From: Rhizophagus irregularis
Lineage: Eukaryota > Glomeromycota > Glomeromycetes > Glomerales > Glomeraceae
Assembly (NCBI RefSeq): GCF_026210795.1
Contig: NC_089440.1
Span: forward strand, 2,480,001-2,544,000
Direction of reading: 5' to 3'
DNA: 64,000 nucleotides
A program made the translations under genes and the position numbers. The number at the start of each line of letters is the position of its first letter. The first letter of the stretch is position 1. Positions 1 through 64,000 of the stretch are shown here, in pieces. Below the pieces are notes generated by a model that saw nothing but the letters and a program-made list of their open reading frames with translations, was not told the origin of the DNA and did no database searches.

Positions 1-3000
1 GTTATTTATTTGGATCCTTTACTCACTGTTTTGAATCAAGAAGCACGAGATCCTTTTATTTTAAAATCTTCAGCTCTTTTAAATTATTCTCCACTTGAAT
101 TTGAACAACATTCTTTACCAATTTCACATTTAACGTTTATGGATGATTCTACACTTATTGCTTCTTCAAAATCTGGAATAGAAGACCGTCTTTCTATTAC
201 TGCTGAATTTTATACTTTAAATAATGTTCAAGCTAATTCAGCTAAATATGTTCTTCTTTCATCTTCTTCCCCTTCTTCAAAGATTATCTTTGATCTTACA
301 CCTTCCTTTTTAGTCTCTGATTTGTCTCTTTCTCTTTCCTCTTTATCTTTGCATGCTTCCTTTCGCTTTTTAGGCGTTTGGTTTTCTTTATCCGCTTCTT
401 CTGATTTTATTCTCAAACAAGCGCGCTCCATGGTTAAAGATATGGCAGCTCTCCTGGGACCGAAGAAATTATTAGCACAACATGTGGCCTATCTCTACAA
501 TGTTGTCCTTCTTCCGCGATTGGAATTTCGTCTTCAAACTACCCTTTTCTCTGAAAGTACTATTCAATCAATTGTCAAGCCTCTGTTTTCAGTACTCCGA
601 AGAAAAGCTGGTCTTGCTACGACTACTCCGTTGCCCCTGTTATTTCTCAAACTTCCCTTTTCGATTCAAAATGCTTTTTATCGCTTTCTTTCTTCCCATA
701 TTGCATCTTGGCAAAAAATCTTCACCCATCCTGATTTCACAGATTTTGCCCTTTATGCTATCTCCTATCTTCAAGGATATCTGGGTGCTGAAAGTTGCCC
801 GACTACTATTAATTTAGAACCATGGTCACAGATCGTTTCTTTGCGAACACACACTTTGTTTAATTCGTTATTGTTTTCCTCGCGTTTGAACATCACGTGG
901 TCTCTTTCTTTCCGGCCTCCGAGGCATGATCTACAACCTGCTTTGCCACTCCGATCTATTCTACCTCATTCCATTTTTCAATTGAGTTGGAGACTTTGGA
1001 AAAACTTGAATATATTTGTGCTTGCTCAGTTGGTTTCTCCTTGTGGACGTTATCTTATGAATTGGCCTGACCTTCGTTATCTTGGCATCGTTGGTCGTAA
1101 AGGACGGATCCCTAATTGGTTTACTTTTATCAATAATAATTTTCTCTCTTCTTCTTCTTCTACTTTACTTTTATCTTCATATTTTATTAATTCTTCTTTT
1201 ACTTTAGCTTCTCCTTGTTTATTAGATCATACTGTTAAAGATTATTCTTTTTATCCTCAATGGGCTATTACTCTTGACTCTGCTACTCAAACTTTATCTG
1301 TTGGTCGTGTGTGTATCACTTATAAGAAACAAAACTCGGCTATTATGTCTCATTGGCTTCCTGTATCTACCTCGGCTGATGAACGATCCTATGACCCTTG
1401 TCCCGGTTGTGCTCTTAACATTCCCGCCTTATCCATGAAATCTGCCATCAGACAACGCTGTAATAGCGAGAAATGCTTTTTTAATGTTACCCTATCGGAT
1501 ACTGTGGGCTATCCTACCAGAAATGCCAAAGTTTTCGCGGCTTATCTTCCCATTACTCTATCTACTTCATGGAGTTATGCAACCTCCTTGGCTCTTGTTC
1601 ATTTTTCGATCGCGTCTCCCGCTCTTCCTCCTCTTTTTAAGGATAGTATCGATAGATTTGAAGACACTATTTTACCACTTTCGGTGCAATCTTTGTACAC
1701 AGATGGTTCGTTCCATCCTGCTAATGATTCTTCGCCTTCTTCCATGACTTCTGCTTGGATCGCTCTTGATGATGATGGACTTGTTCTGGAATCTTCCATG
1801 CATCTCCCTTCTTACTTTCCTTCCGCTTTGCGTTCTGAAATTTCTGCTGTCCTGTTAGGACTGAATGCCCTTTTTCGTGATTCGTCAATCTCTGTTCATA
1901 CTGATTGTAGTCAGTTAATTTCACTATGGACACGGTTTGTTGATGCTCCTTTCTCACCGAAGTTGCTCCGAGAACCTAATCATCTTCTTTGGCTTTCTAT
2001 TCGACAACTTATCATGGACCGTAATCTTAATGTCGAATTGATTAAAGTCCCTGCTCATGGCGATGATATTTACAATATACAAGCGGATTCTTTGGCAAAA
2101 GACGCTCATTCGTCTTCACAACCCACTACTCTACTTTCGACATTTTGTTATGCTCCATGCTTGTTGACCTTTAACTCCCTGCCTATTGACGTGAATATTC
2201 GACATTTTCTCCGCTCTATTGCAGATGCTCGTGCTCTTTTATCTTTTTGTTCACTAGCGCGTTTTACTGCTCTTGGTTCTCCTTCACTTTTTGATTGGGC
2301 TGGTATATATTTTTGCCTTTCACAAATTAAAGGTTTTGCTTCACATAGGAATGGTCGTCCTGAATTTTGGATCTTCCGCATTAAACTTCTCTTGGATATG
2401 TTGCCTACCTTAACTACTCTTCAACAACGCAAACCTTACTTATATTCTCCTGACTGGCTCTGTCCGCAGTGTAATTCTGCTCCTGAAGATTTGAATCATC
2501 TTTGGACTTGTCCTTATATTTTACCAGATTTAAATCCCTGTTTAACACACCGGTCTGAAGTCATTAAATTTAGAGATTCTTGTTTATCTTCTTTCTTATC
2601 CTTGAAATCTTTGGATAATTCCTTTCATACTGAGTTCTTTGCTTTGGATTGCTGGAACTATGAAGCTCCTTCTTCATCCTGTCTTTGGCTTACTCGAGGA
2701 TTGTTGCCTGCGCATTTAACGGCATTTTTGAATCACTACTTTCCTCTCTCTGTTATATACAAGATTATTTCTCCCCTTCTTAATGACTTCCAAGTCGAAT
2801 TATATGGTGAAATTTGGCTGTGTCGGAATGTTCTTTTCCATGCTTGGGAGGAGTCGCAGGGTATCTCGGCTGCTTCCAAATTACGTGGCCCATCTACAAA
2901 TTCCTTCCCTAATACTACTTCTCCACAACAACACAACTCTTCTTTGGCGTCAGTTTCTCAGGATTCCTGGATTTCTTGGATATCCTCTTCTATAATTCGG

Positions 3001-3075
3001 GGTGGATCTTGGATCTCGCACTTGGATTTTCTGCGCCGCTTAACAGTTCAACCTCTTAGGATCTCTTTCTGGTAA
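1..3075 (+). CDS. LINE ORF2 polyprotein, 5' end cut by window edge
   Basis: The reading frame is open from base 1 to a TAA at 3073-3075, about 1,024 residues without a stop. It starts inside the reverse transcriptase: the first residues (VIYLDPLLT) match the segment after RT motif B in the other LINEs of this window. RT motif C, FMDDST, follows near bases 137-154. An RNase H domain starts near base 1695 with YTDGS, followed by an acidic SEISAV, HTDCSQL, and a late QADSLAKDA aspartate, so the D-E-D-D set is present. A C-terminal finger CPQC-x10-H-x3-C lies near 2460-2510. The endonuclease and the front of the RT lie left of the window. The architecture is that of an APE-type LINE with RNase H, as in the Tad1 or I clades. 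The protein is clearly diverged from copies A, B and C. The long intact frame suggests a young or recently active copy. Confidence 0.9.
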   Translation, partial: VIYLDPLLTVLNQEARDPFILKSSALLNYSPLEFEQHSLPISHLTFMDDSTLIASSKSGIEDRLSITAEFYTLNNVQANSAKYVLLSSSSPSSKIIFDLTPSFLVSDLSLSLSSLSLHASFRFLGVWFSLSASSDFILKQARSMVKDMAALLGPKKLLAQHVAYLYNVVLLPRLEFRLQTTLFSESTIQSIVKPLFSVLRRKAGLATTTPLPLLFLKLPFSIQNAFYRFLSSHIASWQKIFTHPDFTDFALYAISYLQGYLGAESCPTTINLEPWSQIVSLRTHTLFNSLLFSSRLNITWSLSFRPPRHDLQPALPLRSILPHSIFQLSWRLWKNLNIFVLAQLVSPCGRYLMNWPDLRYLGIVGRKGRIPNWFTFINNNFLSSSSSTLLLSSYFINSSFTLASPCLLDHTVKDYSFYPQWAITLDSATQTLSVGRVCITYKKQNSAIMSHWLPVSTSADERSYDPCPGCALNIPALSMKSAIRQRCNSEKCFFNVTLSDTVGYPTRNAKVFAAYLPITLSTSWSYATSLALVHFSIASPALPPLFKDSIDRFEDTILPLSVQSLYTDGSFHPANDSSPSSMTSAWIALDDDGLVLESSMHLPSYFPSALRSEISAVLLGLNALFRDSSISVHTDCSQLISLWTRFVDAPFSPKLLREPNHLLWLSIRQLIMDRNLNVELIKVPAHGDDIYNIQADSLAKDAHSSSQPTTLLSTFCYAPCLLTFNSLPIDVNIRHFLRSIADARALLSFCSLARFTALGSPSLFDWAGIYFCLSQIKGFASHRNGRPEFWIFRIKLLLDMLPTLTTLQQRKPYLYSPDWLCPQCNSAPEDLNHLWTCPYILPDLNPCLTHRSEVIKFRDSCLSSFLSLKSLDNSFHTEFFALDCWNYEAPSSSCLWLTRGLLPAHLTAFLNHYFPLSVIYKIISPLLNDFQVELYGEIWLCRNVLFHAWEESQGISAASKLRGPSTNSFPNTTSPQQHNSSLASVSQDSWISWISSSIIRGGSWISHLDFLRRLTVQPLRISFW

Positions 3076-3320
3076 CGGACTGGATTTTTGGATGTTGGAT
3101 AGTTGACTCACACTGGCCTTCGGGTAAAGTTGGGGTATACGATTCTGTAATAGTTCAGTTTTTCTTTGCTTTAATTTTATTTTAGTTTAGATTTCTTTAC
3201 TTGTATGAGTCGTGAAGCTACTCTTTTTATTTTTTATTAGTTTATTTTCTTATTTTTGTAATATTGTTCGATCACTTTTCGAAATTCAAAGTATAAATAA
3301 AAGATAAAGTCATAAGACTG
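3076..3320 (+). other. 3' untranslated tail of the first LINE
   Basis: After the ORF2 stop comes a T-rich, non-coding tail that ends around AATAAAAGATAAAG (about 3295-3309). A similar AATAAAGATAAAGG closes the 3' tails of copies A to C, so this is probably the 3' end of the element and its polyadenylation signal. The exact end and any target-site duplication cannot be fixed because the 5' end is outside the window. Confidence 0.5.
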
Positions 3321-5161
3321 TTTGCATAGTAAAAGAATAAACCTACCACTATTCGATTCGTTTCAATGAGACGAATCTAACAAGTTATGGTATATCTTTA
3401 TACAATTATTAGATGTCAAGTTATTTAATATATTTTTTATATAATTGTGATTATAAACGGTTCTTTTTAATATAAAATTTTTGAGGATAAGTGTGATAGA
3501 TTTTAATAATAAAGTGTTTTGAACATTCAACTAGTGTGACTATATAGTAAAATGTGACTATAATAGAAGTAACTATTTATTTAAATATATTTGAATTTTA
3601 TTTTATATTTAAAATATATTAAAAATATACTGAAATGGAAAATAAATATAAATTAAATGTAATTTAGATATATATTAATTATAATTTAAGTTAACTTTTA
3701 GTATATTTTAATATAAAATAAGTATATTTAAAATTTTACAGTTAAAAAAAAAAATCAGATAAAAAAATTAAAAGAAATATTCAAAATGTAGTTAAAATAT
3801 TTATTTGTGATGAACTTGCTTTAAAAATTATAAAAAAAAAGGATATAGGTGAAATAATAAGTATAATGTACTCATTCAATAAAATTATATTAAAAGAAAA
3901 CAAGAGTTAAATATGATTTATTATAATAAATAAAGAAAAGATAATTATATTGCATTTAATAAATATAGAAATTGAAGCATAGCGGGCTTTCTTATTTATC
4001 ACATTAATTTGCCGATCATTTTCCGATTTTATCACATGATATAAAATGCCGTTACAAGACATTGCATAAAATTCTACATATTAATATGACCTCAAATATT
4101 GCAAATAAATTTATTGCACTCTAAATTTTAATCATACAAAGTTTTATTCAAATTGAATTATTATTGACCGATTTTTGCAAGTAGTAACTTTTGATTTAAT
4201 GCATTTTACATAATTTTTTAATATAAATGACTGGCAGATTCAAAAACTCACATAATAATTGTACTTTAAATCTTGCAAACTAATAAATATTAATAAAATA
4301 TATTTGCAAAAAAAATTTTATTAGAATCTGAAATAAATTCAAGAATTTTAATATGTACCTTTCATATAAATTAAAAATCCATTATAATTCCTGTTGCAAA
4401 ATCATAGATAACTTAACATATATGCATGCTAGAAAAATGAATTTATATTTATTTGAAAGGAGAGAATGAGATCTATCCAAAAAGTTAAAAATCGCATTGA
4501 TTGAATTATTGGTTCCTTAATAAATACGCTCAACACATTTACTATCAATTTGACATAAACTCTTGCATTTGAATGTAAATATCTCCTTATCTAATAATTC
4601 AATTTGCATGATTTTTGATTCCAAAATTAGAGCCCATTTACACCTTTCAAAGGAATATAAAATTATTCATTTAGCATATGTATATGTTGATAAATTAACA
4701 ATAATGTCATTACAATCAAAACCTGACACAAAATTTAAATTATATTTCTTACCAATAATTGTAGCCATAAAACTCCTTTCACTTTATTTAAAGGATGTTG
4801 TTTAAGCTTTTAATAGAATATACTGATGAAATTCATAAGTCAACTTCTAAAAAGAGAAAGAAATAATTAGTTTATTAATAAAGGAAAAAAAAATTCTAAA
4901 AATCCTATCTGATCCTTTAAATGGTAAGGAGTTCTATCAATAAAGAATTTTTTTGACACTAAACTTATTTAAAACTTTATAACTTACACTTAAGAAGAAC
5001 CTGGAGTGTCAAAATATATCTTTAATTCCAACTATTTTTTGTCAAAAATTCTTTGTAAAGCCAAATAATATAAACGTACTATACTTATTTTCATTTTATA
5101 AGAAGGTTTCAAGTGTTTATAACTTCTGGATTTCACCTCCAATAGCCAGATTCCTTTATAA
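3321..5161. other. AT-rich spacer, no gene seen
   Basis: Very A/T-rich sequence with frequent stops in all frames. The only open frame of note (80 codons near 4563) has no recognisable motif and reads like chance. I see no RNA gene and no clear repeat structure. Confidence 0.6.
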
Positions 5162-5163
5162 TA

Positions 5164-5565
5164 CAGTCAACTCTTTTTATAACGAATTTTAATATAACAA
5201 ATTTTACAATATAACGGATTTTCAGTGTGGTATAGATTTTAACATATAAAAAAAATCTCATTATATCGAATTTTACCAATTAAATGCCGTATACCGTTTA
5301 ACAAAGTAAATTTTATAAACCGTATATGAAAAACGCCCCTTTTAATAACAAATTTTCTTTTTATAACGAATTTTTTTCAATATAACGAAGATATTTTGTG
5401 TAACTTGCATTTTTGCATTATAAAATACAATTATTATACAACAATATACCACAATATACCATAATTTCCAAATTGTACCAGATTTCCCCATCATATTAAC
5501 AAATATTCCTATAATGAAGGCCTGATCAGCCTGGATGCCCACTTTGTTATATTAAGAGTTGACTG
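5164..5565. mobile_element. pogo-like MITE, about 402 bp
   Basis: The element starts CAGTCAACTCTTTTTATAAC and ends with the inverted match ...TTATATTAAGAGTTGACTG. A TA dinucleotide flanks each end (5162-5163 and 5566-5567). CAGTC-type ends with TA duplications are typical of pogo/Tc1-mariner elements. Short TATAACGAA-like blocks recur inside. It has no transposase frame, so it would depend on an enzyme from elsewhere. Confidence 0.75.
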
Positions 5566-5567
5566 TA

Positions 5568-6540
5568 CATTTAAACAAGACCTGAAAAATAAATTTTTTT
5601 TATCGTCCTTTGCTATTAAATTTTTTGTAGCACAATTAAAATAAATTACTATTATAACTATCACATGTGCGATACATATGATATCTAGCTAATAAAATAT
5701 ATATCTATATACAAATAATTATGTCAGTATTACGTCATTTAAAAATTACTAGAAAATGTGAATTTTAGTTATTTATTATGGTGCTGTAACAGATAATTTA
5801 TTAAATAAAAAACTAAAAACAATACATATGCCGATCATCATGTGATTATTCAAAAATCAGAAAGTCTGCTATGTTAGAAATTGAGTAAATTTGTTATAGT
5901 AAGTAAAAAAAAAACTTTTGATAAAATAATTAGTTACAAAACTTACTAATACTAAAAGAAAACTGAAATTTCTAAAGAAAGTAAATGATACATTGCAGAA
6001 ATTTAAAATAATAATAAAAGTTCATATTGGAATATTCATGAAGTTATGAAGTAAGTTAAAATAGTTTAAATCAGCCAAAATTCAGCTAGTTAATTTTAGA
6101 TTAAATTGTAATCTAATGCTAAATGAACTTTAACCAATTTTTTAGCTGCAGTTTATTATTACTTACTTAAAGTTTAGCTTAAAATTTTGATTAAAATTTA
6201 GTTAGTATTCAAAATAATTTTCAATTAAATTTAGACGTAAATTATTAGTTAAAATAATGCATTTCATTCAAATTTTAAATTGCTGAATATTGAAGGAATT
6301 TTTTTTAATTTTAACCAATTTATATTTTATTACTTTTAAATTTAATTTAATTAAATTATTATATATAATATATATATATCTATTAGGACCCTAGAAAATA
6401 CATAAATAAGTAAAGACTAGCCAAAAAAATTTTACTATAAACTTTAAGCATTTCTTCAGGGCCAGAATTATAATAATACTAGTTAGTTACTAAATTAAGA
6501 AATTAAATTTCTGGCCGGTATTATTTAAAAAGAAAAGATC
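5568..6540. other. AT-rich spacer
   Basis: A/T-run sequence without open frames or clear repeats. A TAGGACCCTAGAAAA stretch near 6385 resembles the tip of the inverted-repeat element at 31111-31662 and may be a remnant of that family. Confidence 0.5.
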
Positions 6541-6542
6541 TA

Positions 6543-6935
6543 CAGTCGACTCTGGTTATAACAAACTCGTTTGTACCGAAACCTTATTATACTGAATCAT
6601 AATTTTCAGAACTGATTTTTTATAAATAATTTCACTGGATATAACGAACTTTTATAATAAAACACTATATAATGCATCTGAATCAAACTTAACCAGCCCC
6701 TATATATAATAACTTTAAACTTTCTATAACGAACGGTCATGTAACTATATAGTAGTCCAGGCCAATTTTATAGTGCTGGCTAGAATTACTAGTAATTTTT
6801 TCAAAAATTTATGTTAAAAGAAATTATAATTTTAGCCAGCATTACAAATTTGGCCTAAATTACCTATAAAGAAAACTAGTTCGGTATATTATATAATGAA
6901 TTTACTATATACCGAACTAAATCTCCTGGAACAGA
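6543..6935. mobile_element. left part of a pogo-like MITE split by the LINE nest
   Basis: It begins CAGTCGACTCTGGTTATAAC after a TA at 6541-6542. Its partner end is found 19 kb away at 25977-26005 (...TTATATCCAGAGTTGACTG followed by TA). The two pieces together would make one MITE of roughly 420 bp, close in size to the one at 5164-5565. The left piece contains GGCC(A/T)AATT motifs also seen in other MITEs here. The LINE nest therefore inserted into this MITE. Confidence 0.75.
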
Positions 6936-7207
6936 CACTGGTCAAAAACCAGGCAAACATGGCATAGTAGCCTTTATCTTTATTAAATTTATTCGAACTT
7001 TACAATTTACAAAAATAAAAAGAAAAATATAAAAATAAAACTAACTAAAAACAAAGCTATATAGTCTCCTAAGAAAAAATAAAGTAAAAAAATTAATCTA
7101 AAAAAAGAAAAATCGCATTACACTAAATTTCCCCAGATCTTCCCCCTTGATATATTTCAAACAAAGTAGAAGCAACTATGCTAACAAAATAACGAATAGC
7201 GCGCCCA

Positions 7208-10200
7208 CTATAAAAATCGACACTCCATCCTGCAAAAGCTATTATTAAGTAGCACCGTTAGACGACCCATAAAACCCGAAAAGTGATTAAACCAAGGCAA
7301 ACCATATTTCATCGAGTTCTTCAACCAATCGGTTCCAGAGTCACGTGAATCGTGTAGGGTCGGAGGTGGTAAAGATGAGTAAGGTATGTACGTTGACAAA
7401 GGCAAATTAGAAGGCATCGGAGTAGTTTTCATCTTGTAGGTAATATTCATCGCGTTTTCCCATCTACTTTTATCATAAGAACGCGGATTCCAAATTCGTC
7501 GTCTGAATTTTTGAACAAAATTATTGTGAATAGCAGCGATAACCTTAATCGCAGAGTTCCTTGGGATGGATAAATCGACAAATAAGTCAATAAAGAGTTT
7601 AGGCAAACAACCACGGACGAAGGGCATAGGAGGACCAATTAGTAGAAGAAAAGGACCAGCATGAAAGAGAGGTAAGTTTAGCGATAAGTGGAGTAGGGTC
7701 AATATCAGCCATGTTTCCAGCTTCCAGAAGTTTAGAAAGCAAATGATTTTGATAAGATTGAAGAATCTGTTGCATAGGTAGATGACGATTTTTGCACATA
7801 AAAAGGTGCATCAGGTCTTCCATGCGGTCGATACAAGAACGGCAAGTTAATTCGTCCATGTATAAATCTGGTCGAGTCCGTTTCAGCTTTTCCAAAGTAG
7901 GCAAATCATCCAAGAAAAGTTTGAATTTAAAGGTTAAGTGTCTTGATGCGTGGTCAGGAGTAAAAGATGCATCATGAGAGGGCTTGAAATTTAAAGTAAA
8001 CCAAGTAAGTTCCCAGTCAATAATATAATCTATATTAGATGTCAATAAAGAAGTAAAGTGAAAACGCGTTAAATTTAACAAATCACACATTAACTGCGTT
8101 TGGTAATATAGTTTGAGAAGGTGTCGCGGATTAGATTCACAAACAACATCGTTATCATAGACTAAGACAAAATCATGAGCAGAGGCCAGGTCCATTCCAG
8201 AGATCAGAATACTAGATGACGCGGTATGAGCAGTATTGGCCAAGGAATCAGCAAAATCGTTTAAATAATTGCCAGAGTGAGCTTTAACTTTAACAGGAAA
8301 AACTGTCAGATTTTTGGAAAGGATGGTTCGCTCAATAATCGCCCAAAGCTCAAAATTTGTAGTTTTGTAGTACAGACGACTGTTTGAGTAGACAAAAGAA
8401 GAACAACTTCGAAGGTCATCAATGGCAGTTTGCGAGTCAGTATAAATAGTAACTTCTGAGTCGCGTGGAGAAATAGTTAAAACTGCATATATAGCAGCAG
8501 CCTCAGCTCGAGAAGAAGAGGGATTATCTCGTATAAGGCCGTGAGCATAAGTGGCGATGGAGTTGGGAAAACCTGCATCAGGGACTATTTGCATTCAAGA
8601 CCAGCCCATAGAGACATTGGGAGTGCCTAAATTAATAAGAGACCCATCAGTGAAAAGGTATAGCGCGAATCCGAGGAAACGACCAACGGGGAATTTGCAA
8701 AGACAGCAGCAGCCGAGGATTCAATTGTGACAGGAGTATTAGAGACTATAGCGGTATTTGCAGAAGAAGAATCGGAATCAAAATCCAATCTACTATAATA
8801 AAGACGGACACCATCTTCTATATCAGCCCAGGTAAAAGGTGAAGCCACTTCAGAAGTAGTACGTCTAATTCTTTCATTGGTAGTGGGCAAAATAAGCGAA
8901 TGTTGTAGAGAGACCGTAGGCGTACAAAGGGTTAAATCAGCATTCCGTTTTTTAGAAGGAGGCAAAGGAGTATGAGCAGCGCAACCAGGGCAAGGAGAGA
9001 GTCTAATAAGATCACTAGGCGAAGATTCACAATCAGGAGAAATCCAGTGAACAATAGAACAAGTACCACGACTTGTTTGGACCAAGAGTTGTTTGCCAAA
9101 GATGGGAGAACCATAATCGTCCAACGTGACAATCCAATTTTTTGTAGTAGGAGGAGAGGATGAACAGGGAGCCAATTCATAAGATGAAGAGACAATCTTG
9201 GGCGTAATAATGAAATGATCCAGCAGACGATTGTTGGAGTCAGAAATAGTGGTAACTTGTTGAATATCTTTGTACCAATAAGGGATACGGCCAGGGCCAC
9301 GTCGTCCAACCAAATTGTCATAATAAGCCTTCCAAGAAATTAAATGAGTTCCTTGAGGAGTAACAAGCTGAGATAAATAAAACAGTTGTCGTTTCCGCAA
9401 AATGGGGAAATAAGCTTTAAAGGCTTTAGGCGTCATGCATTCGAATAAAGGAACACATCCATCTGGTAGAGATAAATTCGGAAGCTTCGAAAGTTGAGTA
9501 TGAAGCAAACGAAAGGGAGTAGAAGTTAGAAGAGCAATAGTGCATGCGATATAATCTTTCTTAAAAGAAAATAAAGAAGACCATATAGACCAGTCCTTAA
9601 TTAATAAAGGAGAAATAGGAATCAAAAAATTATATTGAATTAAACACAATCTGTAAATAAAAAGAGATTGAATAAAAGAAGAAGAAGAATTAGCCATTAA
9701 AAATAAATTAGTAATATGACATTGTCGTTGATGAGCGAACAAATTAATCAAGCCCAAAGCTTGGGACAAAAATAGAATGGGGTTGGGTAAAGAACGAGAA
9801 AAGTTCGCTTTGTGCTTTACAACAGATCGTATACTTCTCGTTATTAGGTGGCATTCAGATTCAGACAAGTGGGTAACTTGCATCCGATATTCAAGTTTTG
9901 GTACAAGAACAGCATTATATAAATACACGACTTGTTTAGAAGAGAGCTTTGCGGGTCGGATGGTCGCAGCAAAGGAGCAGCATTCGCGGTTGAGTTGCTT
10001 CTTGATAAAATCACGGGAGCTCTTAATGTTAAACCAAACACCTAAAAAACGAAAAGAAGTTGTCATGGAAATTGGGGTAATAGTAATGGAAGGAACACTA
10101 TTTAAAGAGGATAAATCCAAATTAAAAGTGATAGGGGATAAAGTGGAATTCGGAGTCAAAGGCAACGAATTAGTGATTAACACATATTTGTTATGATTGG

Positions 10201-12834
10201 CAGAAGTGTTATTGATCTGATAAAATTCTTCAGTAATGGATAACATAAATTCCATGCCAGCTTTTGACGAGGAAATAAGAGTAGAGTCATCCATAAATAC
10301 TAAATTATTAATCTTCAAATCAAGAGAAGGACTTGAAGAATCAATTAAAGACGGTGTAGAAAGAACATAAGGGTCCATCATCTCATTCTTCAGAATAGTA
10401 AGTAAGGGATCAATATAAATGACCCATAAAAGAGGAGAAATAACTTCGCCTTGGTCAATACCAATGCGAACCCTATAGGCAGGCGTAGATCCATGAGCAG
10501 TGAAAACGCGATTAGTGCGTTTTATAAAAAGTGAAAGGATAAACTTAACAGCGAAGGCTGGAAGACGTATACGTTCTAAAGCGAAACGTAACATCGTTAG
10601 ATCAACTGAATCAAAAGCTTTAGAAATATCTTGGGAAAGAATCCAAAGTGGGTTTTTGTTGATATCAGCATCATGGATAATAGATTCTAAAGTAATAATA
10701 GGGTCGCGGCAAGAACCTCCAGGAAGACCAGCGAAGTTACCACCTTTAAGGACATCATGTGAAGCCATAATGGTAGAAAGGCGATTATAAAAAAGTTTGA
10801 CAAGAGATTTCCTAATCACTTCAAGTAGGGTAATAGGCCGAGTATTTTTTAATTGACACTTTCATTCGTGAGGTTTGGGGATGGGAAAAACCATTGCTTG
10901 TCGCCATAAGTCAGGAATATCAGCTTTGGAAAGGCATGCTTGAATTAAAATGAGGAGTAAAGCCGAGGTACGAGATCCGAGATGTTTGAGCATTTCATAG
11001 GTAATCATGGAAGGACCAGAGGCTTTACCGTTAGGAGTGGAAGAAACGGTGGATAACCATTCATCAAAGGTAGGGGGATTCATTAAAGAATCATAGATGG
11101 AGGAGGACACATCATCCATAGGTTGATAGGCAGAAGACCATCTATCAGGTAGTGTATCAATAGATACAGGAGGAGTGGACTTTATAGGTACAAAATTTTG
11201 GAAATAGTTAACAACAGCATCATCTATGTCCTTAGGATCAGTTAACAACTGAGGTTGAGTAGGATGGTCGATGAAGACACGGTCCAAAGTGATACGGCGA
11301 CAGGTGCGAGAAAGCGCTGAATCAATAAAGGAGGAAAGGTCAGTTTCAAAATTATTATTCCTATCGTCCAAGTGAGCACGGATGGAGGAGTCTTGGAATT
11401 CTTTTTCTTGAAGTAAATGAAATCCCCGTAAGGATTTTGAAATATGGGAGAAATCATCAAGAAGTGACTTGAAATTGTCTTGTCGACATGATGAAAGAGA
11501 AGAGGGCAAAGTAGGAATGAAAGTAAAGACTTTTTTGTATAATTGAAGAATGTTTTGAAGTCTATGCAAATGTATAGACCACTTATGTTCATGAGCAACA
11601 GAATAAGTTAAAGGATATTTGCGCAATAAACGTATCAAATGCATTAGACGATTTAAAAACCGATAATGTTGAGTTAAAATTTTGAGATCTTTAGGGACCT
11701 TAGGAGTGTAATTGTTGCCAACAATAGAAGAAGGTAAAGTAGCATTGGCAGCTTTGAGGATTCGTGATTGAAGATATTCGCACATTTGGTTGATATGCCA
11801 GGAGGAAAAGGTTGAAGGTGAAACATCACATAAAGCATCAGCTTTGTCAGCGAATTCCGTCCATTGAGTATCAGTTACAGAATCAAATTTGAAGACGCGA
11901 CGGGTTTGGCGCTTAAGTTGACGAGCGCGAGCCAATTTGGTAGAGGCAAAAAGTAAAGACATATCATAATATGTGATGACAGGGTTATGATCAGATGTGC
12001 AGATGTCTTGAGCATTAAAAATACAAGCAGTAAGAGCAAATCCTTTGAGAAGAGGGCAGGACCATACATAATCAACACGAGTAATGTGGTCATTGCGATG
12101 AAAGGTACCTAAAGAGTCGGAAAGATTAATAGGTGTAAAATCTTCATAACCATGAAAAAGGAGATGAAAAAGTAGTCGATGTATATGTTTTGAAGCAATT
12201 TGGGGTTGATTAAAATAAATAGGATAATATTTATCTAAATGCATATTAAAATCGCCACAAACAGCATGATAAAAACCAGCTTGTTTAGTAAGAATAAGTT
12301 GTTGAATAAGCAAATCAATAGTGTCAGTGCGCAAAATACTTTCAGCAGGGGGAGGGATATAAATAACAAATATACGCAATTTAACATTGCCTTTGAAATA
12401 TAAATCAACAGAAAGCAGTCGTGAAGAATGGGATTTAAAATCTTGTACATGTGAAACAAGAGAATTTTCTATAAGAAGGGAAACACCACCAGAAGAAAGA
12501 ATTTGTTTAGAAGTATCCAAATTCGAGGAAAACACAGTATAATTAGAAAGACGTTTGGATAAAAACTTCATTTGTTTAGGGTGGAGATGAGTATCAACGA
12601 TACCACCAAAGGAAATATGTTTTAAGGAGAAAAAAGAAGAAATTTCTTCTAATTTAGTCTGACCATACATTTTAAGGCCATTAACATTGAAGGAGGAAAT
12701 ATTAAATGAGTTGGGGATAGGAGAAGTGTTACTAGAAGAAGAAAATAAGGATTCATGTGATAAATTTCAGTAACATTATCAGGGTTGGGAGGGTTTCGTA
12801 CAAAGGTATCATAATTAAAATTATTGTCCGACAT
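7208..12834 (-). pseudogene. LINE copy A ORF2 (endonuclease-RT-RNase H), broken
   Basis: This is a broken ORF2 in the order AP endonuclease, reverse transcriptase, RNase H, CCHC finger. Visible motifs are FNVNGLKMYGQ-like endonuclease start, CGDFNMHL, DYVWSC and TSDHNPV; RT motifs SKAFDSVDL, IGIDQGEVISPLLW and FMDDSTL; RNase H YTDSQTAID and FADSLANTAH; and finger CRSC-x8-H-x3-C. The start ATG at 12832-12834 (MSDNNFNYD) matches copy C. Lesions seen: a one-base loss near 12768, a TGA in place of TGG at 10862-10864, a one-base loss near 8660, a TGA in place of TGG at 8595-8597, and a one-base gain near 7620. The enzyme would copy LINE RNA at a nicked chromosomal target, but this copy cannot make it whole. 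Confidence 0.9.
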
Positions 12835-12884
12835 TAAAACACGATGATAAAAACAGTCGGGGAGTTAAAATTTGAAGAAGAAAA

Positions 12885-15007
12885 TTAAACAGAAGAAGCT
12901 GAATCAGCTTGTTCCAGGGGAGCACCACCAATGGAGCTAATGAATTGCTTGATATGACCAGTGAGTTGGTCCAATTTACTTTCAATAACGACTCTACTAT
13001 TTTTGAGATCGTTAATTTCTTCTTGCGTGGAGGAGATAGGGGTAAAAGAAGGAGCATTTGGGGAAAGGTGAGAAGGAGGGGGCGACGTGTTAGGAACAAG
13101 AATAGTAGGAGATGGAGGTCGCGTTAAAATACTTCTGGGGGTAAAGGAGATTTAGCGGAAGGCTGAATAATAAGCGGAACATGGGATACAGGAGCATCTT
13201 CTTGCATGAGATCCAAGTCAGGTTCATTAGGTGTAGAAAGCGGATCAAGGCCAAGGTGTGATTCAATACGAGTCATCCTTTGGTCAGCAAGTTCAAGAGC
13301 GGAAATGCGTTTGTGAAAATTAGCGACTTCGCATTGCAATTCACGTAAGAGATTTAAAATATTATTAGCATCATCAGAAGATAATGCAGAATTAGGAGTT
13401 TGTCAGGGCAAGGGACGTGCGGTAGAACGAAAAGAGGAAGAAAAAGAAACCGATCGTTCTTTACTATTATGCCGAGCACGTTGGGAGGTATTGGGATTGT
13501 GTATGTTATGATTATTAACATTATTATTGCGGTCATGAGAACTGTTATTAGCACGTCCGGAATCATGAGTAGATCGATCTTTGGATTTTGAGCGAGATCG
13601 GGAGCGAGAACGTGTATTAGCAGCATTAGAATTAGAGCGGCGAGGTTGATTGACATTAAATCGTTCTTTGAGTTTTGCTACAGGGTCGCGAGTGCGACTT
13701 CTACCTCTGGTTTGTTTTAGTGGGCAAAAATTTGGAGCGCAACCTAATTTGCCACATCTGTGACAAAGTTTATTGGTATTATCTGGGGAGGACCAGAAAA
13801 GCACTTTGCCTTGGAAGCTGACAGTCTGTTCCATAGCAGCATCCATAGTTTCTTGGGAGTTGAAGATGACGTAAGCCCATCTTTTGGGTTTGTAAGAATT
13901 TAAAGAAAGTGGAACATTGACAGCCTTAGCGCCAAGGTTACGGGTAAGAGGAGCCAAGTTGATATCCTTAACATTGGGGGGAAGTTGAGTGAGGGTGGCA
14001 ACGTATTGACGGCGCGCAGCCTTTTGATCCACAGTATAGAAACACAGAGTAATTCTGAGGCAGGTGGAGAAACAGTACACGGCCCATTGGTCGGTAAAAC
14101 GAGCAATTGAATCGGTGTGATCATACACAATGCGGGCTTGCTGGACTTTGGCATTAGGCCTGGAGAAGAGGCGGCAAGAGGTGATATTACCAAATTTTTT
14201 AAAATAAGCCATGAGGTTGTCTTTTTTAATGAAGAAAGGGATATCGATAACTTGGATAGCCCAGAGATCTTCATTAGATCGGAGTTGGTGAGGGTCATAT
14301 GCATGAAAGATTAAGTCAGAAGATTCAGGATGAGTGGAACCAACGCACAAATCGCGTGCTTCAGCGGTATGGAAGTGGATAACGAGGCGTTTGGCTTCAC
14401 CAGAGCCAGTCATACGTGCTTTTCCAGTAAACGACTCGTAAGTTTCTAAAAAAAGGTTATTAACAGCCTCAATAAGGGCTTTATTGGTAGGGAATTTCTT
14501 AAGAGATTTAGGGGCAGCATTCGGCGCAGCCGCAGCCTGAAAATCATCTCTGGTTATGGCGAGGGTCACCACTTGATCTGGAGTTTGATCGTCATCTGGA
14601 GCACCATTGGTATCCAAATTGGGTGACGCGTTAGGGGGTTGTTGCAAGTCTTTGTTCGAAGGTGCATGCATGGAGTCGTCCACATTTCCAGAAGACGCGA
14701 CGGGACTGGGCGCAGTTGGCGCAGCAGATTTTTTCGAGAAGGAGGTCAAAGTATTTTCGCCAGAGATATTTTGTTGAGGAGAAGAGGAAGGTCCATCTAC
14801 TCCAACGTCAGCCGTCTGGTCATCGGCAACGTAGTCTTCTTCCATAGAATTTTCGGTAATCGTACGATTACGTTTCTGCTGGACAGTGTTTTCACCATCA
14901 GAGCTTGAGTTATCGGAGTTATTATTATTTTTTCGTTCTTGACGGGAAGCTTTCCTACTGTTAGGGTTATGACTTCCACGGCCTCTCTTGGCATAGTTAC
15001 CAGACAT
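12885..15007 (-). pseudogene. LINE copy A ORF1 (gag-like), broken
   Basis: Starts MSGNYAKRGRG as in copy C and is read over most of its length: an acidic/Asn-rich N-terminus, a central RNA-binding-like part, a zinc knuckle CHRCGKLGCAPNFC, and an RS-rich stretch. A TGA at 13403-13405 replaces the CGA of copy C. A frameshift near 13130 breaks the C-terminal coiled-coil part. The original stop is at 12885-12887. It lies 50 nt upstream of ORF2, as in copy C. Confidence 0.85.
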
Positions 15008-15134
15008 AGTAGAGGGCTTTGAGTTGGGAATATATAAAATATAAAATTTTATTAGTAGCTTGTATTATTTTTAAAAATAATAAAAAATATTTTTCGTCGG
15101 AAATTTTCGTTTTTGAAAAATTCAGGAGAGAGTT

Positions 15135-17476
15135 ACTGGTCAAAAACCAGGCAAACGTGGCATAGTAGCCTTTATCTTTATTAAAATTATTCGAACTTTA
15201 CAATTTACAAAAAAAAATAAAAAGAAAATATAAAAATAAAACTAACTAAAAACAAAGCTATATAGTCTCCTAAGAAAAAATAAAGTAAAAAATTAATCTA
15301 AAAAAAGAAAAATCGCATTACACTAAATTTCCCCAGATCTTCCCCCTTGATATATTCCAACCAAAGTAGAAGCAACTATGCTAACAAAATAACGAATAGC
15401 GCGCCCACTATAGAAATCGACACTCCATCCTGCAAAAGCTGTTATTAAGTAGCACCGTTAGACGATCCATAAAACCCGAAAAGTGATTAAACCAAGGCAA
15501 ACCATATTTCATCGAGTTCATCAACCAATCGGTTCCGGAGTCACGTGAATCGTGTAGGGTCGGAGGTGGTAAAGATGAGTAAGGTATGTACGTTGACAAT
15601 GGCAAATTAGAAGGCTTCAGAGTAGTTTTCAACTTATAAGTAATATTCATCGCGTTTTCCCATCTACTTTTCTCATAAGAACGCGGATTCCAAATTCGTT
15701 TTCTGAATTTTTGGACAAAATTATTATGAATAGCAGCGATAACCTTAATCGCAGAGATTCTTGGAATAGACAAATCGACTAAGATGTCAATAAAAAGTGT
15801 AGGTAAACAACCACGGACAAGGGCGTATGAAGACCAATTTGTAGAAGAAAAGGACCAGCATGAAAGAGAAGTGAGTTTAGCAATAAAGGGAGTAGGATCA
15901 ATATTAGCCAATTTTCCAGCTTCTTGAATTTTAGAAATCAAATGATTTTGATAAGATTGGAGAATTTGTTGCATAGGTAGACGACGTTTTTTGCACATAA
16001 AAAGGTGCATCAGGTCTTCCATGCGATCGATACAAGAACGGCAAGTTAATTCGTCCATGTATAAGTCTGGTCGAGTCCGCTTAAGCTTTTCCAATGTGGG
16101 TAAGTCGTCCAAGAAAAGTTTGAATTTGAAGGTTAAGTGTCTTGAAGCATGCTTTCAAGAGTAAAAGATGCATCAGTAGAAGGCTTGAAATTCAAGGTAA
16201 ACCAGGTAAGTTCCCAGTCGACAATATATTCTATATTAGATAATAATAAAGAAATAAAGTGAAATCGCGTTAAATTTAACAAATCACGCATTAACTGCGT
16301 TTGATAATACTGTTTAAGAAGGTGTCGTGGATTAGATTCACAAACGGCGTCATTGTCGTAAGTCAAGACGAAATCATGGGCAGAAGCAAGGTCCATTCCA
16401 GAAATCAAAATACTGGATGATGCGGTATGGGCAGTATTGGCCAAGGAGTCAGCAAAATCGTTCAAATAATTGCCAGAATGAGCTTTAACTTTAACAGGAA
16501 GCACTGTCAAATTCTTGGTAAGGATAGTTCGTTCAATAATGGCCCAAAGCTCAAAATTTGTTGTTTTGTAGTAAAGACGGCTATTTGAGTAGACATAGGA
16601 AGAGCAACTTCGAAGGCCATCAATGGCAGTTTGCGAGTCAGTATAAATAGTAACTTCTGAGTCGCGAGGAGAAATGGTTAAAACTGCGTAAATAGCGGCA
16701 GCTTCAGCACGAGAAGAAGAAGGATTATCTCGAATGATGCCATGTGCATAAGTAGCAATGGAATTAGGAAAACCAGCATCAGGTACGATTTGCATCCAAG
16801 ACCAGCCCATAGAAACATTAGGAGTGCCTAGATTAATAAGAGACCCATCAGTGAAAAAGATATAACGTGAGTCTGAAGACACAACCAACGGCGAATTTGC
16901 AAAAACAGCAGCAGCTGAGGATTCAATAGTGATAAGAGGAGCGGAGACTTCAACAATATCGTCAAGAGGAGAGTCAAAATCAAAATCCAATCGACTGTAA
17001 TAAAGACGGACACCATCTTCTATATCAGCCCAGGTAAAAGGGGAGGATACTATAGAAGTATTACGTCTAATGCGCTCATTGATGGTGGGCAGAATAAGCG
17101 AATGTTGTAGAGAAACCGTAGGCGTACAAAGGGTTAAATCAGCATTCCGTTTTTTGGAAGGAGGCAAAGGAGTATGAGCAGCACAACCAGGGCAAGGAGA
17201 GAGTCTAATGAGATCACCAGGCGAAGATTCACAATCAGGAGAGACCCAGTGAACAATAGAACAAGTACCACGACTTGCTTGAACTAAAAGTTGTTTGCCA
17301 AAGATGGGAGAACCGTAGTCGTCTAACGTGACAATCCAATTTTTCGTAGTGGTAGGAGAGGACAGGCAAGGAGTCAATTCATAAAATGAAGAGTCAATCG
17401 TAGGCGTAGTAATGAACTGGGTCAGCAAACGATTGTTGGTGTCAGGAATGGTAGTAGCTTGCTGGATATCTTTATA
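15135..17476 (-). mobile_element. LINE copy B, 5'-truncated
   Basis: Minus-strand copy of the same LINE family, keeping only the last part of ORF2 and the 3' tail. The 3' end (ACTGGTCAAAAACCAGG at 15135, complement sense) touches the 5' end of copy A. The 5' truncation point is at about 17476, inside the ORF2 linker between RT and RNase H (TATAAAGATATCC), where the palindrome begins. 5' truncation is usual for LINE insertions by target-primed reverse transcription. Confidence 0.85.
15408..17476 (-). pseudogene. LINE copy B ORF2 C-terminal fragment
   Basis: The frame starts at YKDIQQATT, runs through the RNase H domain (YTDSQTAID, HSGNYLNDFADSLANTAH) and ends with the CRSC...H...C finger and the family's final residues CRMECRFL. 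A two-base gain near 16140 shifts the frame between RNase H and the finger. It is closer in sequence to copy C than to copy A over many segments, for example IYTDSQTAIDGLRS. Confidence 0.85.
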
Positions 17477-17477
17477 C

Positions 17478-17770
17478 ACTGGTCAAAAACCAATATATCG
17501 GGTAGCAGATATGTATCAGATATGTACCCGATATGTGTAGTATTAATGCAGAAAATCGGGTACCCGATATGTGTAAGATATATGTAAATATATATATCAT
17601 ATACATATCGGGTACCGATATGTATATGATATGTAAATGATATGTAGACGATATATATATTTACACATATCTTACACATATCGGGTACCCGATTTTCTGC
17701 ATTAATACTACACATATCAGGTACATATCTGATACATATCTGCTACCCGATATATTGGTTTTCGACCAGT
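17478..17770. repeat. 293-bp imperfect palindrome between LINE copies B and C
   Basis: The left end ACTGGTCAAAAACCAATATA and the right end TATATTGGTTTTCGACCAGT are inverted copies, and the pairing continues through nearly the whole length. The arms contain repeated CGGGTACCCG and ACATAT/ATATGT units. The right arm carries about 21 extra bases near 17640-17660, so the axis is displaced to about 17613. There is no coding capacity. It could be a MITE or a product of head-to-head recombination. Its tips equal the 3' tips of the neighbouring LINEs. Confidence 0.85.
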
Positions 17771-17911
17771 AGTAGTAGTAGTAACTCTCTCCTGAATTTT
17801 TCAAAAAACGAAATTTTCGACGAAAATAATTTTTTATTATTTTTAAAAAATAATACAAACTACTAATAAAAATTTTATATTTTATATATTCCCAACTCAA
17901 AGCCCTCTACT

Positions 17912-20035
17912 ATGTCTGGTAACTATGCCAAGAGAGGCCGTGGAAGTCATAACCCTAACAGTAGGAAAGCTTCCCGTCAAGAACGAAAAAATAATAACAA
18001 CTCCGATAATTCAAGCTCCGATGGTAAAAACACTATCCAGCAGAAACGTAATCGTACGATTACCGAAAATTCTATGGAAGAAGACTACGTTGCCGATGAC
18101 CAGACGGCTGACGTTGGAGTAGATGGACCTTCCTCTTCTCCTCAACAAAATATCTCTGGCGAAAATACTTTGGCCTCCTCCCCGAATAAATCTGCTGCGC
18201 CAACTGCGCCCAGTCACGTCGCGTCTTCTGGACATGTGGACGCGTCCATGCATGCACCTTCAAACAAAGACTTGCAACTACCCCCTAACGCGTCACCCAA
18301 TTTGGATACTAATGGTGCTCCTGATGGCGATCAAACCCCAGATCCAGTGGTGACCTTTGCCATAACCAGAGATGATTTTCAGGCTGCGGCTGCGCCGAAT
18401 GCTGCCCCTGAATCACTCAAGAAATTCCCTACCAATAAAGCCCTTATTGAGGCTGTGAATAACCTTTTCTTAGAAACGTACGAGTCATTCACTGGAAAAG
18501 CTCGTATGACAGGTTCTGGTGAGGCTAAACGCCTCATTATCCACTTCCATACCGCTGAAGCACGCGATCTGTGCGTTGGTTCCTCTCATTCTGAGTTCCC
18601 TGACTTGATTTTTCATGCCCATGACCCTCGCCAACTCCGATCCAATGAAGATCTCCGGGCTATCCAAGTTACCGATATCCCTTTCTTTATCAAAAAGGAC
18701 AACCTCATGGCCTATTTCAAAAAATTTGGTAATATTACCTCTTGTCGCCTCTTCTCCAGGCCTAATGCTAAAGTCCAGCAAGCCCGTATTGTGTATGATC
18801 ACGCCGATTCAATTGCTCGTTTTACCGACCAATGGGCTGTTTACTGTTTCTCCACCTGTCTCCGAATTACTCCATGTTTCTATACTGTGGATCAAAAGGC
18901 TGCGCGCCGTCAATACGTTGCCACCCTCACTCAACTTCCTCCCAATGTTAAGGATATCAACTTGGCTCCTCTTACACGCGATCTTGGTGCAAAAGCTGTC
19001 AATGTTCCTCTTTCTTTAAATTCCTACAAACCCAAAAGATGGGCCTATGTCACCTTCAACTCCCAAGAAACCATGGATGCTGCTATGGAACAGACTGTTA
19101 GCTTCCAAGGCAAAATACTTTTCTGGTCCTCCCCCGATAATACTAATAAACTTTGTCACAGATGTGGCAAACTAGGTTGTGCTCCTAATTTTTGCCCACT
19201 CAAACAAACCAGAGGTAGAAGCCGCACTCGCGACCCTGTTGCAAAACTCAAAGAACGATTCAATGTTAATCAACCTCGCTCCAATTCTAATATTGCCAAT
19301 GCACGTTTTCGCTCTCGATCTCGCTCCAAATCTAAAGATCGATCTGCTTCCAATTCTGGACGAGCCAATAACGCTTCCCATGACCGCACTAATAATGATA
19401 ATAGTAATCATAACAAACCCCCTCCCAATACTTCTCAACGTGCCCGCCACAATAGTAAAGAACGATCTGTCTCCTTTTCTTCCTCCTCTCGTTCTACTGC
19501 ACGTCCCTTACCCCGACAAACTCCTAACTCTGCATTATCTTCTGATGATGCTAACAACATTCTAAACCTTTTACGAGAATTACAATGTGAAGTTGCTAAC
19601 TTTCACAAACGCATCTCCGCTCTTGAACTTGCTGACCAACGGATGACTCGTATTGAATCACACCTTGGCCTTGATCCACTCCCTCTACCCAATGAACCTG
19701 AACCGGACCTCATGCAAGAAGATGCCCCTGTAACTCATGTTCTTCTTAATATTCTGTCTTCCGCTAAATCTTCGCTGCCTTCCAAAAGTATTTTAACGCG
19801 ACCTTCGCCTACATTCACTATTGTTCCTGACACATCACCTCCTTCTTCTCACCTTTCTCCCAATGCTCCTCCTTTTACTCCCATCTCCTCCACACAAGAA
19901 GAAATTAATGATCTCAAAAATAGTCGTGTCGCTATTGAAAGTAAATTGGACCAACTTACTGGTCATATCAAGCAATTCATTGGCTCCCTTGGTGGTGCTC
20001 CCCTGGAACAAGCTGATTCAGCTTCTTCCAATTAA
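17912..20035 (+). CDS. LINE copy C ORF1, gag-like RNA-binding protein (707 aa)
   Basis: Intact frame starting MSGNYAKRGRG, a start shared with copy A. The first ~150 residues are rich in Asn, Ser and Pro. The middle contains RRM-like pieces (DIPFFIKKDNLMAYFKKFG near residue 255). Near residue 410 lies a zinc knuckle CHRCGKLGCAPNFC, a CX2CX4CX4C variant with Cys where His is usual. An RS-rich region follows (RSRSRSKSKDRS), then two likely coiled coils, around LLRELQCEVANFHKRISALE and QEEINDLKNSRVAIESKLDQ. LINE ORF1 proteins bind the element's RNA and form the RNP with ORF2. The stop is 50 nt before ORF2, so ORF2 would need internal initiation or reinitiation. Confidence 0.88.
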   Translation: MSGNYAKRGRGSHNPNSRKASRQERKNNNNSDNSSSDGKNTIQQKRNRTITENSMEEDYVADDQTADVGVDGPSSSPQQNISGENTLASSPNKSAAPTAPSHVASSGHVDASMHAPSNKDLQLPPNASPNLDTNGAPDGDQTPDPVVTFAITRDDFQAAAAPNAAPESLKKFPTNKALIEAVNNLFLETYESFTGKARMTGSGEAKRLIIHFHTAEARDLCVGSSHSEFPDLIFHAHDPRQLRSNEDLRAIQVTDIPFFIKKDNLMAYFKKFGNITSCRLFSRPNAKVQQARIVYDHADSIARFTDQWAVYCFSTCLRITPCFYTVDQKAARRQYVATLTQLPPNVKDINLAPLTRDLGAKAVNVPLSLNSYKPKRWAYVTFNSQETMDAAMEQTVSFQGKILFWSSPDNTNKLCHRCGKLGCAPNFCPLKQTRGRSRTRDPVAKLKERFNVNQPRSNSNIANARFRSRSRSKSKDRSASNSGRANNASHDRTNNDNSNHNKPPPNTSQRARHNSKERSVSFSSSSRSTARPLPRQTPNSALSSDDANNILNLLRELQCEVANFHKRISALELADQRMTRIESHLGLDPLPLPNEPEPDLMQEDAPVTHVLLNILSSAKSSLPSKSILTRPSPTFTIVPDTSPPSSHLSPNAPPFTPISSTQEEINDLKNSRVAIESKLDQLTGHIKQFIGSLGGAPLEQADSASSN

Positions 20036-20085
20036 TTTCTTTCTTCAAATTTTAACTCCCCGACTGTTTATATCATTGTGTTTTA

Positions 20086-23000
20086 ATGTCGGACAATAAT
20101 TTTAATTATGATACCTTTGTACGAAACCCTCCCAACCCCTGACAATGTTACTGAAATTTTTTCGCATGAATCGTTATTTTCCTCTTCCAGTAACACTTCC
20201 CCTATCCCCAATTCATTTAATATTTCTTCCTTTAATGTTAATGGCCTTAAAATGTATGGTCAGACTAAATTAGAAGAAATTTCTACTTTCTTTTCCTTAA
20301 AACGTATTTCCTTTGGTGGTATCGTGGATACCCATCTTCACCCTAAACAAATGAAGTTTTTATCCAAACGTATTTCTAATTATACTGTGTTCTCTTCTAA
20401 TTTGGATACTTCTAAACAAATTCTCTCTTCTGGTGGTGTTTCTCTTTTTATAGAAAATTCCCTTGCTTCACATGTTCAGGATTTCAAATCCCATTCTTCA
20501 CGGTTACTTTCTGTTGATTTATATTTCAAAGGCAATATTAAATTGCGTATATTTGTTATTTATATCCCTCCCCCTGCTGAAAGTGTTCTGCGCACTGATA
20601 CTATTGATTTGCTCATTCAACAACTTACCCTTACTAAACATGCTGGATTTTACCATGCTGTTTGTGGCGATTTTAATATGCATTTAGACAAATATTACCC
20701 TATTTACTTCAATCAACCTCAAGTTGCTTCAAAACATATTCACCGATTATTTTTTCATCTCCTCTCTCACGGATATGAAGACTATACTCCTATTAATCTT
20801 TCCGACTCCTTAGGTACCTTTCATCGCAATGATCACATTACTCGAGTTGATTATGTATGGTCCTGCCCTCTTCTCAAAGGATTTGCTCTTACTGCTTGCA
20901 TTTTTAATGCTCAAGATGTTTGCACATCTGATCATAACCCCGTCATAACATACTATGATATGTCTTTACTTTTTGCCTCTACCAAATTGGCTCGCGCTCG
21001 ACAACTTAAGCGCCGAACCCGTCGCGTCTTCAAATTTGATTCTGTAACTGAAATTCAATGGACGGAATTTGCTGATAAAGCTGATGCTTTATGTGACGTC
21101 TCACCTTCAACCCTTTCCTCCTGGCATATCAATCAAATGTGCGAATATCTCCAATCACGAATTCTTAAAGCTGCCAACGCTACACTACCTTCTTCCACTG
21201 TTGGCAATAATTATACTCCTAAGGTTTCTAAAGATCTGGAAATTTTAACCCAACATTATCGGTTTTTAAATCGCCTTATGCATTCAATACGTTTATTGCG
21301 CAAATATCCTTTAACTTATTCTGCCGCTCATGAACATAAGTGGTCTATTCATTTAATCAGACTTCAAAACATTTTGCAATTATATAAGAAAGTATTTACT
21401 TTCGTTCCTACTTTGCCCTCTTCTCTCTCATCAGGTCGACAAGATGATTTCAAGTCACTTCTTGATGATTTATCCAATATTTCAAAATCCTTACGGGGAT
21501 TTCATTTACTTCAAGAAAAAGAATTCCAAGATTCCTCCATTCGTGCTCATTTGGACGATAGGAACAATAATTTTGAAACTGACCTTTCCTCTTTCATTGA
21601 TTCAGCGTTTCTCGCACCCGCCGCCGTATCACTTTGGATCGTGTCTTTGTTGATCATCCCACTCACCCTCAGTTATTAACTGCTCCCAAGGATATAGACG
21701 ATGCTGTTGTTAACCATTTCCAAAACTTTGTACCTATAAAATCCACTCCTCCTGTATCTGTAGATACATTACCTGATAGATGGTCTTCTGTTTACCAACC
21801 TATGGATGATGTGCCCTCCTCCATCTATGATTCTTTAATGAATCCCCCTACCCTTGACGAATGGTTAACCACCGTTTCTTCTACTCCTAACGGTAAAGCC
21901 TCAGGTCCTTCCATGATCACTTATGAAATGCTCAAACACCTTGGATCTCGTTCCTCGGCTCTACTCCTTATTTTAATTCAAGCTTGCCTTTCCAAAGCTG
22001 ATATTCCTGACTTATGGCGACAGGCAATGGTTTTTCCCATTCCCAAACCTCACGAATGGAAATGTCAATTGAAAAATACTCGTCCTATTACTTTACTTGA
22101 AGTGATTAGAAAATCTCTTGTCAAACTCTTTTATAATCGCCTTTCTACTATTATGGCTACACATGATGTTCTTAAAGGTGGTAACTTCGCTGGTCTTCCT
22201 GGTGGTTCTTGCCGCGACCCCATTATTACTCTAGAATCTATTATCCATGATGCTGATGTCAACAAAAACCCACTTTGGATTCTCTCTCAAGACATTTCTA
22301 AAGCTTTTGACTCGGTTGATTTGACAATGTTACGTTTTGCTTTAGAACGAATACGTCTCCCAGCTTCTGCTATTAAGTTTATTCTTTCCCTTTTCACAAA
22401 ACGCATTAATAGCGTTTTCACTGCTCATGGATCCACGCCTGCTTATAGAGTTCGCATTGGTATTGACCAAGGCGAAGTTATTTCTCCTCTCTTATGGGTT
22501 ATTTATATTGATCCCTTACTTACTGTCTTGAAGCATGAAATGATGGACCCTTATGTTCTTTCTACACCATCCTTAATTGATTCTCCCAATCCTTCTTCCG
22601 ATTTGAAGATTAATAATTTAGTATTTATGGATGACTCTACTCTTATTTCCTCGTCGAAGACTGGCATGGAATTTATGTTATCCATTACAGAAGAATTCTA
22701 TCAAATTAATAACACTTCTGCCAATCATAACAAATATGTGTTAATTACTAATTCGTTGCCTTTGACTTCGAATTCCATTTTATCTCCTATTACTTTTAAC
22801 TTAGATTTATCCTCATTAAATAGTGTTCCTTCCATTACCATTATCCCAATTTCTATGACAACTTCTTTTCATTTTTTAGGTGTTTGGTTTAACATTAAAA
22901 GCTCCCGGGATTTTGTCAAGAAACAACTCAAACGTGAATGCTGCTCCTTCGCTGCAACCATCCGCCCTGCAAAGCTCTCATCCAAACAAGTTGTTTATTT

Positions 23001-25701
23001 ACATAATGCTGTCCTTATACCGAAACTTGAATACCGGATGCAAGTTACTCACTTGTCTGAATCTGACTGCCACCTAATAACGAGATCTGTTGTAAAGCAC
23101 AAAGCAAATTTTTCTCGCTCTTTACCAAATCCCATTTTATTTTTATCTCAAGCCTTGGGCTTGATAAATTTATTTGCTCATCAACGACAATGTCATATTA
23201 CTAATTTATTTTTAATGGCTAATTCTTCCTTTTCTTTTATTCAATCTCTTTTTATTTATAGATTGAGTTTGATTCAATATAATTTTTTAATTCCTATTTC
23301 TCCCCTTTTAATTAAGGATTGGTCTATATGGTCTTCTCTTTTTTCTTTTAAGAAAGATTATATCGCATGCACTATTGCTCTCTTATCCTCTACTCCTTTT
23401 CGTTTGCTTTATACTCAACTTTCGAAGCTTCCGAACCTGACTTTGATGGATGGACGCGTTCCTTTATTTGAATGCATGACACCTAAAGCGTTTAAAGCCT
23501 ATTTCCCTATTTTGCGAAAACGGCATTTGTTTTATCTATCTCAGCTTGTTACTCCCCAAGGGACTCATTTAATTTCTTGGAAAGCCTACTATGACAATTT
23601 GGTTGGACGACGTGGCCCTGGCTGTATCCCTTATTGGTATAAAGATATCCAGCAAGCTACTACCATTCCTGACACCAACAATCGTTTGCTGACCCAGTTC
23701 ATTACTACGCCTACGATTGACTCTTCATTTTATGAATTGACTCCTTGCCTGTCCTCTCCTACCACTACGAAAAATTGGATTGTTACGTTAGACGACTACG
23801 GTTCTCCCATCTTTGGCAAACAACTTTTAGTTCAAGCAAGTCGTGGTACTTGTTCTATTGTTCACTGGGTCTCTCCTGATTGTGAATCTTCGCCTGGTGA
23901 TCTCATTAGACTCTCTCCTTGCTCTGGTTGTGCTGCTCATACTCCTTTGCCTCCTTCCAAAAAACGGAATGCTGATTTAACCCTTTGTACGCCTACGGTT
24001 TCTCTACAACATTCGCTTATTCTGCCCACCATCAATGAGCGCATTACACGTAATACTTCTGCAGTATCCTCTCCTTTTACCTGGGCTGATATCGAAGATG
24101 GTGTCCGTCTTTATTACAGTCATTTGGATTTTGATTTTGACTCTCCTCCTGATGATATTGTTGAAGTTTCCGCTCCTCTTATCACTATTGAATCCTCAGC
24201 TGCTGCTGTTTTTGCAAATTCGCCATTGGTTGTGTCTTCAGACTCACGTTATATCTTTTTCACTGATGGGTCTCTTATTAATCTAGGCACTCCTAATGTT
24301 TCTATGGGCTGGTCTTGGATGCAAATCGTACCTGATGCTGGTTTTCCTAATTCCATTGCTACTTATGCACATGGCATCATTCGAGATAATCCTTCTTCTC
24401 GTGCTGAAGCTGCCGCTATTTACGCAGTTTTAACCCTTTCTCCTCGCGACTCAGAAGTTACTATTTATACTGACTCGCAAACTGCCATTGATGGCCTTCG
24501 AAGTTGCTCTTCCTATGTCTACTCAAATAGCCGTCTTTACTACAAAACAACAAATTTTGAGCTTTGGGCCATTATTGAACGAACTATCCTTACCAAGAAT
24601 TTGACAGCGCTTCCTGTTAAAGTTAAAGCTCATTCTGGCAATTATTTGAACGATTTTGCTGACTCCCTGGCCAATACTGCCCATACCGCATCATCCAGTA
24701 TTTTGATTTCTGGAATGGACCTTGCTTCTGCCCATGATTTCGTCTTGACTTACGACAATGACGCCGTTTGTGAATCTAATTCACGACACCTTCTTAAACA
24801 GTATTATCAAACGCAGTTAATGCGTGATTTGTTAAATTTAACGTGATTTCACTTTATTTCTTTATTATTATCTAATATAGAATATATTGTCAACTGGGAA
24901 CTTACTTGGTTTACCTTGAATTTCAAGCCTTCTCATGATGCATCTTTTACTCTTGAGCATGCTTCAAGACACTTAACCTTTAAATTCAAACTTTTCTTGG
25001 ACGACTTACCCACATTGGAAAAGCTTAAGCGGACTCGACCAGACTTATACATGGACGAATTAACTTGCCGTTCTTGTATCGATCGCATGGAAGACCTGAT
25101 GCACCTTTTTATGTGCAAAAAACGTCGTCTACCTATGCAACAAATTCTCCAATCTTATCAAAATCATTTGATTTCTAAAATTCAAGAAGCTGGAAAATTG
25201 TCTGATATTGATCCTACTCCCTTTATTGCTAAACTCACTTCTCTTTCATGCTGGTCCTTTTCTTCTACAAATTGGTCCTCTTACGCCCTTGTCCGTGGTT
25301 GTTTACCTACACTTTTTATTGACATCTTAGTCGATTTGTCTATTCCAAGAATCTCTGCGATTAAGGTTATCGCTGCTATTCATAATAATTTTGTCCAAAA
25401 ATTCAGAAGACGAATTTGGAATCCGCGTTCTTATGAGAAAAGTAGATGGGAAAACGCGATGAATATTACTTATAAGTTGAAAACTACTCCGAAGCCTTCT
25501 AATTTGCCATTGTCAACGTACATACCTTACTCATCTTTACCACCTCTGACCCTACACGATTCACGTGACTCCAGAACCGATTGGTTGAAGAACTCGATGA
25601 AATATGGTTTGCCTTGGTTTAATCACTTTTCGGGTTTTATGGGTCGTCTAACGGTGCTACTTAATAACAGCTTTTGCAGGATGGAGTGTCGATTTCTATA
25701 G
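20086..25701 (+). pseudogene. LINE copy C ORF2 (APE endonuclease, RT, RNase H, CCHC), three lesions
   Basis: ORF2 begins ATG at 20086 (MSDNNFNYD) and ends TAG at 25701. Endonuclease motifs: FNVNGLK, GGIVDTHLH, CGDFNMH, RVDYVWS, TSDHNPV. RT motifs: SKAFDSVDL (A), IDQGEVISPLLW (B), FMDDST (C) near 22630. RNase H: FTDGSL, SSRAEAAAIY, YTDSQTAID, FADSLANTAH. Finger: CRSC-x8-H-x3-C near 25070-25120. Three lesions break it: an extra C near 20137, a missing base near 21608, and a TGA at 24844-24846 where copies A and B have CGN. The order of domains fits Tad1- or I-like LINEs known in fungi. The protein nicks target DNA and primes cDNA synthesis from the LINE RNA. Confidence 0.9.
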
Positions 25702-25976
25702 TGGGCGCGCTATTCATTATTTTGTTAGCATAGTTGCTTCTACTTTGGTTGGAATATATCAAGGGGGAAGATCTGGGGAAATTTAGTGTAATGCGATTTT
25801 TCTTTTTTTTAGATTAATTTTTTTTACTTTATTTTTTCTTAGGAGACTATATAGCTTTGTTTTTAGTTGGTTTTATTTTCATATTTTCTTTTTATTTTTT
25901 TGTAAATTGTAAAGTTCGAATAAATTTAATAAAGATAAAGGCTACTATGCCACGTTTGCCTGGTTTTTGACCAGTG
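25702..25976 (+). other. LINE copy C 3' tail and polyadenylation signal
   Basis: The T-rich tail contains AATAAA twice (near 25919 and 25929), then GATAAAGGCTACTATGCC and the closing GCCTGGTTTTTGACCAGTG. The last 16 bases can fold as CTGG-TTTTTGA-CCAG. The same tail is present in copies A (6936-7207) and B (15135-15407). There is no poly(A) run at the end, so the family does not terminate in a simple A tail. Confidence 0.75.
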
Positions 25977-26005
25977 AGAGGGTTCGTTATATCCAGAGTT
26001 GACTG
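25977..26005. mobile_element. right end of the split pogo-like MITE
   Basis: GTTCGTTATATCCAGAGTTGACTG followed by TA at 26006-26007 is the inverted partner of CAGTCGACTCTGGTTATAAC at 6543. An AGA is found on both sides of the LINE nest (6933-6935 and 25977-25979). It could be a 3-bp duplication or chance. Confidence 0.7.
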
Positions 26006-26113
26006 TACACAATTTTTTGGCAAATTCTAAGCAACTTGAGATCTTACCTATTTATATATTTTCTGGAATCCTTATCTATTACTAATTTATTATTATAATA
26101 TTTACTATATACA

Positions 26114-26326
26114 TGTAGCCGAAACCTCTATGAAGCTGAACAAGGTTTTGGCCTTTCAGTAATTTAATTATAATAAATTATTAAAAACTATCCAGAAATC
26201 CATCCGAAACTTCAAAGACTTTATATTATAGTTTCGGCTGGATGTAGAAATTAATTTTTATCATTTTTTAACTTAATTTTGATTTAAAGATGTGGCCGAA
26301 AATCACGTGAAAAGGTTTCGGCTACA
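26114..26326. mobile_element. MITE with TGTAGCCGAAACC ends, 213 bp
   Basis: Left end TGTAGCCGAAACC and right end GGTTTCGGCTACA are perfect inverted copies. A second inverted pair (ATCCATCCGAAAC and GTTTCGGCTGGAT) lies inside, giving a stem within a stem. It has no coding capacity. I could not define a target-site duplication, so its superfamily is open. Confidence 0.7.
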
Positions 26327-26437
26327 AGTATAATTTACTATCTATATGCTATTTAAAAAATAAATCTAATTTAAAAACTGATGATATTTATAATGATATT
26401 TACAAAATAGATAAAAAAAGAAGGATTAATTTTATAT

Positions 26438-26735
26438 TCACCAGTGATTAATTTAATTCACCAGGGGTGAATTTAGGATCCCGCTTACTTATAATAAAGG
26501 TCACCATAGAAAATTGACCCTTTACTAATAGTTTTTACCTTACTTTTTTCTTAAATTTTATTGGTTAATTAATTAAAAAGGAAAAAAATCATAACAATAT
26601 AACATAAAATTTCCTTTTATAGTAAGATCTGCAAAGAATTTTATATATGATTTTTACCTTAAGCCTGGGGGTGACTTAACTTATAAGTAAGTGGGGTCCT
26701 GTGAATTTACCTCTAGTGAAATTCACCAGTAATAT
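26438..26735. repeat. inverted-repeat element of the GTCACC/ACTTATAA family
   Basis: The left part reads GGTGAATTTAGGATCCCGCT then TACTTATAA. The right part contains the inverse (TTATAAGTAAGTGGGGTCCT, then GTGAATTTACC). Between them is a body with ACCTTAC and ATTATAACA-like blocks. Related bodies occur at 35308-35530 and, inverted, at 53690-53860, so this is an interspersed family. ATTCACC/GGTGAAT blocks also lie outside this unit up to about 28025, which suggests nesting. Confidence 0.6.
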
Positions 26736-26913
26736 GATAATTTTAGTTTTATATTAATTTTGTTTGTATTATGTTTTACAATTTCATATACGTAAATAAA
26801 AATTTTTTATATAAATTTTTTTAAACTGTAACTTTTTTTCCAAACATACTATTAAACTCATACAACTCAATTTTATAAATTAGAAATGAAATTTATAGAG
26901 AAATTTGTATTTT

Positions 26914-27824
26914 ATAATACTACTAATTGTTTAACTTTTAAAGTTTTATATTTTTTATTTAATAACTTTAGAGTGTAATTTCACTACTTTAGTCAAATGA
27001 AATCAATTTCTTTTATTAATTAAAAGTTGTTCAACAGAACCAAAACTACTTGTATATTATTTTTTATAAGTGTAGGTACAATACATATAAAGAAACCCAT
27101 ATTTTTCATAATAGTACTAACTTTCAAAATTATTTTTTCATTTATTAACTTCAGAGCATAATTTTACTACTTTAATCAAATGAAATTGACTTTCTAAATT
27201 AATTGATAATTGTTCAGTAAGGTCAAAACTACGTGTATATTAATTTTCATGGGTGTAGGTATAATATATATGGAGAAACTAACATTTTTCATAATGGTAC
27301 TAACTTTTAAATTTTTCTTTTTTCTGTTTACTAACTTTAGAGTGTAATTTTACCACTTTATTCAAATGAAATCGACTTTCTAAATTAATTAGCAATTGTT
27401 CAGCAAAGTCGAAACTACTTGTATATTAATTTTTATGGATGTAGGTATAATACATATGGAAAAATTACATTTTTCATAATGGTACTAACTTTTAAATTTT
27501 TTTTCAGTTTATTGACTTCAGCGCGTAATTTCACCACTTTAGTCAAATGAAATCGACTTTCTAACTTAATTGAAAATTGTTCAGCAAGATCGAAACTACT
27601 TGTAAATTAATTTTCATAGGTGTAGGTATAATATATATGGAGAAATCTACGTTTTCATAATGGTACTAACTTTTGAATTTTTCTTTTTTTCATTTACCAA
27701 CTTTAGAGCATAATTTCACCACTTTAGTCAAATAAAATTTACTTTCTTTATTAATTGAAAGTTATTTAGCAGTATAAAATCTACTTAATACTTGTAAGAT
27801 TTATCCCATTTTTTATAATAATAC
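26914..27824. repeat. tandem array, about 183-bp unit, five copies
   Basis: The block ATAATGGTAC or a close variant starts at about 26914, 27108, 27291, 27476, 27657 and 27815, giving spacings of 194, 183, 185, 181 and 158. Each unit also carries TGTAGGTATAATA, a CACTTTAGTCAAATGAAAT segment and TTGTTCAGCAA. The last unit is shorter. The units have no open frame. This is a satellite-like array flanked by GGTGAATT-type inverted motifs on both sides. Confidence 0.8.
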
Positions 27825-28029
27825 TAACTTATGAATTATTGTATAATATATTATTATATTTAAACTATATATTTTATATAAATATTTTTATTAATAAAAT
27901 TATTATTTTTTTCAAAACAAAACAATTTAAATTTTAATAAATTATGTAATATAGGTGAACTTTACCTTGGGTGAATTTCACCACTGATGAATTTATTTCT
28001 GGTGAATTTCACTATTAGTGAGTGGTAAA

Positions 28030-31000
28030 ATCATTTAAAAAAGAAATAAAATTAAAAAAAATTTAAAAAAAGTTTGAAATAAAATACTTCAAAATCTACC
28101 GGTTTATTCTAATATCAAAAATCTAATTAAAGAAATTACCAATATTCAAAGTAAAGAAACTAATACTTACAAAAAAAAAAAAAAAAAATTAAGAAAAAAA
28201 AATTAAAGAAATATCTAAATTTTAAATTAAAACTAGTTGTAACCTGTTGTTTCGCATCAGGATTGGTTGGCTGGAAATAATATAATAATATAAATTTCAT
28301 TTTTTTTTGAATTTGTTGAACGTTACATAATAAATTGGCCAATAAAAATATGATTGTTCAATTTAGAATTTATTTATACAGGTAATCTAAACGTTATAAA
28401 TTTTTTTAATTATATAGTAGATTTACCAAATTCAAGACCTAAAATTAAAAAAATAATATCTACAAAAAAAAGAAAAAATTTTTTTTAAAAAAAATATATA
28501 TATATAAGTTTTGATTTTTACTAATTCAAATCTAAAAAATAAAGTCAGTATCTAAAAAAAAAAAAAAAAATTAAAATCAATTTTTTTTTTAAAAAAAATG
28601 AAAAAAATAAGTTTTGAAAAAAAAAATTTTAAAATTTACTAATTTAAAGATTAAAATTAAAGTTGATATATATTTTTTTTAAAAAAAACTAGATAAAAAA
28701 AAATTTAAAATTTACTGATCTAAAGTACAAAATCAATTAAAAACTAATGTAAATTTAAAAAAAAAAATTTCAGTTAAAAATTTATTTATAAATTTAAAAT
28801 CTAACTGAAAAGTTTATATAAAAAAAAAAGGCAAAATATTAATAATAACATTTTACTAAAAAATTAATAGATTCAAGATTCAGCTGAAAGACCTATAAAA
28901 AAAAAACAAAAGGTTAATAATAAAGCTCTGAACAGTTCAATTTGATTTCATTTTTAGTTTTTTTCTGATTAATCAGTTTTGTGCAATAATTCATTATTTA
29001 TAATTATAGAAAAATAATTAATAGTTCAATTGGTAAAAGTAACTTATTATTTATTAAAACTAGTAAAAAATAATTTTAGTATTATTTGAATTATCTTAAT
29101 AAAAGTATTCCAATGAGCTATTAATCATTTTTTTATAATTAATAGTATTATATAAAATAGATTTTAACCAATTAGAACTAAAAAAATAGAACTGAATTGA
29201 ATGTTTAGAATTCTAATTAATAATAACATTTTGATAAAAAATTAATAAAAAAAATAGTTTCAAATAAAATTTACTTATAAGTCTAAAATTCAGCAGAAAA
29301 TAGTATTCTACATGAATCAAACTTTTTCTTTACAAATTCAATTTGATTCAGATTTAATTTAAACTTAATTTAAATTCCAAAAATATTATTTTATAATCTA
29401 GTATTAATCTGATTTTAATAATTTTTTTTTTAATTAATAACTCTTTTACTTTAATTAAAATAAAAAAAATTATTGAAATCAGATTGTTAGATTAAAAGTT
29501 ATTTGAAAAAATGTTTTTACCCTTTAAGATCAATTAAAATTACATTGTATTATAAATTAATTTGTGTAAAATACTAGATGAAGAACTTATAAAAAAAAAT
29601 AAAATATTAATGTAATAATATTTTAGTTAAAAATTAACAAAAAATATTTTAGTTAAAATCCACCTACAAATTCAAAATTCAACTAAAAGATCTATAAAAA
29701 AAAAATGAAATATTAATAATAATATTTTAATAAAAAAAAATAATAAAAAAAATAATTTTAAATAAAATTCACCTATATGTTTAAGATTTAACTAAAGATT
29801 TATAAAAAAAAATGAAATATTAATATGATAATATGTCAGTTAAAAATTAACAAAAAAAAAGTTTCAGTTAAAATTTACTTATAAATTCAAGATTCTGTCA
29901 AAAGATTTACAAAAAAAATGAAAGTTAATATAATAATGTTTCAATTAAAAAATTGAATTTTATTTAAAACTAATCTATATATAAAATATTAAAACTTTTA
30001 TTAATAAGGTTAAAACATTTTGACATTTATGTAACTTTAAAATTACTTTTAACTAATATTTTATATTTTTTGTAAATTAAACAAAAAAACTTTTTTAATT
30101 AATTATAATTAAAAAATACCTTCCATTTCCTGTTTTTTATTTTAAAATCAAATTTTATATTATAAAAAAAATAATAATAAAAATGTTAAAATATTTCTTA
30201 AATTAAAGAAAAATAAAAAAAAAGTTAGCAATTTTTACTTTAAAGTTCAATTTATTTTAGTTTGCAATTTTTATAAAAAAAAATATTAGTAAAATATTTT
30301 TATAAAGTAACTTTTTTTTAAAAAAAAAATCAAAATAAAGTTAAAACTAAAGTCCAATATTCAAAAGATTATAATATTTAAAAGGCTAAAGTTCAAAATA
30401 TATTTCTTAAAAAAAAAAATTAGTAACATTTTAAATCAAAAAGAAAGCTACTCCTTCTATTATATTTGCAATTTTAAAGTTTGATATCCAAAAGGTTAAA
30501 ATCAATGTATCTTTAAAAAAAATTTTTAAAAAATATTATTTTAATGATTTATAAAAGCTGTAAAAAAAAAAAAAATTTCTGATAGCAAATTCAAGTTAAT
30601 TTTAAATATTTTAAATAAAAAAAAAATCTATTTAAATTTAAACTTTTGTATTAAAAGTTTAAATATAGATTATAAATCAGTAAATCTATATTGAATTCTT
30701 ATAAAAATTTAAAATAAAAAAAATGATAACAGATAAATAGTTTTCAAAAATAATTCATTAAATATTTAATATTGAAGTTTAAAGCTAAATATATTTAAGG
30801 TCCTAGCAGAATTAAAATCTCTCTAAACATCTAAAAGTTTGGCTGTTTATAAAAGAAAAAAATGAAAAAAAATAAAATAGTTTCATTAAAAAAAATTAAA
30901 TAAAAAAAAACCTATAAAAAAGAATTGTTAATAATAGTTCATTAAATAAAAAATTAAACAAAGAAAAAAAAATTACTATATTAAAAATATGTATTATATA

Positions 31001-31110
31001 AACATTTTAAAATTTCAGTTAATAATTAAAAAAAAGAAAAATAAATTTGTAATTTTCTAAATTTTAACTAAAATTATCTAAAATAATAAAGTAATATAAA
31101 ATATCCCTTT
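28030..31110. other. A/T-run low-complexity spacer
   Basis: Long poly(A) and poly(T) runs with almost no G or C and no credible frame. The 60-codon minus frame near 28160-28342 is a homopolymer artefact. A degenerate tandem repeat sits inside at about 29590-29980 and is listed separately. Confidence 0.7.
29590..29980. repeat. degenerate AT tandem repeat, about 106-bp unit
   Basis: The block AT(G/A)AAATATTAAT recurs at about 29599, 29705, 29812 and 29918, spacings of 106-107. It is followed each time by a TTTCAGTTAAAA-like segment and an ATTCAAGATTCAACTAAA-like segment. Looser copies of the same text occur at 28770-28930 and 29210-29303, so the array was once longer. Confidence 0.6.
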
Positions 31111-31662
31111 AGGACCAGGTATAAGAGTGCAGGATCTAGAAATATATATATAGGAGTCAGGTGGCGAAAAAATTTTTTACTATGAGCTGTACGCAGAGAC
31201 TTTTTATATGAGTAATACGCATAATTGACACCTGATATTGAAAATCCTGCAAAAATACGCAAATAAAATTTCAGACATTAAGTTATTAATTATTTTATCA
31301 TGGCTTCTATATTATTTATAAAACAAAATACTAATGTGAAAAAATAGAATTTACCATTTTTTTAATAATATTTTTCTAAAATTTCACTTTTTAACCCTTA
31401 GAAATTTCTTACAATTCGGTTAATTAAATAAGTACGTACAGTAAATATATTATATATATAAGATTAGCCAAATTTAGGTCAAAAATACGCAAACTAATTT
31501 TTTACATATAAAAATTTTGATAAAAAATACGCAATCTTAATGACCTAACTATAGATGAAAAATTCTAAAATTGTACGCAAATCAAAACTTTACTCCGTCT
31601 AATTCCACTATGATGGCGACACATCTGTGTACCCTACCCCTATATATATATTTCTGGGTCCT
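31111..31662. mobile_element. inverted-repeat element with AGGACC ends, about 552 bp
   Basis: The left end AGGACC... followed by AGAAATATATATATAGG and the right end CCTATATATATATTTCTGGG then TCCT are inverted copies. The left arm carries about 20 extra bases. The interior has several TACGCA(A/T) repeats and no long frame. It reads as a MITE. Its right edge touches another repeat containing GCATTTATAGA blocks. Confidence 0.6.
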
Positions 31663-32737
31663 AAAAGTGCATTTAAAAGGGGTATGCATTTATAGAATAC
31701 ATATAAATCTATATAATATTAATCTAAAATTAAGGTAATACAAAAATTTTATAAGTAAACTATATAAAATTTTTTTATAAAGAATGCATTTACAGAATAT
31801 ATATATATAAAAATGGCTATGCATTTAGCATTAAGGTCCAAATTGGAACTACTGTAGTTCATGATTTAATGGATATCGTTATATATCTAAATAACTTATA
31901 GTCTATGATTTAATGAATATCGTTATATATCTAAATAAGGCAAGTCTTATGATGAGTAATAATAAATACATATACAGTAACTTTATAACTTATACAGTGT
32001 ATACAACTTAGTTCCAGCAATTAAATTTGATGAAATTTAAATCACTACTATTTCATTCAAAAAAAAAGATAAACATAAAGTATAAACATATAATGATAAA
32101 TCAGATTAAATTTAATAAAACTATGTTTTTAAATTTCCTATAAAGTATTTTTTAATAAAGTAGTAGCAATTCTAAGTTGGAATATTTTACTATTAAATTA
32201 ATTATTTGGCCATTTTATTCTGACCAGAATCTGGCCAAAATTACTTTTGTTTAATTATTAACTATATAAATTTGGCTAGAATTAAGAATTATAACTTAAA
32301 TTAAATAAATCTGACCAATAAAATTACAGGATTAAGTATTACATAATGTAAAAAATTTGGCCGCTTAAAAATTCTTTTGTTGAGACTAGGTTGTATGCAC
32401 TGTAGATAAAGGATGCATTTATAGAGGGTGTACATTTATAGAGGATGCATTTATAAAGAGTTGACTGTAGTGTAAATAAATAAGATCTTATAGAGTTTTT
32501 AATGCAAATTTATTTTATAAACTAAATTTTTCTTTATTTAACCTAGTTTTTTACTTAAATTTTTTTCATATAAAAAGTTTTATTTTTATAAATTTATTCT
32601 TTCACTTAATTCCTCTTATTATAATATATATTAAAATTTTTACCATATAATTTTTAAATTTTTTACTTATAAAAATATTGTAAGTATTATAATTACAACT
32701 ATTTATATATAAAAAAATATAAATAAGTAATAAAATT
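31663..32737. other. repeat-derived spacer with a pogo-like right end
   Basis: GCATTTATAGA-type blocks recur near 31685, 31790, 32415 and 32445. The last runs into AAAGAGTTGACTG ending at 32467 and followed by TA. That is a pogo-like terminal repeat. No matching left end was found, so it may be cut by the element at 31111-31662. TGGCCAAAATTA-type motifs occur at 32210-32360. Confidence 0.45.
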
Positions 32738-32751
32738 AATTGTATAAAACT

Positions 32752-33366
32752 CAAGTAATAAAGATAAATCCAAAGTTTCCAACAACTTTCAGAAGAAGAA
32801 TTCCAACCCTATTAAGGATAAAGCCATAAGTACTAACAGAATTTCCTTGAATACTCGACTGTGAAATGGTCGAGAGAAAAAGAAAGATAACTCAAGAGAC
32901 ACTTCGAACCAGAATCGCAAGTCTGAAGATAAGAAGAACAAGGTAAAGAAGAGCCCTAGGATCTCCAAGCAAAAACTTTACAAGGAAGTAACAGAATTGA
33001 AGAAGATGCTAAAGAAGCTAATGGACAGAATCTGAAATGAGCGACCTACTTTTGGTTTATATATGAGGAGTTAGTTTTTTATCTTTTGCAAAGGATATAG
33101 TTGAAATTTTTTTATAAATAGAAATTTTTGTTTCTTTCAGAAATTTTACTTACTCTGTTTAGTTAGTATGTGGATTTAGAATAGAGTTTTTCTACTTTTA
33201 CTGCTAACTACCGATTCCTTTTTTTTAGCATAGTGTGTTTAACTTATGAGATAATATCTGCATGTGGGTAGGAACTGTTTTAATCGTTTAAAGTAATTTT
33301 TAGAGACCTAGTCTCCCCTTTGTATTGATCTGTAGTGATTCCTTTGAGTATAATAATAAAAAAAAA
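32752..33366 (+). mobile_element. retroposed insert with poly(A) and 14-bp target duplication
   Basis: AATTGTATAAAACT stands directly before the insert (32738-32751) and directly after it (33367-33380). The insert ends in AATAATA followed by a run of A. These are the marks of LINE-driven target-primed insertion. Near 32880-33034 a Lys-rich frame can be read (KKSPRISKQKLYKEVTELKK, ending at a TGA), followed by about 320 bp of non-coding tail. An in-frame stop lies shortly upstream. It is probably the 3' part of a reverse-transcribed mRNA or LINE RNA whose source I cannot name. Confidence 0.75.
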
Positions 33367-33380
33367 AATTGTATAAAACT

Positions 33381-35307
33381 TGTTTTTTAATTTAATAAAT
33401 TGTAAATATTACTGAACTTAAATTTTAAAATGAAATTATATGTTATTTTGCAATTTTCAAATATAGTTAAATAAAGTAAATTGTAATAAAAAAAAATATT
33501 ATTAAAAGAATAATTTTATATTCATTAATCCATATATAATTATTTTCTAAAAATAAAAAAAATAAGTTCAATTTATAAAAATTGTAAATCTTAAAAGTAT
33601 ATATTTGTTAATAATAGTAAATTTTAACTATACAATTGGAATATAATTATATATAAAATAGTTACTTTTAAATACAAAATTTTTTTTTAATAATAAAAGA
33701 ATAATTTTCAAAGAAATTAAAATCAAATTATGATTTATCATTTAGTGAGTTATAATAAATTAATTATTTAAAATAAAAGAATTTATAAATAATCATTTTA
33801 AAATAATAATAAAAAAAAAAATTAATAGATATAATTATATAAATACAAATGATTATTTCAAATAATTTAGATATATTTTAATTAGAAATAATTTAATTTT
33901 TTACCAAAAAAGTTGTTTAATTATTTGAAAATAATATTTTATTATTATTTATTTTATTTTTATAATAATTTATCATTATATTATCTCTTAAATGATAATA
34001 CTAGCAAATTTGCCTACAATTTTTTAAAATAAATTATATCTAAACACAAACTTTGTTAATATAATTTGGATTATTTTATAATTCTGCAATTATATTAATC
34101 TATATTCTTAGCATCAATTGTATTAGGGATTGGGATCAAAAATTAAATCTTTTTAAGATTATTCTTATAGACGACCAACCTGACTTTGAATCAATTTCTA
34201 ATTTTAGCAAAAATAATCAGCACTTGACCGGTATGAAAAATTACTTTGGAGTCAGTTTAACTTACATGTAAAAAATTGCTGAGAATCAATTCTCGAAAAT
34301 CGATTTTACTATGTTTTGTCAATTTTTGATTAATCAATTCTAATCCCTAAATTGTATAATTCAATATGTGGCTAATAGATACAAATTAACCTTGAAAAAA
34401 TAACATCAGAATTTTATATAATAAATTAATTTTCTTTACTATAATATTCTACTTCATTACAAAGTATTTTAATATACTTATATGAAACTTCAAACTCTAA
34501 TAAACAAAAATAGAGATGATAAAATTTAACTTTATACATTTTTTTACAAGTTTACAAAAATAATTTTTTTTTTAGAGTTCTATGTAAAATCAAATTACCA
34601 CTTTTAAACATTATAAATCATCATAATAAAAGTTGTTCTCCATAGCAAAATCTACATATTCTATTAAGCTTTAATATAATCATAATCAAATTCCAATAAA
34701 ATCATCAAAGTTCAATGCAAAATTTTAAAAATTTTTTGTCATCTAAAAAATACAACTTTTGACTAATAGTTAATCTTCAATCTTATAATATATATTTAAT
34801 AAATAATAATTATTGTCATATAAATTATAATTTAAGCTTTTTGCAAAAAAAAATTTTATTAAAATAACTTTGTTTTTTATAAAATTAGATGAGAACTGAA
34901 TTTTTGGTAAAATTGCAGTAAATTTACTTGTAGTATCTTACCATTTAAGAAATATATTTATTTTTAAATAAATATTAGAAACTGATTATATAGAATCTTA
35001 TTTTATACATTATGTAAAAATTGTAATTATATATTAATTAAGTATTTTTATTAATTAATAAAAATTTTTTAATTGTAAAATGTAATATAAAATAAATATA
35101 TTATAAAAAATTAGCATTTTTTAGTTAAAAATTCTATTTGTTTTTTATATGTAAAATTCAATATTAATTTGTACTATAAAAAAAAAAAATTTGAGATTTA
35201 TATTAAAATTAATTAATATATAGAATAGTTTATAAAATAGTTTATTGCTATTTTTGAATTAGTGTAATCAAATGATTTGTTAATCAATTATAATGAAAAA
35301 ACAAGAT
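33381..35307. other. AT-rich spacer, no gene seen
   Basis: A/T-rich sequence with stops in all frames. A slightly richer stretch near 34120-34350 has no recognisable motif. Confidence 0.6.
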
Positions 35308-35530
35308 TCCGTTTACTCTTAATAGAAGTCTCTGAAAAAATTTTAAATTTACTAGTAATTTTACCAGCAATCCTATTGGTTAAAAAAGAAAAAAATTATA
35401 ACAATTTAGTATAACATTTCCTTTTTTAAGTGTAATTTATCTATATATAGTAGGATCTTCAAAAATTCTTAATTATAAATTTTATTTTAAGTTTTCAGTA
35501 ATCTATTTTATAAGTAAGCAGGATCCTGAA
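35308..35530. repeat. second copy of the 26438-26735 repeat family
   Basis: It shares ordered blocks with 26484-26705: CCG(C/T)TTACT near the left, CCTATTGGTTAAAAAAG-like and AACATTTCCTTTT in the middle, AG(G/A)ATCT(T/G)CAAA, and TATAAGTAAGCAGGATCCTG at the right. The text is diverged and has no frame. Confidence 0.55.
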
Positions 35531-36039
35531 AAAACTGAAAAAACTGAAAATAACTGAAAATAACTGAAACTCCTATACAAATTATATTCAAAAAATTATT
35601 TCAAATAATTAATGGTCAATTATTTTTTATTTTAGTTACTTTTTAATATGATAACCACTAATGTAAAATTAAGAATTACATGAAATGAAATTGGAAATTG
35701 ATTATAGAAATTGATTATAGAAGTCATAGGAATTGAAATTACTAAGTTATATATTGCTAGCAAAAATATGAAACAAATGGCAAAAAATATTTTGAACATG
35801 ATACAGTAGTATCAGTTTAACATTGTGTAAATCAAATAATATTTATAGTTTATATATCCATATGATCACTTTTTGTAATAATTTCATAGCTGATATTTAT
35901 TTATTAAAAAAATTTGCCAATTACACTAATTTGAAAATTCAATAATAAATTTAGTTTAATAGTTTAAATAAATAATAGTATTATTTTATTAATATATTTA
36001 TAGAAATATAAAAAGTATTTTTTAATTTTAGAGTAAATT

Positions 36040-36175
36040 TATTCATCGCACGTGCGATGCATCGCCACTTTCCTTTTTTGTAAATTATTTATGTTGATCA
36101 ACCTGCTTATACATCGCCACCCCCCTTAAAATGGCAATGATAAACATAAAAATTTGCATCGCACGTGCGATAAAT
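36040..36175. repeat. short inverted repeat with ATCGCACGTGCGAT ends
   Basis: ATCGCACGTGCGAT occurs at 36045-36058 and again at 36158-36171. It is itself a perfect 14-bp palindrome, and the surrounding bases (TTTAT on the outside, GCA on the inside) are inverted too. The interior holds two ATCGCCAC blocks. It could be a tiny MITE. Confidence 0.6.
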
Positions 36176-37740
36176 AAATTATTTCTTAATTTTATATATT
36201 TTTATATAAAATTTATATATAAAAATTTTTATTATAAATATAATAAAAATAAAAAAAATTGTATTATAAAATATAACAATTTTTACTCAATTAAACTGGA
36301 AATTTGAAATAAGCATTTGAGCCATAATTCAAAATAAGGATACTTAAAAATATTATATGATTTTTATAACATTATTAGTAAAAATCACTAAATATAATGT
36401 AACTGTAAAATTATATTGGAAAATTTAGCTGTATTAAAAATATTTGAAGTTGTATAATTATAAATTTAATGGCACTTCAAACTTAACTAATTTTTTTTTA
36501 AAAAAAGAAAATATTTAATAAAAGCAAATACTGTATATAATAATTATTTTTTTTATTTATCCTTTTCTAATGACAATTATTAGATTGTAATTTTAAAATA
36601 CAGTTCTAATTAATAGAATTCTCTTGGCAATATATTAATAAAAAACTATATAATTTATTAATTTTAAAAATTATTATGATTTAAAAGTTATTTTAGAATA
36701 TTTCATTTCTAGTAAATTATATATAAATAATTAATATAAAAAGTAAAGTGTTAAATACTATTTTTATATACTATTATTAATACTTTTTATAAGCTATTTC
36801 AAGCCAGTCAAGTCTTGCTTAAAAAAGTCCAAACTTTGCAAACCTTATCAAGCTTTATTGATTAATTAATTAATTATAATTTTTGCTAATAAAATTTGGT
36901 AAAGATTTGTAAAAACTTGTCCTTTTAGGCAAAATTTGCTTAGTTTAAAATAGCTTATAAAGTACTAATTATTATATATACAAGTCAAATAAAAGACATA
37001 TTAATATTTTTAAATACAATAAAAAATAATAGTGAAATCATAAAATATCAAATAAAATATATTTAAAAATATTTAATATAAATTCTAATATTATATTTAA
37101 AGTTGTTTGCCTAAACTTTTCCAAAATTTTACAATTAGTTTCTTTAAAATTTACTATAATTTTATTATAGTTTTAGTAAAGTTTTAGTAGTTTCAGCATT
37201 TATAATAAATTTTATTAAGTTTTATTTTTCTTTAGAGTTTCACCAACTTTTTAATAAGACTTTATATAGTTTTAGTAAAATTTTGTTATTTTGGCATTTT
37301 GCTAACTTATCAAAATCTCTAGTCATATGGGCTGATTTGTCTACTCTGTATTAAAAAGAGTTATTGAATTGATTTTCACAATTTTCGTTACTCAAAATTG
37401 TTTTGTAATACCAAAAAATCATCTGATTGATGATCATTTGACTAAATAATAAGTTGAACAAAAATTTACATTTGCAAAACTTAAATTATTAAATGTAAAA
37501 GAGGTGTGAAAAAACCCATTTCACTAATAAAAAACCCATTTCTCATATATATGGAATTTTTAACATATATTATTAAAAAGTAAGTATATTTTAATAAAAT
37601 ATAAAGTAAAATAAAAATTTATATAGTCTTAGTAGCTATAAATGTTTATAAAAGTATAATAAAAATATCATATAAAAGATGGTATCATAATAGATATTTT
37701 CAAACAATAAAAATAATTATTTTATGTCGGAATTTGTATT
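36176..37740. other. AT-rich spacer, no gene seen
   Basis: A/T-rich with stops in all frames. No tandem or inverted structure stood out beyond scattered TTTTAGTAAAATTTT-like text near 37150-37290. Confidence 0.55.
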
Positions 37741-37751
37741 ACCATCTTTAG

Positions 37752-38078
37752 ATGCAAATATATCAAGATTCACTCATCCGTTTTCTATAATTTTAGGCTC
37801 GTTGGAAAGCCCTTGTTCTGGACTTTATAGGCGAAAAAAGAGCTCGCCGATTGAATCATTAGATCCAGAGATATTTACATTTAAAGTTGAGATACGAACT
37901 TTTTAACATGCTTAAATGCAAATATCTTGGGATCCACTGATCCGTTTTTTATAAATTTAGGCTCTTCGGAAAGCCCTTGATCTGGTCTATATGAGCGAAA
38001 AAAGAGCTTACCGATTGGATCATTAGATCTGGAGATATTTACGTTTAAAGTTAAGATACAAATTTTTAATATATATAG
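37752..38078. repeat. tandem duplication, 164-bp unit, two copies
   Basis: ATGCAAATAT starts at 37752 and 37916. Each copy continues through (A/T)TAGGCTC, GGAAAGCCCTTG, GCGAAAAAAGAGCT, GATT(G/T)ATCATTAGAT and GAGATATTTAC, then GTTAAAGTTGAGATAC or a variant. The copies differ at scattered positions. It is richer in G/C than its surroundings. A 60-codon frame overlapping the first copy is not kept in the second and is probably not a gene. Confidence 0.8.
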
Positions 38079-38449
38079 TAAGTGCTAAGAATTATATTAA
38101 TTTAAAAGAAATATTTACCAATTTAAAGTATAATAACATTAAATAAAAGTTTTTTAGTACTCACCCCCAATTTACTGTATATTATATAGTATTTTGTATA
38201 ATAAAAATGTAACAGAATCAATATTTTAATTAAAGGTAGACAAATCAGCCCATATGTTTTTCTAATAACTTTAATTTTTATTTTTTTTAATCTTATAAAT
38301 TTTTATACTAATTATTATTTTTTTATTATTATTATTAATTCCTTATAAAAAGTTTTTATACTTAAAATATACTTAAACTAGAATTTAAATATAATATAAA
38401 TGTATTTTTTATATGTTTAAGATATTCTTAAAAATGCTTAAAATTTAAT
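38079..38449. other. AT-rich spacer
   Basis: No frame or RNA gene seen. TACTTAAA(A/C)-type steps near 38360-38450 recur on the far side of the next element (38920-39170), so the element sits inside an AT repeat tract. Confidence 0.5.
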
Positions 38450-38916
38450 TTAAGACGTAATCCGCCTAAGAACTACAGAAAATCACTATATAAATTCGGG
38501 AAAAAAATTAAAACCAAAAAAGGCATTATTTTGTGATCCGGTGATTGGATTTTGATGATCTTTTTTTGAGTTTATAGCTTTCGATACACTCTTCAAAACA
38601 AAAAAAAGATATTTAAGATTGGACTGGTATATCACAATATAATCACAAAAAATGATTTTTTCCAGGTAAATCTTCTGAAGTTCCAGATAAATCTTCCGCT
38701 GCCTATAAAAAATTATGGTTTCAATTATCTTGTGATATATCAGTCCAATTTTAAATATTTTTTTATTTTGAAGAGAGTACCGTTAGCTACTAATTAGCAA
38801 AGGAATCATCAAAATCTAATCACCGGATCACGAGATAGTGCCTTTTTTTGGTTTTAATTTTTTTCCCTGAATTTATATAGTAATTTTCTATAGTTCTTAG
38901 GCGGATTACGTCTTAA
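38450..38916. mobile_element. long-TIR MITE, about 467 bp, TTAA at both ends
   Basis: TTAAGACGTAATCCGCCTAA at the left and its inverse at the right open terminal repeats that stay closely paired for about 100 bp (AAATTC(G/A)GGGAAAAAAATTA, then GTGATCCGGTGATT). TTAA at both outer edges would fit a piggyBac-like target, but TA is equally possible. There is no coding capacity. Confidence 0.75.
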
Positions 38917-39361
38917 ATATATTTTAAGTATATAAAAAATACACTTATATTGTACTTAAATAAATTTTAATTTAAATTCACGATATACTTATAATATGCC
39001 TAAAATATGCTTAAAATACTTTTAATATATACTTTTAATATACTTGTTTTTTGTTCAAGTATTTAAATTATACTTAAAATATACTTAAACTAGAATTTAA
39101 GTACAATATAAATGTATTTTTTACATATTTAAAATATTCTTAAAATATACTTATTTTAAATATATTTAATAAAACTTTCCATATTTATAAATAATTTCTG
39201 TTAAAGCCAATATCACATGCAATTTTTATCATGTGGCTCAAGATTCTAGCAAACGTAATGGTAACTGAAGAGGTGTATAAAGATTTTTCATAGGAATTAT
39301 AAGTTTTTTATACTTTTTTCTACAAATATGATATTAAATTCTTAATCAAATATTACAATAT

Positions 39362-39535
39362 GGGGTCTTTGCAATAGAAAGGTACGAAACTCAAAAAAAA
39401 TTTTAATTTTACTTTATATGCTAATTATGTTTTTTTTACTAAAATAAATGCAAATTTAATATTAATTCAATTTTTGATATTAATTCAATTTTTGATATTT
39501 TTTGAGTTTCGTACCTTTCTATTGCAAAGACCTCA
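39362..39535. repeat. hairpin element with GGTCTTTGCAATAGAAAGG arms
   Basis: The left arm GGTCTTTGCAATAGAAAGG then TACGAAACTCAAAAAA and the right arm with the exact inverse are separated by about 95 AT-rich bases. Outside the arms ATATG is paired with CATAT. It reads as a small MITE of 174-180 bp. Confidence 0.7.
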
Positions 39536-39540
39536 TATAT

Positions 39541-40740
39541 TCTTTTTAATCATAAAATTACCAATTTTGAAATAACAAATTAGAAAAATAGTTATATTAT
39601 TATTCAAATTTAAATATATAATATGTTAAAATTTATATATATATTTATTTATAAATTTTACCAATTTAAATCACTTTTAACTATATAGATATATAAAAAA
39701 TATTAATTTAGTTAAATTTTACTATCCATTCACTTTATTTATAATTAGTAAACATTTTGCAATTTGTTGATTTTTTATTTGATTTTTTATCTAATTCTTT
39801 ATTTAATTATTCATTTTTAGATTTACTTTATAAAGGCTATTTTATAAAAGGCAATTTCTATGTACACAGAATGTTTAAATACGGATCATATTAGTAGATT
39901 AAAAATGGCATTCAAAATCTCCTTTAATATCTTAAGTAAACTTGCAGAGCAGGTGAAAATACATATATTTATCTGTAATATAATAAGAATAAAAAGTAAA
40001 AGAGTATAATGTCAGTAGCATTTAATTTCAAATTAAAAAACAAAAAATTAGTTTATTAAAAATTATATTTATATGACCTGTGTACAAACACCCTGTGTAA
40101 ACTTAGAAATTTTCTTTATAAAAAATGGGTTAAAAATCAACTGATATTTTTCAATTAATAACTTTAATCTTTTCATTTTAACTGATTAAAATCTAATTGG
40201 CTAAAAAAATTTTTATTATTAAATATTAAATATTATATATAATAATTGGTATTATACAATTATCTTAGTTTATAATAATTTAATTTAAACAAACTTTTTT
40301 TAGTTAGATTTGTAAAACTAAATAAAAGTAGTAAATTAAAAAAAAATTTATTAAAATTAGATCACTGAAATTAAAATAATAATTGCATTATAATAATTAT
40401 ATTTTTATTTTATTTTTATTTTTATAATAAAGATAAGAACTGGAATTAAAAGCTAATATTAAAAAAATGAATTATAAAAATAATACTAAAACTAATAAAT
40501 ATAAGTAAATTTAACCTTTCAAATACTGAAAAAGAAATTGTCTCATTTATTATTTAATTTTAAATCTTAGATATAATAAGATATAATAAAATATACTAAT
40601 ATATGATAAAATTTAAACCCTTTATAATTGAAATTTAAATACCAAAAAAATCTATTATTTATAAATGCTATTAAAGTAAATATTTAAAAATAATTTCTAT
40701 TATATGATAAAAGAAAAAAATTAGAAAGAAATATAAATAG
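39541..40740. other. AT-rich spacer, no gene seen
   Basis: A/T-rich with stops in all frames and no clear repeat. Confidence 0.55.
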
Positions 40741-40742
40741 TA

Positions 40743-40941
40743 CAGTCGACTCCTTATATAGTCGCTCCTGTATAATCACATCATATAAAATTCCCCTTTA
40801 TAAGTACACTATATTTTGGCCTAATATACTAATAAATATATTAGAAAAACCTCTTCTATAGTCATAACATATGACTTTTTTTATAATTACACCTTTTTTT
40901 TCAGTTCTGAGGGGTGTGACTATAAAGGGGCGGGTTGACTG
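40743..40941. mobile_element. pogo-like MITE, 199 bp
   Basis: Starts CAGTCGACTCCTTATATAGT after TA (40741-40742) and ends ...AAAGGGGCGGGTTGACTG before TA (40942-40943). It is shorter than the ~400-bp pogo-like MITEs in this window. Inside are repeated TATA(G/A)TC(G/A)C blocks on both strands. No frame. Confidence 0.75.
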
Positions 40942-41863
40942 TATTGTATAAACCATTAATATTTGATAAGTAGTTTTGTAATGAATATGTAATTAAAATT
41001 GAAGTTGGATCATTTTATATCCAGTTATTAAAACCAATAATGTAATATTGGTAAATCTTCTTGGTAATGCCATTTTTTATAATTATAATTACATGTGTAT
41101 TTAATATAAATTTTTAGAAGATTTTATTTATTATAAAATTTTTCCTAAATGGAAAATTTTTAAGATAATAATGTTATTTTTCTATTAATTTTATTTGAAT
41201 TTAAGAGATGTTAAAATATTTATTTCTTAAATAATAAGTTATCTTATTATATATATATTTAAATTTAAATGAATATGTTATTTGTTTTTTAATAACTAAT
41301 TTTTTACAAAAAATAAGTATAATACAAAAATACAGTAAATATAAACTGTGCTACAAAAAGTTTATTTGATTTTTCTAAATTATTTTTATAATAAATTAAA
41401 TTTATTATATAATACTTTTTTTAATATATTTTATTAAAATTATTAATTAAAATTTTATTAATATACTATTATAAAATATTTTTTTTTTTAATTGCAGCAC
41501 ATTTATAAATTTATTAAAATAATAAAAGTAATACATAATAAAATTATTAAACTATTTAATTAAATTAACATTATTAATTTATAAACTGCTCATCATATTA
41601 TAAAATACCTTATGTATGCACTATTAAATAATTTATTATGCTAAACAGGTAAATATATATGTAATATGTTTTCTTAGCCAAAGGATTTATTGTTTTTGCA
41701 ACTATTATAGAAATATTGCATTTAATCCTCTTAGAATTATAATAAAAATTTGCATTAAAAAAAAATATACATTTAAAAAAAGAAATTTTATATAATTTCT
41801 ATATATTTGAAATTGAGTAAAATAATAGTGCATTTAAAGAAAAAATAAATATATCATATTTAT

Positions 41864-42010
41864 ATATTATTGTATAGGGGAGGAGCAATATCACTTATTT
41901 TAAGATAGTCAATGTATGATGGTTTTAATTTTGCCACGTCAGTGGCAAAATTAGTAACCAATCATACATTGACCTATAAAATAAGTGATTTTGCCCGTAC
42001 AATAATATTA
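41864..42010. repeat. strong hairpin about 140 bp before the recombinase gene
   Basis: The arms pair from ATATTATTGTA through ATCACTTATTTTA, GTCAATGTATGAT and AATTTTGCCAC, with a loop near CGTCAG. Nearly the whole 147 bp is self-complementary. It may be a small MITE, or it may mark an end of the recombinase element that follows. The latter is speculation. Confidence 0.65.
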
Positions 42011-42149
42011 TTATCGTTTGGAACTGACCATAACATTTAAAAGCTTAAAAAAGTTTATTTAAAAGTTTAATTTTTTACTGTTTATATTGAAAAAATGATT
42101 TACAAATTATGCTTTTTTCTCTTGCTGACTCTTTAGTATTTTTATAATA

Positions 42150-43735
42150 ATGCCACCACAAAAATCTCAAAAGTAATATTTATTTGTATTCATTCAGTTA
42201 ATATTTTATTTTATTTTTTTTTTGCATTTTATTAAAGATTTTTTTTTAGAATAAAAAAACTTTCACATATATGGCCCCTACTGAAGAAAAAATAAAAAGT
42301 ATGCAAACAGCAGCTCGTGGCAAAGCTACACATAATTCTACAAGTACTTGGACTAATGCACTTGAAACTTTTCGTAAGTATATTGGATTACCTGGAAAAA
42401 TAGATGATGTGAATTCTAAAGAAGAGTTAAAGCGTCAACTTGTTTTATTTTTTGTTTCATGTAAGCAGCAAAATGGAGCTCGAATATTCAGTACAATCAA
42501 TAAAATCAGCAAGATTTGCTATTGCACGACATATCAACACATATTCTAAAATTCGTCCACAAGAAATTACAAATAAAAATATATATTCTGAATTATATAA
42601 CGCAATTACTGGCAAGATCAAACTTTTAACTGATTAGGGATTAGGTGAAATACATGGTGCAGATGCTTTTACTCAAGATGAGATTAGGAAAATTATTAAT
42701 CATCCCACAATGCAACCAGATTTACCAAAAGGACTTATACGACACATATTTTGGCATAATACTTTTGAATTAACTCTTCGAGGTGGAGAGCATTATAATC
42801 TAAAGATACAACAATTTAAAAAAAGAAAGGATGGTGGTATTGACGTTACATTTTATAGATCTAAGTGTAATTAGAGATCTTTAAGTGAATCTAATTCTAA
42901 AGCTGAAGTAATTTCAATACCTGCTGATAATGCTGTTATTCAAGATTATGAGCTTTATTTTAGTAAAAGACCACCAATTTGTGAAGATGCATTTTACTTG
43001 CAACCTTGCAACAATAATGAAGATAATTATTTATTATGTAGTAAATTATTATTTTTTTTTACCTTTCTTTTAATTTCAAATAGTTGAGTTTACAGGTTAT
43101 TGGTTCAAATCTGCTCAAATGAGAGGAAAATCGGTAAAAGGACTTATGAAAGAAATTGCAACAATAACTGAAATCGATTGTGATAAAAGAAAGTTCACAA
43201 ATCATAGTGGAATAAAAAACCTTAATTCAAATTTCAAAAAGTGAAGGAATTAGTGATAATGATGTGATGTCTGTGTCGCGGCATAAAAATCCTCATTCTT
43301 TGGCTTATTATGAACGTCCCAAGCCTATATTGCAGCAAAATACATTATCGCAAATTAATTCTTTAATTTATAATGGTAAGAAAAGAATTGCACCTGTGGT
43401 TTTAATGTAAAAGTAATATACAATATATTTATTATTTTTCTTTTCATTAGATACATTATTGTCAAATGACAAAAACTGCAAATTCTTTTTCTTCAGCCTT
43501 AGAAATTTTCAATGGTAAGATTTAAATTATGAACTAATAATTCTTATGGTATAAAAAATTTTATTTTTTTTTAGAATCGCGGTCACCACTTCACAGTTTC
43601 AACTCAAATGATTTAAACGAATTAAATGATGATCAACAAAATCAAGAAATTAACGGAAATGATGAGACCATTAAAAAAATTCTCCATGGGAATGTTTTTC
43701 AGAATTGTAATATTACATTTAATGTGAATAAATGA
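42150..43735 (+). pseudogene. Crypton/DUF3504-type tyrosine recombinase gene, decayed
   Basis: Coding text starts at ATG 42271 (MAPTEEKIKSM). An upstream exon from ATG 42150 (MPPQKSQ) with a GT-AG intron to 42249 is possible but one base out of frame. A one-base gain near 42478, TAG stops near 42636 and 42872, and a one-base gain near 43218 break the frame. Three further introns fit GT-AG: about 43035-43084, 43376-43450 and 43515-43574. Catalytic-like motifs are LRGGEHYNL near 42775 (first Arg), TNHSGIK near 43195 (His kept, second Arg changed to Ile), and RHKNPHSLAYYER near 43280 (His/Arg and Tyr). The C-terminus ends GNVFQNCNITFNVNK. Tyrosine recombinases of this type move Crypton elements by cutting and rejoining DNA; several have become host genes. 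Intron content and the lost Arg suggest a host-type or dying copy. Confidence 0.7.
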
Positions 43736-44732
43736 TTTTTATACGAATTTTATTATATGTACACTTATAAATAGCTTATTTTAATAATATAAAGTATAAA
43801 TAGCTTATATAAAGTATAAATGGTTTATTATGATATTATAAAGTATAAATAAAATATCTAAAAATATAGTATGTTATGATCATATGTACCTGAACGATAA
43901 TATAAATTATAATACTCCTTTTAGTATATATAGTATCTCTCAAAAAATATTATATTTTTTATTGATATTATTATTTAAATAAGTCAACAAATATTTTAAA
44001 TGTAATATTAAATACCCTAATTATTATTTTATAATAAGTTTCTATTATTAGTAAAAATTTTGTATAATAGAAGGAGGTAAAGGCCTATAGGATTAAACCT
44101 CTAAAATTTGCAAGATACCTAGAATACTGTAATATATAATATATAATATATACTTAGAAAAAATGCATTTAAAGAGATTAACTGTAATATTAATGCTAGA
44201 AGTTAAAATTTTTATATAACAGTAATATATCTTGCATATTAGCTCATATTTACATAATAATAAGGAAATTGTTTATATAACTTTAAATTATAAATTATGC
44301 TAGAAATAAATTTTGAATTTTTGATTATATGATATGGGATATTAAGTCTACTCTAATTCAATTCAATTTTTAGTTTAATATAATCCCCTTTAGTTTACAG
44401 AAAAATGGGAGAAAATAATATATATAATTAGGCTGGAATTATAAAACTTCCTATAAATCATATGACATGTATATTGCTACTTATAACTCCGGCCGAAATT
44501 ATGATAATTCTGGTCATGTTTTTGTCCCTTCAGATTGTAATCTCCATTGTTATGTTAAACGACTAAGAAAGCTGTGATGAATTTGCATCACGAACTATAA
44601 TACAATTATATAAATGTTTTAATATACTTTGCAACAAAAATATTATGAAAGATAATTCTTTAAACAGACTCTAAAATATCTTTAGAGTCCAATCTTTATT
44701 ATTTACAATTGTAAATCCAAAATTAATTTATT
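43736..44732. other. AT-rich spacer after the recombinase gene
   Basis: No gene seen. AAATGCATTTAAAGAGATTAACTG near 44164-44187 resembles a worn pogo-like right end. CCGGCCGAAATTAT-type text at 44480-44520 resembles the interior motif of other MITEs here. Confidence 0.45.
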
Positions 44733-44945
44733 ATGTGGTATACTGTTAATTCGGTTTATATCGGCCAATTTACAAAGTATGGTATATTGACAAGTCTTGC
44801 ATCATCAGTAATATTAGTACTATATATGTTTTTCTATAATGCAAATATAAGATTTGTTTCATCTGTTGTACTCCATAACGTGATGGCTGCAAACATTCTG
44901 AGTTGTTTAAAAGCTTGTAGGAAAAAACCAATAATTTATAATTGA
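44733..44945 (+). CDS. possible small membrane-protein fragment (70 codons)
   Basis: Open frame starting MWYTVNSVYIGQ with one likely membrane segment (YGILTSLASSVILVLYMFFY) and a Cys/Lys-rich end. Codon choice and composition are less A/T-driven than in the spacer. I do not recognise it. It may be a chance frame or one exon of a decayed gene. See the weakly similar minus-strand frame at 45418-45651. Confidence 0.2.
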   Translation: MWYTVNSVYIGQFTKYGILTSLASSVILVLYMFFYNANIRFVSSVVLHNVMAANILSCLKACRKKPIIYN

Positions 44946-45417
44946 TGGAATAATAGGATAAAGAAATCAAAATCATTAATCGGACTTAACAAAGAAAAAT
45001 TAATCTTTAAAAAGCTTTTACGAAAAGTCAAATAATTAAAATTAATTGTAATAAACAAAACAAAATTGGACCAATCAAGATTTTCATATAAATTATTATT
45101 TATAAAAATTTGTAAACGTAAACAAGTTTCATAATATTATTATACATGCGAATTATCTTGATCAAACAATGCACGCATTTAGTTTATCAGACAAGTTCGC
45201 TTGAAAGTAAGTAGACCAAATTGCGTGCAGAATATTGATATTGCAAGAGATGCTAGCTTTTATTGCAGTTTAAAGTTTCAGTAAATTCCAAACCAATCAT
45301 ACTAATTTCAAAGTGCACTACATATTTAGTGTTATTTCATGCAATTAATTGTTTTACTATAGATCTCATCAAGTTAATATTATTGGTTTCTATTACAAAT
45401 GATAATATAATATATGA

Positions 45418-45651
45418 TTAAAATTCTAATGAATTGTATAAATTTATTCGTAAATAATTATAAATATCAAAAGATTGTTGTAAAGGCGTAAATAAGTAAT
45501 GTTTTGCTGCGGGTATTACTGCGGCACATATTCTGATATTCATTGATACGGCACTTCTTGAGTAATGAAACAAAAGTTGTGTTTCAGTCGATTCGATTTG
45601 TAATTTACATATATATTCAAACATTTTGTAACGATTAACAAACTCCTGCAT
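45418..45651 (-). CDS. possible exon or small gene fragment (77 codons)
   Basis: Minus-strand frame with even composition: KLQIESTETQLLFHYSR, MNIRICAAVIPAAKHYLF and TPLQQSFDIYNYLR. A good splice acceptor (TTGTTATGCAG) precedes GAGTTTG near its start, so it could be a terminal exon, but I found no convincing upstream exon. It lies about 450 bp upstream of the Rac gene and on the opposite strand. The product is unknown. Confidence 0.25.
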   Translation of the reverse strand: MQEFVNRYKMFEYICKLQIESTETQLLFHYSRSAVSMNIRICAAVIPAAKHYLFTPLQQSFDIYNYLRINLYNSLEF

Positions 45652-46103
45652 AACAAATCGAGAAAAATACTTATTTGTTCATTCTTTTATTTATTATAAT
45701 GAAGGAAATACTAAAAAGATTTATAATAAATAATACGACGAGTAAAAAGGTAAAGAATATTCATAGACAAGTCATTGGCTAGAAAAGTTACACAAACTAT
45801 AGACGGAATATAGGATTCTCTTAATCACTGAAAATATCAAACAAAAAGTCGGTAATTTTTGGCAAATTTATAAAAACTTAACATTGTCAATATAAAATTC
45901 TTTGTTATTTGTTATTGTATCCACTCCGTTTTAATTGATTTACAAATTTTTAATGTTGTACTCACTTATATTGTGCACATTAACGTTTTACTTATTTTGT
46001 CGAAACACAATTTCAAAATAAATTAACATATATTAAGGGTTGCAAAAAAAAGTTTTTTCCTTCAAATAAAATTTTCTTATCTAAAAAAAATTAATTTTTG
46101 AAA

Positions 46104-47220
46104 ATGCAATCTATTAAATGTGTTGTAGTAGGCGACGGGTAAGCTCTCTCTTTTTTTCGTAATTAGAAAAAAATAAAATAAAATAAAATAATAAAATAAA
46201 AAAAATTAATCAGAGTAAAAAAAAAAGAGAATATAAATTAAATCAATAGTATGTAATTAGATATAAGAGCTAATATATAATTTTTAAATTAAGTTTATAA
46301 ATGGGCGAGAATGGAAAACACTATTTTAACAAAGTCAATTATTGTTCTTCAAACATTCCAAAGAATGAAAATCACATTTTAGTCTCTTAAATTAATCAAC
46401 TTTTAAACTTTGATTTAGTGCTGTCGGTAAGACGTGTCTTCTTATAAGTTATACTACAAATGCCTTTCCTGGAGAATACATTCCAACTGTGTAAGTATTT
46501 CTGTTTAATCTTTAATTTTTCTTCCAGGAATTCTCTTGAACTAAACAAATAATATATTTATATATTGTGCAAATAATTAGATTTGACAATTATTCAGCCA
46601 ACATTATGGTCGATGGAAAACCAATTAATTTAGGACTTTGGGACACAGCAGGACAGGAAGATTATGATAGATTGCGTCCACTTTCATATCCACAGACTGA
46701 TGTATTTTTGATATGCTTTTCGTTAGTTAGTCCACCTTCCTTGGAAAATGTTAAAAATAAGGTAAGGAGCCTATGATAAGATCTGCAATTTTTCTGTACT
46801 TCAAAAACTTTTTTATTTAAAAAATCTCTCCGATATAATTTTATAGTGGTATCCAGAAATTTCTCATCATGCTCCAAATACTCCAATTATTTTGGTTGGA
46901 ACAAAATTGGATCTTCGTGAAGATAAGGATACAATTGTAAAATTACGTATGAAATCTCAATCACCAATTACATACCCTGAAGGATTACAAATGGCTAAAG
47001 AAATTGGAGCCGTACGTTATCTTGAATGTTCGGCTTTAACACAGAAAGGACTAAAAAATGTCTTTGATGAAGCTATCCGTGCTGTTCTTTCTCCTAATCC
47101 TATCAAAAAGAAGAAATCAAAATGTGAGTATAAAGTGATCTTGAAGGGTTCTCCTCCTTTGAAAGGGTATATATGTACTAAAAAAATTTCCATTATTCAT
47201 TTGCAGGTGTTGTTATGTAA
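46104..47220 (+). CDS. rac1: Rac-type Rho-family small GTPase, five exons, 192 aa
   Basis: Exons 46104-46138, 46419-46490, 46581-46761, 46847-47123 and 47207-47220 join in frame with GT-AG introns to a 192-residue protein, the same length as human Rac1. Residue numbers match Rac: G1 loop GDGAVGKT (10-17), switch I with YIPTVFDNY and Thr35, G3 WDTAGQE (56-62, Gln61), G4 TKLD (115-118), G5 ECSAL, a basic tail KKKKSK, and a CAAX box CVVM (Cys189). [14 protein letters not shown] also matches Rac rather than Cdc42. It is a GTP/GDP switch at membranes that acts on actin, polarity and NADPH oxidase in fungi; this role is known for the family. A terminal Met in CAAX points to farnesylation. The start gives the canonical [12 protein letters not shown]. 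The symbol is by family resemblance. Confidence 0.95.
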
Positions 47221-49340
47221 GACTGTAAAACGGGGGTGTAATATATTTATTACAAATGTTGTAAATTATACAATCAAATAGATAAAAAAGATCAATTGAG
47301 GTTTTTTATTTAATTAATTCAATTAATTAATATATATGTTTTCGTATTTAATTTCTTATTATATTAACTGTTTTTTGTAAAAAAAATTTATATTTATATG
47401 TAATTTTTTATATCTTAGATATATTAAAAAATAATATTAACGTAAATTAATAGGTCTTTAAAATTATCAAATTATCAGCTTCATAAAATGCCTTATTTCC
47501 AATTATTAGAGAAACAAGACTAACCGTTTAAACAATCTTTATTAGGGCGTTCGGTGATTTGGCACAAATATGGCTGGATTATCATGTCATCATCCATTGA
47601 TCCATTGGATGATCTTCATTTTAATTTATTCACAATCATGATCCAATTTAAAATCGCCAAGTTTCAAATAAATCGCATGAACAATTTTGTGTCTTTCCAA
47701 ATAGAAATCGAAAGTAACATTGTTTGTGCAACATTCTAATAATAGAAATGAGTGTAAACTACATAGCCTGTGTACGAATTATCCATTAATTCATCAAAGA
47801 TGTGCGTGACAAGGATGTTAAATACTTTGCTAAGAATTCTTTTATAAAGGTACATTAAAGATCATAATCTCGTTCAAGTACAAGTCTTACTGATCCTAGC
47901 TAATATGCGCCAGAATTAAGGTGTCATATAAAATAACATCTTCGAGATGGATGTAGATTTAGTATAGACTATAGAGTGAGTTTGCTATTCAAAAGTAGTG
48001 ATGTTAATAATTTAACAGGTTTGGGTTATTTAACATATGTGTAATGCTTTTGTATTTACCTAGACCTGAGAATTCTTGAATTACATTGTTCTCACTCAAC
48101 AGTATTGCTAGAAATGGCCCAATTTAATGGAACTGAGATTTCTTACTATAGCAAAAGCAAGTTTAGATTAATAATCTCAATCTTTTTTCCTAGTGAAATT
48201 CACCCAAATAACATTAACCTGACTTTTAATTAGATGTAAGTTAAAAAAATACCAACTTACAAAAAAAGAAATATATAAAGTGCTATAGTTCAGGTATATA
48301 ATTTTTTCAAGATGAAATATAAAATAAAAAAATTTATTAAGATTTATTATATTATAATTTAATTGATATTGATATTATCTAATAATATAAAGTCTAAAAC
48401 TGTAGAAAATAAATATTTCAAAGTTTTCCTTTTACATTTAGCTGTTTTATAAACTGTAAAATGACAATATTATTAAATAAATAAAATATTTAATTATTAA
48501 AAAATATGTTTTTTTTTCAGATTATATTAATGTACTTTTTCAAACTTTTTAAATTGTAAATACTAATAAAAAAACTTCCAAAATTAAACATTTCTTAAAC
48601 TTTTTGTTCAAATCCTTGCAAAAAAAAATGGATGCTTAATTAAAAATATAGTTTTAAAAAGTTTAGCTAATAAATAAGAAATAATATACCAAAAGAAAAA
48701 CATTATTAATTATTTAGTTAAAACTCAAGATTTGATTTATATTTTAATTTAATATTAAAAATAGTACCATTTTGGCTAAAAACAACATGTTCTAAATGAT
48801 GCCTATTTATTGATTCAAATTGATTACTTAATAGTGTATATATGGAATACAAATAAATATAACAAGTGGTTTGTATTTTAATTTTTCTTTTATTAATGAA
48901 AGTTACAAAATGTATAAAATATAAAATGCTTCTAATTAAACTACAAAAACTACTTATCATTCCATTTTAAAATCTTACATATATCATATATTACAGGTCA
49001 CTGTACTCTGGATATCTTGCAAATTTTAAAGGTTTAGCCCTATACCTATTATTATGTGAATTTTTACTATTAATAAAAGATGTTTAAACTTATAAAATAA
49101 TTAGGGTATTATTATACATTACACCTAAAATATTTGCTGGATTATTTAAATAATAAAATCTTCTTTTTTAAAGAGTATTATATATAAAAAGAATATTATA
49201 GCACGTAATATATATATAATATATAATCATGCAATTATAAAATTATACAGGTATGATGAATTTGAAAAAAGCTTTTTTTAACCCTTTAAACCTTTACTAT
49301 TATCCATATTACTATTATAATAATATTAAAAATAAAAAGT
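47221..49340. other. spacer downstream of the Rac gene
   Basis: No convincing gene. A richer stretch at 47550-48140 contains CCATTGATCCATTGGATGAT-type short inverted text and a 61-codon frame without motifs. The rest is A/T-rich. No clear polyadenylation signal was chosen for the Rac transcript. Confidence 0.5.
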
Positions 49341-49354
49341 AATATAAAAAGTCT

Positions 49355-49598
49355 GGTCCCGCATCACTGATATCAAGATAGGCCTTTTATAAAGCTAAGC
49401 ATTTAATTCGTTACTAAACGAAGTCTACCTACAGAGTCAAACGATCACTCGACAGTGCACACGTGGGGTACTACCGGTATGACGAGTGGTTTGTAGTTTA
49501 ATTATATTAGAGTAGTTATTAGGAAATTTTACTTTGTATATATTTTTTTATTTTTTTACTTTAATAAAACTGCAAATGCGCTACGGAAAAAAAAAAAA
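49355..49598 (+). mobile_element. short retroposed insert with poly(A) and 14-bp target duplication
   Basis: AATATAAAAAGTCT occurs directly before (49341-49354) and directly after (49599-49612). AATAAA at 49563-49568 is followed 18 nt later by a pure A run (49587 on). The 230-bp body is richer in G/C at its left end and has no long frame. This is a polyadenylated RNA copied into DNA by LINE-type priming: a SINE, a 5'-truncated LINE or a processed pseudogene. I saw no clear pol III box B. Confidence 0.8.
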
Positions 49599-49612
49599 AA
49601 TATAAAAAGTCT

Positions 49613-50688
49613 TTATCAGCAAAATGGTAAGTAGATTTTATCAAGTTATATTCAAATTGTGAAAGCTATTTAGATCTTTTAACTATTTATTACAGTCCTA
49701 TATTATAACAACTGAGATTATTTTATATTAATCTATGTCATATTTATATACTTATATATATCATAATAAGATAAATATATTATTTTATTTTAATAAAATA
49801 TTTATCATTGATTTAATTTTAATATATATTTTCATAAGTTTTTATTGTAAAATATAAGCTTATTTATAACTTTTTTATTTTAATATTTTTTTTAATAAGT
49901 TTATATGCTATTTATTCAATTAATATTTTAACTGATATTTCTTTTTTCTATTTATTTACTAAGATTAAAATAAATATATTTTTCATACATTGTAGCTTAT
50001 TTAATTAGATTATAATTTTCAATATATATATATAAATTTATTAGAGTAATGTTAGTAATTATACAAAAGTAAAAAAACTATATAACTATATTAATATTAT
50101 TAATTTGTAACTATTCATTATTTTTCTATAGAACTCCTACATATATACTATCAAATGGTTATGATTAATCAGATAGGCAATATATAAAATGCATTATCTT
50201 AATATGTAGTCCTGATGATTTTACAAGATTCATTGCACTATTATAATTTTCAATATGATAATATTAATAAGTATTTGCTTTTTAAACATATTAACAATTC
50301 ATCAAAATGTAAAGCATATTTTGTTTGTATTTTAGAATTTTTTTTCAACTGATGAATTAAAAGTATATCTAAAATTTTTTTTCATTAGAAATACCATTAT
50401 TTCTCACTATATTTCAAATTTATATTTTAGCTTTTTTTTTTGTAATTTTTATAAGTTTGCTAAATAATTGTTGTATAGAAATTTTCAAAACTATAATTAT
50501 AGTATTTAAAAATCAAATTGAAATATTATATTTTTTGAACTTTTTAAGAAAAATTGATATTATATAATATATAGTCTAATAAATTATATAAATAGTTATA
50601 CATATAAATTTTCTATGCATTTTATATAAAATTAAATCTAATTTCTCAGAAAATTTTAGGTGTATTTATATTATATTATATTAATATA
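49613..50688. other. AT-rich spacer, no gene seen
   Basis: A/T-run sequence with stops in all frames. No repeat stands out. Confidence 0.55.
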
Positions 50689-51118
50689 CAGTCAGACCTC
50701 TATGTACCGATACTGTTGTTTTAGGGAAAATATATCAGTATATCAAATTATCATTACATAACTGTCATCAAGTGAATCATAATGCGATCCAAAATCCAAT
50801 TTCGCCAGTATTATATAAACTCCGGATAGCTAATATATTAAAATGTCATGCATATTGGGATGGAACCTTTACGTTAACTCTGGCCAAATTCATAGTGTTG
50901 ACCTGAATTAATACCAGTATAACATAAAGTATCAGTACATCTTACTATATATTAATTATAAAGAGGCAAAGAAAAGTATCGGTACATGTTACATTGTAAA
51001 ACCATATATAATATCGGTACAACGAGATTTTTTTATTAATTGTAAAACAGGGTATAGAAAATTTATCAGTACAGGCAATTATCAGTACATAGGATATCGG
51101 TACATAGAGGTCTGACTG
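50689..51118. mobile_element. pogo-like MITE, 430 bp, CAGTCAGACC ends
   Basis: CAGTCAGACCTCTATGTACC at the left and the exact inverse at the right, with TA on both sides (50687-50688, 51119-51120). The repeated internal word ATCAGTA(C/T)AT or ATCGGTACA runs through both arms. CTGGCCAAATT and GACCTGAATTA lie in the middle, as in the MITE at 6543-6935. No frame. Confidence 0.8.
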
Positions 51119-51594
51119 TAATAGGCTTTAATAGTAAGGGGTATACCAGAAATTATGTAATATGCTCATTAGAGACCTGGCCCTCTTATCTTCCATATGA
51201 TTGAATTCAATTAACTAAAAAAATATATATATAAATATATAATCTATTATTTATATATATATTATAATACAATTAGTTGCTATTTAATAATCCAACTTTT
51301 TTTTTGTTTTGTAGGCCTATTTATGCTTTATAAAAAAAAAAAATTAATTGAAATTGAACTGTTAGATGGTGAAATAACTGCAAAAACGCTTCTTAATAAA
51401 TAAATTACTATATATTATTATATATATATTATAATACAATTATTTTACTATTCAATAATCCAATTTGCATAAACTTTTTTTTTGTTTTGTAGCCCGCTTT
51501 ATACTTTATAAAACAAAAAAAGATTCATTGAAATTGAACTGTTAGATGGTAAATTAATTGCAATTACTATATATTAATACATATATATTACAAT

Positions 51595-52701
51595 TAAAGT
51601 TGCCTGCCGAAACTCTACAGACTATTGTTGAAATGTTGAAACTAAAACCTGTTGAAATGCCGAAATGCCGAAATAGCTTCGACATGTCAAAATTGTTAAA
51701 ACTTAAAAACATTATGTTTCACATAATAACTCGGTATTCAATAGTCGTAGAAAGATGCACCATAGCTCGTTGGAATCGTCTCATAACGATGAGTCAAATG
51801 GTAGTTAGATCGTCTTTCTACAATCACTAGATGCCGTGATATTGAGCGAAACATCAAAAATTGGCATTTTGTATTTTGTGATACTGCGTCAATGGTCATA
51901 GAAAGATGCACCATAGCTCGTTAGAATCGTCTCATAATAACGAGTCGAATGATAGTTAAATCGTTTTTCTACAATCATTGAATGCCAAGTTATTGAGCGA
52001 AACATCAAAATCAGCATTTTGTATACATGCTGCCCAAATTATTTTGGGATGCCATAATTATAATTTGGGATGCCTTAATTCATTCAGTTTATATATAATT
52101 TACTATGTAAAGTGCTAAAATAATTTGGGATGTCATAATTGAATTTGGGATTTTACTTATAATTATGGCAGTCCAAAATAATTTAAGTGGCATGTATAGC
52201 ATTTTGTATTTTGTGATACTTGCGCCATTTGACATTTCGCCTATTATCTCGGCATCCAGTGATCATAAAAAGATGATTTAACCACTATTTGACTCGTTGT
52301 TATGAGACGATTCCAACGAGCTATGGTGCATCTTTCTACGATCATTGGATGCCAAGTTATTAAGTGAAATGTCAAATAGTGCAATATCACAAAATATAAA
52401 ATGCCAGTTTTTGACGTTTTGCTCAATATCTTGGCATCTAGTAATAGTAGAAAGATGATCTAACCAGTAACCACCATTTGACTCGTCATTATGAGATGAT
52501 TCCAACAAGCTATGGTACATCTTTCTACGATCATTGGATGCCAAGTTATTATGTGAAATGTAATATTTTTAGGGTTTGACAATTTTGACATGTCGAAACT
52601 ATTTCAGCATTTTGACAAATTAGAGAGCCAATGTCGAAATGTCAAAATAGTTTTGACAATTTCGACATACCAAAACTCCCTAATTTCGGCAGGCAACTTT
52701 A
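51595..52701. mobile_element. hAT-like foldback element, about 1.1 kb
   Basis: The ends TAAAGTTGCCTGCCGAAA and its inverse TTTCGGCAGGCAACTTTA are flanked by the same 8 bp, ATTACAAT (51587-51594 and 52702-52709). An 8-bp duplication and a TA-A-N-G start fit hAT elements. The interior has repeated sub-terminal modules (GAAAGATGCACCATAGCTCG, CATTGGATGCCAAGTTATT) in both orientations, so the arms fold over several hundred bases. The 60- to 90-codon frames inside are by-products of these modules. It has no transposase. Confidence 0.75.
52026..52194. mobile_element. 169-bp element nested in the hAT-like element
   Basis: CATGCTGCCCAAATTATTTT at the left and the inverse of a close variant (AAAATAATTTAAGTGGCATG) at the right, flanked by TATA on both sides (52022-52025 and 52195-52198). 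Removing it restores GCATTTTGTATA text of the host element. The body repeats ATAATTTGGGATG and its inverse. Confidence 0.75.
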
Positions 52702-53153
52702 ATTACAATACAATTATTTTGCTATTTTAATAATTTGATTTACATAAACTTTTTTTTGTTTTGTAGCCCTCTTTATACTTTATAAAACAAAAAAAAATTC
52801 ATTGAAATTGGACTTTTAATGGTAAAATAATTGTAAAAAAAACTTTTTAATAAAAAATTATATAATATTTACTATAAAAATTTATTATTATAAAAGGTAT
52901 ATTATGATATCTGACTAGTCCTAATAGATCTTACTGTGTGATAAAGTGATATGGCTATATTATTATAATAGGTACTGTAATATATATATGTCCAATCATA
53001 TAAAAATATTTCAAAATTTTTTATGTACATATTACATATCCTTTTTAAAAAAGATATGTGCAAAATTCTAATTATATGTGTTACATATGTACTGCATAGT
53101 GAAAAATAAACACCAAGTTATTCTAAATTTAACTACTTAAGGTAAAGTTTATA

Positions 53154-53677
53154 CAATAGTGAAATTTGATAAACCAGATCTATCAGTTCCACTAAAAATA
53201 TCTGGTTTATTATGATATCCAGTATAGTGAAACAATTTTGATATATTGAAAATCCATTATACTGAATTTTTAAAAAATTTTCATACTAATAAAACTAATA
53301 TACACTATAATTTAATTTTTTTATCTAGTTTTAAGTCATAGAGCCATAGAGGTCATAAAAATGATTTTTAATTAAATATATAAGTAATATATAATTTCAG
53401 TCAGAATTAAGATTTTTATAATTTTGGCCAAAATTAAGATTTACCACATTATATTACTCAAATTTTATTGGTTAATAATCATGGGATTCAGTTTATTAAA
53501 TCATTTTTACTATAGCTGGTTTGAAAATTGATCCATTATAGCGAATATTGAGCTTTTACTAGTAAACTCTGGTATATCGAAACTATTTTAATATATGTGA
53601 TTTAGTTTTAGCAAAAAAGTCTAGTTTAGGCTTAAATCTGATTTATCAAAGATCCAATTTATCAAATTTTACTGTGT
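53154..53677. repeat. inverted-repeat element with AAATTTGATAAA ends
   Basis: GTGAAATTTGATAAACCAGA near the left and its inverse TCTGATTTATC...TTATCAAATTTTACTGTG at the right suggest a mariner-like MITE of about 520 bp. The arms are diverged. The interior has ATTTTGGCCAAAATTAAG near 53424. Confidence 0.5.
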
Positions 53678-53689
53678 ATATAAAATTAT

Positions 53690-53860
53690 ATAAAATTTAT
53701 TAAAAATCCTACTATAAAAGGAAATTTTATATTACATTATTATGATTTTTTTTTCTTTTGTCTAATTAACTAATAGAATTTAAGCAAATTTTAAGGTAAG
53801 ATTTCATATAAAAGTTAAAATTTTCTATAGTAATATTTATTAGTAATAGATAGAATTCTC
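53690..53860. repeat. third, inverted copy of the 26438-26735 repeat family
   Basis: CCTACTATAAAAGGAAATTT near the left, then a TTATGATTTTTTTTCTTTTG-like block, CTAATAGAATTTAAG and AAGGTAAGATTTCATATAAA are the reverse order and strand of the blocks at 26500-26680. The copy sits next to the element at 53154-53677. Confidence 0.5.
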
Positions 53861-55184
53861 TTGAACTCCCATCTACTAAATTATGTAATTTTTAGCATGA
53901 CTTTATTTATATTTATAAATTATTTAATATATAACTATTTTACTTTTTTTATTAGATTAACAGTTAACAATTTTTTCATTTACATCTTAATAATATTTTT
54001 TTGCAGTTATATGATTATTGGTATATATTATATTACTTCTGGTTGCAAGTTAATTTACTTATTTTAACTGTAAGTACTTGATATTTATACATCTATAATC
54101 TTATTTTAAGTTTTTTATTAATGTAATCCATTTTTTAATAAAATAAAATGCAAAGAATTAAAAATATAAATAAAATATTATAATATTATACAATAATAAT
54201 AATAACAGTATAAAATAAAAGAATGTCAAATTAACAAATCAATTCTTATAAGACAAGTAATTCTAATTTGCATTAAATATTAAATGAGCAGTTTATTATT
54301 AAAGCTAGCAGTCTCAACTTATATTTAGTATCAAATGAACAGTTTATAACTGCTTAAATCAATTATTTAATCTATTCAAAATTTATTAAATATACTATAC
54401 TTTTCAGTTATTAAGAATTTCTTGAATTCTTCTTTTTTATATCACTTTTTAAAGAATTTTTTAATGTAGTTAAAAATTTGCTTATTATCCTTTTATTTCA
54501 TTTTTGAATAGTAATATTTTATTTAATTTCATTTATTTGGTAAAAATTCATAATGAATATTTTGAAAGAAATTTTATTATGATATTATTATTAATTAAGT
54601 GTTAATTATTATATAATATTAATTAAATAATAAATTAATATATATTACAATTTTATTAATACTATGATGCTAGTATAGATTTCAATATCATATGATTATT
54701 ATCAATAGTAATGATTTTTTGCAAAAAAAAAATAATACAGATGTTGTTTATTAATAATTTTTTAAATACATATCAGATTAAAAAATGCTAGAAAAGTAAG
54801 TAAAAATATATAATATTATATATATCAAAGAGAAAGGGAGTATATAAATTTTAGGCTATTTAATATAAGATTTTTTATTGATAAGTAAACATAAAATTTA
54901 TATTTGAAAATATATACTGTATATGTACATATATTTAAAAAATTTAAAGTAAAATCTTTATTATATTTTTTTTTATAAAGTAATACATGAAAAAGGATTA
55001 GCCAGCTAAAAAAAAATGAAAGTAAAAATGATAGAGTAGCAAGCTATTTTAAGGAAAAAAAGAAAGGTATAAAACTAATAAAAGAATATGTCTGCTTATT
55101 AAGCCTGCCAAATCCTAACCCATGTAATGGAATTGAGATAAAGTTTAGTAGAGATGTTGAATGGAGTATAGTGCTGCAATTACA
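53861..55184. other. AT-rich spacer, no gene seen
   Basis: A/T-rich. A 68-codon frame at 53861-54067 is nearly all Phe, Ile, Leu and Tyr, as expected from T-rich text, and has no motif. Confidence 0.55.
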
Positions 55185-55456
55185 ATAGGACCGGGAAAAC
55201 TACTAATAAAGGTCACCGGTTTTCTTGGTTCGAACCCATATTTAATTTTCAAAAAGGTCACCGTAAAAATAATTAATAAAAGTCACGTGTTGGTTCGCAA
55301 GAATAAGAAAATTTGAGTGAAGATCTTTCCTTTTTCTGTTTTTGGAGCGGAAACATGTGAATAAATAGCCAATTGACCAATCATAAGATGGTTCGCATTC
55401 ATATGATTTTCTGATTTTTTTCCGGTGACCTTTATATATAGTTTTCCCGGTCCTAT
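55185..55456. mobile_element. MITE with ATAGGACCGGGAAAACTA ends, 272 bp
   Basis: The ends ATAGGACCGGGAAAACTA and the inverse, each followed inward by TAAAGGTCACCGG or its inverse, are flanked by TACA on both sides (55181-55184, 55457-55460). The body holds a GGTTCGAACC word that resembles a tRNA B box but stands alone. A 74-codon minus frame inside is not supported as a gene. Confidence 0.75.
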
Positions 55457-56394
55457 TACAATCCAATTATAATTATAATTTTTTTTTTATTATGTTATCA
55501 TATATCTTAAAATTTTTTGATTTTTGCAGTAAGTTTATTATTAAGCTTATTTAAGCTTAATATTAATTTTGCCAAATTTTGCAGTGAAAGAATTTATTGA
55601 CAATTTTAGTGTTATATGCAGAAAGTTTATTTGTGATTTTAGTATTAATTTCATTCTTAATTTTGCCAATCTTCATATTAATAAATATTATTATATGCAA
55701 AAAGTTTATCAGAATTTTTTTGCTTGAAAAAGGCTACATAATAATGATCTCTATGAATATCTAAAATAATAGTAAAAAAACAAAAGGTAAGGTTAAAAAT
55801 GGCATGCTTTCCAAAGAGTTGAATGATATTAAACTGAACATATTTAGATAAAGCAATGCATAGTAAATTTATTGAGAAGTGAGCTTATTGGTAAATCAAA
55901 TCAGAATTTTTTTAGATAATAGTGCCTGATTTTTTTAACAATATCAATTATCTTGCATAAATGCGCTAGGATAAAGGATTATTTTATACTTTGTTACTAC
56001 TACATATGGAAATGAGAATTTAACCCAATTTAATTAGATGAAATAAAAACTAACAGCCTGGATCCTGTCTAATAATAACAAATGAATTTGAGGCTCGATA
56101 CCATAATTTAATACTAACGGTAATGGAGAAATATCGTATCTCAAAATTTACCATTTATTTCTAAGATCTCTTACAAAACAGAAAACCACATGGAGGTGAA
56201 AAATCATGCGTCTTTGTTTGGTTTCCCAATATCTCAAATAGGAAGTTCGTTATATAGAATGAATATTATAATTTCAATTGTAATCACAAAAAAGGAATAA
56301 AAATTGAAATATTTGATTAAGATCTGTAAAAATAGAGATGATAAATCGCCCATGCTGGATTACGTACTGCTAATTCCTATAACTTTATCCCAAA
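55457..56394. other. spacer, no gene seen
   Basis: A/T-rich to about 55900, then more even composition. I could not read a credible frame here. Confidence 0.45.
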
Positions 56395-56600
56395 AACGAA
56401 TTAATGTGTGATTAGCCTATACACGTAATTTGAATGCGCTAACACAAGTAGGACAATAAAAATTTGCCGTTTATCTGAGGATCTGTAAATCCTAGATTCT
56501 AATCGCTCAATTTCCTTTTTCCTTTTTGATTCTTCTTAACGACGCCCTATCTTACGATCCGCAAAATCAGGGATATGTTGATTCAAACTGCGATGAGTGA
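56395..56600 (-). pseudogene. decayed coiled-coil / zinc-ribbon-like coding fragment
   Basis: On the minus strand a charged stretch EESKRKKEIERLESRIYRSS can be read near 56470-56540. After a one-base shift it is followed by NFYCPTCVSAFKLRV and a stop near 56420. The CPTC pair looks like half of a zinc ribbon. There is a stop just before EESK. This is a small remnant; no family can be named. Confidence 0.3.
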
Positions 56601-56914
56601 AATAAAACATACTAGAACTTTCAGGAAAGTGTATGACGAAAAACAATGCAAAAATAATTCTCTTGGCCGGGGTTATTAATAGATTAATCCCCTGTCGCAC
56701 TAGGTGTCACTCATGATCACCTTCATACTAAATTGCGAGTGATTAGCTGAGTTTCCCATGAAATAAATGGGTATCCCCTGGAGCGTGTCATTCATTAAAT
56801 ATTAACTATTTTAACTATTTTAATCTAAAATTAGTAATTTCCCGGCTATCTATATTCTATATGAGGCCGGGAAATAACTAAACGAAGATTCCCGGTCATT
56901 TATAAGGGGAACAT

Positions 56915-56947
56915 TAGGGGTTTTTTCCCTTCGGGAAAAAACCCCTA
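56915..56947. repeat. perfect 15-bp hairpin with 3-nt loop
   Basis: TAGGGGTTTTTTCCC, loop TTC, then GGGAAAAAACCCCTA. All 15 pairs match. It lies just after a second inverted pair, TTTCCCGGC (about 56849) and GCCGGGAAA (about 56872). These may be arms of one worn inverted-repeat element. Confidence 0.8.
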
Positions 56948-57074
56948 TTATTCCCAACTCCCCATGAAATAAGAATTTACTAATAGATCCTCCGGTTATA
57001 CACAATCACATGATACAGTGGTGTCCCAGCGAGCGCAGCAACGACTCACAGTCATGTGAGCAGGGTTAGAAGAT

Positions 57075-57398
57075 AACAAAATTGGAATCTTTGGTAACCA
57101 CACAGACAGATACGATCAATGACGAAGAATAAAGATACAATTAGGAATTTAGAATATGAGATAACCACCAAGGAACGAACAATAAAGGAACACGAAGAAA
57201 AATTACGGCAAATTTAGAAAATCGGATTCGGGGTTAGAAGTTGATGTAACGGTTAAAGAACGAATAAAATTAGAGAAAGAAGAAGTTAGAATTCTTCGGA
57301 AAAGTCAAGGATCTAGGGAAGAAAAAGGAACAAGACACGAGTTTATCTCACAAAAATGTCAACGAGCGGTATATAAGCCATACGCACACGTGATGTAG
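57075..57398 (+). pseudogene. decayed coiled-coil coding fragment
   Basis: Three overlapping frames give one continuous style of protein: ITKLESLVTTQTDTINDEE, then after a shift IRNLEYEITTKERTIKEHEE, then after a stop and shift LEVDVTVKERIKLEKEEVRI and a tail ending YKPYAHVM before TAG at 57396-57398. The Glu/Lys heptad-like pattern suggests a coiled coil. I do not recognise the protein. Frame breaks argue for a pseudogene, though very short introns cannot be excluded. Confidence 0.4.
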
Positions 57399-57604
57399 AT
57401 TCGAAAAAAAAAGAAACGCAGTGCGAAGTAATTATTTGCTTTATTACATATTTACACCTTAACATACTGTACATCTGTCAAATCAATGTATATTACCATT
57501 TCATTTCGCACTTCACATGAAATTATGAGGTGAAGATAAAAGATGGTTAATATGCAACAAAATATGATTAGAAAAAGATAATTTGTAATCAATTAGGAGT
57601 TCTT

Positions 57605-58480
57605 TTAAGATTGAGATCGGACTATACTTGATAGTTGTTCGTCTATACTTTCCACGCATATTCTCCAAATGTAATTCTTGGATGAGTGTTTCTGTTGTTT
57701 CGTTTCAACCAACTTAAACATTGCGTGATCCTCGATATCCACAACCTTAGAAGGATCACAGTTCGATTCAAAATACCTTTGGAGATATTTATGAGCTGGT
57801 TCTGGGGACCAATGGACGCGATCGGAAAAATCTTGTGATATTTGGTTAATTTCGCTCTGGGTGAACTCTGTGCACCCATGGAAACTCTCTTGTGTTAAAT
57901 CGAAAATGCTCCAATAACCAAATCTATTATATATCAAGCAAAATTTAAAAACAAGTTAAAGCTTAGCAAATATTTAGAGCGTAATAAAACTAATATCATA
58001 ATATCAAAACTTACGTTATAATTTTGCGTGTCTTGGAAATCTTGTTTGATATCTCGCAAACTTCTCTGAGATGCTTTGCCAAAAAATTATATTGCTTTGA
58101 AACCTATTAATATCATTGAATCAGTGCGCTAAAAATTAATTATAGATCTCAACTATAATAAGAAAGCTTACATCAACTTTCCTAAACTCGATTCACCAAT
58201 GGATTCAACCAAATCATTTTCGTATGACTCATCAAATAAGACAGCGTTTCTTCTATTGATTCTTCCAATTAAGTCTTCCCACTCGCTCTTCTTCTTTTCT
58301 GTTCATTGTCCACTTCTTGTTTCATTTTTGATAGGTTCGCCTTATCATTATTCTGTGACTTCCTTTTTTTGCTTGTTCGTCCTCGTAACCACTCTGATAC
58401 TTTTTGTGATGAATATATATTTCTCTCCATATGTTGGACTCTTTCGGCAGATCAATCATGGACAACTCTTTATGATTGAC
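57605..58480 (-). pseudogene. spliced hypothetical gene, minus strand, with frame lesions
   Basis: The last exon 57605-57923 encodes TFGYWSIFDLTQESFHGCTE...WSPEPAHKYLQRYFESNC and ends near SSIVRSQS. A GT-AG intron (57924-58014) joins it in frame to exon 58015-58103 (VSKQYNFLAKHLREVCEISN). A further intron (58104-58171) leads to 58172 and beyond (NRRNAVLFDESYENDLVESI), but the join is out of frame. Another shift occurs near 58290, before a charged part (MERNIYSSQKVSEWLRGR). The splice sites look genuine, so this was a multi-exon host gene. I cannot name it. It may be functional in a form I have not resolved, or a decayed member of a gene family. Confidence 0.45.
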
Positions 58481-58627
58481 GAGCCTTCAAAAGTATCGAC
58501 GTTTGATAGTTCTTCGCAAAATGAACGTACACTGACCGGGATTTTTTTATGTTTTGATAATTTCGAGCGAACTTTCCCAATCATTATAAACAGTGAGTCA
58601 AAGGTGGGATTACATTTTCGTTTCTAA

Positions 58628-59445
58628 ACGAAAGTTGAGGTAATGTTTTAGTTTCCAATTCACTGCTTCAACTTTCTTAAAGTAATCTGCAACATTTAAT
58701 TCTTAGGCGCTAAGTAGCTCGAATAAATATTCGATCTCAACGTAGCAGTCATCTATTCTAACGTTTGTTATAAAATTTATTTTTTGTGAAGTTTTGTTAT
58801 AAAACTTATTTTTATTTATTTTATTTATTTTATTTCTAGAAGAGTAGTTATCGGTATCTATAACATTAATAGTATATATACATAAAGGAATACAGGGACT
58901 ATTCAGGTTATTAGAATTGCGAATTTAATCCCACAAAGTAGACTAAGCAGTTATGCAAGACCTCACCCTTCGAACTAAACTATACTGGTAGGAAAACTAC
59001 GCTACTACCAGCATTGTTATAAAACTTATAAAATTTTGTTTCAGATTATCTTTATATACGTCTCGGTCACGTGATTGTACGTAACTTTCCACCGATTAAC
59101 ACAAAAATTTAAATTTTACAGTACTATTTTAAACCCTGCGAGCGGTCAGTCTACTGCAAGAAATGTGTGGTTCTCGTGTCAGCCGATCTGTGGCGGCAAT
59201 ATATTCCCTTATATCCTTGAATACTTAGGAGAAACCGTACTTTATGTTGGCCACTCAGCGGCGGCGAAGTTATGAATCAGTGAATATCCGTTATCTCTTG
59301 GTAGCAGTCAGCTGATACGCCATTTCTGGAATTATATTCTGATTTATTAGTCTGTATGAGTGGGAGTGATATAGATAGACGAAAATTAAGTGGTGTAATT
59401 TATTTCGGAATTCTATTGTAGAGAAGTAATAGATGTAGAAATAAA
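58628..59445. other. spacer, no gene seen
   Basis: Mixed composition with a few G/C-richer stretches (58920-59020, 59130-59280). Short frames here have no motif. A TACTGGTAGG...CTACCAG pair near 58985-59012 is a small inverted repeat. Confidence 0.4.
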
Positions 59446-59908
59446 TTATCTGTAGAAATTATTCTGAGAGCAAAGAAATAACTTGATGCTGGGACTCGCA
59501 TTAAATGGCCTAGAATCTGCATACTCTATCATACATTTCATTCGCTTATCTAACATTTTATATATCTGAAAAATTATTATTTCAATAAGTCATACCTTGA
59601 CTCCTTGAGAAGCTAGATCCAACAGGGTTGCACACATATTTATTACATAAGTTTAGTTTTTTTTTAATTAGTTTATGACTAATTTTTAAAAAATATGTAA
59701 TAGATTATTCCAACCTGAGATGAAATATTTCGAATCTATAAGAAGAATTCTTGAGATTAGCAGTGAGATAAAAGAAAATAAAACAAGACTTCCGATTCAC
59801 ACTTACCACCATAATTCCGTCATTTTCATTTTCATAATACCAGTATGATACTGCGCCAAACATCAAGAATTCAGCATGTGATAATTTTATTGTCAATATA
59901 CTGCGCAC
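59446..59908 (-). CDS. possible spliced gene fragment, minus strand
   Basis: Near 59815-59905 the frame reads LSHAEFLMFGAVSYWYYENE and ends at a strong donor (GTGGTAAGTG). Further on the frame reads MCATLLDLASQGVK and ends at GTATGA (near 59595). After an acceptor TTTTTCAG comes IYKMLDKRMKCMIEYADSRP and a stop at 59446-59448. The last two pieces join in frame. The join from the first to the second lacks a clear acceptor. No family recognised; composition is gene-like. Confidence 0.3.
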
Positions 59909-60834
59909 TTATCTCAACATGTGACGAAAATCTGGTGACAGAAAAAACTACACTAGATGTCCGCTTTATCTTTAAGTATCTATAGAATTGGAAAAAAATG
60001 ATTTGATTTTCTAGAATCAAGCCAAAATCAAATAAACTAACTTTGTTATTACTTTGCAGAATATATTCATTTGATTGATTGTTGATATTGGTTGATGTAA
60101 TTGTGATAAGTTTAATATTTCTTTGGTTTCTTTTTGCTTTACTTGCACAAAACAGATAAAAGAATTCACTCTCACCTTTTTATATGATTTGTAGTACTAA
60201 GTTAAGGCTTAATTTTGGAATAAATCTGGGGAAAATTACATTATTATGATTTATTACAAAAATGGATACTTCTTAAAATTATAATAAACACCGAATCATG
60301 ACTCTAGATCAACAAGGAGGTCTTTTTTGTTATTAATACATGCAAAAGCTTAAGTATATATAGGAAGTTTTTAGAATAAATTATATATATAGTATATAGT
60401 GCAATGACTTGTTCTGATCTATCACATATTTATTAGTTCTAGATTCCTGAATAAAAAACTGATTGAGAAATATTAGCATATAAATACCATTACATACTCT
60501 TCTCAATATATCTGATATATTAGATATTGATATATAAGTATATTGTACTTAATGTGCTTTTACTTTAATACAAATTTTATAATAATTGGAATATTAAATA
60601 TAGTAATATATAGTAATATATAGTAATTAGTAATTAATATAGTATTAAATTAAATGATTATATAATATAGTGATTAGAAAATTATATAATTTTATATAAC
60701 TTAGAATGATACAAAAAATTAGAGTTAATTAGATAGTTATCATATAGTACAATTAATTTTCTTTATAAGCATCTCCTATATAAAACTCCTCTTTTTAAGG
60801 TTTATATATATATATTTTTTTTTATGTTTTAGGA
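59909..60834. other. AT-rich spacer, no gene seen
   Basis: A/T-rich with stops in all frames, and TAGTAATATATAG-type short repeats near 60600-60640. Confidence 0.5.
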
Positions 60835-61330
60835 GACATCAGCACAACCGGCTCACCAAAGCTACGTGAAGGGAGCATTACAACACCAGTTGCAGTAATA
60901 TACTCCTACCGTTGAGTAACAGATAACCAAGTAATCTACTCTAATTATTAGAAGTAACCAGATGTTCATCCCCCTACCCCTTATATACCACACTGGGAAG
61001 ACGACTCAAGTTTATACCCACACAAGGATGGATCGTAGTGTAGCAGGGTTTCTAACGCAGTTATGCTACCCACTAGCGCCTGTCAGAAGTGAGCAACCAC
61101 CCACGTACGGCAGATATAATGGAGCAGACATCTAGAAGTCCTTCCATGATGGTTAACTTAGAGGTACTGCAATATTAAGACTACTAATATGGTCTCATTC
61201 AAAGCCTACTACAGGCCGTGATTACCATACCAGCCCACCATAGTTGTAAATCCCCAGTAGTATAGCAGTGACTACCAGGACAGTAAGCTACTAAGGGTAC
61301 TGAAATCACCCCTTTATTATAAGTACTTTA
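60835..61330. other. G/C-richer island of unknown nature
   Basis: About 500 bp with near-balanced composition, in sharp contrast to both flanks. It has many short CTAC/GTAG words (AGTAGTATAGCAGTGACTAC, GACCACC-like) and stops in all six frames. It could be a solo LTR, a SINE-like element or a non-coding RNA gene. I found no terminal repeats or tail that would decide. Confidence 0.4.
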
Positions 61331-61379
61331 TAGAAACCTTGAATTTTTAAACAATACCGAATTGATATAATAATGATGT

Positions 61380-61880
61380 CAAATAAATATCGTGGCGATA
61401 TCGATTTGCAAATGATATCATTATGATATCGCAATGATATCATTTCAATATTAATTCAATATATCGAAATGATATCGTAAAGATATTTGTTTGAAAAAAT
61501 ATCAGATCGATATCATTTCGATATTGTTATAACAACAATGAATTTTTTGAAAAATGGGAAGTAAATACGATATTAATATGATATCGTTCCAACATTAATT
61601 CAATATCAATATGATATCGTAAAGATATCACTTTATAATTATCTAATCGACATCATAACGATATTGACGAAACATCAAATCGATATCATTTTGATATTGT
61701 TATAACAATAATGAAAAATAGAAAGTAAATACGATATTAATATGATATCATTTTGATATAACGAAACGATATCATTTTGATATTGTTATAACAATAATGA
61801 TTTTTTTTAATAAATGCAATATCAATATAATATTATTTTAATATTAATTCAGTATCAAAATAATATCAAAATGATATTAT
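61380..61880. repeat. GATATC-rich tandem repeat, about 87/174-bp period
   Basis: GATATCATTT(T/C)GATATTG then TTATAACAA(T/C)AATGA begins near 61508, 61682 and 61768, spacings of 174 and 86. The word ATGATATCG or its palindromic partner appears more than a dozen times. GATATC is self-complementary, so every unit can form small hairpins. No frame. Confidence 0.7.
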
Positions 61881-62195
61881 CTATAAATATTGAATTTACC
61901 TTTAAAAATATCAAATCAATCAAATATCATTAAATTCAATTTTATAATATTTTAATAATTTGTAATCTAATTTAAAAGTTAATTTCAATAGATTTAAGTT
62001 ACCAGTTATTTATTACAATAACAATTTTAATTACAGATAAAGTATACATTAGTTTAAATATTATATAACAGATAAAAAAAAATATCAATAAATCTATAAT
62101 AAACTAATTCAATAAATTAGAATTATGAGTTAAATTGGTGATGTAAGTCAAAACATTATGCCTTAATACTCCAGAATCATGCTCATTCAACCCAA
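61881..62195. other. AT-rich spacer
   Basis: Continuation of A/T-rich text with worn ATATCAAT words at the left. No gene seen. Confidence 0.5.
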
Positions 62196-62740
62196 AGTTG
62201 AGGATTAACCGGGTACCTTGCTTTAGGTTCAGCGACACTGCCCAAGTTGGATGGGGTGTCACAGGTACGCTTTAAGAAGACTCGCTACGACTCTATTGCA
62301 AAAAGGATAAGTATATTCGAAAACACCAGACATAAATTCACCTCAGAAGTTTGGCGGGAAACCCCTGTAAATAACTGCAGTTTCATCATTACCAAAATCA
62401 TTGAACTTAGGGATACAATGAAAAAGTTCATGAGAATGACGGCTTTAAAAAAAAAATACAAATATATTCTCAACTTTGACAATTCACCCTTATTCTTTGG
62501 CCTGGAATTCTCATATGACTGCATTATTGTTGTTTGTAATTTGATCCATTAAATCCACCATAAATTGCCTGGCAAAGTGAACTTTTATTAGACAACCATA
62601 GCTTCATCAACAAATGTTGCAATGTGTTTGGACGAATGACATCCTGTTTAATAAATTTTAAATGGGTAAACATGGACCTAAAACCCATTAAAGATAGGCT
62701 GCAAGAAGTGCAAAGCAACCTACTAACCCACGAGTGGGTC
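62196..62740 (+). pseudogene. coding-like remnant, unknown product
   Basis: A frame open from about 62196 to 62552 reads LPKLDGVSQVRFKKTRYDSI, KFTSEVWRETPVNNCSFII, LRDTMKKFMRMTALKKKYKY. There is no ATG in a convincing place. A different frame from about 62565 reads AWQSELLLDNHSFINKCCNV, FGRMTSCLINFKWVNMDLKP, IKDRLQEVQSNLLTHEWV and stops at 62740. The two together look like one broken protein, possibly from a retroelement. I do not recognise it. Confidence 0.3.
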
Positions 62741-63588
62741 TAAGGGTTAGAGAATAAAATATACGCCAAACACACACAAGTTGGTATAGAGTTAAAGTCT
62801 TACAAACTAAAAATTATTTTTGCCACTTAATTCTCCAATAATCAATGTTATAAAAAAGTTACTTACAACTTAAGCCTACTTAATTATATATAAAACGACA
62901 CTTCGAACAGACAGAGCTCATGATATATGAGAATATCGCATCATGCCTATTTTAACCCTTAATTAAAGGATTTTCATTGCGTTAATTATATAAGCTTTAC
63001 GCCTATATAACATAAGCTTACACCTATATAATTCAAGTCCGCCTTTTCCTATAACACACTATGCACGACGGCAAACGGTATAGGAGGCAGACTCTACTTT
63101 CAGAAAGAAAGTTTTTTTTTTCAAAAAAAAAAGCGTACAAATAAAATAAATAGCGGTTAAATAAAATGGTAGTTGAATTGACTTTTTAGAAATTAATAGG
63201 TCTTATACGTGATCATTTAATATATGCGATCATTTAATATACGTGATCATTTAATCAGACAATTTTATAAATTTGGTATTATACGAACTTGATCAACCAA
63301 TAATTGTTTAGGTAATGCACGGATGAGTTCTTTATAGGTGGATATTACTCAAAATAGAGCCAAATTAACTTTACACAGTTTATACAGATAATTGATTACT
63401 TAATGGTAATAACACAACAAGTTAAAGAAATTCAAATATGATTGAATCTCAACAGATATTTAAAACTTTTAAAACTTTTTGTGATTTTTCGATTGAAGCT
63501 AATTATTATTAAAATCTATATCATTAAAAGAATAATAATTAAATAAACTAAAAAGAAATACTCAATAAAACTCAATTTTATTTTTTTA
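62741..63588. other. spacer, no gene seen
   Basis: Mixed AT-rich sequence. TACGTGATCATTTAATAT-type words repeat three times near 63205-63255. Confidence 0.45.
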
Positions 63589-64000
63589 TTAAAATTTTAT
63601 AAAATCATTTATTAATGATTCTTCTTCGTCATATAATTTTATAAGAACGCACCTAAATCTATAATTTAATTTTATTAATATATTATTATCAAAAGCGTAA
63701 TGTGCGAAATAAATAAAATAATTTACTTGTTTTAGGGTATTTACTATATCACTTCCACTTCGGGAAGGGATAATTAAATTTTTAGTCATGGTATCCAACT
63801 CCTTTATACCAGATAAGTTTTTACCGTCCCAAGAAATGTGGACGGCTTCCTTAACAAACTCAACTAACGTATCAGTTCCTCCATTATTTGTTAATTCCAA
63901 AATATTGACAGCTGCGAGTTGACGGTTTAAAAGTTTTTGCATCACATTTTCATCAACGTATTCTTTAATTTCTTTTTGTGAAAGATTTCCAGTCGTACCC
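63589..64000 (-). CDS. hypothetical protein, cut by the right window edge
   Basis: The minus-strand frame is open from the window edge (base 64000) down to a stop at 63589. The readable protein begins GTTGNLSQKEIKEYVDENVM, continues QLAAVNILELTNNGGTDTLV, EFVKEAVHISWDGKNLSGIK and IPSRSGSDIVNTLKQ, then becomes Phe/Tyr/Ile-rich. A GTAAAT after TLKQ (near 63728) and an ATTATAG (near 63659) could bound an intron, so the last part may not be coding. The start lies outside the window. I do not recognise the family. Confidence 0.5.
   Translation of the reverse strand, partial: GTTGNLSQKEIKEYVDENVMQKLLNRQLAAVNILELTNNGGTDTLVEFVKEAVHISWDGKNLSGIKELDTMTKNLIIPSRSGSDIVNTLKQVNYFIYFAHYAFDNNILIKLNYRFRCVLIKLYDEEESLINDFIKF

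Follow-up and report, generated by a model that had tools for sequence, protein, structure and literature searches.

Why does a near-palindrome lying between head-to-head LINEs carry at both of its tips the sequence with which these LINEs end? The question is raised by a locus of Rhizophagus irregularis, a fungus from which L1-Tx1, R1 and I type LINEs as well as CMC/EnSpm elements have been reported (PMC11075540), and it was addressed here by computational analysis of a 64,000-nucleotide stretch of contig NC_089440.1 (positions 2,480,001 to 2,544,000; hereafter the window). The window is AT-rich, with 28% GC. The reading that we prefer, with a probability of roughly 80%, is that a LINE family specifically targets the final 15 bp of the terminal inverted repeat of a foldback MITE of the EnSpm/CACTA type. 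The features of the composite, in window coordinates, are as follows.

6933–6935, no strand: left 3-bp duplication AGA of the putative foldback MITE, read directly; equals 25977–25979
6936–6951, minus: outer left copy of the transposon end, CACTGGTCAAAAACCA, 16/16 to 17477–17492; best read as the target duplicate at the 3' side of LINE A together with the MITE's terminal C
6952–15134, minus: LINE A, from AACTCTCTCC directly after GACCAGT; 90.6% identity to LINE C
15135–15149, minus: 15-mer between the 3' end of LINE B and the 5' end of LINE A, best read as their common duplication copy; 15/15 to the left palindrome tip and to the end of LINE A
15150–17477, minus: LINE B, 5'-truncated, 98.4% identity to LINE C; the truncation adjoins GACCAGT of the tip
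17478–17770, no strand: putative foldback MITE, a near-perfect palindrome, both tips read as LINE target sites; with the outer C/G restored it would read CACTGGTC...GACCAGTG
17771–17782, plus: (AGT)4 between the palindrome tip and the 5' end of LINE C, missing at the 5' junction of LINE A
17783–25960, plus: LINE C, with open reading frames in broken frames
17912–20035, plus: ORF1 of LINE C, with an RRM match
20108–21679, plus: putative endonuclease part of LINE C
21634–24846, plus: reverse transcriptase (RT) and RNase H of LINE C
24916–25701, plus: C-terminal part of LINE C
25961–25976, plus: outer right copy of the transposon end, TGGTTTTTGACCAGTG, 16/16 to 17477–17492 and 14/15 to the right tip; best read as the target duplicate at the 3' side of LINE C together with the MITE's terminal G
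25977–25979, no strand: right 3-bp duplication AGA, read directly

A long palindrome with a LINE-free core

The palindrome consists of two arms of 132 nt each (17478–17609 and 17639–17770), which are 96% complementary and are separated by a spacer of 29 nt. When 17477–17770 was folded as a single DNA strand, the energy was −136.3 kcal/mol in comparison with a mean of −29.1 for shuffled sequences, and none of 200 shuffles folded as well. A census of inverted repeats of at least 30 nt with arms no more than 150 nt apart returned 17 in the window, among which this palindrome was the longest; the next longest had 84-nt arms at 74%. Apart from the tip sequence, the core showed no similarity to the LINEs by blastn at E values of up to 10. 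The preliminary description, which had placed a near-palindrome at 17478–17770 with the 14-mer of the LINE 3' ends at its tips and had found its interior free of LINE similarity, was borne out on both points, with one mismatch in the right tip. No solo copy of the palindrome was found by blastn within the window, where the longest match outside the cluster measured 54 nt at 70%.

The shared sequence flanks each LINE on both sides

When two or fewer mismatches were allowed, ACTGGTCAAAAACC occurred five times in the window compared with 0.41 expected, and none of 100 shuffles reached five. Two of these matches lay at the tips of the palindrome, an exact one at 17478 and one with a single mismatch at 17757; the other three, all exact, were the 3' ends of LINEs A (6937), B (15135) and C (25962). 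The earlier claim that the three LINEs end in one and the same 14-mer therefore held, but the unit common to the palindrome tips and the LINE ends was found to be 15 nt long, TGGTTTTTGACCAGT, or 16 nt, CACTGGTCAAAAACCA, when one more, outer base is included, as the two outermost ends and position 17477 allow. Base 17477 itself can be assigned equally to LINE B or to the MITE.

The preliminary description did not mention that TGGTTTTTGACCAGT also adjoins the 5' ends of LINEs A, B and C. Read on the LINE strand, the order on the left is left palindrome tip, B, motif, A, motif, and that on the right is right palindrome tip, C, motif. The copies of the 15-mer that flank each LINE agree at 15/15 positions for B and A and at 14/15 for C (one C/T difference). 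GACCAGT adjoins the 5' junctions of all three LINEs, including that of the truncated LINE B, which begins in the LINE body at GTATAAAG, and each of these junctions lies 1 bp inside the CAC..GTG end. LINEs A and C begin at the identical LINE base, AACTCTCTCC, C being preceded by the additional (AGT)4. This (AGT)4 repeats the last three target bases.

Since the 15-mer flanks A, B and C on both sides, it most likely represents a target-site duplication rather than LINE 3' sequence. Target-site duplications of APE LINEs are described as 10–20 bp long (PMC6895275), and the 15-bp duplication falls within this range. After the motif, the ends of A and C show a G; at the end of B this G is missing and the 5' end of A comes next, as expected for a terminal base of the MITE with B lying within the element. 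GACCAGTG also occurs once within LINE A (12956), and no insertion is found there, suggesting that these 8 bp alone would not be a target. Of the two explanations offered in the preliminary description, capture of a MITE tip as the LINE 3' end is disfavored, given that the tip lies on both sides of each LINE, whereas recognition of the sequence as a target by the LINE machinery is supported by the duplication of the 15-mer around A, B and C.

The LINEs represent two lineages inserted separately

Nucleotide identity was 98.4% between C and B, 90.6% between A and C, and 89.8% between A and B. The differences between A and C were mostly synonymous: in four pieces of the open reading frames, dN/dS was 0.16, 0.08, 0.10, and 0.12, with dS of 0.28–0.44. 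This mostly synonymous divergence, with dN/dS of 0.08–0.16, indicates that the A and C lineages diverged while replicating under selection and were inserted separately at the identical base. Between B and C, dN/dS was higher in two pieces (0.40 and 0.92), both values resting on few changes. A local duplication of one LINE into three is ruled out by the divergence of about 10% of A from both B and C and by the mostly synonymous nature of the A–C differences. CG in A faced TG or CA in C 53 times and the reverse was seen 40 times, which gives no age order for A and C; because CpG decay does not separate these two, it does not tell either whether A or B entered the left tip first.

In the Pfam analysis, ORF1 matched RRM (E 6.2e-9 for the whole protein, with no individual stretch significant alone), and ORF2 matched RT (RVT_1, E 2.4e-21) and RNase H. 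The RT is of the non-LTR type, as judged from RVT_1 together with PDB matches to LINE-1 ORF2 and R2 proteins. The endonuclease part matched Exo_endo_phos_2 at E 1.1e-4 with 22.4 bits, which is under the Pfam cut-off of 27.4, and showed no solved relative in PDB at E 0.1; it is probably an APE-type domain.

The palindrome resembles a MITE of the EnSpm/CACTA type

Upon removal of the LINEs and the extra motif copies, the pre-LINE locus reads AGA, CACTGGTC...palindrome...GACCAGTG, AGA. Its outer ends are AGA followed by CACTGG and CCAGTG followed by AGA, the outermost C/G and the AGA lying at 6933–6936 and 25976–25979. CAC..GTG termini are thus present at the outer ends (CACTGGTC at 6936 and GACCAGTG at 25969–25976); in the palindrome as it now stands, LINE B shares the left C (17477), and LINE C has displaced the right G. 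AGA occurs on both outer sides as a 3-bp duplication. Such a match has a probability of about 4% by composition, so what gives it weight is that it falls together with the expected ends. For rust fungi, EnSpm families with 5'-CAC..GTG-3' ends and 3-bp duplications have been reported (PMC12730594).

The suggestion that the palindrome might be a MITE agrees with these CACTG..CAGTG ends and the AGA at both outer sides, and we infer that it is a non-autonomous foldback MITE, probably of the EnSpm/CACTA type. It shares CAC..GTG ends and a 3-bp duplication with EnSpm/CACTA elements and their MITEs as described (PMC12730594, PMC4158355). It differs in that its ends are CACTGG..CCAGTG, in comparison with CACTA..TAGTG in PMC4158355, and in that it is palindromic over almost its whole length, with no known autonomous partner. 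For a transposase, the open reading frame lists of the window were read by eye.

Two further repeats lie close to the composite. At 6877–6919, 16 bp to its left, a short imperfect palindrome (TAGTTCGGTATA...TATACCGAACTA), in which 34 of 43 positions match its own reverse complement, is probably another small MITE. About 1 kb to the right, a tandem array with units of approximately 181–186 bp occupies 26917–27786.

LINE D, a distant relative, lacks the motif

A second LINE family is represented in the window by LINE D, which extends from before the tenth base of the window to approximately 3325 and carries an RNase H domain. Its amino acid identity was 28% to C (1035-column alignment) and 32% to A (534 columns). 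The 3' tail of D aligns with that of C as far as GTTTGC, with 4 of 2000 shuffles scoring equally high. At the 3' end of D the motif is missing and a different sequence comes next. That a similar tail occurs without the motif indicates that these LINEs do not generally end in it.

The sequence that follows D is homologous to an inverted-repeat family at 51.7–52.6 kb. Local alignments of the D flank started at 3325 and 3326 for the two best copies (scores 101 and 106), two weaker copies aligned from 3301 and 3319 onward (scores 79 and 73), and the homology detected by blastn started only at 3345. D, of which the 3' side lies within the window, may thus have inserted in another foldback repeat.

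Evaluation of alternative explanations

It is improbable, in our estimation, that the 15-mer belongs to the 3' end of the LINE itself, with the palindrome as a passenger (SINE-like or foldback) that acquired this end and is moved by the LINE machinery. The motif is identical at 3/3 LINE 3' ends, as such a process would have it, and 3' hairpins can be recognized by LINE RTs; the LINE end, as RNA, does fold into a small hairpin in CUGGUUUUUGACCAG (25920–25975, comprising the duplicated target and the last bases of the LINE). However, 13 of 200 shuffles folded equally well, so that the hairpin may be due to chance, and the motif also stands before 3/3 LINE 5' ends and is absent from LINE D. Neither the outer CAC..GTG with AGA nor the insertion of LINE C in opposite orientation exactly at the other tip is explained by a LINE-owned end.

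Guidance by structure appears to us quite improbable. Here a cruciform would be extruded from the palindrome and attacked by the LINE machinery at its basal four-way junction, and the sequence would be shared only incidentally, since the cruciform base always coincides with the tip. A four-way branched DNA intermediate has been described for LINE integration in vitro (PMC6895275), the 5' junctions of 3/3 insertions share their position 1 bp inside the CAC..GTG end, and D ends (3325) where the homology to the inverted repeat begins in its two best copies. Nevertheless, the earlier starts in the two lower-scoring copies and the later start by blastn blur this boundary, D lies within its repeat rather than at a tip and only its 3' side falls in the window, the stacking of A and B fits a sequence-only target equally well, and extrusion in vivo is itself an assumption. 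The idea that the arrangement arose by chance from ordinary nested LINE insertions and rearrangement, without any specificity, accords with a repeat-rich region, but it is barely credible in view of the identical junction base in 3/3 LINEs of the A/B/C family in the window, the separate lineages of A and C, and the absence of five motif copies from each of 100 shuffles.

A model for insertion into the transposon ends

For target-specific insertion into the MITE tips, the main evidence is that 3/3 copies of the A/B/C family in the window, belonging to two lineages, sit at one target base, all at one locus. The occurrence of two separately replicating lineages at the identical base argues for sequence- or structure-specific targeting; the LINE machinery would probably read sequence rather than cruciform shape. 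LINE C occupies one tip, and the 5'-truncated B together with A occupies the other in opposite orientation. Entry of the LINEs into opposite tips in opposite orientation accounts for the head-to-head layout and the LINE-free interior.

The locus directly displays where the elements lie, how the target is duplicated, that AGA stands on both outer sides, and that A and C have separate ancestries. From this starting point, insertion may proceed as follows, with endonuclease specificity, cut positions, and strand order as predicted from the junctions. The LINE endonuclease would nick the strand 5'-CACTGGTCAAAAACCA/ATAT inside the tip, and the freed 3' end would prime reverse transcription at the end of the LINE RNA (...CACGTTTGCC). 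The second strand would be cut 15 nt away, at GACCAGT/G, and fill-in would then duplicate TGGTTTTTGACCAGT at both sides of the new LINE. The palindrome tips would offer two opposite copies of the target, so that LINEs could enter at either end, the 5' end pointing to the core and the 3' end outward. With every insertion, one target copy would be kept inside and another rebuilt outside, such that the site is renewed and transposon-like ends are retained. The stacking of B and A in one tip illustrates this renewal.

Relation to known systems and significance

The A/B/C family resembles the target-specific APE LINEs of the Tx1/R1 type in that it inserts at a single base within a repeat, makes a modest duplication, and combines an RT with a probable APE-type endonuclease, a likeness drawn from these features. 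It differs in that the target here is a terminal inverted repeat that is used from both ends. Tx1L of Xenopus laevis is reportedly specific for the Tx1D transposon and is said to lie inside Tx1D, not at its tips. Both cases would thus place a LINE at a fixed site of a DNA transposon; the difference is that here the tips are duplicated, which renews the target and leaves the composite with transposon ends. The known targets of specific LINEs include RNA genes, spliced-leader exons, transposons, microsatellites, and telomeric repeats (PMC4640811). Target-specific LINEs, some of them in transposons, are therefore already known, and what is new here is the use of terminal inverted repeats as the target, at both tips, and the restoration of the target and the transposon end upon insertion. 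Among the papers listed in a literature search of titles and abstract openings, mostly outside subscription, none described a LINE specific for EnSpm/CACTA or MITE terminal repeats.

Searches of contig collections were also performed. In viral contigs, the MITE tip gave 0 matches, the LINE 3' end gave one (L001), of which the 351 bases read look unrelated, and the RT protein gave one pattern match, which was not confirmed. In genome contigs, none of nine pattern matches to the RT protein was confirmed, and the MITE tip matched once, in a bacterial MAG (L002), of which 700 of 3666 bases were read; no stretch of 9 to 12 bases of the match had an inverted partner in the locus. The L001 and L002 matches were taken as chance, as judged without a computed expectation.

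A LINE aimed at both ends of a MITE and duplicating the exact end would gain a landing site that is safe, multiplying, and self-renewing. The 15-bp site and the two predicted cut positions provide an endonuclease substrate that can readily be tested. A further step, that the LINE homes to transposon ends and rebuilds them so that the 19-kb composite (6936–25976) remains or becomes a substrate of EnSpm transposase, is a doubtful proposition. If it were true, a copy-and-paste element would be packaged for carriage by a cut-and-paste one, and its target would never be exhausted. The system would allow a direct test of whether retrotransposons can ride on DNA transposons.
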